IMG/VR virus record: IMGVR_UViG_3300023284_001731
Coordinates: 1 to 33,358 of that record
DNA: 33,358 nucleotides
Direction: 5' to 3' (one strand)
From: a virus
Positions 1 to 33,358 of this stretch are shown here, piece after piece. Numbering within the stretch: position 1 is the stretch's first letter; each line of letters begins with the position of its first letter. The notes beneath the pieces are model-generated. The model was given only the letters and a program-made list of their open reading frames with translations, was not told the origin of the DNA and ran no database searches. Both the position numbers and the translations under genes were made by a program.

Positions 1-1430
1 AAGCCATATATCTCAGTTAGCATCGTAATGGCTGAACTCCTTGATGTGGTTCCATCAATCACAGACGATTGTATGCCCAATATTCCTTGAACACCTCCAA
101 CTGATCCTCGTAAATTGGCTTGAGCTTGAGCATTTTGATTTTCTGCCTCGGTATTTCCTGCTAATGAATCGCCTGCGGCTAGCGTGGTTGGCTCTTCTTG
201 AACTAGTTCGGGGTATAATATGTCTGTCGCCTGACTAGCAGTTAATATTCCTGTGTTTACTTCCCCTTGTATTTTGGTTGATAATATGATATTGGGCTCC
301 GTTAATTCTAAAATTGTGGTTTTATCTATCTTCCAAGTAATGTCAAATTCATTGAAATCTAATCCGATAAAGGTAATTAGCTTTGGATTGATTTTATCAG
401 CTAGTGGAAGCACTGCATTTAACGTCATTGCCTTACTTGCCTCTTTAACATTGTTGAAGGTTGTTGATCCCGGATCATTAAATAATTTGGAGTCCACATT
501 ATACAATGAACAAATAGTTCTCAAATGTGCTATTCTGGTTTCAATAGATTTTAGGTCAGTGGGATTCATGCCCATTGATCTATAACCCAATTCGGTACTG
601 GACACCTTAATCTTGCCAAAATTATTTATTCCTGTAGATTCTCTATCATATTGATCTTGTAATTCTTTCTTTTCTTTGGGATCCAGGGCTCGATTTCCTT
701 TAGCAAATAAAACACCGGACACACCCTTGTTTTTGTGAAGTGATGCTTCACTCGCCCAAACTTCATTATTGCTTTCATACACCTTTCGACCGGCCCTGAG
801 TGCTGAAAAACCGTGCTCATCGTCAATAGTGATATCCGGTTTTTTAATATGTAGAACCTCGAAAGGGAGAAATGTACGTGTGATGTTAGACATCGTGACC
901 GTATAACTGATTACCTCACCCCCCCTTTTCTCATTGATCCTAACATTATAATTGATTGGGCAACGGTATTCAATGAACTCTTTCCCGGTCACAATGTCTT
1001 TTCCAGGGACCTTTATTATAAAACATTCACCGGCAGCTAAGAATGTAGCATAAACCCTGTATAAGAACTCACCAAGGTCCTCTCTCGAATTTGGACGACT
1101 CAATCTATCTTCAAGATCATCATTAAATATCAGGTTTTCGTCATCACTGCGGGCGACAAGGACTTTGTCCAGCTGGATCGTTTTTTGAGCTATTCGGTCG
1201 ATGACCATGAAAACATAAGGATTGAGACCGTAGGCCACAATTAAAAAATCGCGGCTCTTGTTTCCGAATGTGAAATCGCTTCCAAGAAGTGAAAAAAAAT
1301 CAAACCTGGGGTCTGTTAAGGAGGCTATAGTATTATTGTTGCTCTTGGTGCTAAATGGATTCAGTGTTTTTACACCGATAAAATCCATAATATATCTAAA
1401 TTCTCCCTGGAGTCGATCTTTAATTGTCAT
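1..1430 (-). CDS. Phage portal protein, HK97 family (C-terminus cut by window edge)
   Basis: Forms the dodecameric ring at the capsid vertex through which DNA enters and leaves. I translated the minus strand from an ATG at 1430; the frame stays open to base 1, giving about 476 residues. It begins MTIKDRLQGEFRYIMDF. The middle has the HK97-portal pattern of a GFSALRAG stretch followed by NDPGSTTFNNVKEA. The C-terminal stretch LRGSVGGVQGILGIQSSV is, from memory, typical of Bacteroidetes phage portals. The start overlaps the end of the large terminase gene by 11 bases, so the two are probably translationally coupled. The stop codon lies outside the window. The family call is firm; the full length is unknown. 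Confidence 0.93.
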   Translation of the reverse strand, partial: MTIKDRLQGEFRYIMDFIGVKTLNPFSTKSNNNTIASLTDPRFDFFSLLGSDFTFGNKSRDFLIVAYGLNPYVFMVIDRIAQKTIQLDKVLVARSDDENLIFNDDLEDRLSRPNSREDLGEFLYRVYATFLAAGECFIIKVPGKDIVTGKEFIEYRCPINYNVRINEKRGGEVISYTVTMSNITRTFLPFEVLHIKKPDITIDDEHGFSALRAGRKVYESNNEVWASEASLHKNKGVSGVLFAKGNRALDPKEKKELQDQYDRESTGINNFGKIKVSSTELGYRSMGMNPTDLKSIETRIAHLRTICSLYNVDSKLFNDPGSTTFNNVKEASKAMTLNAVLPLADKINPKLITFIGLDFNEFDITWKIDKTTILELTEPNIILSTKIQGEVNTGILTASQATDILYPELVQEEPTTLAAGDSLAGNTEAENQNAQAQANLRGSVGGVQGILGIQSSVIDGTTSRSSAITMLTEIYG

Positions 1431-2745
1431 CTTCTTGGCCTAATATATCAAAATGGTAGGTAAGTTTATAGCGCACCGCGTCAATTCCATGATTATACTT
1501 GTCTATGGGAACCTTTTTACCAAATGTATTTCGCTTAAAATTACCCTGTCGATCTTTTGCCCATCTGTATTTTCTGAATTCATCCTGCAAATTAACAGAA
1601 AGATAGTGGATAAAAATTTTAAATTGATGTAGGCGCTGAATTCCATAGGCTACCGAGTTTGGGGGCTTCTCTGCCCAATCTGCGGGTACACTGTAACCCC
1701 GAAGCTCATTGATGCTTTTCTCCTCGCTACGGTCCCATACGCTACGCTCATCGTCCCATCCATTTGCAATTACCTTATCAGCAATTTCGTTGTTAAGTAA
1801 TCCGGTTTCCCAAATGCACTCCTTGAGATAAAGATTTTTTCCATCCCTGGTAACTTTTATCAGTGTAGTTGGATCGGTTTTGAATCCAAAATCTCCACCG
1901 TATCCAGACCAATCATAACCCTTTGGCTCCTCGGTATAAAGCTCCCAGTCTGGGAATATGACATCTTCGGATACCGACCGCATTCCCAATCCATATACCT
2001 CCCATTTGAATTTATCAGCGGTTCCTAATACGTGATTTCTGGCCTTAAGTTTATCCCAATTCTGTTTTGAATACCCTGCTTTTTTAGCAATTACATGATC
2101 ATCACATTGTTGATGTGCATAACTAAGTATCTTTTGAACGGCGTTAACGGGGGCATATTTATTATCGAATATTGTAGTATGATGTAAGGCATAGTCGGGT
2201 CTTTTTTCGAGATCGAATAAGTAGCTTTCAATAGCTTTTGGGTTGTAATCAACAATGAAAAACTCAGTGGTACGTTGCTCCAAGTGATCGAAGATGTCTT
2301 TAGGTACCCCCATCCCCTCGTTTATGATCAGCAATTCAGACTCAAGTCCCATCGCTGCCTCTATGTCGTCATTGACTCCCACGAATTCGATGACGTTATC
2401 ATTGTAGTAAATTGGGGTTGCGGTCTTATTGAAGTGTCTACCATCCAAATTGAACGCTTTCCAGACGGCCCTAAAGGTTTTATAGAAAGTTTTTTTGAGT
2501 GTGCTATGATGATCCCTGGCGACTGTGATTTTCTTGCCACGATATGAGGTAACGTAATGACAAATAAAATTAGAGATATCCCAAGTTTTGCCAGTTCGAG
2601 AAGCCCCCTCCAAACCAACGCCTTTTAACCTCTCCCGATTAACAATACCGGTTCTAATCTCCTCTTGAAGTTCCTTTTTTGCTTGGATAAAATTGCGTTG
2701 AATGAAGTCAAAATTGGAGGTCGTTGTTATGCGGCGAGAGGGCAT
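1420..2745 (-). CDS. terL: Terminase large subunit
   Basis: ATP-driven DNA packaging motor with headful or site-specific nuclease. The 441 residues show a Walker A motif GASRTGKT at 47-54 and a Walker B LLIINE ending at E143. The C-terminal RNase H-like nuclease half has GGDFGFKTDP, a DRSEEKSINELR block and a final GIDAVRYKLTYH. This layout fits the Terminase_3 (XtmB-like) family, and the length is normal. It starts at ATG 2745, four bases after a small zinc-ribbon-like gene, and runs into the portal gene. All key residues appear present. Confidence 0.96.
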   Translation of the reverse strand: MPSRRITTTSNFDFIQRNFIQAKKELQEEIRTGIVNRERLKGVGLEGASRTGKTWDISNFICHYVTSYRGKKITVARDHHSTLKKTFYKTFRAVWKAFNLDGRHFNKTATPIYYNDNVIEFVGVNDDIEAAMGLESELLIINEGMGVPKDIFDHLEQRTTEFFIVDYNPKAIESYLFDLEKRPDYALHHTTIFDNKYAPVNAVQKILSYAHQQCDDHVIAKKAGYSKQNWDKLKARNHVLGTADKFKWEVYGLGMRSVSEDVIFPDWELYTEEPKGYDWSGYGGDFGFKTDPTTLIKVTRDGKNLYLKECIWETGLLNNEIADKVIANGWDDERSVWDRSEEKSINELRGYSVPADWAEKPPNSVAYGIQRLHQFKIFIHYLSVNLQDEFRKYRWAKDRQGNFKRNTFGKKVPIDKYNHGIDAVRYKLTYHFDILGQEDDN

Positions 2746-2748
2746 TGG

Positions 2749-2982
2749 TTAATCGGGTGCGGAATTAATATGTCTTAATGGCGGTGCTGCCGGTATTTGT
2801 CGTGGAATTGGGATGGCTGGTTGAGTATTCGGGCATTTATCATTAAGACAATATCTTTTCCCAAACAAGCGCAGAAAACCACTTCTGGGCATTGAGCTAT
2901 GACAATTGGGGCAAGTGCGAATGTGGCCCACGCCTTGAAGGATAACTCTATGTAAAGGCGGTTCAGGTGGCTTTTGTTTCAT
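2749..2982 (-). CDS. Small zinc-ribbon-like protein between terminase genes
   Basis: A 77-aa protein with a CPNC pair near residue 24 and a second CLNDKC pair near residue 46, spaced like a zinc ribbon. The C-terminal third is rich in proline and alanine. It lies between the small and large terminase genes and is four bases from the large one, so it is co-transcribed with packaging genes. I do not recognise the family. A role in DNA binding or packaging is a guess from position only. Confidence 0.6.
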   Translation of the reverse strand: MKQKPPEPPLHRVILQGVGHIRTCPNCHSSMPRSGFLRLFGKRYCLNDKCPNTQPAIPIPRQIPAAPPLRHINSAPD

Positions 2983-2995
2983 TTTGATTACTATT

Positions 2996-3020
2996 TTAGT
3001 ACAAATTAGTGATGATTAGT
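2996..3020. repeat. Three helically phased TTAGT repeats between terminase genes
   Basis: TTAGT occurs at 2996-3000, 3006-3010 and 3016-3020, exactly 10 bases apart, in the 134-base gap (2983-3116) that otherwise holds no gene. One-turn spacing is what a protein bound to one DNA face would need. The place next to the small terminase gene suggests a possible packaging recognition site. The motif is short and AT-rich, so chance is possible. Confidence 0.4.
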
Positions 3021-3116
3021 AATTAGATTCATTCAAATACTATGGTCCATTATGAAAAACTTTTGGATCTGATCTTACCCGTACTGAATTTCCTCCACAA
3101 CTATCTCCTCCAATCC

Positions 3117-3602
3117 CTATGTAGGGGGCTCCGGTTCCCTCGATGGTTGCTCCTCATCTTTAGGAAGCTCCTCGCCATTCTCTAAAATCGGCTTATCGTC
3201 ACCTCCATTGTCATCGGGGATTCGGTCATTCCATTTTTTACCTCTTCGATTTTTCAGCCAAAAAGCAATAGCACCAACATCAGGAGGAACGTGTTTTCGT
3301 GTTGTCGTGATACTGTTGACCGTCCCCTTACTATTTGTGCCCTTCTCAATCTTAGTTTCCGTATAGTCGTATCCATTAGCTCGTTTATATAGTGATTTAA
3401 CAACATTTGAGTCGGCATTATCTTTGCCTTTTTTTATGGCGTCGGTAAATTGAGGATGATCTTTCTTCCAATCTTGAAGGGTGGACACGTCAATTTCAAG
3501 CACTCCCGCCATCTCCTTATCGGTCAACCCGAGCAAGGAAAGCCTATAAACTAATTTGTTAGTTTTCCTACCTTCGTGCTTTGATGGTCGTCCTGCAGGC
3601 AT
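3117..3602 (-). CDS. terS: Terminase small subunit
   Basis: DNA-recognition subunit of the packaging motor. The 161 residues start with MPAGRPSKHEGR. An HTH follows (LGLTDKEMAGVLEIDVSTLQDWKK, about residues 29-52), then a central helical region with NADSNVVKSLYKRANGYDY. The AIAFWLKNRRGKKWNDR block near 111-127 is typical of this small-terminase family. The tail is acidic and proline-rich. It lies upstream of the large subunit in transcription order, as usual. Confidence 0.9.
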   Translation of the reverse strand: MPAGRPSKHEGRKTNKLVYRLSLLGLTDKEMAGVLEIDVSTLQDWKKDHPQFTDAIKKGKDNADSNVVKSLYKRANGYDYTETKIEKGTNSKGTVNSITTTRKHVPPDVGAIAFWLKNRRGKKWNDRIPDDNGGDDKPILENGEELPKDEEQPSREPEPPT

Positions 3603-3614
3603 GATTAAGAAATC

Positions 3615-3827
3615 TTAAATTCCGAGAGAAAGACGCTTTTTATATTGGGTTTTCAGGTAGTGATAATATACTCGGGCCGGAGCTTCGATGATGCAGGTTC
3701 GATACCATAGGCCCTTCTTTCCTCGGCGTCCAATGTGCCTTTTCTTAATAATCTCATAGGTAGGCATGAATGCTTTAACATTGTCCTTCACCAATTTCCG
3801 TAATCTTCTTGATACTTTTCCGCTCAT
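3615..3827 (-). CDS. Small basic protein, unknown
   Basis: A 70-aa strongly basic protein with many Lys/Arg residues (for example RRLRKLVKDN and HIGRRGKKGLW) and a tyrosine-rich C-terminal third. It is 12 bases upstream of the small terminase gene in the same direction. The charge suggests nucleic-acid or capsid-DNA contact, but I recognise no domain. Confidence 0.55.
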   Translation of the reverse strand: MSGKVSRRLRKLVKDNVKAFMPTYEIIKKRHIGRRGKKGLWYRTCIIEAPARVYYHYLKTQYKKRLSLGI

Positions 3828-3828
3828 T

Positions 3829-4053
3829 TTATAAAAATATAAATGTTTTAACGTAATCTACCACGGCTTGCACATTGGCAAAGCTTCCGTCTGCATTGTC
3901 GGTAAATTCGGTATATGGCTCAATTAGAAGGAATTCACCATTTGGACGCCTTAATCCAAACCTGGTTGAATTTGCTTTAATCTCATAATTTCCTCGCTGA
4001 TAAGGGACGTTATCAATTAAAAAATATTCAGTATTTCCAGATTCAATTTTCAT
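3829..4053 (-). CDS. Hypothetical protein, 74 aa
   Basis: Begins MKIESGNTEYFLIDNV. The ATG at 4053 overlaps the TGA of the upstream gene as ATGA, so I prefer it to a GTG 72 bases upstream. The sequence looks beta-rich, with FGLRRPNGEFLLIEPY in the middle and a hydrophobic end. It sits in a set of virion-like genes and is probably part of the same structure. No family recognised. Confidence 0.6.
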   Translation of the reverse strand: MKIESGNTEYFLIDNVPYQRGNYEIKANSTRFGLRRPNGEFLLIEPYTEFTDNADGSFANVQAVVDYVKTFIFL

Positions 4054-4685
4054 ATCATTATAAAGCCATGCGCTAAAATATTGAAGACGTCTAATCCAGC
4101 CAGAGGATCTTGTATTCGAAAACACAGCAAATCAGTAGTATCTTTCTGCAACCTAAAGCCAAATTGGGCGCCAAATCTTTGGGTTATATCAATTTCCGGA
4201 AAATAACTATCCGCACCGGCACCGCTAACATCAGCTTTCCATGACCCTGATCCAGACCCAAAGCCCTTGCCTCCTGTTGCTGATCGGAAAAAATCTATGT
4301 TGGTTTTTATAGCCGAAATAATATTCCTTTCACCCAAGGCTTGGTCTTTAAACAACAAATCTATTCCATTTGTTAGCGGTGCAAATCCCCCGAAATCATC
4401 GAGATTCATATTATTATCGCTAATTCTGATGGTTATCGATTTTATATAAATATCGCCTTGTTCGATTGCATTGACACAAAAATCTATTGGATTGGCCAAT
4501 GACCCCGCGACTATCATGTCACTGGACCCGTTGTTGGTAAAAAAAACAGTTAATGGCGCTGGATATCTGACGTCAAATTGTTCCGGTGGGTGAGGATGTT
4601 GTATGACATGAAGTGCCCCTTCAGTATTTATGCGGCCTTTTTTACCACTGCCCCAGCCGTCTTTGAATTTTACCCAAAGTCCCAT
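4050..4685 (-). CDS. Putative virion structural protein, 211 aa
   Basis: The middle is beta-rich (IKSITIRISDNNMNLDDFGG), followed by a glycine/serine-rich stretch near residues 140-160 (GGKGFGSGSGSW). The N-terminal segment GLWVKFKDGWGSGKKGRINTEG resembles the phage virion pattern in which a D/K-G motif precedes a beta domain. The start overlaps the previous stop as TAATG and its stop overlaps the next start as ATGA, so the three genes form a tight coupled set. Likely a capsid or tail appendage, but the exact part is unknown. Confidence 0.6.
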   Translation of the reverse strand: MGLWVKFKDGWGSGKKGRINTEGALHVIQHPHPPEQFDVRYPAPLTVFFTNNGSSDMIVAGSLANPIDFCVNAIEQGDIYIKSITIRISDNNMNLDDFGGFAPLTNGIDLLFKDQALGERNIISAIKTNIDFFRSATGGKGFGSGSGSWKADVSGAGADSYFPEIDITQRFGAQFGFRLQKDTTDLLCFRIQDPLAGLDVFNILAHGFIMI

Positions 4686-5293
4686 TACAGAATGACATCT
4701 GAAATGTCAACAATTGACATGAATATCTGAAGGTCCATTGCCGTATTGGCTGCTTGTGGAGTTATGTTTATGCCGAGACTTCCCCCCGGAGGTAAGACAA
4801 TATCTCCTGTATTTATTGTATGTAATCTTGCGGCTCCTGGCAATAAAGTGGCAAACCACGGCGTGCCATCTGTTATGGTATCACCCTCGACGCCCTTGAA
4901 TCTTTTCAATTCAAGTATTGTAAATGTTTTACTCGATCCAGCATTTTTATTTTTGAATATGTCAACGGGAACGGCGTTTGTAACAATTGTACCAGATCTT
5001 GGGTTTAGAATAACTTCTAAATTCAAATCTCCAGCTCCCCCTGTGGAATTGCCAAGCAAAAACCCGATGGTTGGTATGACTAGTATTTTTGTTGATTGAT
5101 TTTCGAAATAAGCAACAGCGGATTTGAGAGCCGTCGTCAATGAGATGGTGCCCGTATTTAAATTATACGTATCACCTTCTTGCGCTGCTGCTTGTGACAA
5201 TGCTTGACTAACAGCTAAGGCTGATATTCGTTTATTAGCGTCTACCCTTGCTGATTTTCCATCTCCGGTACCATCATGAATTACTACTTCCAT
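4685..5293 (-). CDS. Putative virion structural protein, 202 aa
   Basis: The N-terminus DGTGDGKSARVDANKRI, followed by EGDTYNLNTGTISLT, matches a pattern I recall from phage head or fibre proteins (DGTG-K...VD..NRL, then A/G-x-YNINTG). The rest looks like a beta-sandwich with LPPGGSLGINITPQA near the C-terminus. It lies directly upstream of the 211-aa virion-like gene and overlaps it by one base. A receptor-contacting or decoration role is inference. Confidence 0.62.
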   Translation of the reverse strand: MEVVIHDGTGDGKSARVDANKRISALAVSQALSQAAAQEGDTYNLNTGTISLTTALKSAVAYFENQSTKILVIPTIGFLLGNSTGGAGDLNLEVILNPRSGTIVTNAVPVDIFKNKNAGSSKTFTILELKRFKGVEGDTITDGTPWFATLLPGAARLHTINTGDIVLPPGGSLGINITPQAANTAMDLQIFMSIVDISDVIL

Positions 5294-5294
5294 T

Positions 5295-5702
5295 TTATTC
5301 GGCTATTGATTTTATATAAAATAATATTTGTCTCAATAAAAGCGTTTGGCTTTTCGCTTCTGTCGTTAAGATAGATTCGAAGCTTGTTTTTACTACACCT
5401 TCGCCGGCCGCAAACTTCTTATCCTCTTCGGTTTCAGCTATAAATATATTCGCTTCAGAGTCAAAAAAAAAGCCTCTTCTTGCTAATTCATCAATATAGC
5501 CAACTACCTCGGTTTGTCCAAATTTGTCGGTAACATCAGAAAATAGGGCCGATATTGGATTTGCAAAATCATTGATTTGGGTAATTACATAGGCCTGTTC
5601 GGCAACACTAACATTGATCGTAGCAGTGGGAAAGAAATAGACAAAAGTGCCTATAAACTCCCGTTTTGTTACTCCATTAATCAGTTCAACTTCGTTGGCC
5701 AT
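5295..5702 (-). CDS. Hypothetical protein, 135 aa, probably virion-associated
   Basis: Begins MANEVELINGVTKREFIGTF. It has a hydrophobic N-terminal third and a helical C-terminus (KSQTLLLRQILFYIKSIAE). It is adjacent, by one base, to the 202-aa virion-like gene, which suggests a shared role. A TATATTTG box lies four bases before its ATG. No domain recognised. Confidence 0.55.
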   Translation of the reverse strand: MANEVELINGVTKREFIGTFVYFFPTATINVSVAEQAYVITQINDFANPISALFSDVTDKFGQTEVVGYIDELARRGFFFDSEANIFIAETEEDKKFAAGEGVVKTSFESILTTEAKSQTLLLRQILFYIKSIAE

Positions 5703-5706
5703 GTGT

Positions 5707-5714
5707 CAAATATA
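5707..5714 (-). promoter_or_regulatory. Possible -7 promoter box TATATTTG
   Basis: On the minus strand the sequence reads TATATTTG, matching the Bacteroidetes TAnnTTTG box, just before the ATG at 5702. If used, the transcript would start close to the ATG and feed the virion-like, terminase and portal genes. Unlike the two early-region boxes, it has no palindrome beside it. A single 8-mer match is weak evidence. Confidence 0.3.
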
Positions 5715-5728
5715 ATGAAGAAATCCGG

Positions 5729-6124
5729 TTAATTATTTGTATTCTTACCTTCAATAAACCAATTATGGCTTGCTCCCTTTGGTTGATTAAAATATTTATG
5801 AGCGGTTCCGGCAACAGCCGCAATGGTTATTAAGTGGTGCTCAAACTTCTCTTTATCTGTATCCCATATTGCTTTTGCCAGCTTGCCAACGATCATTGAT
5901 AAAACCATTTGATGATGATGAGGAATAGTTTGGGATTCGTCTCCATATCTTTGTTCGTGGTGTGCCATTTCACATTTCACAGCTTTAATAAAATCTCCAA
6001 ACTGAGGCTTATTGATTAGCTCCTCTTTATAAGCTTCGAGTTTTCTATCAAGCATTTTTTGAATTCGAATTTCATTTGGTCCTGATTCGAAAATGTGCCG
6101 AATTTCGGGATCTATTTCTTCCAT
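5729..6124 (-). CDS. Conserved-looking phage protein, weak MazG-like resemblance
   Basis: 131 aa, helical and rich in histidine: EMAHHEQRYGDES, HHHQMV and FEHHLITIAAVAGTAHKYF. The order (E..H..RYG, then a GKLAKAIWD helix, then a histidine-led IAAVAG helix) recalls small phage NTP pyrophosphohydrolases of the MazG or dATP/dGTP diphosphohydrolase type. The usual acidic metal-binding pairs are not clear; histidines sit where they would be expected. I therefore give no function. It starts at ATG 6124, two bases after the preceding gene. Confidence 0.5.
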   Translation of the reverse strand: MEEIDPEIRHIFESGPNEIRIQKMLDRKLEAYKEELINKPQFGDFIKAVKCEMAHHEQRYGDESQTIPHHHQMVLSMIVGKLAKAIWDTDKEKFEHHLITIAAVAGTAHKYFNQPKGASHNWFIEGKNTNN

Positions 6125-6126
6125 AA

Positions 6127-6552
6127 TTACTTGCCCGAATCCATTAAATATGCTTGAATAACCATGTTTTTAAAGGCATCTGTAAAATCTGAGTCTTCAA
6201 ATGCCTTTTTTTCACCATGAAACGTTACGGGAATGAATTTAAATAAAGCCTCTTTTAGCTTTGCATTCTCGGCATGTAGATCAGTTGTTAATTTAACTTC
6301 CTGTGATAAGTGTTTTTCGATAATATCAATGTCCTGAAGACCCAATTCCAGCGCCTTTTTTGCATCTTTCAACGCTTCAGTATCTAGCTGATTGTCGACT
6401 TCGATGATTTGCCAGTGTTTTGCTATCTCATGGATCTTGACACACCAACCATCTTTGTCACCAAATCTGAGTTCATCTTTGCTGAAAACCTCATTCAACA
6501 ATTTATCGGCTATTAATTCAAGTTTATCTTTTTTGCTTAGTTTCTGACCCAT
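6127..6552 (-). CDS. Coiled-coil protein sharing the duplicated MxxKLS start segment
   Basis: 141 aa. The N-terminus MGQKLSKKDK, and the DNA around its ATG, resemble the start regions of genes at 11662 and 12112 (MEKKLSEKG). The middle (about 58-105) is a coiled coil rich in Leu, Glu and Lys; the ends are globular. It lies in a set of small genes between the replication and virion-like genes. Function unknown. Confidence 0.6.
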   Translation of the reverse strand: MGQKLSKKDKLELIADKLLNEVFSKDELRFGDKDGWCVKIHEIAKHWQIIEVDNQLDTEALKDAKKALELGLQDIDIIEKHLSQEVKLTTDLHAENAKLKEALFKFIPVTFHGEKKAFEDSDFTDAFKNMVIQAYLMDSGK

Positions 6553-6554
6553 AG

Positions 6555-7067
6555 TTATTCCATTAATTTTTTAATTTCCTGATAAACCTTTAATTGAATC
6601 ACCTCGGTATTACTATTCAATATTTCCGGTTGATATATCTGGTTTTCAAGCCTTGTGATTCGAAGATTCAAGTGATCATCCAGCCTTTGTAGGTCCAAAC
6701 CAAAATCAACGATAACCAAGGATTTAGCCTCATTGTCAATTTTAAGTGTTTCAATGGTCTCAAAAGCCTTTTTTAACTGGTCGTTACTGTCAGACAATGC
6801 GGCCTTTTTCCAGTTGTATTCTTTTTCAATCGTTCTGGCCTTTTCAACCATTTTTTTTAACGCTGATACTTCAATTTTCAAAATACCATTTACGGTCCAA
6901 TTTAGGCTAGAAATCTGACTCCTACGTGTACTAAGTTCGGCCTCCACTGGACTTCCGCAACCTCTACATTTCTCATCTTGATTTTTACTAGCTTCAACAA
7001 GCCTGTCAATTTCTTTCTGTATATCACCTCTCAATTCGTATAAATAATCAATGAATTCCTTTTTCAT
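6555..7067 (-). CDS. Coiled-coil protein with a CxxC pair, 170 aa
   Basis: The N-terminal 30 residues are helical, then comes CRGCG near residue 34. A long coiled coil covers about 60-160, ending VYQEIKKLME. A lone CxxC could be half of a zinc site completed by a partner. The start overlaps the stop of the 75-aa membrane gene by 20 bases. No family recognised. Confidence 0.6.
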   Translation of the reverse strand: MKKEFIDYLYELRGDIQKEIDRLVEASKNQDEKCRGCGSPVEAELSTRRSQISSLNWTVNGILKIEVSALKKMVEKARTIEKEYNWKKAALSDSNDQLKKAFETIETLKIDNEAKSLVIVDFGLDLQRLDDHLNLRITRLENQIYQPEILNSNTEVIQLKVYQEIKKLME

Positions 7068-7275
7068 GGTCCTTTTTAGTTAATTGATAATCAATCTTTG
7101 CTTCCTTCCAGTATTTATCCTCCCATTCCTGGGCTGATTTTTCTTGTTCTTCATACAGTCTTTTCCACAGCCTTTCCTTGAAGATAGCCCCGGTTCGCAA
7201 ACCGTCTTGAATAATGATATAAATAAGCTGTATTGCATTAATTACCACGGATATCGCTAGTAATATTGTTAACAT
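7048..7275 (-). CDS. Small membrane-anchored protein, 75 aa
   Basis: Begins MLTILLAISVVINAIQLIYI, a single N-terminal membrane segment of about 22 residues. A charged helical tail follows, rich in Lys, Glu and Trp. The positive residues after the segment suggest a cytoplasmic tail. It overlaps both neighbours (7 and 20 bases), consistent with coupled translation. Role unknown. Confidence 0.6.
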   Translation of the reverse strand: MLTILLAISVVINAIQLIYIIIQDGLRTGAIFKERLWKRLYEEQEKSAQEWEDKYWKEAKIDYQLTKKDHEKGIH

Positions 7276-7445
7276 ATTTTGAACAGTTTTTTATTATCAA
7301 TCCACTTTTGAAAGATCGAATTTGCCGCCTTGTGATAGGTGACAATGCTTGAACCAAGATAGCCATCGACCATATAGTCTCGTTTTTCAACCAGATCACC
7401 AAGCCTCAAAATTGGGTCGCCTTTTTTGATTTTATGCTTTTTCAT
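7269..7445 (-). CDS. Hypothetical basic protein, 58 aa
   Basis: I start it at the ATG at 7445 (MKKHKIKKGDPILRLGD), which fits better than a GTG six bases upstream. It is basic at the N-terminus and ends with WIDNKKLFKIC. The KKGDPILRLGDLVEKRDY segment looks like a small beta-barrel fold. It overlaps the upstream gene by 14 bases. Function unknown. Confidence 0.5.
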   Translation of the reverse strand: MKKHKIKKGDPILRLGDLVEKRDYMVDGYLGSSIVTYHKAANSIFQKWIDNKKLFKIC

Positions 7446-7683
7446 AAACACAAACTTTTATATTCTCAAGTAGCTCAAATTGATCATTAATCTTTGGTAT
7501 TGATATTAATAATTGTCTTGACATATCTAGGCGTGACCAAACCGTCCATTCAGTACGATCAATTAATTTAATTTTGATACAATCTTTGCCATCTTTATCG
7601 GTTGCAGATAAATTTGCAGACACAATTTGATCAATCTTTAACAGCAGATTCCTGCCAATTAAAATGTGTTTAATAAGTTCCAT
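7432..7683 (-). CDS. Hypothetical protein, 83 aa
   Basis: The ATG at 7683 gives MELIKHILIGRNLLLKIDQI and avoids a 44-base overlap that the upstream TTG start would create. The protein alternates beta strands (SANLSATDKDGKDCIKIKL, EWTVWSRLD), like a small one-domain beta protein. It follows the replication-associated gene by 13 bases. No family recognised. Confidence 0.5.
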   Translation of the reverse strand: MELIKHILIGRNLLLKIDQIVSANLSATDKDGKDCIKIKLIDRTEWTVWSRLDMSRQLLISIPKINDQFELLENIKVCVYEKA

Positions 7684-7696
7684 GACTTTTTTTGGA

Positions 7697-8302
7697 TTAT
7701 TTTTCAGCTTTTTTGACAGTTTTCGTTTTCTTCTCAGCAATAGCCCGATCTTTCAGATACTTCGTTTTGAAGTTGTTGAAGTCGGCATCGTCTTTCGGTT
7801 TATTTTCGGTTTCTAATTTTGATTGTTCGAATCTCTTTTTGTACGCCTCATAATCCACAAAATCCAAGGTTTCCTTATTATCAAATTTTAGTTTTTCAAG
7901 GAGCTTTTCTTTTGCAGCATATTTTTCCTCCAAGTGGGAACCCATGAATCTATTAATGTCATCGGTGGTAATATTTTTGTACGTAGTGCCGTATAAGCCT
8001 TGTCTACCGTTAGATATTGCTCTAATGATATCGAGAATACTTTCATACTTCCAAACCTCGTACACGTCACCGGAAATGATAATAAGCCGGGCTGGATCCA
8101 TCGTTATTCCCACCGCAATACAATATTTGTTGATCTCTGCAGCTATCAATTGAATCATATTAATTTTATTCTTCTTGAATGAAATCATGGGCCTCGCCCC
8201 AATACATTGCTCAATCTTGACTACCTCCGGCAGCATCTCGGAGTATTTTTGCAGCAAGCTCTTTTGCAAAGTCTTGCTGATATTGGTTAATTCCTGTGAC
8301 AT
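7697..8302 (-). CDS. Replication-associated phage protein, 201 aa
   Basis: It directly follows the DUF1376-type gene. The middle (VYEVWKYESILDIIRAISNGRQGLYG, about 79-104) fits a pattern I recall from Bacteroidetes phage and plasmid replication-region proteins: D-x-Y/V-x-x-x-KYE...D...A..GRQGLYG...Y. The C-terminal 60 residues are charged and repetitive in Lys/Asp, ending KTKTVKKAEK. ATG 8302 gives a 92-base overlap with the upstream gene, unusually long; ATGs at 8236 and 8188 would shorten or remove it. A helicase-loader-like role is inference. Confidence 0.6.
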   Translation of the reverse strand: MSQELTNISKTLQKSLLQKYSEMLPEVVKIEQCIGARPMISFKKNKINMIQLIAAEINKYCIAVGITMDPARLIIISGDVYEVWKYESILDIIRAISNGRQGLYGTTYKNITTDDINRFMGSHLEEKYAAKEKLLEKLKFDNKETLDFVDYEAYKKRFEQSKLETENKPKDDADFNNFKTKYLKDRAIAEKKTKTVKKAEK

Positions 8303-8930
8303 TTGAATTATTTTTTATTTCGAAAAATCCTTTATATGAATTTGCAATACTTTGTTCAATAATTTTTATGCCCAAATCTTGATTTCCATTTGATAAATCG
8401 GCGAGTCTTTTCAGGGCTCCTTGTTCAGACAGCACACCCTTATATCGGAAATTGTGTTGTTCTTTCCGGAACTTTTTCCAAAGGATCCAGGCTTGCATGA
8501 AAACCTCAGTATCCCAAGGAAAAATTAATTCCGGCTTTTTTTCTTTTTCAATTTCATCTATAACTCTATTTTCAATTTCATTTTCATTTTCTAAAGGCAA
8601 TGCCGCGGCATCTGCCCCGGCTTCGCCGCGCCTCTTTTTCCATCCATCAATTGCCCTTTGTCTTTGCTTTTCTGTATGCGATGACCTCTTTTCCCTTTCA
8701 ACTTCAAGTCTTTCATTAAAAAAACGTCCTTTTTCATCTTTTACAAATTTTGCCATGACGTCTGCCGTGGCATTCGGCGCGGCAATTGCTACGGCTTTGG
8801 CTGGCAGATGTCCTTTCTGATGCTGGAGACATAACAATGTAATATATTGCCCTCGTTCTTCCATTGTCAGATCAGACACACCCATCATAAAATCAGAACT
8901 ATAGAATAAAAATGCAGGGTCTTTAGCCAT
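8211..8930 (-). CDS. DUF1376-type replication initiation protein
   Basis: The N-terminus has the family signature DPAFLFYSSDFMMGVSDLTM, then EERGQYITLLCLQHQKGHLP. This is the winged-helix-like module of DUF1376/YdaU proteins that often replaces lambda O in phages. A basic linker and an acidic stretch (about 85-130) follow. The C-terminal domain (EVFMQAWILWKKFRKEQHNF onward, about 142-239) is helical and typical of the second half of such proteins. It probably opens the origin or recruits the host helicase; no phage polymerase or helicase is seen. Confidence 0.8.
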   Translation of the reverse strand: MAKDPAFLFYSSDFMMGVSDLTMEERGQYITLLCLQHQKGHLPAKAVAIAAPNATADVMAKFVKDEKGRFFNERLEVEREKRSSHTEKQRQRAIDGWKKRRGEAGADAAALPLENENEIENRVIDEIEKEKKPELIFPWDTEVFMQAWILWKKFRKEQHNFRYKGVLSEQGALKRLADLSNGNQDLGIKIIEQSIANSYKGFFEIKNNSNVTGINQYQQDFAKELAAKILRDAAGGSQD

Positions 8931-8967
8931 ATTCGGTAAATATTCTTTTACAGTTTTGCTAAAAAAA

Positions 8968-9135
8968 TTATCCCTGAATTTGCAAATTACAAAGTCGTTT
9001 TATCTCCTTTTCTACTAATTCTGGCATTGATCTTTCTTTGCTAAGCATTAAAGAAAGGTACGATTCGCTAATATTTAGCTTATTCGCCAAGTATTTTTTC
9101 TTTAAACCAGATTGATCGATTAATGTTTTTAACAT
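8968..9135 (-). CDS. Tiny Cro/CI-like HTH protein, 55 aa
   Basis: Translated by hand from ATG 9135 to TAA 8968: MLKTLIDQSGLKKKYLANKL, then NISESYLSLMLSKERSMPEL and a short helical tail. This is a helix-turn-helix in Cro/XRE style: the turn lies at LANKLNISESYLSLML, with a recognition helix starting near SESYL. It has almost nothing besides the HTH, so it probably dimerises through its tail. It sits just upstream of the DUF1376 gene in the same operon and is the best candidate in view for a protein binding the palindromes at 15898 and 14724. That link is inference. Confidence 0.7.
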   Translation of the reverse strand: MLKTLIDQSGLKKKYLANKLNISESYLSLMLSKERSMPELVEKEIKRLCNLQIQG

Positions 9136-9176
9136 ATCTTAAATGTAAATTTTTATTTTCAGAATTCCTATCCCTG

Positions 9177-9518
9177 CTAAAGTTTAAATTCCGACTGATC
9201 TGTAATCTGCAGTCCTCTAGCTGGATGATAGTGTATTGCGCATTTGTATTCGTCAGCAAGCTTGTAGAATTTTTGTAGGAACTCCTTATGTCGAGCATCT
9301 TTAGTGTTGTTATTTAATTCAATTCTTTGACCTTCTACACTTGCCCTTTGAAGTCCAATATCAATACCGCATTTAACTCCATTGTCCCAATTTTCTTGTA
9401 ATTCAGATTTGGAATATCGAAGTGTTAAATTGAACCGACTAAACCATGTCTTTTTCCTGAAAAGGGGGCCAATAAAAGGAGATATCTCCTGAAATATTTT
9501 TTCTATTCTTAAATCCAT
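9177..9518 (-). CDS. Hypothetical protein, 113 aa
   Basis: Begins MDLRIEKIFQEISPFIG and ends with LADEYKCAIHYHPARGLQIT and a short tail. Helical and mixed-charge, with no recognised motif. It lies between the PD-(D/E)XK nuclease gene and the small HTH gene, with 15- and 41-base gaps. It is probably part of the early operon; function unknown. Confidence 0.55.
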   Translation of the reverse strand: MDLRIEKIFQEISPFIGPLFRKKTWFSRFNLTLRYSKSELQENWDNGVKCGIDIGLQRASVEGQRIELNNNTKDARHKEFLQKFYKLADEYKCAIHYHPARGLQITDQSEFKL

Positions 9519-9533
9519 AATTTTATGATTTGA

Positions 9534-10025
9534 TTAAAATATTTTGACCTGTTGAATGCTCAGGGAGTTTATCACAGACCTCCTTATTTTTTTGTCTTCG
9601 TCTGATCTTCCGGTCACATATCTTGCATAAACCGCCTCAGTCAATTCACTTTTCGAGTGATTCCAAAGAAACAAACCAATACCATATTTGGCGAAAAGTC
9701 TCACAAAAGCACTTGAAATGTACGCTCTATGATCAAGGGCAATGCAACTATAATCAGCCCAAATCAAATGATCCTTGGCTTGTTCAAAGACCTTTCGTAC
9801 TCCTGTTAATTTGCATTCGATATTGTAAAATGTACCTCCCAACCTGAAAATTATGTCACTCCTTCGACCTATTTCTTTGATTGTTGTTTCTCTAAATGTT
9901 TCCACCGGAGGCTTGTAATTTAACCCGCGAGCAAAATCATAATGAAGCAAGTACTCACAAATTTGTCTTTGCATTTCATCCTCACTTGGTGCGCTTATGT
10001 TGTTGGCTTTATGTAGGAGGGGCAT
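9534..10025 (-). CDS. PD-(D/E)XK superfamily nuclease, 163 aa
   Basis: Shows a nuclease core: RRSDIIF with D57, then the beta strand YNIECK with E70 and K72, matching D-(x)12-ExK. The following helix and strand (FEQAKDHLIWADYSCIAL, about 80-97) match the QAK...ADY.C/V.AL pattern of repair and Holliday-junction-like members. An upstream acidic residue (E51) could complete the site. It overlaps the next HTH gene by one base. It may resolve recombination intermediates or degrade host DNA; the substrate is not visible from sequence. Confidence 0.65.
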   Translation of the reverse strand: MPLLHKANNISAPSEDEMQRQICEYLLHYDFARGLNYKPPVETFRETTIKEIGRRSDIIFRLGGTFYNIECKLTGVRKVFEQAKDHLIWADYSCIALDHRAYISSAFVRLFAKYGIGLFLWNHSKSELTEAVYARYVTGRSDEDKKIRRSVINSLSIQQVKIF

Positions 10026-10285
10026 TAATCGTTGCTAAAGAAGGTATATCTGGGCCTTTGTGGATTGCCAGATCTGTTGCAAGAATACCCGGCCAGGTGT
10101 GATTTTTCATACTCCCCAATCTTTATATTCACCGCAGTTAGTGTCATTTCACCATTCATCACCTCAATTTTATATTCAGATTCCAGCGCACTCAATTTTT
10201 TTCCTCGATTTGTGATCGTTCGCTCAGTCACGCCCAATATTTCGGCGAGTTCTTTGGCTGTTTTTACTATCGTTTTCATCTTCAT
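10025..10285 (-). CDS. HTH DNA-binding protein, 86 aa
   Basis: The N-terminal 30 residues hold a helix-turn-helix (AKELAEILGVTERTITNRGK, about 10-29) like those of MerR-type excisionases and phage replication regulators. The rest contains YKIEVMNGEMTLTAVNI, a probable beta wing, then a basic tail. It is tightly linked: its stop overlaps the nuclease start by one base and its start overlaps the upstream stop by four. An early regulator or excisionase-like role is possible. Confidence 0.6.
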   Translation of the reverse strand: MKMKTIVKTAKELAEILGVTERTITNRGKKLSALESEYKIEVMNGEMTLTAVNIKIGEYEKSHLAGYSCNRSGNPQRPRYTFFSND

Positions 10286-10533
10286 GCTGGAAATAGTTTT
10301 AAATATGGCTCTAGTTCCTCAATAAAATGAATCCATTTATGAGTAACAACTTTGTGTTTTCCGTTGGTCATGCCAGCAAATCCAATCAATAATGAATCGT
10401 TCCACTCTTGTTCATTGCTGAAAAGGCAGAGACCATTTCTAACATAATACCTAAGATTTATATCTTCAAAGACACTATCTTGTAGCTGCCTAAAGCCCTG
10501 CTTGAATAAATATTTTTCACTTAATTCTTTCAT
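10282..10533 (-). CDS. Hypothetical protein, 83 aa
   Basis: Begins MKELSEKYLFKQGFRQLQDS. Its ATG overlaps the TGA of the tiny membrane gene upstream (ATATGA), and its stop overlaps the HTH gene start, so translation looks coupled on both sides. The middle LIGFAGMTNGKHKVVTHKW is followed by an acidic helix. No recognised domain. Confidence 0.6.
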   Translation of the reverse strand: MKELSEKYLFKQGFRQLQDSVFEDINLRYYVRNGLCLFSNEQEWNDSLLIGFAGMTNGKHKVVTHKWIHFIEELEPYLKLFPA

Positions 10534-10601
10534 ATTACTATATCAATTATTATGAGGAACAAAGCCAAAACAAAAAGTATCATTAATATATATCTAAGCA
10601 T
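10530..10601 (-). CDS. Tiny membrane peptide, 23 aa
   Basis: ATG 10601 to TGA 10530 encodes MLRYILMILFVLALFLIIID plus three residues, almost entirely one membrane helix. The ATG lies inside the upstream 38-aa gene and the TGA overlaps the 83-aa gene start. The exact tiling argues it is real, though a 23-codon frame cannot be proven by eye. Confidence 0.4.
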   Translation of the reverse strand: MLRYILMILFVLALFLIIIDIVI

Positions 10602-10699
10602 GATTTACTACATTGAATAACAGCGTACATCCAGAATAGAAATAAAGATATCCATCCTAATACTGTTAATGTTTTCTTATTAAATAGCTCCTTACTCAT
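10583..10699 (-). CDS. Tiny membrane protein, 38 aa
   Basis: ATG 10699 to TAA 10583 encodes MSKELFNKKTLTVLGWISLF, then LFWMYAVIQCSKSCLDIY. It is basic at the N-terminus and hydrophobic at about residues 11-28, a single membrane span. It overlaps the 23-aa membrane peptide gene by 19 bases. It could be a membrane-active early protein; no function assigned. Confidence 0.45.
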   Translation of the reverse strand: MSKELFNKKTLTVLGWISLFLFWMYAVIQCSKSCLDIY

Positions 10700-10704
10700 A
10701 GTAG

Positions 10705-10933
10705 TTAGTCAATTAGAGATTTCTCACAGAGAACACATTTATTAGTAAATTGATGTATTGTTTTTCTCTCACAATTAGGGCAATATTTAGCTCTGATTCC
10801 TGCCTGTTCTTCGGCGGTACAACAATTATTAAACCTCTCCTCTAATAGTTCTATATAATGATCAGTAGTAGATTTTCTGCTCTCCGCTTGCCCTGACTTT
10901 TGCATCTAACCAACATTTTTCGCAGCTACTCAT
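10705..10933 (-). pseudogene. Zinc-finger-like small gene split by an apparent +1 frameshift
   Basis: Two frames together look like one protein. ATG 10933 opens MSSCEKCWLDAK and continues only to a stop at 10862. The adjacent +1 frame continues through SRKSTTDHYIELLEERFNNC, then CTAEEQAG and two more CxxC pairs (CPNC, CVLC), to 10705. Joined at the AAAA run near 10897-10900, the product would be about 75 aa. From memory, Bacteroidetes phages carry small proteins with CEKCW-D-A followed by ELLEERK-NPCTPEEQAG, which supports one ancestral gene. One extra A would explain the break; a sequencing error is equally possible. Confidence 0.6.
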
Positions 10934-10952
10934 ATTTATCTTTCATTTTGGT

Positions 10953-11091
10953 TTAGTCGTTGTTCGCTCTGAAATATCCTGGCTTGTTAGGTAATAATAG
11001 TATGGCGGCTGCAATGGCCAAAATCCTCTGCGTACCTCTTCCACCCTTTCAGCTTCTTTATCTCCTCCTCTTTGGCCTTGGAGTTTTCCAA
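10953..11091 (-). other. Degenerate small ORF with a damaged repeat-type start
   Basis: The copy of the repeated leader here reads AAGTAACTATTGG where intact copies read AAGTAACTATGG, so the ATG is lost by an apparent T insertion. A TTG at 11091 opens ENSKAKEEEIKKLKGWKRYA and ends at 10987. Another frame downstream encodes RILAIAAAILLLPNKPGYF, a membrane helix, ending at 10953. The two may be halves of one small membrane gene broken by an indel. No intact ATG gene is visible between 10934 and 11094. Confidence 0.4.
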
Positions 11092-11094
11092 TAG

Positions 11095-11331
11095 TTACTT
11101 AGATATTTTTAATTTTGAATGTGGTCTATAACAGTGTTCAACTCTGCACCAAAAAGACTTATCTTCATTTAGGGGTTTATCAAAAGGCTCCAATCTCATA
11201 AGCTGCTCTTCAAAATCAACAGCTAAGAGCATACAGGATTCTCCCTCGTATGCTTCTGGATGTCGATCAGGTATGTAAATTATCTCTTCAAATGGCTTCC
11301 AGCGCTTTTTATTAAAAAGTTTTACTTCCAT
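11095..11331 (-). CDS. Hypothetical protein, 78 aa
   Basis: Begins MEVKLFNKKRWKPFEEIIYI with a start in the repeated leader (GGCACTAAGTAACTATGG). The middle (MLLAVDFEEQLMRLEPFD) and the WCRVEHCYRP segment suggest a small beta protein with two cysteines. It belongs to the cluster of small early genes with duplicated start regions. Function unknown. Confidence 0.55.
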   Translation of the reverse strand: MEVKLFNKKRWKPFEEIIYIPDRHPEAYEGESCMLLAVDFEEQLMRLEPFDKPLNEDKSFWCRVEHCYRPHSKLKISK

Positions 11332-11351
11332 AGTTACTTAGTGCCGGAGGC
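11327..11351 (-). repeat. Repeated gene-junction leader, copy a
   Basis: Reads GCCTCCGGCACTAAGTAACT, then ATGG, on the minus strand, spanning the end of one small gene and the start of the next. Near-identical copies lie at 12108-12131 and 12389-12414. Weaker copies precede ATGs at 11819, 11662, 11091 (ATTGG variant), 6552 and 6124. It probably spreads a translation-initiation region; a regulatory role is possible. Confidence 0.7.
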
Positions 11352-11662
11352 TAATTTAAAAGTTCAAGCAATTCCATTATCCTTAGAAATACATCTTGAT
11401 CATCCAAATTTGTATTGATTTTATCTTTTGTCAAGCTGAAAAATTCTCTGTATAATTTTAATGCTTCCTCTGCCTCATCTGCCCGAATCTTTAGAGTACC
11501 CCTTCTCTTTCTTAAAAAAGCGATATCACCCTCAAACGACACAATCTTTACCTCTTTAGCTTTGAGTTGGGATTTAAGGGCTTGATATTCTTTCCGATTA
11601 ACAACAATATTATTTTCATCTAATATGGGTATCGTTCCCTTTTCGCTTAGTTTCTTTTCCAT
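11351..11662 (-). CDS. Small coiled-coil protein built from duplicated ends, 103 aa
   Basis: I start it at ATG 11662 (MEKKLSEKGTIPILDENNIV), not the longer frame upstream, because that ATG sits in the repeated leader and the upstream part is taken by another small gene. The N-terminus matches the 87-aa gene (MEKKLSEKGC). The C-terminus YREFFSLTKDKINTNLDDQD, then a LELL-rich end, matches the 91-aa gene at 12119. The middle is a coiled coil. It looks like a mosaic of two neighbours. Function unknown. Confidence 0.65.
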   Translation of the reverse strand: MEKKLSEKGTIPILDENNIVVNRKEYQALKSQLKAKEVKIVSFEGDIAFLRKRRGTLKIRADEAEEALKLYREFFSLTKDKINTNLDDQDVFLRIMELLELLN

Positions 11663-11669
11663 AGTTACT

Positions 11670-11819
11670 TTATTTAATCCCACCCCATACATCCACAGTA
11701 GTACTCCTTCTTGTCTTCCTTGCTTGTGTTCTATCAAAAGAGCTTTGCTTTTTGGATAATTTGTATTTCTGGGCATATTTCCAAACTTCGTAAGCATTCA
11801 TTTTATGTTTCTTTTCCAT
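11670..11819 (-). CDS. Small basic protein, 49 aa
   Basis: ATG 11819 to TAA 11670 encodes MEKKHKMNAYEVWKYAQKYK, then a Lys/Arg/Ser-rich tail ending WGGIK. The start carries the leader repeat (AAGTAACCATGGAAAAGAAA), and the next gene's leader follows its stop. The repeated leader on both sides supports it as a real gene. Function unknown. Confidence 0.5.
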   Translation of the reverse strand: MEKKHKMNAYEVWKYAQKYKLSKKQSSFDRTQARKTRRSTTVDVWGGIK

Positions 11820-11848
11820 GGTTACTTATTGCCTGAAGGCTTCTAAAT

Positions 11849-12112
11849 TTATCGTTTTATCTTTTTCTTTAATTTACTTGGTAGCCGTAGGAATAATTTA
11901 AGTATCCAATATATGCCACCAGAACCCCCTTTAGGACCTCCAGGACGAGGCTCCATTTCCTTCCTCAGCCTCTCATTCTCGGATTCCACGGCATCGTACT
12001 TTTTGCTTAATGAGTCGGGGTAGAACACGCAATCAGGATGGTGCCTTATTTCTCCACCTGTAAACGCTTTACATCCAGCGACACAACCTTTTTCGCTTAG
12101 TTTCTTTTCCAT
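11849..12112 (-). CDS. Cys/His-containing small protein, 87 aa
   Basis: Begins MEKKLSEKGCVAGCKAFTGG, continues EIRHHPDCVFYPDSLSKKYD, then an acidic coiled coil and a basic C-terminus ending KLKKKIKR. The C...GCKAFTGGEIRHH.DC.FYP.S arrangement is, from memory, common in small Bacteroidetes phage proteins and could bind a metal. It starts in leader copy b. Exact function unknown. Confidence 0.65.
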   Translation of the reverse strand: MEKKLSEKGCVAGCKAFTGGEIRHHPDCVFYPDSLSKKYDAVESENERLRKEMEPRPGGPKGGSGGIYWILKLFLRLPSKLKKKIKR

Positions 12113-12131
12113 AATTACTTAGTGCCGGAGG
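12108..12131 (-). repeat. Repeated gene-junction leader, copy b
   Basis: Reads CTCCGGCACTAAGTAATTAT followed by GG on the minus strand. Here CTC CGG CAC TAA also encodes the last residues of the upstream gene, so the repeat straddles a coding end and the next start. Confidence 0.7.
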
Positions 12132-12394
12132 AGTTCGATTAAATCCATTATCCTTATAAACTCATCTTGGTTCTCAATATCAGTATTGATTTTATCTTTT
12201 GTTAGACTGAAAAATTCTCTATACAGTTTTGATTTACCCACCTTTTTCAGATAATTCTTATGCCATTTATTACGCCCTCTTCGATACATTTCAACGTCAT
12301 TTTCGAGGGCTTGAGCTCTTTGAATCACATACTCTGGACTTAATGGCTGTAATTCCGGGTCTTTCAATTCAATGCTTAGTAATTCTTCTTCCAT
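12119..12394 (-). CDS. Small helical protein, 91 aa
   Basis: Started at ATG 12394 (MEEELLSIELKDPELQPLSP), which lies in leader copy c; a GTG six bases upstream is less likely. The C-terminus YREFFSLTKDKINTDIENQD is shared with the gene at 11351. The middle is rich in Arg, Asn and Lys. A duplicated C-terminal module with a different N-terminal part suggests recombination between the small genes. Function unknown. Confidence 0.6.
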   Translation of the reverse strand: MEEELLSIELKDPELQPLSPEYVIQRAQALENDVEMYRRGRNKWHKNYLKKVGKSKLYREFFSLTKDKINTDIENQDEFIRIMDLIELLRH

Positions 12395-12414
12395 AGTCAC
12401 TTAGTGCCGGAGGC
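12389..12414 (-). repeat. Repeated gene-junction leader, copy c
   Basis: Reads GCCTCCGGCACTAAGTGACT, then ATGG, between the YqaJ gene end and the 91-aa gene start. It differs from copy a by a single base in the leader. Confidence 0.7.
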
Positions 12415-13028
12415 TAGTTAATTTTGTTCAAAATATCCTGTTTAAGTTTCAGGGCTTCATTAACACTGGAGTTAATTAATTCAAACCCATTTTCATCAGC
12501 TTCAATTAACACCGCATGCATTCTTTTTGATCCTGTAAATCTTGGATCATAGCTAACGAAATGCCATTTTTTAAGACCAGAACACCACATACTAAACATA
12601 ACTTGCCAGTAATATTCACTTTTTAACTCTTTCAGATCCAGCGCATTTTTGATTGTTAAATACTTCACATGATTACCAGGATTATAGGGGCATTTTATTT
12701 CAAGGCCCAATCCAAGAGTTTCAACCATTCCATCGGGACTAAAACCACATTCAAAATTCTCGGGATGATGGATGAAGCCTTTTTGTTCCACCTCAACATC
12801 AAAAGCGAGTGAATAATATTCCCTGGCGTCGTCTTCCAATTCAGAACCCCATCGAATTGCAGCACTTGAAACCTCCTCTTGATCAACACCCATTTCCCCG
12901 CTCACAAGCTCATAAATATAGGTTTCACCTGTTTTACCTAATCTACGCGCACCCATGATTTTATGAGCGTTTGAGGCCGTTATTTTGCCTCTTCGGTCTA
13001 CATGCCACTCCCTAGAACCTTGCTCCAT
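12414..13028 (-). CDS. YqaJ-like viral recombinase/exonuclease, 204 aa
   Basis: Lambda-exonuclease-fold 5'-3' exonuclease that makes 3' single-strand ends for the annealing protein. From ATG 13028, the N-terminus EWHVDRRGKITASNAHKIMG carries the family's R-x-x-x-ITAS motif. WGSELEDDAREYY follows with E63/E65, then FSPDGMV with D99 and LEIKCPY with E110 and K112, the PD-(D/E)XK catalytic set. The TTG at 13067 would add 13 residues and a longer overlap, so I prefer the ATG. It overlaps the end of the 3'-5' exonuclease gene by 17 bases and works with RecT. Confidence 0.9.
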   Translation of the reverse strand: MEQGSREWHVDRRGKITASNAHKIMGARRLGKTGETYIYELVSGEMGVDQEEVSSAAIRWGSELEDDAREYYSLAFDVEVEQKGFIHHPENFECGFSPDGMVETLGLGLEIKCPYNPGNHVKYLTIKNALDLKELKSEYYWQVMFSMWCSGLKKWHFVSYDPRFTGSKRMHAVLIEADENGFELINSSVNEALKLKQDILNKIN

Positions 13029-13590
13029 CAACTTGAAATTTACCCATTTGAAAAAGTTTATAAACAATCATGGCCTCGTGAAAAGCATCATCAGCCCCCC
13101 GGTGTTTTTCAACATAATCTCCTACATTCGGGAAAAAGAAACTAAATGCCTCTTCAACTTTCGGCCACTTGTAACCCTTATTATACATTCCAGGTATTTT
13201 GCAAATGTTGGCAGATATCAACATCGGACATCCCAATTTCACGGGAAAATTAATCCCCCTATCTTCAAGAAATCCGAAATCAAAAACGTTGCTAAAGGCT
13301 GTTGCACCCAGCGGATATCGGTTGATAACCCATTGAAATTTCTTCTTTACAAATTCAAAGGATGGGGCATTAATTATATCATCCGGAGTCAAATCACTGT
13401 TCTCAAAAATCCAAGCAAATGGATCGATAAATATTTCTTCTCTGCACAAAGAATTGAACACTTCCCTAATTTTTCCGCTATCCAAATCAAGATCAACGGC
13501 TCCGATCTCAACGATAGATCCACCTTTTTGTAAAAATCCAGTGGTTTCAATATCTAATATCAATATTTTATTTTGCATCTCCTTGGTCAT
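13012..13590 (-). CDS. DnaQ-like 3'-5' exonuclease
   Basis: DEDDh-type exonuclease. With the ATG at 13590, motif Exo I is ILDIETTG (D13, E15), Exo II is NVFDFGF, and Exo III is HRGADDAFHEA, with H and D four residues apart. The central GATAFSNVFDF stretch fits the fold. An ATG at 13578 (MQNKILILDI) is an equally possible start. It lies between RecT and YqaJ, so it may polish 3' ends or supply proofreading in recombination-dependent replication. Confidence 0.85.
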   Translation of the reverse strand: MTKEMQNKILILDIETTGFLQKGGSIVEIGAVDLDLDSGKIREVFNSLCREEIFIDPFAWIFENSDLTPDDIINAPSFEFVKKKFQWVINRYPLGATAFSNVFDFGFLEDRGINFPVKLGCPMLISANICKIPGMYNKGYKWPKVEEAFSFFFPNVGDYVEKHRGADDAFHEAMIVYKLFQMGKFQVDGARF

Positions 13591-14359
13591 TTTGTTCCCC
13601 TTCATTGAATAATTCACCGGCTGAACTTGCCGTTACCTCCTCGTGCTCATCGAAAGATTTAGCCTCCTGGTTGTCAGGAAACTCTATCTTATCACCCTCG
13701 AAATCTGAAACTATCCCCTGGTCTGACAATACCGCCTTTTGCATATCGATTGACAGAAAGCCATACTTGCTTAGTAAAAGCTTCAGAACTGTTTTTAATG
13801 CCATAGAATGAAAGTCTTTTTTCCAGCGCCCGTTAGCGTTTGAGAATGATTTTGAATAGGTTTTTCCGTGGGCTTCAATTTGCTCCTTGGTCATATACCA
13901 CATTTTTTCAAAGCCGTTTATCATGGCAAAATAAGCTACATAACCAATTACTGTCTCGGATGTTTTAGCCGCATAATCAAGCTCAACCATTCCAGTTAAT
14001 CTCTTAAAGCTTTTCAATTCACCCTCATAGATTTCACAGGCGTTGATTGTCTTATATTGGCCGGTCCTCATAGCAAGCTGTATAAAGCCCTTGTAGCCCA
14101 TTTGGAATTGAGCCTTACCAGAATAAGGAACGATGTAAGCAAAGCCCAAATTCGGGTTGATAGGCAGGTCCAATGTGGCGGCTACCGCGGCGCTCATTAT
14201 GATACTTTGTGGATCTGCCTTTGCTAGCAGGTCATTGCCATTAACGACATTGATTATTGAAGAAATAAAGCCCGGCGCTTTTTTGCCTAGCATTTCCTCG
14301 AATCGTTTCTTTATTGAAACGTCCGATAATTGCTTTTTTAAAACGGGTAAGTTGTCCAT
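13568..14359 (-). CDS. recT: RecT family single-strand annealing protein
   Basis: Anneals complementary single strands and drives recombination with the YqaJ exonuclease. The 263 residues contain the RecT core: LDLPINPNLGFAYIVPYSGK, then FQMGYKGFIQLAMRTGQYKT, and later TKEQIEAHGKTYSKSF and SMALKTVLKLLLSKYG. The C-terminus is acidic, as usual. It starts at ATG 14359, overlaps the exonuclease start by 23 bases and follows a small-gene cluster. Length and motifs are complete. Confidence 0.95.
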   Translation of the reverse strand: MDNLPVLKKQLSDVSIKKRFEEMLGKKAPGFISSIINVVNGNDLLAKADPQSIIMSAAVAATLDLPINPNLGFAYIVPYSGKAQFQMGYKGFIQLAMRTGQYKTINACEIYEGELKSFKRLTGMVELDYAAKTSETVIGYVAYFAMINGFEKMWYMTKEQIEAHGKTYSKSFSNANGRWKKDFHSMALKTVLKLLLSKYGFLSIDMQKAVLSDQGIVSDFEGDKIEFPDNQEAKSFDEHEEVTASSAGELFNEGEQNDQGDAK

Positions 14360-14401
14360 ATTTTATTTAAATTTTGGTATTAATTAGTTGTTTTTCGGTA
14401 G

Positions 14402-14686
14402 TTATAAATCACCATTTCTAAAAACAATAAATTCTAAATTTTGAATTTGTTGTGAGGCACCTTGATGCTTGACTAGAACCACAATCTTTTTTTTAAGTTT
14501 TGAAACCGCCTTCCCTTTATTTGTATATGCATAAGTGGTTTTTTGAAAAAAGGTTTCAGCAGTCCAAAATTCGATATAAGTGTTATTCACCTGATCTAAT
14601 GTTGGAAGAAACATGTTTTTCCTTACCGCAAAATCAACAGCATCATTCCAATTTAGTGGCACATCGTATATTATTCCTTTTTCCAA
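14402..14686 (-). CDS. Small protein with Lcl/DUF1566-like pattern, 94 aa
   Basis: Starts at TTG 14686, the only start in frame after the promoter-like box at 14707. The order NWNDAVDFA, FLPTLDQV, IEFWTAETF and later SKLKKKIVVLVKH resembles a short DUF1566/Lcl fold (DA.., LPT..E, FWTS.E, then a final strand), but it is compact and lacks the typical asparagine-rich turn. The early position argues against a virion role. Assignment tentative. Confidence 0.45.
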   Translation of the reverse strand: MEKGIIYDVPLNWNDAVDFAVRKNMFLPTLDQVNNTYIEFWTAETFFQKTTYAYTNKGKAVSKLKKKIVVLVKHQGASQQIQNLEFIVFRNGDL

Positions 14687-14706
14687 TTTCTTTAAATTTT
14701 GTTGAT

Positions 14707-14714
14707 CAAATATA
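14707..14714 (-). promoter_or_regulatory. Promoter-like -7 box TATATTTG before the RecT segment
   Basis: Minus-strand TATATTTG, matching TAnnTTTG. It lies 20 bases before the TTG of the 94-aa gene and heads the RecT-exonuclease-YqaJ segment. A near-palindrome (14724-14737) sits nine bases further upstream, the same layout as at 15883. Confidence 0.5.
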
Positions 14715-14723
14715 CATAAATGA

Positions 14724-14737
14724 TTCGATATAACGAA
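14724..14737. promoter_or_regulatory. Probable operator, near-palindrome TTCGATATAACGAA
   Basis: A 14-bp imperfect palindrome with one mismatched pair, sharing the TTCGATATA core of the perfect palindrome at 15898. Its centre is 20 bases from the centre of the TATATTTG box, versus 19 at the other site, so both could be bound by one regulator near the -33 region. Confidence 0.5.
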
Positions 14738-14739
14738 GG

Positions 14740-15012
14740 TTAAAATTCAGTATTATTGTTGTTTTCAATCAATTGAATATCGTTCATAATATCTTCGTAG
14801 GATACAATTTCGTCATTCACAAAAAAGAGGGTCAAAACCTCCTCTTTTAGTGAGTTTCTTACAATCAATTTGCTCCAATTATATCCGTGTAGTTTCTCAT
14901 TAATCATGGTGATATTGTAACCTTGACTAGTCAGCAATTCAATAACTAAATTTCGGGTCTGATTTTGGAAGTTGGTCTCGATTTCTTCAACTCGTTTTTG
15001 TAGATTATCCAT
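14740..15012 (-). CDS. Hypothetical protein, 90 aa
   Basis: Begins MDNLQKRVEEIETNFQNQTR with a helical, coiled-coil-like N-terminus. A mixed alpha/beta end follows with YNWSKLIVRNSLKEEVLTLF and an asparagine-rich tail. It lies second-last before the RecT promoter and overlaps its upstream neighbour by eight bases. No family recognised. Confidence 0.55.
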   Translation of the reverse strand: MDNLQKRVEEIETNFQNQTRNLVIELLTSQGYNITMINEKLHGYNWSKLIVRNSLKEEVLTLFFVNDEIVSYEDIMNDIQLIENNNNTEF

Positions 15013-15253
15013 TAAAGGTTGTTTTTGAGTTCATGTATTTTGAGCACTCAGATAAGCTGGTATTTTCTGCTAATAGATTGAGAAGTCTTTCAAGTAGATA
15101 ATATTTGTTATCGTCACTAGACTTCAATTCACCAACCAGTCTATTTAGTTCTGATATTTCATTTTTTAGCCGTTGATTTTCTGTTTGGAGAGAATGGAAT
15201 TCCCATTTATCGACCTTGTCCTTTAGTTTACTTTCAATTTCGAAATCTCTCAT
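15005..15253 (-). CDS. Coiled-coil protein, 82 aa
   Basis: Begins MRDFEIESKLKDKVDKWEFH. Residues about 20-60 form a coiled coil (LQTENQRLKNEISELNRLVG) with a leucine-rich second helix. It is part of the early operon that starts near 15878. The short length and coiled coil suggest an adaptor, but the function is unknown. Confidence 0.6.
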   Translation of the reverse strand: MRDFEIESKLKDKVDKWEFHSLQTENQRLKNEISELNRLVGELKSSDDNKYYLLERLLNLLAENTSLSECSKYMNSKTTFNG

Positions 15254-15432
15254 GGTTGTGCTTTTTCCAGTTCTTCAATTAATTCAATTTCCTCCTTGAG
15301 CCATTTGGCGGCGTTTTTATAGGCCGCTGATTTGCATTTACCGCAATCAGTGGTACAAGCTAAGTTCTGATTTACCAATACCTCAAAAGTCGTCTGAAGG
15401 GCCCTAAATCCCCCTAGGTTTGTCTTGCTCAT
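15250..15432 (-). CDS. Small protein with a C-x3-C-x2-C cluster, 60 aa
   Basis: Begins MSKTNLGGFRALQTTFEVLV; the middle has ACTTDCGKCKSAAY, three cysteines that could bind metal with a partner, then an acidic helix ending EELEKAQP. It overlaps both neighbours by four bases (ATGA type), consistent with coupled translation in the early operon. Function unknown. Confidence 0.55.
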   Translation of the reverse strand: MSKTNLGGFRALQTTFEVLVNQNLACTTDCGKCKSAAYKNAAKWLKEEIELIEELEKAQP

Positions 15433-15617
15433 TTTCCTTCTGCTTTTTTGATGGCTTGCTGAACTTTTTCGAGTAATACTGGAAGCATTGAAAGAGTGCG
15501 AAATCCATTATTAAATGCTATGGGTATAGATTCTGCAAGAAACTTAATGTCTCCAAAAATATTTGGTTGCCTTTTGATGTATAAAGTTTCATGGTCCTTT
15601 GGTTTAAAATAATTCAA
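15429..15617 (-). CDS. Hypothetical protein, 62 aa (TTG start)
   Basis: The frame holds no ATG before the middle, and stops lie just upstream, so TTG 15617 is the likely start (residues NYFKPKDHETLYIKRQPNIF follow). Its beginning overlaps the end of the 40-aa gene. It is helical in its second half (LPVLLEKVQQAIKKAEGK). No family recognised; TTG starts are rare, so confidence is modest. Confidence 0.45.
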   Translation of the reverse strand: MNYFKPKDHETLYIKRQPNIFGDIKFLAESIPIAFNNGFRTLSMLPVLLEKVQQAIKKAEGK

Positions 15618-15726
15618 GTTGAGATCCTATTAAAGATTTTCTTAGGGTTTGAAAACGCCTTTCCTTGGTCCAGAATAAATGATTGGTGTTCTGCCTTTCG
15701 GGTTTGAGTTTGAGGTATTCTTTCAT
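15604..15726 (-). CDS. Small basic protein, 40 aa
   Basis: ATG 15726 to TAA 15604 encodes MKEYLKLKPERQNTNHLFWT, then KERRFQTLRKSLIGSQLELF. Strongly basic. Its ATG overlaps the stop of the upstream 50-aa gene as TAATG, which supports real translation. Function unknown; basic charge suggests nucleic-acid contact. Confidence 0.5.
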   Translation of the reverse strand: MKEYLKLKPERQNTNHLFWTKERRFQTLRKSLIGSQLELF

Positions 15727-15878
15727 TATTTCAGATGTTGAGTAACTTTCTCGGCTATTTGGTCAGCGTATTGCTCAACCTCCCAAGAAAACACAGCCTT
15801 TTGTACGATTTCTTCAAGACTTTGTATGGTACTTTCTTTAATCACATTAACAAAACTGATTGTGCTAAAATTTTCCAT
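15726..15878 (-). CDS. First gene of the early operon, 50 aa
   Basis: ATG 15878 to TAA 15726 encodes MENFSTISFVNVIKESTIQS, then LEEIVQKAVFSWEVEQYADQ and a short helical tail. The ATG is four bases after the TATATTTG box at 15883-15890, so the mRNA would have almost no leader. First in the operon next to a perfect palindrome, it is a candidate early regulator. No domain recognised. Confidence 0.55.
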   Translation of the reverse strand: MENFSTISFVNVIKESTIQSLEEIVQKAVFSWEVEQYADQIAEKVTQHLK

Positions 15879-15882
15879 ACAT

Positions 15883-15890
15883 CAAATATA
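15883..15890 (-). promoter_or_regulatory. Promoter-like -7 box TATATTTG of the early operon
   Basis: Minus-strand TATATTTG matching the Bacteroidetes TAnnTTTG consensus. It lies directly after the late-unit terminator and directly before the first early gene, with the palindrome at 15898 upstream. A TTTC 19 bases upstream could be a weak -33 (consensus TTTG). Confidence 0.6.
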
Positions 15891-15897
15891 ACAATCT

Positions 15898-15913
15898 TTT
15901 CGATATATCGAAA
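15898..15913. promoter_or_regulatory. Perfect 16-bp palindrome, probable operator
   Basis: TTTCGATATATCGAAA reads identically on both strands. It ends seven bases upstream of the TATATTTG box and covers the -33 region, where a repressor or activator would act. Its core recurs at 14724. The rest of 15879-16018 is the early promoter region and the late terminator, with no gene. Confidence 0.7.
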
Positions 15914-15962
15914 GAATAACCAGAAAAGTTTAGGAAATATTTACGGGTTGTAGAGTATTGAC

Positions 15963-15993
15963 AATAAAAAAGCCCATCCTGTAAGGATAGGCT
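15963..15993 (-). terminator. Rho-independent terminator of the late operon
   Basis: On the minus strand AGCCTATCCT, loop TAC, AGGATGGGCT, then TTTTTTATT. The 10-bp stem has one G-U pair, and the U-tract follows directly. It lies 26 bases after the stop of the 120-aa exported-protein gene and marks the boundary between the late unit and the early promoter. Confidence 0.85.
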
Positions 15994-16018
15994 CTTGTCG
16001 TATATCTCATCGAACAAA

Positions 16019-16381
16019 TTACGTATATGAAATACCTCCTGATGTGTGTTCGACTATATTTCTGGCTTGCAAAATTCGTCTTGCGTTTGCCATAAATGCT
16101 TGTCTTGTCTTAATTCTGTTAGGTATAGTGTAATTTAATTCAGGTGATTCCCTTGCCTCCAAATCCACCACGCCATCATAATGTCCAAAGACATCAATGG
16201 ATTGAAACTGGATCGCTCCAGTATCAATATTGGCGGGGATTTCGAAACAAAGATTTACTGCAGTAAAATCATCTGCAATATTAATCACCACAGTTCTGTC
16301 CTCAGATGTACCTAAATCATCCGAGGCTTGAATTATCCCGGCTGCCAGGACAACGAACAATAGTAAAAGTAACCTTTTCAT
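16019..16381 (-). CDS. Exported small protein at the end of the late operon, 120 aa
   Basis: N-terminal signal peptide: MKRLLLLLFVVLAAGIIQAS, cleavage likely after IQA or QAS. The mature part is acidic and beta-rich, with TVVINIADDFTAVNLCFEIP early and a helical end (QAFMANARRILQARN). It follows two membrane proteins and the endolysin. A periplasmic lysis or superinfection-exclusion role fits the position, but no spanin-like lipobox or membrane tail is seen. Confidence 0.6.
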   Translation of the reverse strand: MKRLLLLLFVVLAAGIIQASDDLGTSEDRTVVINIADDFTAVNLCFEIPANIDTGAIQFQSIDVFGHYDGVVDLEARESPELNYTIPNRIKTRQAFMANARRILQARNIVEHTSGGISYT

Positions 16382-16390
16382 AATCTCAAT

Positions 16391-16582
16391 TTAGGAAACA
16401 AATACGTTATTTACCACTTTATTGAGATAATAATGTAAGTCCTCAATCCCTTCTTTGACGTAATACATCCTGGTTATTCGAGGTGTTTTTTTTGTGGTGC
16501 GGTAAGTTTTCCTGATATAAATGGCGCCTCTGTCATCCAGTGTAAATTTTACACCATCTTTTAACTGGCTGATCATTGTCAT
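16391..16582 (-). CDS. Small beta-rich protein in the lysis module, 63 aa
   Basis: Begins MTMISQLKDGVKFTLDDRGA; the rest is strand-forming and basic (IYIRKTYRTTKKTPRI). An internal ATG two codons on is a possible alternative start. It overlaps the holin-like gene by four bases. No family recognised. Confidence 0.5.
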   Translation of the reverse strand: MTMISQLKDGVKFTLDDRGAIYIRKTYRTTKKTPRITRMYYVKEGIEDLHYYLNKVVNNVFVS

Positions 16583-17007
16583 ATTTGGGAGGAGGATTTT
16601 TCTTTTCGATCAGCCCTTCGCTGTCTACGATCTTCCTTGATGGTAGCTTTTACCTTCATTCGCTCAATTTCAATATTTGCACTCGCATTTTTTTGAGCAA
16701 TTTTTTCATTGGATCTTTTATAGAAATAGAAAGACAAAATGGTGCTATGCATCGCAAGAAATTCAGCCATAATTATGGGATCAATATTTGCCCCCAATAA
16801 ATGACCCGTTGCCAATGCAATAATTATCGACCAAGAAATATAAAGAGATATGGGCCGAACAGATTGAGCCAACTTGCTAGTCGATGCCATATCTACTTTG
16901 TGTCGATCTGATATAAATTGCTGTTCCTCCTCTGCCGAGGTGTGAAGCTTATCAGCGATCTTGCCACCGGTTTTAATTAAATCTGTAACGCCTGTTAAAT
17001 CCTTCAT
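16579..17007 (-). CDS. Holin-like protein of the 3-TM (GTA-type) family, 142 aa
   Basis: The N-terminal cytoplasmic part contains SDRHKVDMASTSKLAQSVRP, which fits the RH..DM.SD..L....RP pattern of 3-TM holins. A first hydrophobic segment (ISLYISWSIIIALATGHLLG, about 53-72) and a second (IMAEFLAMHSTILSFYFYKR, about 78-98) follow. The C-terminus is charged (RRQRRADRKEK). It overlaps the next membrane gene by four bases. It probably forms the lesion that releases the endolysin. Confidence 0.75.
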   Translation of the reverse strand: MKDLTGVTDLIKTGGKIADKLHTSAEEEQQFISDRHKVDMASTSKLAQSVRPISLYISWSIIIALATGHLLGANIDPIIMAEFLAMHSTILSFYFYKRSNEKIAQKNASANIEIERMKVKATIKEDRRQRRADRKEKSSSQI

Positions 17008-17414
17008 TTGTGGAATATTTTCTGAAGCTGAACCAATCCGGTTGTTCCTGCAAATCCGCTAAATGCCAAATATAAATAGGTCTCATTGATTTCGATTGTG
17101 TAGAAGATATCTACAAGCATCCCGAGTGCGAACAATTTGGCACAATAATAAGCGGCCAGATATGTTATTAATTCCTTCAGATCCCCACCATCTAAGACAC
17201 CGTCGTTATTTTCGATGGCAGCCTTCAACCAATGCCTGAATTTTCTTGATATGATTATACCGACCTCCGGAAGGAAAAGAGCCGCGACAAAAACAAAGAA
17301 TACTATCCTCGCCGGTTGATCAATGGTATTAGACATAATTTGAGCCAATGGCGGAAAAGCCAGATTGGAGAATAATAGAATTAAAATCTTTATACTAATG
17401 AATTTCATAGGCAT
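17004..17414 (-). CDS. Multi-pass membrane protein, possible second holin
   Basis: 136 aa with several hydrophobic segments: residues 5-25 (FISIKILILLFSNLAFPPLA), 35-55 (ARIVFFVFVAALFLPEVGII), about 82-105 and about 110-128. The start could be ATG 17414 or the ATG two codons later. It is next to the 3-TM holin-like gene, and the endolysin lies across the tRNA. It could be a holin or antiholin; no family motif decides. Confidence 0.6.
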   Translation of the reverse strand: MPMKFISIKILILLFSNLAFPPLAQIMSNTIDQPARIVFFVFVAALFLPEVGIIISRKFRHWLKAAIENNDGVLDGGDLKELITYLAAYYCAKLFALGMLVDIFYTIEINETYLYLAFSGFAGTTGLVQLQKIFHK

Positions 17415-17449
17415 TAAGATAGCAAAAAATCTAGTTATTTTAATTTGTG

Positions 17450-17457
17450 TATGTTTG
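17450..17457 (+). promoter_or_regulatory. Promoter-like TATGTTTG box just before the tRNA
   Basis: Plus-strand TATGTTTG fits TAnnTTTG and lies three bases before the tRNA 5' end, so a transcript would start almost at the mature end. No clear -33 element. Because every protein gene is on the other strand, the tRNA needs its own promoter. Confidence 0.4.
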
Positions 17458-17460
17458 TAA

Positions 17461-17534
17461 TGCGCCGTGGAGCAGTCGGTAGCTCGCTAGGCCCATAACC
17501 TAGAGGTCCCGGGTTCGAGTCCCGGCGGTCGCAA
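17461..17534 (+). tRNA. tRNA-Met-like gene (anticodon CAT), antisense to all protein genes
   Basis: The cloverleaf can be drawn: acceptor TGCGCCG, D arm GAGC-AGTCGGTA-GCTC, anticodon stem CTAGG/CCTAG with loop CCCATAA (anticodon CAT at 17494-17496), variable AGGTC, T arm CCGGG-TTCGAGT-CCCGG, then CGGTCGCA. Oddities: loop position 33 is C, not the near-invariant U. The acceptor pairs only if T17529 bulges, since the 3' arm has one extra base. CCA is not encoded (ACA follows). The A11:U24 pair recalls initiator tRNAs, but the anticodon stem lacks three G:C pairs. It may be functional, degenerate or mis-sequenced. Confidence 0.8.
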
Positions 17535-17537
17535 CAA

Positions 17538-17562
17538 AAGGAGTAGGTACCCCCTGCTCCTT
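17538..17562. terminator. Two-way terminator between tRNA and endolysin gene
   Basis: Plus-strand stem AAGGAGTAGG, loop TACCC, CCTGCTCCTT, then ACTTTTTAAT ends the tRNA transcript. On the minus strand the same stem is followed by TTTTGTTG, after the endolysin gene. The stem is 10 bp with one G-U pair. It overlaps the TAA of the endolysin (17561-17563), so late readthrough into the holin genes may be partly controlled here. Confidence 0.75.
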
Positions 17563-18088
17563 ACTTTTTAATAATATTCACCCTGTCAAACCAACCAATG
17601 TATTTCTCATAAACCTCATTTTTTCTCATCAGATTAATGTAGAATTCCCCCTGTAAGATGTTCATCACATTGAACAATAGACGCTTATTCTTACATGCTC
17701 TAAACGTGCTAATTGTTTTGGGGCCGATTCCACCATCCACATCAATATCGCTGTAATCCTTTTCATTGCGATTGCTCAGATTTAAAGCTTCCTGGAAAAT
17801 CTTTGCACCCCTTCCAACGCCCATATTAACCGAAGTATCAAAGACCTCGATTGCAATTTCTGGATGATCTTCCATTAGATGACAGCTTTGACGTTGCCAA
17901 TAATCCTTATAATATATTTGTTTGGCCTCTTCCAAAGTCAAATCTTTTATGTTGACATCCGGATAAGACCGTTTAGATATGCCATAATTCGTTTCTCCGC
18001 CCTTATCGTCAGGGTCGTTAACATATCCGCCCTCGTGGCCTATTGTTCGCCTAAAGGCATCGTCAAAGGCTGTAAATGATTTGTCCAT
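17561..18088 (-). CDS. GH108 endolysin (N-acetylmuramidase)
   Basis: Cleaves peptidoglycan glycan strands. The N-terminal GH108 domain has the motif E19-GG, a D-x-GG near residues 28-31 and TNYGIS at 33-38, E19 being the expected catalytic acid. The C-terminal half contains DVDGGIGPKTISTFRA (about 116-131), the peptidoglycan-binding module usual in this family. Length 175 is normal. No signal peptide, so export relies on the holins. The gene ends inside the two-way terminator. Confidence 0.92.
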   Translation of the reverse strand: MDKSFTAFDDAFRRTIGHEGGYVNDPDDKGGETNYGISKRSYPDVNIKDLTLEEAKQIYYKDYWQRQSCHLMEDHPEIAIEVFDTSVNMGVGRGAKIFQEALNLSNRNEKDYSDIDVDGGIGPKTISTFRACKNKRLLFNVMNILQGEFYINLMRKNEVYEKYIGWFDRVNIIKK

Positions 18089-18098
18089 TGTATGAAAT

Positions 18099-18986
18099 TT
18101 AGAAATTTCGTTTGATTACATTTTGTTGTCTGTCCTTGAACTTGATATTGAAATTCAGAAAACCAGTTTCTTTATAGATTTCTTCCTCAAAACTGTCAGG
18201 CGTGACCGGAAATTGACTATAAATCACATCGTTAAAAACATTGAAAGCGCTGATTAAAACCTCATTTCCTAGAATATCCTGACTTGCAAGTCGTGTGAAT
18301 ATAGTTTCCGGAACAACCTCACAGCGCAAGGAATATTCCCGTATTGTCTGATCTCTGTTTTGGGTAACCCGAAATGATGAATCTAAGTAAGTGTCTTGTT
18401 CAAGTGAGGGCGACATTTCACCGAATACACCTCTCAAGCGAATCGATGACGGCCAACCTCCAGGAAATAATTCTGTAAAATCAAATTCTGAACTTACAAT
18501 ATTTCCAGTTTGAAAGCTTTCTATTTTCACTGTTCGATTGGCTAATTCGGGATCAAATAAAGCCAGCTTGAATTTTCTGCTTTCGAATTCTTGTGTCTCT
18601 CCCAGAATTACAGAGGTTACTTTCACCTGGTATTCACCTCCAGAGAAAGCATCAAAAATCAATGTCCAATCTGCAAGCCATCCCACATACAAAGGCTGTG
18701 CTGTAAACCCATCAAAAAATCGCCCCAGAGTATTATCAATAATAGTAGCTTTTAATATTCCATACCTAAAAAGCTTGATTGTAATGGTATCGGTCGCAGT
18801 TATTTTTCTAAAAAGGAAATCGGTAAAATCGTTGCTTATGCCATCACCAACACTATTTGCAAAAGCCTGCTCAACAAAATCGCATCTGAAATCACAGGCG
18901 CAGAAATCACCCGTATCACTAATGACCGGCTCGACAGCGGGAAGTATCGGTGAGGTTTGATCTAATATTAAAGCGACTGCGGTCAT
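18099..18986 (-). CDS. Putative tail/virion protein, 295 aa
   Basis: Begins MTAVALILDQTSPILPAVEP, with a cysteine-rich CACDFRCDF near residues 28-36. The remainder is beta-rich with repeated D/G-x-hydrophobic patterns. It follows the tail-fibre and small membrane genes and precedes the endolysin, the usual place for baseplate or fibre-associated proteins. Its start overlaps the tiny membrane gene by four bases (ATGA). Family not recognised; virion role inferred from position and beta content. Confidence 0.6.
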   Translation of the reverse strand: MTAVALILDQTSPILPAVEPVISDTGDFCACDFRCDFVEQAFANSVGDGISNDFTDFLFRKITATDTITIKLFRYGILKATIIDNTLGRFFDGFTAQPLYVGWLADWTLIFDAFSGGEYQVKVTSVILGETQEFESRKFKLALFDPELANRTVKIESFQTGNIVSSEFDFTELFPGGWPSSIRLRGVFGEMSPSLEQDTYLDSSFRVTQNRDQTIREYSLRCEVVPETIFTRLASQDILGNEVLISAFNVFNDVIYSQFPVTPDSFEEEIYKETGFLNFNIKFKDRQQNVIKRNF

Positions 18987-19105
18987 TCTGTTCTGAGTCT
19001 AAAAACCCACGCAAAAAAGGTAAGAATAAATACAATTACCAACACAAAAAATAATTTTACGTCGATCCTAGATTTTAAATACCTCCTCCATCTGTTATGG
19101 TCCAT
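18983..19105 (-). CDS. Tiny membrane protein downstream of the tail fibre, 40 aa
   Basis: ATG 19105 lies inside the fibre gene in another frame; TGA 18983 overlaps the next ATG. It encodes MDHNRWRRYLKSRIDVKLFF, then VLVIVFILTFFAWVFRLRTE: a basic N-terminus and one membrane span. The exact fit between neighbours (31-base overlap with the fibre, ATGA with the next gene) supports translation. Function unknown; possibly lysis or exclusion. Confidence 0.55.
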   Translation of the reverse strand: MDHNRWRRYLKSRIDVKLFFVLVIVFILTFFAWVFRLRTE

Positions 19106-22100
19106 AAATGATTAGTTATTAAATCACTTCTTCCAGTAGCAGCATCACTTCCTAATGTGAATGTAGCCCCCCCGCCATGAAATGTTACGTTATTTTGAGG
19201 TGAACTGGCCGGCCAGCCTGTGTTTATATCTAAAAGAGCATCATAATTAGCTGTTGAAATTGTCGCGCCGACTAAAAAGTCCGTAGCGTCAGTTAAAGAT
19301 GATATATTCCACGCAGATAAATCTTGGTCGAAATTAGGACAAAACCTAAACATTCTTAACATTAATGTTACGCTGCTTACATTCCAGCCACCAACATCTT
19401 GATTGAATATGTCCGCATCATCAAACATGCCAGTCATATTAGTAGCAGCGACTGTATTCCACGATCCTATATCTTGATTAAACGCTGCTGCATTCCTGAG
19501 CATTTGACTAAAATTAATGACGCTACTAACATTCCAAGAGGTTATATTCCCATTAAATATCGAAGCCCCCTGGAACATGTCTGCCATGTTTGTAACGTTA
19601 CCAACATTCCAGCTATTTAAGGATTGATTAAATGCTAGTGACGTTAAAAACATGCCAGTCATGTTAATTACGCCGCTTACATTCCAGCCACCTATATTTT
19701 GATTAAAGAGTACGGCTGAATTAAACATTGACTCCATGTCTGTTACAGCACCCACATTCCAAGAGGTTATATTTTGATTGAATAGTACGGCTGAATTAAA
19801 CATGAAGGACATATCGGTTACGCTACTTACATCCCACGAATTCAGTGATTGATTAAATTTTGATGCCTGTCTAAACATGAACGACATATCGGTTACAGCA
19901 CCCACGTTCCATGAATCTATGTTTTGATTGAATTCAGAGGAAACGTTAAACATCCTGGCCATATCAGTCACTTTGGAAACATCCCAAGAATTAATATTCC
20001 TGTCAAATACGAACGTATTTTGAAACATTGAATTCATGTTAATTACGTTGCTAACATTCCAGCCTCCTATATCTTGATTGAATACCAGGGATGCTTGGAA
20101 CATTGACTCCATATCGGTTACAGCACCCACATTCCAAGAGGTTATATTTTGATTAAAGAGTACGGCTGAATCAAACATGAAAGACATATCAGTTATAGTG
20201 CTAACATCCCAGTCATTTATAGACGGATCAACGCTGGCAAGGGCAGAGCAATTTAAGAAACAGCTACTAATAATTGTTGAGTTGAATCCAGGCACATCAG
20301 TTGCGCTCATAGTTGCTAGATTACTGCATCCACTAAATGAACCGATATCCAATTTAGCGGGTCCCCACAATTTTAATTCTACAATGGATAATGGGTTATC
20401 CACAAATGTGATTCGATCAAATGTTCCTTCTATTTTAATGTCAAAAACGCCCCCTGTAACATAAGTATGTTGTCTATCTGCATCAGCATAGGCCGTAACT
20501 GATTTATTACCGGTACTATCTCCAAAGGTTACCGTGAAATTATATAAACTATCATCACCATTAAACATTGGTAATGAGATGGTTTCACTATCTGCAACAG
20601 AAACGGTATAGACGAATAAAGGAGGAGGTAACAATCCTTGACCTATTCGTGAGCTCAATTTGTAATCAATACCTTCCTGAACTTTTGATCCGCTAATTAA
20701 ACATTCGGTAGTGACTGTTCCTCCCGCGTCTGTTATTTTTAAGCCAGTTTCCCCGGCCAATGGCACAATTATATTTGTATCTACTGGAAAAGGTAAGGTC
20801 GATGATAATTCCTGAATGCCATTTCCCAACGATAGGGATGGCTCTATTCTATGAATGGCGTAATCTATTGCCTCAATTAATGTTCGTGTATATGTGGTCT
20901 TGAAAAGAGTATTTTTGCCATTATATAACACCGCACCGCCAAGAGATTGAAGGGTATCCGGATCAAAAGTCTCGATGACGCCCGTTATTACCGCCTCGGA
21001 ATCATAATTATCTACAATTATTTTACCCCCCAATTGAATAAAATCACCCGTCACATTCCTGCCCAAGTCATCATCACCGCTTACATTAACAATGGTCGCA
21101 AGAAAGATTTCATGGCTATTTTTTTCGCTATAATTGGAACTCTTAAAATTCAAATTATCATTTGGTTCTGCTGAATCAAAAAACACCGTGTCAACCAAGG
21201 CATTCGAAAGCCAATCTTGCCATTTAATTTTCTGCCCAAAATATCCTTCATAAAATTGATCATTACCCACCTTATTTTTAGTGAGTAATTCGACTAGGTT
21301 AAATTGATCTGTTGCGAGCAAATCATAACCCCGACCCACTTGTACAGTAAATTGCTGCACTTGGTTTGCATCAATTATTGTATTACCTATGTCCACAGCG
21401 TAATCATCGAGTATAAAGAAGATCCCTGTCGTTAGGTTTCTGGCAATTAAGACATGTCTCAATGTATTGATAACTACATTTTTAGAAGCATCCGAACTGA
21501 ATCTGGTTGATAAGGCGATTCCGTCCTCATTAATTGCGTCATCAATCAATATTTTGGGAGTATCAACACCGCGCTCTAATTCATGTGTAAAAAATTCATA
21601 TTTAGTAAATTTCAAGAAGTCGGCAACAAAATTAGCATCTGTATAATTTCTAAGATCTGCCAGAATCGCCACCCTGTCACTGTTTCCGGTTGCCAGAGTA
21701 TCATCTTCAATTTGAATCCAGGTCATGTATTCCGAATCCTCAGTAAGTCTTAGTTTGTCTGCCGTATCATAGGTGATAACATACACCAAGGTTAAAAGAC
21801 CTGCGTTTAGACTTGAATCCACAGACTTTATAATTCCGGTTCCGGTGTTGCTTGTATCCGGAAAGGCCAAGGTGAGGCTATCAAATAAAAAATTCTGAAT
21901 CAAATCGGTTTCGGTCTCTTGGTATTGTGATTCGGAAACGGGTAATAGTGAGACATGCACAGATGCCGAATGATCGCTTGTAATGGATCCGGTTTTACGA
22001 CCTACTACGACTGTCACCTTAGTATTATTATTGATTCCTATGCCATCCAGGGTGTCAGTGCTATCATTATCCTCGTAGGCAATGGAAACTAACTGGTAAT

Positions 22101-22992
22101 TGTTATTGAATCCGTTGAAATTTTCACCAAACCAACCAACTACGCCGTTTATATCTTCAGTTATGGCACTCTTGGCGCTGGCTATATCCGTCAATGTTTG
22201 CCGGAATTCAAGATCAAACGCATATTTCAAGGAGTTGTCTCCAGCTAATAATTCGGGTATGGTGTCATTCAGTAGATTCGTTTTGAATTCAAGAATGAAC
22301 CAAGGATTAATGACAAAATTGTGAATAATTTCATATTGTTGGGTAAAAGCATCTGGAGGTGCGAGCTCTTTAATTGTTGCATTACCTGTTACCCAATCTT
22401 TTAATTTCCCCAGCGATATATAATTAATAAGAGTATCGAAGGCCAATTCAATGGCGTAATATACCTGTTGCCCTGCGCTAGTTTTTGATATAAAATTGAA
22501 TGGCTCCTCATTATTTATAAGACCAAATCGAAGTAAAGAGGCCGTATATGCGTTTTCTGGTATGGTTATGGCCTGCTGTATTGAAAAGCCAACATTTTGT
22601 GCTTCGCCAACAGTTATTTGAGCCCCAAATAACAGTGTAAAAGTTAATACCGTTCCATCTGAAGAAATGGTATCAATTGTTGCCTGGAATTCAACACCGC
22701 TAGTAAACCTTGCGTCCCAATTGCTGAAAAACCTCATCCTGTTGCCGACAACAATACCGTCATCCTTGAAGTTGCCAGAGGATCTCTCTATTCTACCAGC
22801 TGTCATACTCCATACTTCGGCACCCTCTGCGTTAGCATCAATTGAGAAATTTGCGAGGAATTGGATTCTTACTTTTTCCCCTACATTACCGACCAGATTG
22901 GGAGTAAACTCAGTTAAATTTTGGTCAAAATCCTCTCCATTACGAAGCTGATTAAAACATTTGAATTGTGATATATTAATCTCAAACGGCAT
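19075..22992 (-). CDS. Large tail-fibre-like protein ending in BspA-type repeats, 1305 aa
   Basis: The first about 785 residues are beta-rich and phage-like (VGEKVRIQFLANFSIDANAE early). Residues about 786-923 hold a PKD-like segment (FTVTFGDSTGNKSVTAYADA, then HTY..GGVFDIKIEG). Residues 924-1248 are 13 tandem 25-aa repeats of the BspA/DUF285 type (consensus I.SW.V..VTDM..MF..A..FNQ). A 57-residue cap ends the protein. BspA repeats are usually cell-surface adhesion modules, so the C-terminus is the probable receptor-binding tip. It follows the tail-tip genes and is the longest gene in view. Confidence 0.85.
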   Translation of the reverse strand: MPFEINISQFKCFNQLRNGEDFDQNLTEFTPNLVGNVGEKVRIQFLANFSIDANAEGAEVWSMTAGRIERSSGNFKDDGIVVGNRMRFFSNWDARFTSGVEFQATIDTISSDGTVLTFTLLFGAQITVGEAQNVGFSIQQAITIPENAYTASLLRFGLINNEEPFNFISKTSAGQQVYYAIELAFDTLINYISLGKLKDWVTGNATIKELAPPDAFTQQYEIIHNFVINPWFILEFKTNLLNDTIPELLAGDNSLKYAFDLEFRQTLTDIASAKSAITEDINGVVGWFGENFNGFNNNYQLVSIAYEDNDSTDTLDGIGINNNTKVTVVVGRKTGSITSDHSASVHVSLLPVSESQYQETETDLIQNFLFDSLTLAFPDTSNTGTGIIKSVDSSLNAGLLTLVYVITYDTADKLRLTEDSEYMTWIQIEDDTLATGNSDRVAILADLRNYTDANFVADFLKFTKYEFFTHELERGVDTPKILIDDAINEDGIALSTRFSSDASKNVVINTLRHVLIARNLTTGIFFILDDYAVDIGNTIIDANQVQQFTVQVGRGYDLLATDQFNLVELLTKNKVGNDQFYEGYFGQKIKWQDWLSNALVDTVFFDSAEPNDNLNFKSSNYSEKNSHEIFLATIVNVSGDDDLGRNVTGDFIQLGGKIIVDNYDSEAVITGVIETFDPDTLQSLGGAVLYNGKNTLFKTTYTRTLIEAIDYAIHRIEPSLSLGNGIQELSSTLPFPVDTNIIVPLAGETGLKITDAGGTVTTECLISGSKVQEGIDYKLSSRIGQGLLPPPLFVYTVSVADSETISLPMFNGDDSLYNFTVTFGDSTGNKSVTAYADADRQHTYVTGGVFDIKIEGTFDRITFVDNPLSIVELKLWGPAKLDIGSFSGCSNLATMSATDVPGFNSTIISSCFLNCSALASVDPSINDWDVSTITDMSFMFDSAVLFNQNITSWNVGAVTDMESMFQASLVFNQDIGGWNVSNVINMNSMFQNTFVFDRNINSWDVSKVTDMARMFNVSSEFNQNIDSWNVGAVTDMSFMFRQASKFNQSLNSWDVSSVTDMSFMFNSAVLFNQNITSWNVGAVTDMESMFNSAVLFNQNIGGWNVSGVINMTGMFLTSLAFNQSLNSWNVGNVTNMADMFQGASIFNGNITSWNVSSVINFSQMLRNAAAFNQDIGSWNTVAATNMTGMFDDADIFNQDVGGWNVSSVTLMLRMFRFCPNFDQDLSAWNISSLTDATDFLVGATISTANYDALLDINTGWPASSPQNNVTFHGGGATFTLGSDAATGRSDLITNHLWTITDGGGI
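19249..20223 (-). repeat. Thirteen tandem 75-bp coding repeats (BspA-type)
   Basis: Each 75-bp unit encodes 25 residues beginning near S/N-I-x-x-W and ending F-N-Q. Units 1-2 and 6-7 are almost identical over about 150 bp (protein SAVLFNQNITSWNVGAVTDM), pointing to recent internal duplication or gene conversion. Such tracts can gain or lose units in frame. Confidence 0.85.
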
Positions 22993-23212
22993 TAACTATC
23001 TTATTTAGCTTTGTCATAAGTTGGCTATGATCAGCGTTTTTATTTTTTGCTTCTTTAATTAAATCCTTCAATTCACCCTTCATCTTGGATTCGCTTTCAG
23101 GAAGGTTATTGATAGCTTGATTGGCTATATTCATTTTTTCCTTGAACATCTTGTTTGCCTGGTCTGCCAAATTCACCAAATCCTTATCGAGTAATCCTGT
23201 CTTGTCCATCAT
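22982..23212 (-). CDS. Small helical protein before the fibre gene, 76 aa
   Basis: I start it at ATG 23212 (MMDKTGLLDKDLVNLADQAN), not the TTG at 23227. It is entirely helical and charged, with NQAINNLPESESKMKGELKD in the middle. Its stop overlaps the fibre start by 11 bases. It could be a fibre chaperone or a tail-tip accessory, judging only from position. Confidence 0.55.
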   Translation of the reverse strand: MMDKTGLLDKDLVNLADQANKMFKEKMNIANQAINNLPESESKMKGELKDLIKEAKNKNADHSQLMTKLNKIVNAV

Positions 23213-23216
23213 AATA

Positions 23217-24977
23217 TTAAGGTTCAATAAATGTTTCTTTCAAATTCTTGGTATAAACTTGAGATTGCCAATAACTGATTATAGCAAAGTCCTTGTTCAT
23301 TGTCCATTCTAAGGTAATTAATTTACCTAGCTTTCCTTCCTGGTCTTGAAAAAACGAATTATTAACAACCTGTGTAAAGTCATCAAAACCGAATGGGATC
23401 CTTTCATTCTCAAACATGATTCGTTGACGCTGAAAATTGTTCTGAACGAAAGATTTTTCCACATGATACTTGTTCCAAAGAGTTTTGGCGCTGAACAATT
23501 CCCGGTGATTGCTGGGTATTCTATTACCCTCAATCCAAAGTAATTTTGGTACAGAATGATTGTTAAACGATACCTTTAAAACGCCCACTTTCTCGGTGAT
23601 ACGATTCTTTAAATTGCTATTTCCCCCAAATGTTTTAGATATCTTATCGAATACTCCCGCCATTTCAGACAATAATTTTTCAAACCCATTCAGCTTTTCT
23701 TTTCGGGCTCCCAAAGCACAGGGAATCGAAACCTGTTCGGCGTTTTTGATCGTCTTATTTCTGAGTATATTCACAGTTTTTGCATCAGTCAAGACCTGAA
23801 AAACCGTTCCTGTAAATTCATCTATAGTATACTCGTCGGTGACATCGGTTTGGAAATTGATATTTATACTCGATAAGATTTCATCCGTGTTAAATCTATG
23901 ACCCTGTATTTTTAGTACATCCGGTTTAATCCAGGTCGCTCGCCGAATCCAAAATTCAGCGCTTTCAGTATGAAACTCTACCGTATCATTTTCAATCAGG
24001 AAACGACCATTAAAAAGCATCCTGGCAAGTGCAAACATTTCAGTGCAGGTATAACCAAAATCGGTAACGTTTGGAATGCCTTGCTTTATAGTGCCGGGTA
24101 TCTGTATAAAAACGAATCCTCCAAAATCATCGGTATTGATATTGGAAGGAAGATAAACGACATTTTCCAAATCTTCTATCGTCGTATTGAATCCATATCC
24201 TATTTTCTGGCATGTCCTTTCCAGTAATGTCTTCAGAAGTATCGCTTTATGAGTCCTTTTTGGTTGAATCAAAAGCTCCAATAATGATTCGCCTAGCCTG
24301 ACAATTAAAACCAGGATTGCGGCTGCAAAGATTAGTTCAGCAACAGCAACAGCAACGGCATAGATTGCCGCACCTATTGGACCCGGCAGCCCACTAGATG
24401 CGATCCCGACAATAGTACCGATTTGTATTGCAATGTTTTTTATTGATTCAATCAATTGCCTTGATAACAAGAAAATAGTTATCAACATAGTTATAGCTTC
24501 AATTGTGGAATCAGTCTTGATAACTACGTAGTCAACATCCACAAAATCGGATTCTTTGATAATCCCAAGCTCCAAAAGAAAGCCGAAATCAAGAGCCTCT
24601 AATTGATCTTCCAGGTTATTCAGCCCATTGTCCTGCTTTATTTTTGCCTCTATCTGGCCGAGTTCATCGTTGATATTCGCATTATCCTGTAGATCTACAA
24701 TTCCATTAAATACCGCTATGCTATTGTTTCTTCCAGTGGCGGCAATCTCGATAGGGATACCTTCGAAAATTCCGACTCCACTTTTTAGACCCGCATCAAT
24801 ATGGCTTTGGATCTCTTTGGCAGCATCAAGAATAAACCTGAATGAATCGGTTGTTAGATTGGCCTGGGCGTTCTGATCAAAGGAAGCTTTAACCGCGACG
24901 TCAAAGAATTCACGAGGAACCGCCAACGTTTTACCATTGAGCTTTATTACTGTTTCATTGTATTTTGATGATCCCAT
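23217..24977 (-). CDS. Tail-tip/distal tail-like protein, 586 aa
   Basis: Directly follows the tape measure, where distal tail and tail-associated proteins usually sit. The first 150 residues are mixed. Two long hydrophobic stretches follow (about 157-178, TIEAITMLITIFLLSRQ; about 188-235, ending FAAAILVLIVRLGESLLELL), which could insert in a host membrane during DNA entry. The C-terminal half is beta-rich and ends AIISYWQSQVYTKNLKETFI. Family not named; tail-hub role inferred. Confidence 0.65.
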   Translation of the reverse strand: MGSSKYNETVIKLNGKTLAVPREFFDVAVKASFDQNAQANLTTDSFRFILDAAKEIQSHIDAGLKSGVGIFEGIPIEIAATGRNNSIAVFNGIVDLQDNANINDELGQIEAKIKQDNGLNNLEDQLEALDFGFLLELGIIKESDFVDVDYVVIKTDSTIEAITMLITIFLLSRQLIESIKNIAIQIGTIVGIASSGLPGPIGAAIYAVAVAVAELIFAAAILVLIVRLGESLLELLIQPKRTHKAILLKTLLERTCQKIGYGFNTTIEDLENVVYLPSNINTDDFGGFVFIQIPGTIKQGIPNVTDFGYTCTEMFALARMLFNGRFLIENDTVEFHTESAEFWIRRATWIKPDVLKIQGHRFNTDEILSSININFQTDVTDEYTIDEFTGTVFQVLTDAKTVNILRNKTIKNAEQVSIPCALGARKEKLNGFEKLLSEMAGVFDKISKTFGGNSNLKNRITEKVGVLKVSFNNHSVPKLLWIEGNRIPSNHRELFSAKTLWNKYHVEKSFVQNNFQRQRIMFENERIPFGFDDFTQVVNNSFFQDQEGKLGKLITLEWTMNKDFAIISYWQSQVYTKNLKETFIEP

Positions 24978-27686
24978 TTATCCCCAGATTCCCCCTTTTT
25001 TCTTGTGAATTCTTTCGAGTTTACCCTTCCTTTCGATCGTATGAATTACTGATCTTTCGATTTCGCTATAATCCATTCCTTTATAAACTTCCTTGCCATC
25101 GGTAATTCGTTTCAAATCCTTAATCTCATTGATCAAAGCTGCATTTGTATCTGGAGTCCTGTCGTACGTAGTAGATTTTACAGCGTTCGAAGCAAGTAAG
25201 GCAAGCTCCATATTCCCCATAGGTCCAACCAATTTATTTTGCTCAGCAGTCAATACCCTTTCCTTTTCGTGAGTGAATCCGGTTATTTTACCATGGCCAT
25301 CTTTCATGATCCCCCCGGTTCCTGTGTCCTCAGTACCATGGAAGAAACCAGGCAGGGAGGCAACAAAGGCGCGTAATACTGCTATGTCTGTAATCGTTGC
25401 AGCTAGTGGATTTTTTTCTCCTTCAGCTACTTTTGCGCTGTAAGTTTCAATAGCGGCCAATGCCAACTCACTCTGCTTCTGTCTTTTCAACTGCTTTTCC
25501 CTTTCAAGTTCCAATTCAGCTTGCCTTTTTTGAGTGATGGCTAGATTATTTTGGGCATCTTCATTGCCTTGGGCTGCTAGTTCGAATAGTATATCTGCAC
25601 GTTTTTCCTCTGCTGTGAGTTCATCATCAATTTCCTCAATCCTCTTTTCAAATGCCTTTGCTGATATATCGGAAAGAAGCGTAAAAATCGTCTCTTGAAT
25701 CTCCTTCCGTTTTTCAGCATTCTTTTTATCCTCTTCCTGCTCTTTCATGATTCGGGCCTGTTGCTGAGCCAAAAGCTGCTCATTGAGATCTTGATTGATT
25801 TCAATAAATTCAGCGCTACCAGTTTTTGCAAGTGATAAACGAATCCTCAAATTGGCTATATCGTTAGCTAATCTTTTTTCAGTTAAACCCTCTAATGTCA
25901 AGGTAAGGTCAACCCCCTTTTCTTGAAGTTCGAGCAATGCAGCATCAGTTAAAATGAGATCGGTTCGAATGTCGTTAGCGTCTTTTTCGGCTGCGTTCAA
26001 ATCTCGTTGAGCCTCTAAATTATCCTGGTCGACCGTCCTTCTTTCGCGTATAATCTCCAGGGCACGGATTCCTAGCTGCTCACTTAATCCCGACTGCTCA
26101 ATTATCCGGGCGTTCTCTTTGGCGCTTGTACTGGCGCTCAATGCCTCGAAATCGAGAATAGCCTTACCCTGTCTTACCAGGCTTTTATTCAATTCGTCCT
26201 CTTCATTTTTAAATGAGTCCTGAGCAAGCTTTAAATTAAGGTCTAGCAACTCTCTTCGACGCTGGAATGTTTGGGTGTTGTCGGCAATGATACGCTCGTT
26301 AACAGTCTTTAAATTGTCGAAATCATCAACAAAGAAATCTAAATTTTGTTCTACCTGGTCAGCGAGTAATTGATTCAATTCGGTATTTGCTTCCCTTCGG
26401 GTGCCCAATAATTCAGCCTCGGCATTGGCGAGCTCCGTGATTGCACTCGCCAACTCTTCCTGGGAATCAATATTAAATTTGTTGACCTCCGCATTTTGCT
26501 TCGCCAAATCAAATCTGAGCTTTGCAATTTGTACTTCCCGGGACAATAAATCATCATTAACAATGATAAGTTCTTCTTGGAATTTTATTTGGTCCTGAAG
26601 TGAAACGGTTGCATCGCCGGCCAAGGCCTCTAATTCTCTTTGAACCGGGATCAATTTTGCAATAGCTTTCTCTTGTTCTACAATGGCCCTACGGTGGCGT
26701 AAGGTTGTATCAATAAGGTTGTTTTGCTTCTCAATCAAATCGGTTATTTCGGCACCCATACCCTTGAATATATCGGTGATATCCTGGCCGGCCTCACTAG
26801 CCAATTCTGCATATCGATCATTTAACTCATCTACCTCTTCCTGATTACTGCCAAATAAGTTTTTGATTTCAGCAAATCCCTTTTGAAGTCCCAAGAAAAA
26901 GAGATTGAACCTAGCAATAATTATGGGTACTGCAATAACTAATCGATTTACGAAGACTGATACCGATATGGTTACCGCCTTGACAATCTTTTCCAGCTTT
27001 GCGGCCCCCTCACTATTTGCATTAAAAGCATTCTGAAGCAATTCGAATATCTTCAGTACAATCGCGGCCCCGGCAAGTACTTTAAATCCTCTACTTAGTT
27101 TACCAACAGCTTGAGTATATCGGCCCACATCTCGGCGTCCATCCCTGGCAGCTTCATTGATATCTTTGAGTTGATCATCCAGATCGTTAAATTCTTTTTG
27201 TGCCTGTTTGGCCTCCTTTGAGCTTACACCAAATTCAGCGGCCAGCTTTTTAAAAGTAGCCTGGGCGTCATTTGTCCTTTTTACTAATGTCCGATATCCG
27301 TTTTCTAAAGCTTTGGATTCTTTCGCTTGATCCCTGAGTTCTTTGGTTTGCAATCTGATTTCTTCCCTTAATTCGAAATTGGCTTTGGTCCGAATGTCGT
27401 CCAGTTCCTTTAATCTCTCACTCAATTTGACCCGATCTTTTTCAACTTTGTCAAGTTCCTCGACTGCATCGGTAGTTTTTTTTATACTTTTCTCTACCTT
27501 CTCAATATTTTCGAATGATTCTAAAGGGGTTGATTTGGCAATTTCCGCACTCTCTTTGGCTACCAGCTTCAATCCGTCTGCAGTAAGACCAAGCAATTTA
27601 TTTACCTGTTCCAATTCCTTTATAAGTGGATCAAGAATTTTGTCATTCTCTGCAATGTCACTATATGATAATTTCTTCTTAGCCAT
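24978..27686 (-). CDS. Tape measure protein, 902 aa
   Basis: Sets tail length and is ejected with DNA. Very long, mostly coiled coil (for example KSIKKTTDAVEELDKVEKDR), with hydrophobic segments near 200-220 (FKVLAGAAIVLKIFELLQNA) and 238-265 (FVNRLVIAVPIIIARFNLFF). This is the standard design for this family. At roughly 1.5 angstrom per residue in the family, 902 residues would fit a tail of about 135 nm. The C-terminus has a glycine-rich GTEDTGTGGIMKDGHGKITG followed by a charged end. Confidence 0.92.
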   Translation of the reverse strand: MAKKKLSYSDIAENDKILDPLIKELEQVNKLLGLTADGLKLVAKESAEIAKSTPLESFENIEKVEKSIKKTTDAVEELDKVEKDRVKLSERLKELDDIRTKANFELREEIRLQTKELRDQAKESKALENGYRTLVKRTNDAQATFKKLAAEFGVSSKEAKQAQKEFNDLDDQLKDINEAARDGRRDVGRYTQAVGKLSRGFKVLAGAAIVLKIFELLQNAFNANSEGAAKLEKIVKAVTISVSVFVNRLVIAVPIIIARFNLFFLGLQKGFAEIKNLFGSNQEEVDELNDRYAELASEAGQDITDIFKGMGAEITDLIEKQNNLIDTTLRHRRAIVEQEKAIAKLIPVQRELEALAGDATVSLQDQIKFQEELIIVNDDLLSREVQIAKLRFDLAKQNAEVNKFNIDSQEELASAITELANAEAELLGTRREANTELNQLLADQVEQNLDFFVDDFDNLKTVNERIIADNTQTFQRRRELLDLNLKLAQDSFKNEEDELNKSLVRQGKAILDFEALSASTSAKENARIIEQSGLSEQLGIRALEIIRERRTVDQDNLEAQRDLNAAEKDANDIRTDLILTDAALLELQEKGVDLTLTLEGLTEKRLANDIANLRIRLSLAKTGSAEFIEINQDLNEQLLAQQQARIMKEQEEDKKNAEKRKEIQETIFTLLSDISAKAFEKRIEEIDDELTAEEKRADILFELAAQGNEDAQNNLAITQKRQAELELEREKQLKRQKQSELALAAIETYSAKVAEGEKNPLAATITDIAVLRAFVASLPGFFHGTEDTGTGGIMKDGHGKITGFTHEKERVLTAEQNKLVGPMGNMELALLASNAVKSTTYDRTPDTNAALINEIKDLKRITDGKEVYKGMDYSEIERSVIHTIERKGKLERIHKKKGGIWG

Positions 27687-28140
27687 CTTGCATAATTTCT
27701 AAGTACGAATAAAATTGTGACACCGTGACCACTTTGACATCTATCGCCATGCCCATAAATTTAGCCACCCTGGCAGCGGTTTTATGAATACTCTCTGGGA
27801 TACCAGATATTTCTTTATTGGCTTGAGCGTGCTTAATTTTGGCGTTCACAATCAAATGGCGTTTGTTATTGTTGTAGGCTTCACTGTACAAGGTACACGC
27901 TTTTGCCATTAATTTTAAATACCGGGTATACGATTCCGGTAAACCAAATTCTTTGAGGTATTCATCAAATATTTTTATCCAACATTTTTTTGCTCGTGTC
28001 GGATTGAATTTACCAGAAATGTGTATTGCCGACATATCACCCGTTGAAAGGGCCTTATCAAATGCAAAAAGTGTGCAATTATGAACACTATCGTAATAAT
28101 TCCCCCTTGATAAATTCGACAATTTCCGGTATAAGCTCAT
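27679..28140 (-). CDS. Tail assembly protein upstream of the tape measure, 153 aa
   Basis: Started at ATG 28140 (MSLYRKLSNLSRGNYYDSVH), one codon after a TTG. Helical, with WIKIFDEYLKEFGLPESYTR in the middle and KTAARVAKFMGMAIDVKVVT near the end. It occupies the slot of tail assembly chaperones between tail tube and tape measure. It overlaps the tape measure start by eight bases and the upstream gene by 53, the usual place for a chaperone frameshift, but I see no clear slippery site. Confidence 0.6.
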   Translation of the reverse strand: MSLYRKLSNLSRGNYYDSVHNCTLFAFDKALSTGDMSAIHISGKFNPTRAKKCWIKIFDEYLKEFGLPESYTRYLKLMAKACTLYSEAYNNNKRHLIVNAKIKHAQANKEISGIPESIHKTAARVAKFMGMAIDVKVVTVSQFYSYLEIMQDG

Positions 28141-28549
28141 CAAGTAATATGGTTAAACTCTCATCAGTAAGACCCAAGATATCCTCTCCCCATCGATCCC
28201 GCAAATCATCAACGCCCTTGATTGTATTGGCCTCAATAGTCAATGCATCTTTCATAACATCGACGTCAAAACTGTCATAAAAATCGCCCGTATCAAACAA
28301 GGTCACTCGATCAAATGGTAGGCTGTCAAATATCTTTTGTTGTATTGTGGAGGGGGCATAACTACCCCCGATGTCCTCCAGGTTCCGGCCTTCAGAATCA
28401 ATACCCTTTAGGAATAATTGACCCTCAGTATTTAACTGAATTATTAATGCCTTGCTTTCGGGTTTGGATAATACAAAAAAAAGAGCCTTGTTAATTGTTA
28501 AGGCTCTCCCATTTTTTACTAAATCGCTAAGTGCACCAAAGCTAGTCAC
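28088..28549 (-). CDS. Conserved phage tail/neck protein, 153 aa (GTG start)
   Basis: Starts at GTG 28549, overlapping the previous stop by eight bases; no nearby ATG exists. ALFFVLSKPESKALIIQLNT, KGIDSEGRNLEDIGGSYAPS and VTLFDTGDFYDSFDVDV fit a conserved pattern I recall in Bacteroidetes phages (LNT..QLF.KGIDS.G, then DTGDFY.SF). The exact virion part is not known to me. It is encoded between tail tube and tape measure. Confidence 0.65.
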   Translation of the reverse strand: MTSFGALSDLVKNGRALTINKALFFVLSKPESKALIIQLNTEGQLFLKGIDSEGRNLEDIGGSYAPSTIQQKIFDSLPFDRVTLFDTGDFYDSFDVDVMKDALTIEANTIKGVDDLRDRWGEDILGLTDESLTILLDELIPEIVEFIKGELLR

Positions 28550-28724
28550 TATTTTTAGACGACTGTTTGGGCAATGTACCTCCTAGATCTGTCCAGGCTT
28601 TATCAATATCAATGCCCTTCAGCTTGTTAGAATAGACCTCCTTGAACTGTTTATACTTCATAACCGAACCAATATCTTTTCGAAATGAGGTATTTCCTAT
28701 CTTGATCATTTTAGCTTTGTCCAT
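28542..28724 (-). CDS. Small protein, 60 aa
   Basis: Begins MDKAKMIKIGNTSFRKDIGS, with SVMKYKQFKEVYSNKLKGID in the middle and an acidic-basic tail. It starts by overlapping the tail-tube gene stop (28724) and ends eight bases into the next gene. A tail accessory by position; family not recognised. Confidence 0.55.
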   Translation of the reverse strand: MDKAKMIKIGNTSFRKDIGSVMKYKQFKEVYSNKLKGIDIDKAWTDLGGTLPKQSSKNSD

Positions 28725-29644
28725 TACGGTATGGTTATAAGTTCCTCAAGAAATTTTCCTGGCTTATTTCCCGTTGTCCTGTCAGTCGATAATCTTAACA
28801 CGTCCGCTGAAGTCTGTATCGGAAATAGGAAAGCATAAGTGCCTTCCGGTGCCTCAGTGACAGAAGTAATCACAATCGCTAAATTCGTGGTTGTGTTGAA
28901 CAAAATAAAATCGGTGATAACAAATCCGATTTGCTTTTCAGGAGTAAAATCCCTGTCATAATCAACGGTTAATATTGTTGAAAAGGCTGTTGTGGTAATC
29001 CCTGATGTGACTCCTTCCAATTCAAGCAATCCTTCTACCTCAGCCAAATCCGCTGTAACCTCCGTCTCATCGAGGACACGTAGATTTGAATCGGCTTCAA
29101 TTTGAGAGAATTCAAAAGCGAGTTGAACCTTGGAAACTGCTGCCTTGGATGCCTTCACAAAGGTAGGAAACCACGACAATTCATTAACCTTGATTGGCTT
29201 CAATTGCGTACCATCGGTGGAGATAGATCCCTGGAGGTTTCCACATTCATCAACTATGAATAAACCGAATTTGTTACAAGAGAAGTTTTTCAGGTTCTCA
29301 ATGTATTTCGGTGCAAAGTCCAGCAACCAACCAACAAAGGTCCTCACGCCCTGGATAGTAACCCCGCTTGAGCCATCGGTAAAGCTTTCAGTCGTTGGGT
29401 CCGCTCGCACATCCTCAACGCTTTTAAACTCACCGATTGGATACCAGCGTTTTGTCGCATCAACTTCATTGATTTTACCATCAACAAAGGTTTGATCAAT
29501 TACGTCGGTATCATTGATTACATTCAAGGTTCCGTCATCGGCCTTGATCAGGACTGCGATAAGCTTCGCGCCCTCTCGTACAATTCGTTGGGTTGAAGGC
29601 GTTCCGGTGTTATTTAACGTCGCGGAACATTTGCAAAAAGTCAT
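28724..29644 (-). CDS. Probable major tail tube protein, 306 aa
   Basis: Begins MTFCKCSATLNNTGTPSTQR. The N-terminal region contains WYPIGEFKSVEDVRADPTTE and GVRTFVGWLLDFAPKYIENL, resembling the tube proteins of Bacteroidetes siphoviruses. The C-terminal third looks like an added beta domain (EKQIGFVITDFILFNTTTNL). Position between terminator-like and tail-assembly genes supports the call. A gene-free gap of 74 bases (29645-29718), T-rich on both strands, follows upstream; I see no structure in it. Confidence 0.65.
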   Translation of the reverse strand: MTFCKCSATLNNTGTPSTQRIVREGAKLIAVLIKADDGTLNVINDTDVIDQTFVDGKINEVDATKRWYPIGEFKSVEDVRADPTTESFTDGSSGVTIQGVRTFVGWLLDFAPKYIENLKNFSCNKFGLFIVDECGNLQGSISTDGTQLKPIKVNELSWFPTFVKASKAAVSKVQLAFEFSQIEADSNLRVLDETEVTADLAEVEGLLELEGVTSGITTTAFSTILTVDYDRDFTPEKQIGFVITDFILFNTTTNLAIVITSVTEAPEGTYAFLFPIQTSADVLRLSTDRTTGNKPGKFLEELITIP

Positions 29645-29718
29645 ATCGTTGTTTTTTTTAGTTAATTTTTATGAAAGGTTAATTTATTCTTTTTTTTACT
29701 AGATTGCAATATCTACAT

Positions 29719-30111
29719 TTATTGTTCAACTCCATCTGCCAATTCTGGCAATACTTTAATTAATGAATCGGTTACCCAATTATAAAAATCCCTTACTTTA
29801 TTTTTAGCTCCAGTTGGTAGATCAGCGTAATAAAATGTAAAAAACCTTGAGTCTGGTCTTACTAAACTTCCTTGCTTAGCTGTATATAATAATTCAATTT
29901 CTACACGTTTTGATGCAGGAATTATGTTAAACGGAGGTTCGTCCTCATAATCTGCCAGCACTCTAATTGCAATAATTTTAAATACTGGACCATCCAATTT
30001 CAGCAATGGACCATCTGGACTCCCGTTAAATACATCACCTTCAATAAGGTTTAATAAAACACCTCCATTAGCTACTGTTTTCTTTTTAAAGTTTCTATCT
30101 AAGTCTGCCAT
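29719..30111 (-). CDS. Probable tail terminator/completion protein, 130 aa
   Basis: Started at ATG 30111 (MADLDRNFKKKTVANGGVLL); an ATG 18 bases upstream would overlap the preceding stop. It looks alpha/beta (FKIIAIRVLADYEDEPPFNI, then SKRVEIELLYTAKQGSLVRP) and ends in a helix (VTDSLIKVLPELADGVEQ). It lies between the neck and tail-tube genes, where tail terminators usually are. No motif decides. Confidence 0.55.
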   Translation of the reverse strand: MADLDRNFKKKTVANGGVLLNLIEGDVFNGSPDGPLLKLDGPVFKIIAIRVLADYEDEPPFNIIPASKRVEIELLYTAKQGSLVRPDSRFFTFYYADLPTGAKNKVRDFYNWVTDSLIKVLPELADGVEQ

Positions 30112-30113
30112 AA

Positions 30114-31469
30114 TTAATATGTTCTGCAAAAAACTCTGTTTGAGTTTACGGTTTTTAAGTTTTGAAGTATAGGGCTTTGATTCCTTCTTATAAACATCAA
30201 CATTGCTCTTAAAGTATCGTCAATCTGTGTAGTACTAGACCATAAAGCCTGCCCGGTATTTGCGACGTATCCCGAAACAGTAATAAATTCTGCTGGTATC
30301 CTGTCATCACCCACTTCGTTTTTCGTTCCCATCCATGACATTATTTGATTATCAGTAGGACAAAACCAATCTGAAAACCCCCCTTCCGTACTAGCAGCCG
30401 CATTGTCAATAGCGGTGTTCCAATCAACTGCGGCCCCTCCCGTCACTGTTGCCGGGAAGAACCACATTAAACGAGTATAGGTGTCTAGTAATATTTCGCC
30501 AAAAACAGTGGGTGTATTGCCGGCCTGATTCACCCATCTTTTCGTATTACCAAATTCGTTATTATTATTGAGGGTTCCAGGAGTTTTAGAAACAAGGGTT
30601 TGTCTTGCTTTGGCCGTTTGTGCATCTCGTATGATGGTGGTAAAAAAAGTAGCCTCAACATCAGCGTCATCTAAAGTTCTAAACGATGTTTGCTGACCCG
30701 TTGGTTGTGGGTATTCCGCGCCCCTCCCGTTTTGTGCTACAAGAACATCAAAAGTGATCTCATCTAATTTTGGACATGGTAATCGCGGTGTGATTGCTTT
30801 AGGCTCACAATCTGTTAATGGTAATGTCAATGAAAGTTCAACGCCCGTTAATTTATCATCAAATATGTTTTTTATATGGCCTTTTAAATCAGTGAAAGTT
30901 CCCCACTTCACATGATTTACCCTGGAGAATTCGGTTTCGTCCAGAAAGAATAATTCACTTTTCAATGCTTGATCCCTGAATGCATTAACGAGTGCATTGA
31001 GTCCTAGTAGTCTTTGACTGTAATGTTCATCGGTCGTCCAATCATCAAAATTTGCACTGTCAAGAAAGAACAACCGAACGTCAGAATCCCGTTTAACAGA
31101 ACTAAAAATGTCCTTATCCTTTTCTTTTAGTATCTCATGCAAGTATATCATTGGCACCTTAACCTTATGGTCGGCCTCTGATATCTGGTTGTTGGTAGCT
31201 ATTGGGGTGCCATGAAAATAAAAGGGTAGTGGAACTGTGTAGTTAAAAGGTGCAGCCGGGAGCCCGGAGACGGTGATTGATGTTTCAAAAACAACGGATA
31301 GGATTGTGAATGGCAAACCATCAATATCTAGGACCATGCCTTTTCGTGCATGAAATGTATTATCGACTATTAAAGTGGTGTCCGTTCCATCATCTGAAAA
31401 AGACCGCACATCGCCCGATAAATCTAAGCTTTGAATGAAATCGTCTATGATATCAACAGTCAATTTCAT
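30114..31469 (-). CDS. Neck protein with a C-terminal DUF1566 (Lcl) domain, 451 aa
   Basis: The N-terminal about 100 residues include a small beta domain (VDNTFHARKGMVLDIDGLPF). The middle is helical and phage-specific (DSDVRLFFLDSANFDDWTTD). The C-terminal about 120 residues form a DUF1566/Lcl domain: TYTRLMWF, W-x-TAIDNA, FSDWFCPTDNQIMSWMG, ALWSSTTQIDD, then FCRTY. Such domains usually adopt a C-type-lectin-like fold and bind surfaces or proteins. It lies between the connector and the tail terminator. The lectin-like domain may decorate the neck. Confidence 0.75.
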   Translation of the reverse strand: MKLTVDIIDDFIQSLDLSGDVRSFSDDGTDTTLIVDNTFHARKGMVLDIDGLPFTILSVVFETSITVSGLPAAPFNYTVPLPFYFHGTPIATNNQISEADHKVKVPMIYLHEILKEKDKDIFSSVKRDSDVRLFFLDSANFDDWTTDEHYSQRLLGLNALVNAFRDQALKSELFFLDETEFSRVNHVKWGTFTDLKGHIKNIFDDKLTGVELSLTLPLTDCEPKAITPRLPCPKLDEITFDVLVAQNGRGAEYPQPTGQQTSFRTLDDADVEATFFTTIIRDAQTAKARQTLVSKTPGTLNNNNEFGNTKRWVNQAGNTPTVFGEILLDTYTRLMWFFPATVTGGAAVDWNTAIDNAAASTEGGFSDWFCPTDNQIMSWMGTKNEVGDDRIPAEFITVSGYVANTGQALWSSTTQIDDTLRAMLMFIRRNQSPILQNLKTVNSNRVFCRTY

Positions 31470-32164
31470 ATCGTTGAAAATACTAAGGGATCAAATTCAA
31501 CAATTTCATAAGGGGAATAAACAACGTTTCCGCTAAATGATAAGCCTACAGCCCCGGCATTAATCACAAATGAAGTGTCGGCAACTAATCCGGAAATAAC
31601 AAAATCAACCCCGCCAATTGTCACGGTATCAGCATCAATTAGATACAATGTTTTGGCCACATTAATTGTGTAGGTATTATCAGCGTTATCCACAAATCCG
31701 GTAATGGGCTCGTTGATAACTTCGTAATTCTCAAGAAAATCAAACACGCTTTCGTGCAATGCCCGGATCCCAGAGTTATACCTTGCCCTTACAACAGCCC
31801 CAACTTCATCGCCTGTTAATTTTACCGAGTTTTCATTCTCCGCTTTGACCTTTCCGACCTGGGAGCCGGAAAAGTCATCACGAATAAACTCAAAATAAAT
31901 GAACTTGGTAAGCTGATCGGTTATGCCCGTATTTCGTTTATTGTCGCCATCAACATTGGTATAGTCAACGCCAGCCAAGAGGTCAATCCATTTTTGTCGA
32001 GGGCTCAATTCGATTTCTAAAAATGCACTATCTCCTACTATTCTCCTCAAATACTCTTCAAGGAAAAGCGTAATATACTCAGTGAGTTTGTCATCTCTGA
32101 ATTGATTTCCAGAGATTTTAACCCACCCCGTAAAGGTGGCAATATCAATAACGGGCAATGCCAT
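31466..32164 (-). CDS. Head-tail connector-like protein, 232 aa
   Basis: Begins MALPVIDIATFTGWVKISGN. A helical connector core (about 25-130) contains LTEYITLFLEEYLRRIVGDS and TKFIYFEFIRDDFSG. A C-terminal beta segment follows (YTINVAKTLYLIDADTVTIG, then GVDFVISGLVADTSFVINAG), which resembles the N-terminal domain of the adjacent 451-aa gene. It comes two genes after the capsid gene, the usual connector slot. It overlaps the next gene by four bases. Confidence 0.65.
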   Translation of the reverse strand: MALPVIDIATFTGWVKISGNQFRDDKLTEYITLFLEEYLRRIVGDSAFLEIELSPRQKWIDLLAGVDYTNVDGDNKRNTGITDQLTKFIYFEFIRDDFSGSQVGKVKAENENSVKLTGDEVGAVVRARYNSGIRALHESVFDFLENYEVINEPITGFVDNADNTYTINVAKTLYLIDADTVTIGGVDFVISGLVADTSFVINAGAVGLSFSGNVVYSPYEIVEFDPLVFSTI

Positions 32165-32491
32165 TTACTTATAGTTAATTGTAAATGTGATTATTCCGGC
32201 TGTGGCGGCTCCTACATTAATATCAATCTTTAAAAAAGCTGAATTAAAGTCGCCTCCATCAGCATACTCCGAACTAGAAACATTTACAACAATACTCGCC
32301 CCCGCCACATCCTTGTATGTACCAGCGAAAACATTAGCTTCCTGAAGCTTGGTAGTGACGGCACCATCAACGGCGCCGTCGCCCTCAGCTTGAAAAGAAA
32401 CCGATTTGGCTGTGTTTGGCCTGCCAACCGAAGTTATTTGCAAAGAACCACTTCCGAGAGAAACATCATACGTTAATACGGTAAGTGCCAT
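32165..32491 (-). CDS. Small beta-rich head protein, 108 aa
   Basis: Begins MALTVLTYDVSLGSGSLQIT and ends TAGIITFTINYK. All beta, with few charged residues, like a decoration or stabiliser domain. It follows the capsid gene and a 69-aa protein. It could be a head decoration protein, but I do not recognise the family. Confidence 0.6.
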   Translation of the reverse strand: MALTVLTYDVSLGSGSLQITSVGRPNTAKSVSFQAEGDGAVDGAVTTKLQEANVFAGTYKDVAGASIVVNVSSSEYADGGDFNSAFLKIDINVGAATAGIITFTINYK

Positions 32492-32700
32492 TACTTAATT
32501 ATTTTGGCTCTGCCAGCTTTAACTAAAACCTTGGCAACATCGGCGCCAACCATGTATGTTTCACCGGGAACGAGCTTGGTCTTTTTCTGATCGTCCTTCG
32601 GTTCTAGTGCCTCGATTTTGGTATTTCTAGTCCTTTGACGTTGTTGACGCTTCAGGTCCTTCAATCGGTCCTCTTTGGATTTCTTCTTTTGTTCTTCCAT
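32491..32700 (-). CDS. Small head protein, 69 aa
   Basis: A highly charged N-terminal half (EEQKKKSKEDRLKDLKRQQR) and a compact C-terminal end LVPGETYMVGADVAKVLVKA, then GRAKIIK. The GETYMVG...A..LV..GRAKII pattern fits small proteins encoded right after phage capsid genes. A structural or assembly role is likely. Confidence 0.6.
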   Translation of the reverse strand: MEEQKKKSKEDRLKDLKRQQRQRTRNTKIEALEPKDDQKKTKLVPGETYMVGADVAKVLVKAGRAKIIK

Positions 32701-32709
32701 GATTAATTA

Positions 32710-33358
32710 TTAAGCGGTTTCAAGTGCTGCCGCATCAGTGGAGAAATCTCCAGCGACAAAGGCACTTCTTTCATTAGTTTTAACAATAGTCAAACCTCGG
32801 AATTCTCCCCGGATGGTTACCACGTTATTGGTGAAATCATTACCGTCAAGCCCTATTTCGAACCTCATTGCCTGACGTGTGACAAGAATTGCAAAAGCAA
32901 AATCACCAATCAAGTACTCATCCACTGTAACTAACGTGGTTGGAATAATTGGTATACCATCCATGAATAAAGTGGACCCAACGAGCAATAATCTTTCGAC
33001 ATATCGCTTGTCAGTAGTGGTAAGCTTCTCAAGCTTGAGACTTGTCACATCATCGGGATGCATCAATATCCAATTAACAACGGCCCTGCCTTCCTGAGCT
33101 ACGGCAATTTGATTTGCTGCAACAACTAATACATCAACTTTATTTGCATTATCTACCGCAAGGGCAAATGTTCCTGCAACAAAAGCAGAGGCGACAGTAC
33201 GAATACCGTTGTGGTTTGTGCCGGTTCCATCGCCTTCGTATGCTTGAGCTTCAACTACTTTCATGAGTTCTCTCATTAATTCCTGATTGATTTCACTCTC
33301 AATGAAAGTGATGTCGTCAAGCATCTCTGTAGAAACCTTAATGAAGTTGGTTGTCTTT
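32710..33358 (-). CDS. Major capsid protein, HK97 fold (N-terminus outside the window)
   Basis: The frame runs open to the window end; upstream of an internal Met at 33324 it reads KTTNFIKVSTEMLDDITFIE, so the true start lies outside. It has the HK97-capsid pattern: E...L..A...AYEGDGTG (RELMKVVEAQAYEGDGTGTN), then WILMHPDDVTSLKLEKLTTT and the strand-turn-strand GIPIIPTTLVTVDEYLIGDF. About 215 residues are visible, the C-terminal part of the protein. Together with the portal at the other end it marks a cut in the head module. Confidence 0.9.
   Translation of the reverse strand, partial: KTTNFIKVSTEMLDDITFIESEINQELMRELMKVVEAQAYEGDGTGTNHNGIRTVASAFVAGTFALAVDNANKVDVLVVAANQIAVAQEGRAVVNWILMHPDDVTSLKLEKLTTTDKRYVERLLLVGSTLFMDGIPIIPTTLVTVDEYLIGDFAFAILVTRQAMRFEIGLDGNDFTNNVVTIRGEFRGLTIVKTNERSAFVAGDFSTDAAALETA

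Follow-up and report, generated by a model that had tools for sequence, protein, structure and literature searches.

The window analysed here is the whole virus record IMGVR_UViG_3300023284_001731 of IMG/VR, 33,358 bases in length. As the first-pass annotation had stated, it contains a gene for a tail protein of 1305 amino acids, P0001. In this protein a conserved core is followed by a PKD-like domain, an array of PARCEL repeats and a C-terminal cap (Table 1). The part behind the core (residues 786 to 1305) is termed the module in the following. P0001 is located downstream of the probable tape measure gene within the tail module of the genome, which is one of the features that we looked for in a receptor-binding tip. 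The genes are arranged in the order tape measure, P0002, small ORF, P0001, P0004 and endolysin. The Flavobacterium psychrophilum phages FpV9 and FPSV-S20 have the same order and encode relatives of the core (23.5%), P0002 (29.1%) and P0004. In contrast to P0001, the FpV9 protein consists of the core only (837 aa, without DUF285), and its gene is followed by two additional ones (398 and 745 aa).

Table 1. Features of the P0001 locus. Positions refer to the window; L numbers are our labels for related records.
Feature	Position	Strand	Evidence
P0001, 1305-aa tail protein: core, PKD-like domain, PARCEL array and C-terminal cap	19075..22992	-	ORF, Pfam and PHROG matches
Conserved core, residues 1-785, chain of beta-sandwich domains	20638..22992	-	relatives; model with pLDDT 90.4 and pTM 0.65; phrog_12056 at residues 212-784
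PKD-like beta domain, approximately residues 794-870 (boundary by inspection)	20383..20613	-	strands in the model; alignment with PKD-bearing proteins
Entry cap joining PKD-like domain to array, approximately residues 871-924 (boundary by inspection)	20221..20382	-	model
Array, 13 x 25 residues, DUF285/PARCEL, LRR-like solenoid (predicted)	19246..20220	-	profiles, unit comparison, model
Duplicated segment copy A, units 1 to 3	20034..20211	-	151/178 identical to copy B
Duplicated segment copy B, units 6 to 8	19659..19836	-	151/178 identical to copy A
C-terminal cap, residues 1250-1305, ends WTITDGGGI	19078..19245	-	ORF, model; similar ending in L014, L023 and L135
Small ORF between P0002 and P0001, in the place of a small FpV9 gene	22982..23227	-	ORF call, gene order only
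P0002, 586 aa	23217..24977	-	32 Flavobacterium phage records contain a relative
Probable tape measure protein, 902 aa	24978..27686	-	phrog_167, E 7e-06; order as in FPSV-S20
P0004, 295 aa, phrog_12180	18099..18986	-	fused to core C-terminus in three relatives
Endolysin, glycosyl hydrolase 108 and peptidoglycan-binding domain	17561..18088	-	Pfam and PHROG matches

The array consists of 13 consecutive units of 25 residues in one register. The same number of repeats and the same 975 bp had been proposed before, shifted by one codon (19249-20223). In addition, unit 13 is degenerate (24 to 36 of 75 bases in common with the other units), and with 56 residues following it the array is not the end of the protein. 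In units 1 to 12 the residues W, M and F at positions 4, 15 and 22 are invariant, and positions such as 8, 13, 14, 17, 18, 20 and 21 vary freely. Such tandem units of 25 residues with conserved hydrophobic and variable polar positions are those of PARCEL/DUF285 elements. The Pfam family DUF285 (PF03382) matches P0001 with 396.7 bits (E 1.1e-120) against a cut-off of 25 bits, which is far above chance, and it is the only Pfam family found at E 0.01. The NCBIfam profile TIGR02167, described there as PARCEL repeat, matches with 79.8 bits (cut-off 30), and the LRR_5 profile (PF13306, "BspA") has no match in P0001 at E 0.01. The term BspA-type used previously is thus acceptable only loosely, for the predicted fold and as the name given in several phage records; the family is DUF285/PARCEL. 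Tandem Repeats Finder reported only two to three copies of the 75-bp unit, because the copies have diverged.

According to the available text of Roske et al. (2010; PMC2996958), PARCEL/DUF285 elements (PF03382, TIGR02167) are found in surface proteins. The array shares with the elements described there the tandem units of 25 residues, the profile, the variation at polar positions and a weak dyad symmetry of the coding DNA; it differs in being joined to a phage tail core and in being modelled as an LRR-like solenoid, whereas an amphipathic helix had been proposed. For the array DNA the best self-complement match is 41.7%. Column shuffles gave 35.3% and reached the observed value in 1 of 500 cases; synonymous nulls gave 38.7% and reached it in 3 of 200. 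The effect is weak. The antisense strand of the array (19382-19684, plus strand) gives a weak DUF285 match of 19 bits, below the cut-off and with four TGA codons, which is expected since PARCEL DNA has dyad symmetry.

The structure of residues 786 to 1305 was predicted with AlphaFold together with 11 relatives. The model has a mean pLDDT of 90.8, mostly 93 to 98 in the blocks of the array, with approximately one strand residue per unit, and the array is predicted with confidence to be an LRR-like solenoid. There is no helix inside the array in this model, and the amphipathic helix of Roske et al. is thus not seen; we did not take this helix as defining PARCEL elements, because it is a prediction and not a solved structure. 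Among 50 VIA alignments of the module model nearly all are to LRR proteins. The best is to the Bacteroides ovatus LRR protein BACOVA_04585 (PDB 4fs7), with a Z of 21.5, a score that repeats reach easily, and an rmsd of 5.2 over 363 residues, yet with only 10% identity. Foldseek gave no match for the module model at E 0.001 or better. Despite the PKD-like domain in the model, PKD itself has no Pfam match in P0001.

For the core model, 67 Foldseek matches in the PDB were obtained at E 0.001 or below, those listed with a TM below 0.2 of the query, and the highest Z given by VIA was 8.5, with arrestins and further chains of the beta-sandwich type among the matches. We therefore rejected assignment of the core to a PDB fold family and retain only the description of a predicted multi-beta-domain protein. 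Among viral models there are five strong matches (E 2.4e-52 to 7.3e-39), all unnamed or uncharacterised proteins that point to no function. A sequence search of solved structures with the whole P0001 returned only five weak matches, all to antibodies (E 0.29 or higher), and profile searches with core and module returned nothing at E 1.

Relatives of core residues 1 to 785 were identified in IMG/VR, in eight genome-bin contigs and in 32 Flavobacterium phage records. By their labels, most of these contigs belong to genera or orders of Bacteroidota; two carry the label Oceanospirillaceae and one is labelled as an archaeon. Altogether, 88 distinct records carry the core (L059 and L065 are left out, being the same records as L010 and L012). 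The ORF is 720 to 855 aa long in 75 of them and longer than 900 aa in nine, including L111, the 3′ end of which is open; four partial ORFs (L066, L076, L122, L133) belong to neither group. One of the 75 is the nearest relative, L007 (74%), whose ORF is interrupted out of frame 127 bases before the end of the contig, which leaves its C-terminus uncertain. Several core-only relatives (for example L107, L053, L083 and FpV9) have short tails with repeated acidic motifs (...TEDGILKQLE, ...YEDKYE) that are absent from P0001.

The nine long proteins carry different extensions. That of L082 matches Laminin_G_3 over the cut-off (E 5.6e-19). Those of L008 and L127 are LRR-like, with LRR_5 found only below the cut-off (E 0.21 and 0.0026), those of L071 and L086 belong to no family, and that of L070 has only a below-cut-off match. 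In L109, L111 and L134 a P0004-like sequence is fused to the core C-terminus, which suggests that core protein and P0004 touch each other in the virion. DUF285 was found in none of the 80 records of relatives that were searched whole (79 from IMG/VR, some of which may be fragments, and FpV9), and the same search finds the array of the window. For the genome bins this search covered four of the eight loci; two of these genomes are positive, elsewhere than in the L127 core gene. The 75 core-only proteins, the nine differing extensions and the lack of DUF285 in these 80 records together indicate that the module of the window is specific to its lineage and was added at a joint where various domains can be attached. 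Exchange of the C-terminal domain among relatives of a common core is another feature that we looked for in a receptor-binding tip.

Of 199 genomes drawn from the family of a Lacinutrix MAG (Flavobacteriaceae by its title), 78 have a match to the module with its PKD-like domain, array and cap. The two best bacterial matches cover residues 13-518 and 12-519 of 520 with 44 and 45% identity. Four such proteins were scanned: L143 contains PKD together with Por_Secre_tail, a sorting domain of the T9SS, L147 contains PKD and cadherin domains, and the N-termini of L146 and L147 are lipoprotein-like by inspection. L143 thus resembles the module over nearly its whole length (44%), but it is a bacterial protein of the secreted type. 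The Lacinutrix MAG containing the core relative L127 has 23 DUF285 matches. These similarities suggest that the module was probably captured from a Flavobacteriaceae-like host, as part of one of its surface proteins. Transfer from the host family to the phage is the likely route, although phage arrays match at similar strength (LR756500 with 38.8%, L014 with 45%).

The first-pass annotation described units 1-2 and 6-7 as almost identical in DNA and as the result of recent duplications. No pair of units is nearly identical over its whole length: units 1 and 6 share 60 of 75 bases and units 2 and 7 share 62 of 75 (80-83%), while units 1 and 2 share only 47 of 75. Self-comparison at a shift of five units aligned the segments A and B with a score of 97, and 500 nulls encoding the same protein with random synonymous codons gave a maximum of 73. 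A duplication of 178 bp, corresponding to about two and a half units and placed five units apart, is therefore real, since its score exceeds all nulls. It cannot be called recent, since the copies have diverged by about 15%.

The same annotation went on to propose that the array can change in length or composition and so provide a route to a new host range. In a stronger form, recombination between near-identical units would change the array length frequently and serve as a fast switch of host range. The duplication speaks for such a mechanism, as does a stretch of 36 bases in units 1 and 7 with 35 identities, although a score of this size is within the null range. The divergence of the copies and the lack of any whole-unit near-identity argue against it, and so do two other phage arrays, neither of which has gained or lost a whole unit. 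In 43 records of Synechococcus phage ACG-2014f the PARCEL gene is 1128 bases long in 41 and 1135 bases in one (a change of 7 bases); one is a partial match. Among seven lake records nearly identical to L030 the array gene is exact in three and has one substitution in another, so that four keep its length; in two others gaps of about 43 and 31 bases occur, the partial L036 has 8 gap bases, and none differs from L030 by a whole unit. Both comparisons speak against a fast length switch in general, and we regard it as improbable for P0001. The absence of a reverse transcriptase system was confirmed as far as RVT_1 is concerned: no match was found in the 33,358-base record, which may be incomplete, and the control was positive in three of 14 genomes.

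Variants of the F. psychrophilum phages bear on the function of the core. Three FpV9 variant records, listed on host strain 020612-2/1 and marked UNVERIFIED, carry four base differences from FpV9 in total (one, one and two per record), three of which are located in the core homologue. Two of the three records have one amino acid change in this protein, and the third changes the tape measure. Of 29 records, 27 contain an identical copy of the gene, and none of six FPSV-S20 variant records has a change in it. A chance of 0.0008 can be calculated for three of four bases falling into the gene, but as this assumes independent bases and includes a synonymous one, it was given no weight. The changed residues correspond to residues 442 and 548 of P0001 and thus lie in the core and not in the tip, which FpV9 does not have. 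These changes make the core a candidate adsorption protein and say nothing direct about the array. A literature search at the level of titles found no paper on the FpV9 or FPSV-S20 variants.

The array probably forms the distal portion of an attachment tip that can be exchanged, used for receptor binding or docking and derived from the host family. The earlier proposal of a probable receptor-binding tip thus finds support, namely in the position in the tail module, the swapped C-termini of the relatives and the changes in the core of the FpV9 variants. Core residues 1 to 785, by homology and model a conserved chain of beta-sandwich domains, would form a fibre or a baseplate-linked stalk. Comparison with the relatives shows that this lineage gained a ready-made module at the core C-terminus, consisting of the PKD-like domain, the solenoid of 13 PARCEL units and the cap, with a surface protein of a Flavobacteriaceae-like host as its probable source. 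On the virion the module would sit at the distal tip of the tail, where the variable unit positions may bind a ligand on the host surface. Shifts of specificity would then come mainly from point changes and the exchange of whole modules, with internal duplication as a slow additional source.

Since 75 of the 88 relatives do without a long tip, recognition may sit in another protein. The same count favours a role as spacer or in general docking, for instance to mucus, matrix or exopolysaccharide, by which the module would raise the encounter rate rather than set the host range. The Laminin_G-like and LRR-like extensions of other relatives would fit such docking to glycans or proteins, but one module that is particular to its lineage and placed at a fixed joint is equally compatible with specificity, and we consider the spacer or docking role a lesser possibility. 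The rarity of DUF285 in the core family (none of 80 others) could also be read as the mark of an acquired passenger without a present role. This is very unlikely, as the reading frame is intact across 520 residues, the signature positions are retained in 12 units, the predicted fold is confident, and the GC content of the module (0.383) does not set it apart from the rest of the gene (0.390). An attachment tip from the host family may also have a wider meaning: phage and host solenoids could recognise the same surface ligand or each other, and the joint, taking up PARCEL, LRR or lectin modules, could be a general docking site in flavobacterial phages. This extension is speculative.

The use of such repeats by a phage had been considered notable. 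Altogether, 144 phage records match P0001, 32 of them Flavobacterium phages that match via the core, and PARCEL arrays in phages are already known. DUF285 arrays are present in the genomes of Vibrio phage vB_VhaM_pir03, Synechococcus phage ACG-2014f, where the PARCEL ORF lies near baseplate and tail collar genes, and Sphingomonas phage PAU. Unlike the virus of the window, these are large phages in which PARCEL is not joined to a core of this type. The available text of the pir03 paper (PMC7765460) reports one PARCEL element in that phage and states that it had been undescribed in phages to that date. A literature search at the level of titles returned no report of a DUF285 receptor-binding protein, and the available text of the paper on Campylobacter phage F341 contains no DUF285. 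Less usual is the clear joint between a tail core of the flavobacterial type and a PARCEL module of the host type. Bacteria and protists commonly carry PARCEL proteins on their surfaces, and little is known of the ligands of these proteins. One array at a fixed joint, beside relatives without array, offers a clean comparison for the role of the module in adsorption, and P0001 is a candidate attachment protein for this group of flavobacterial phages, in which the proteins compared here have hypothetical annotations.

Two further observations were made in the window. A tRNA gene is located at 17462-17533 on the plus strand, opposite to the neighbouring genes; it matches Rfam RF00005 with 52.8 bits and was not reported by ARAGORN, and its anticodon is CAT by eye. 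A protein of 451 aa encoded between the capsid and tail genes (30114-31469, minus strand) has a C-terminal match to Lcl_C below the cut-off (E 2.2e-05) and possibly carries a second attachment domain.
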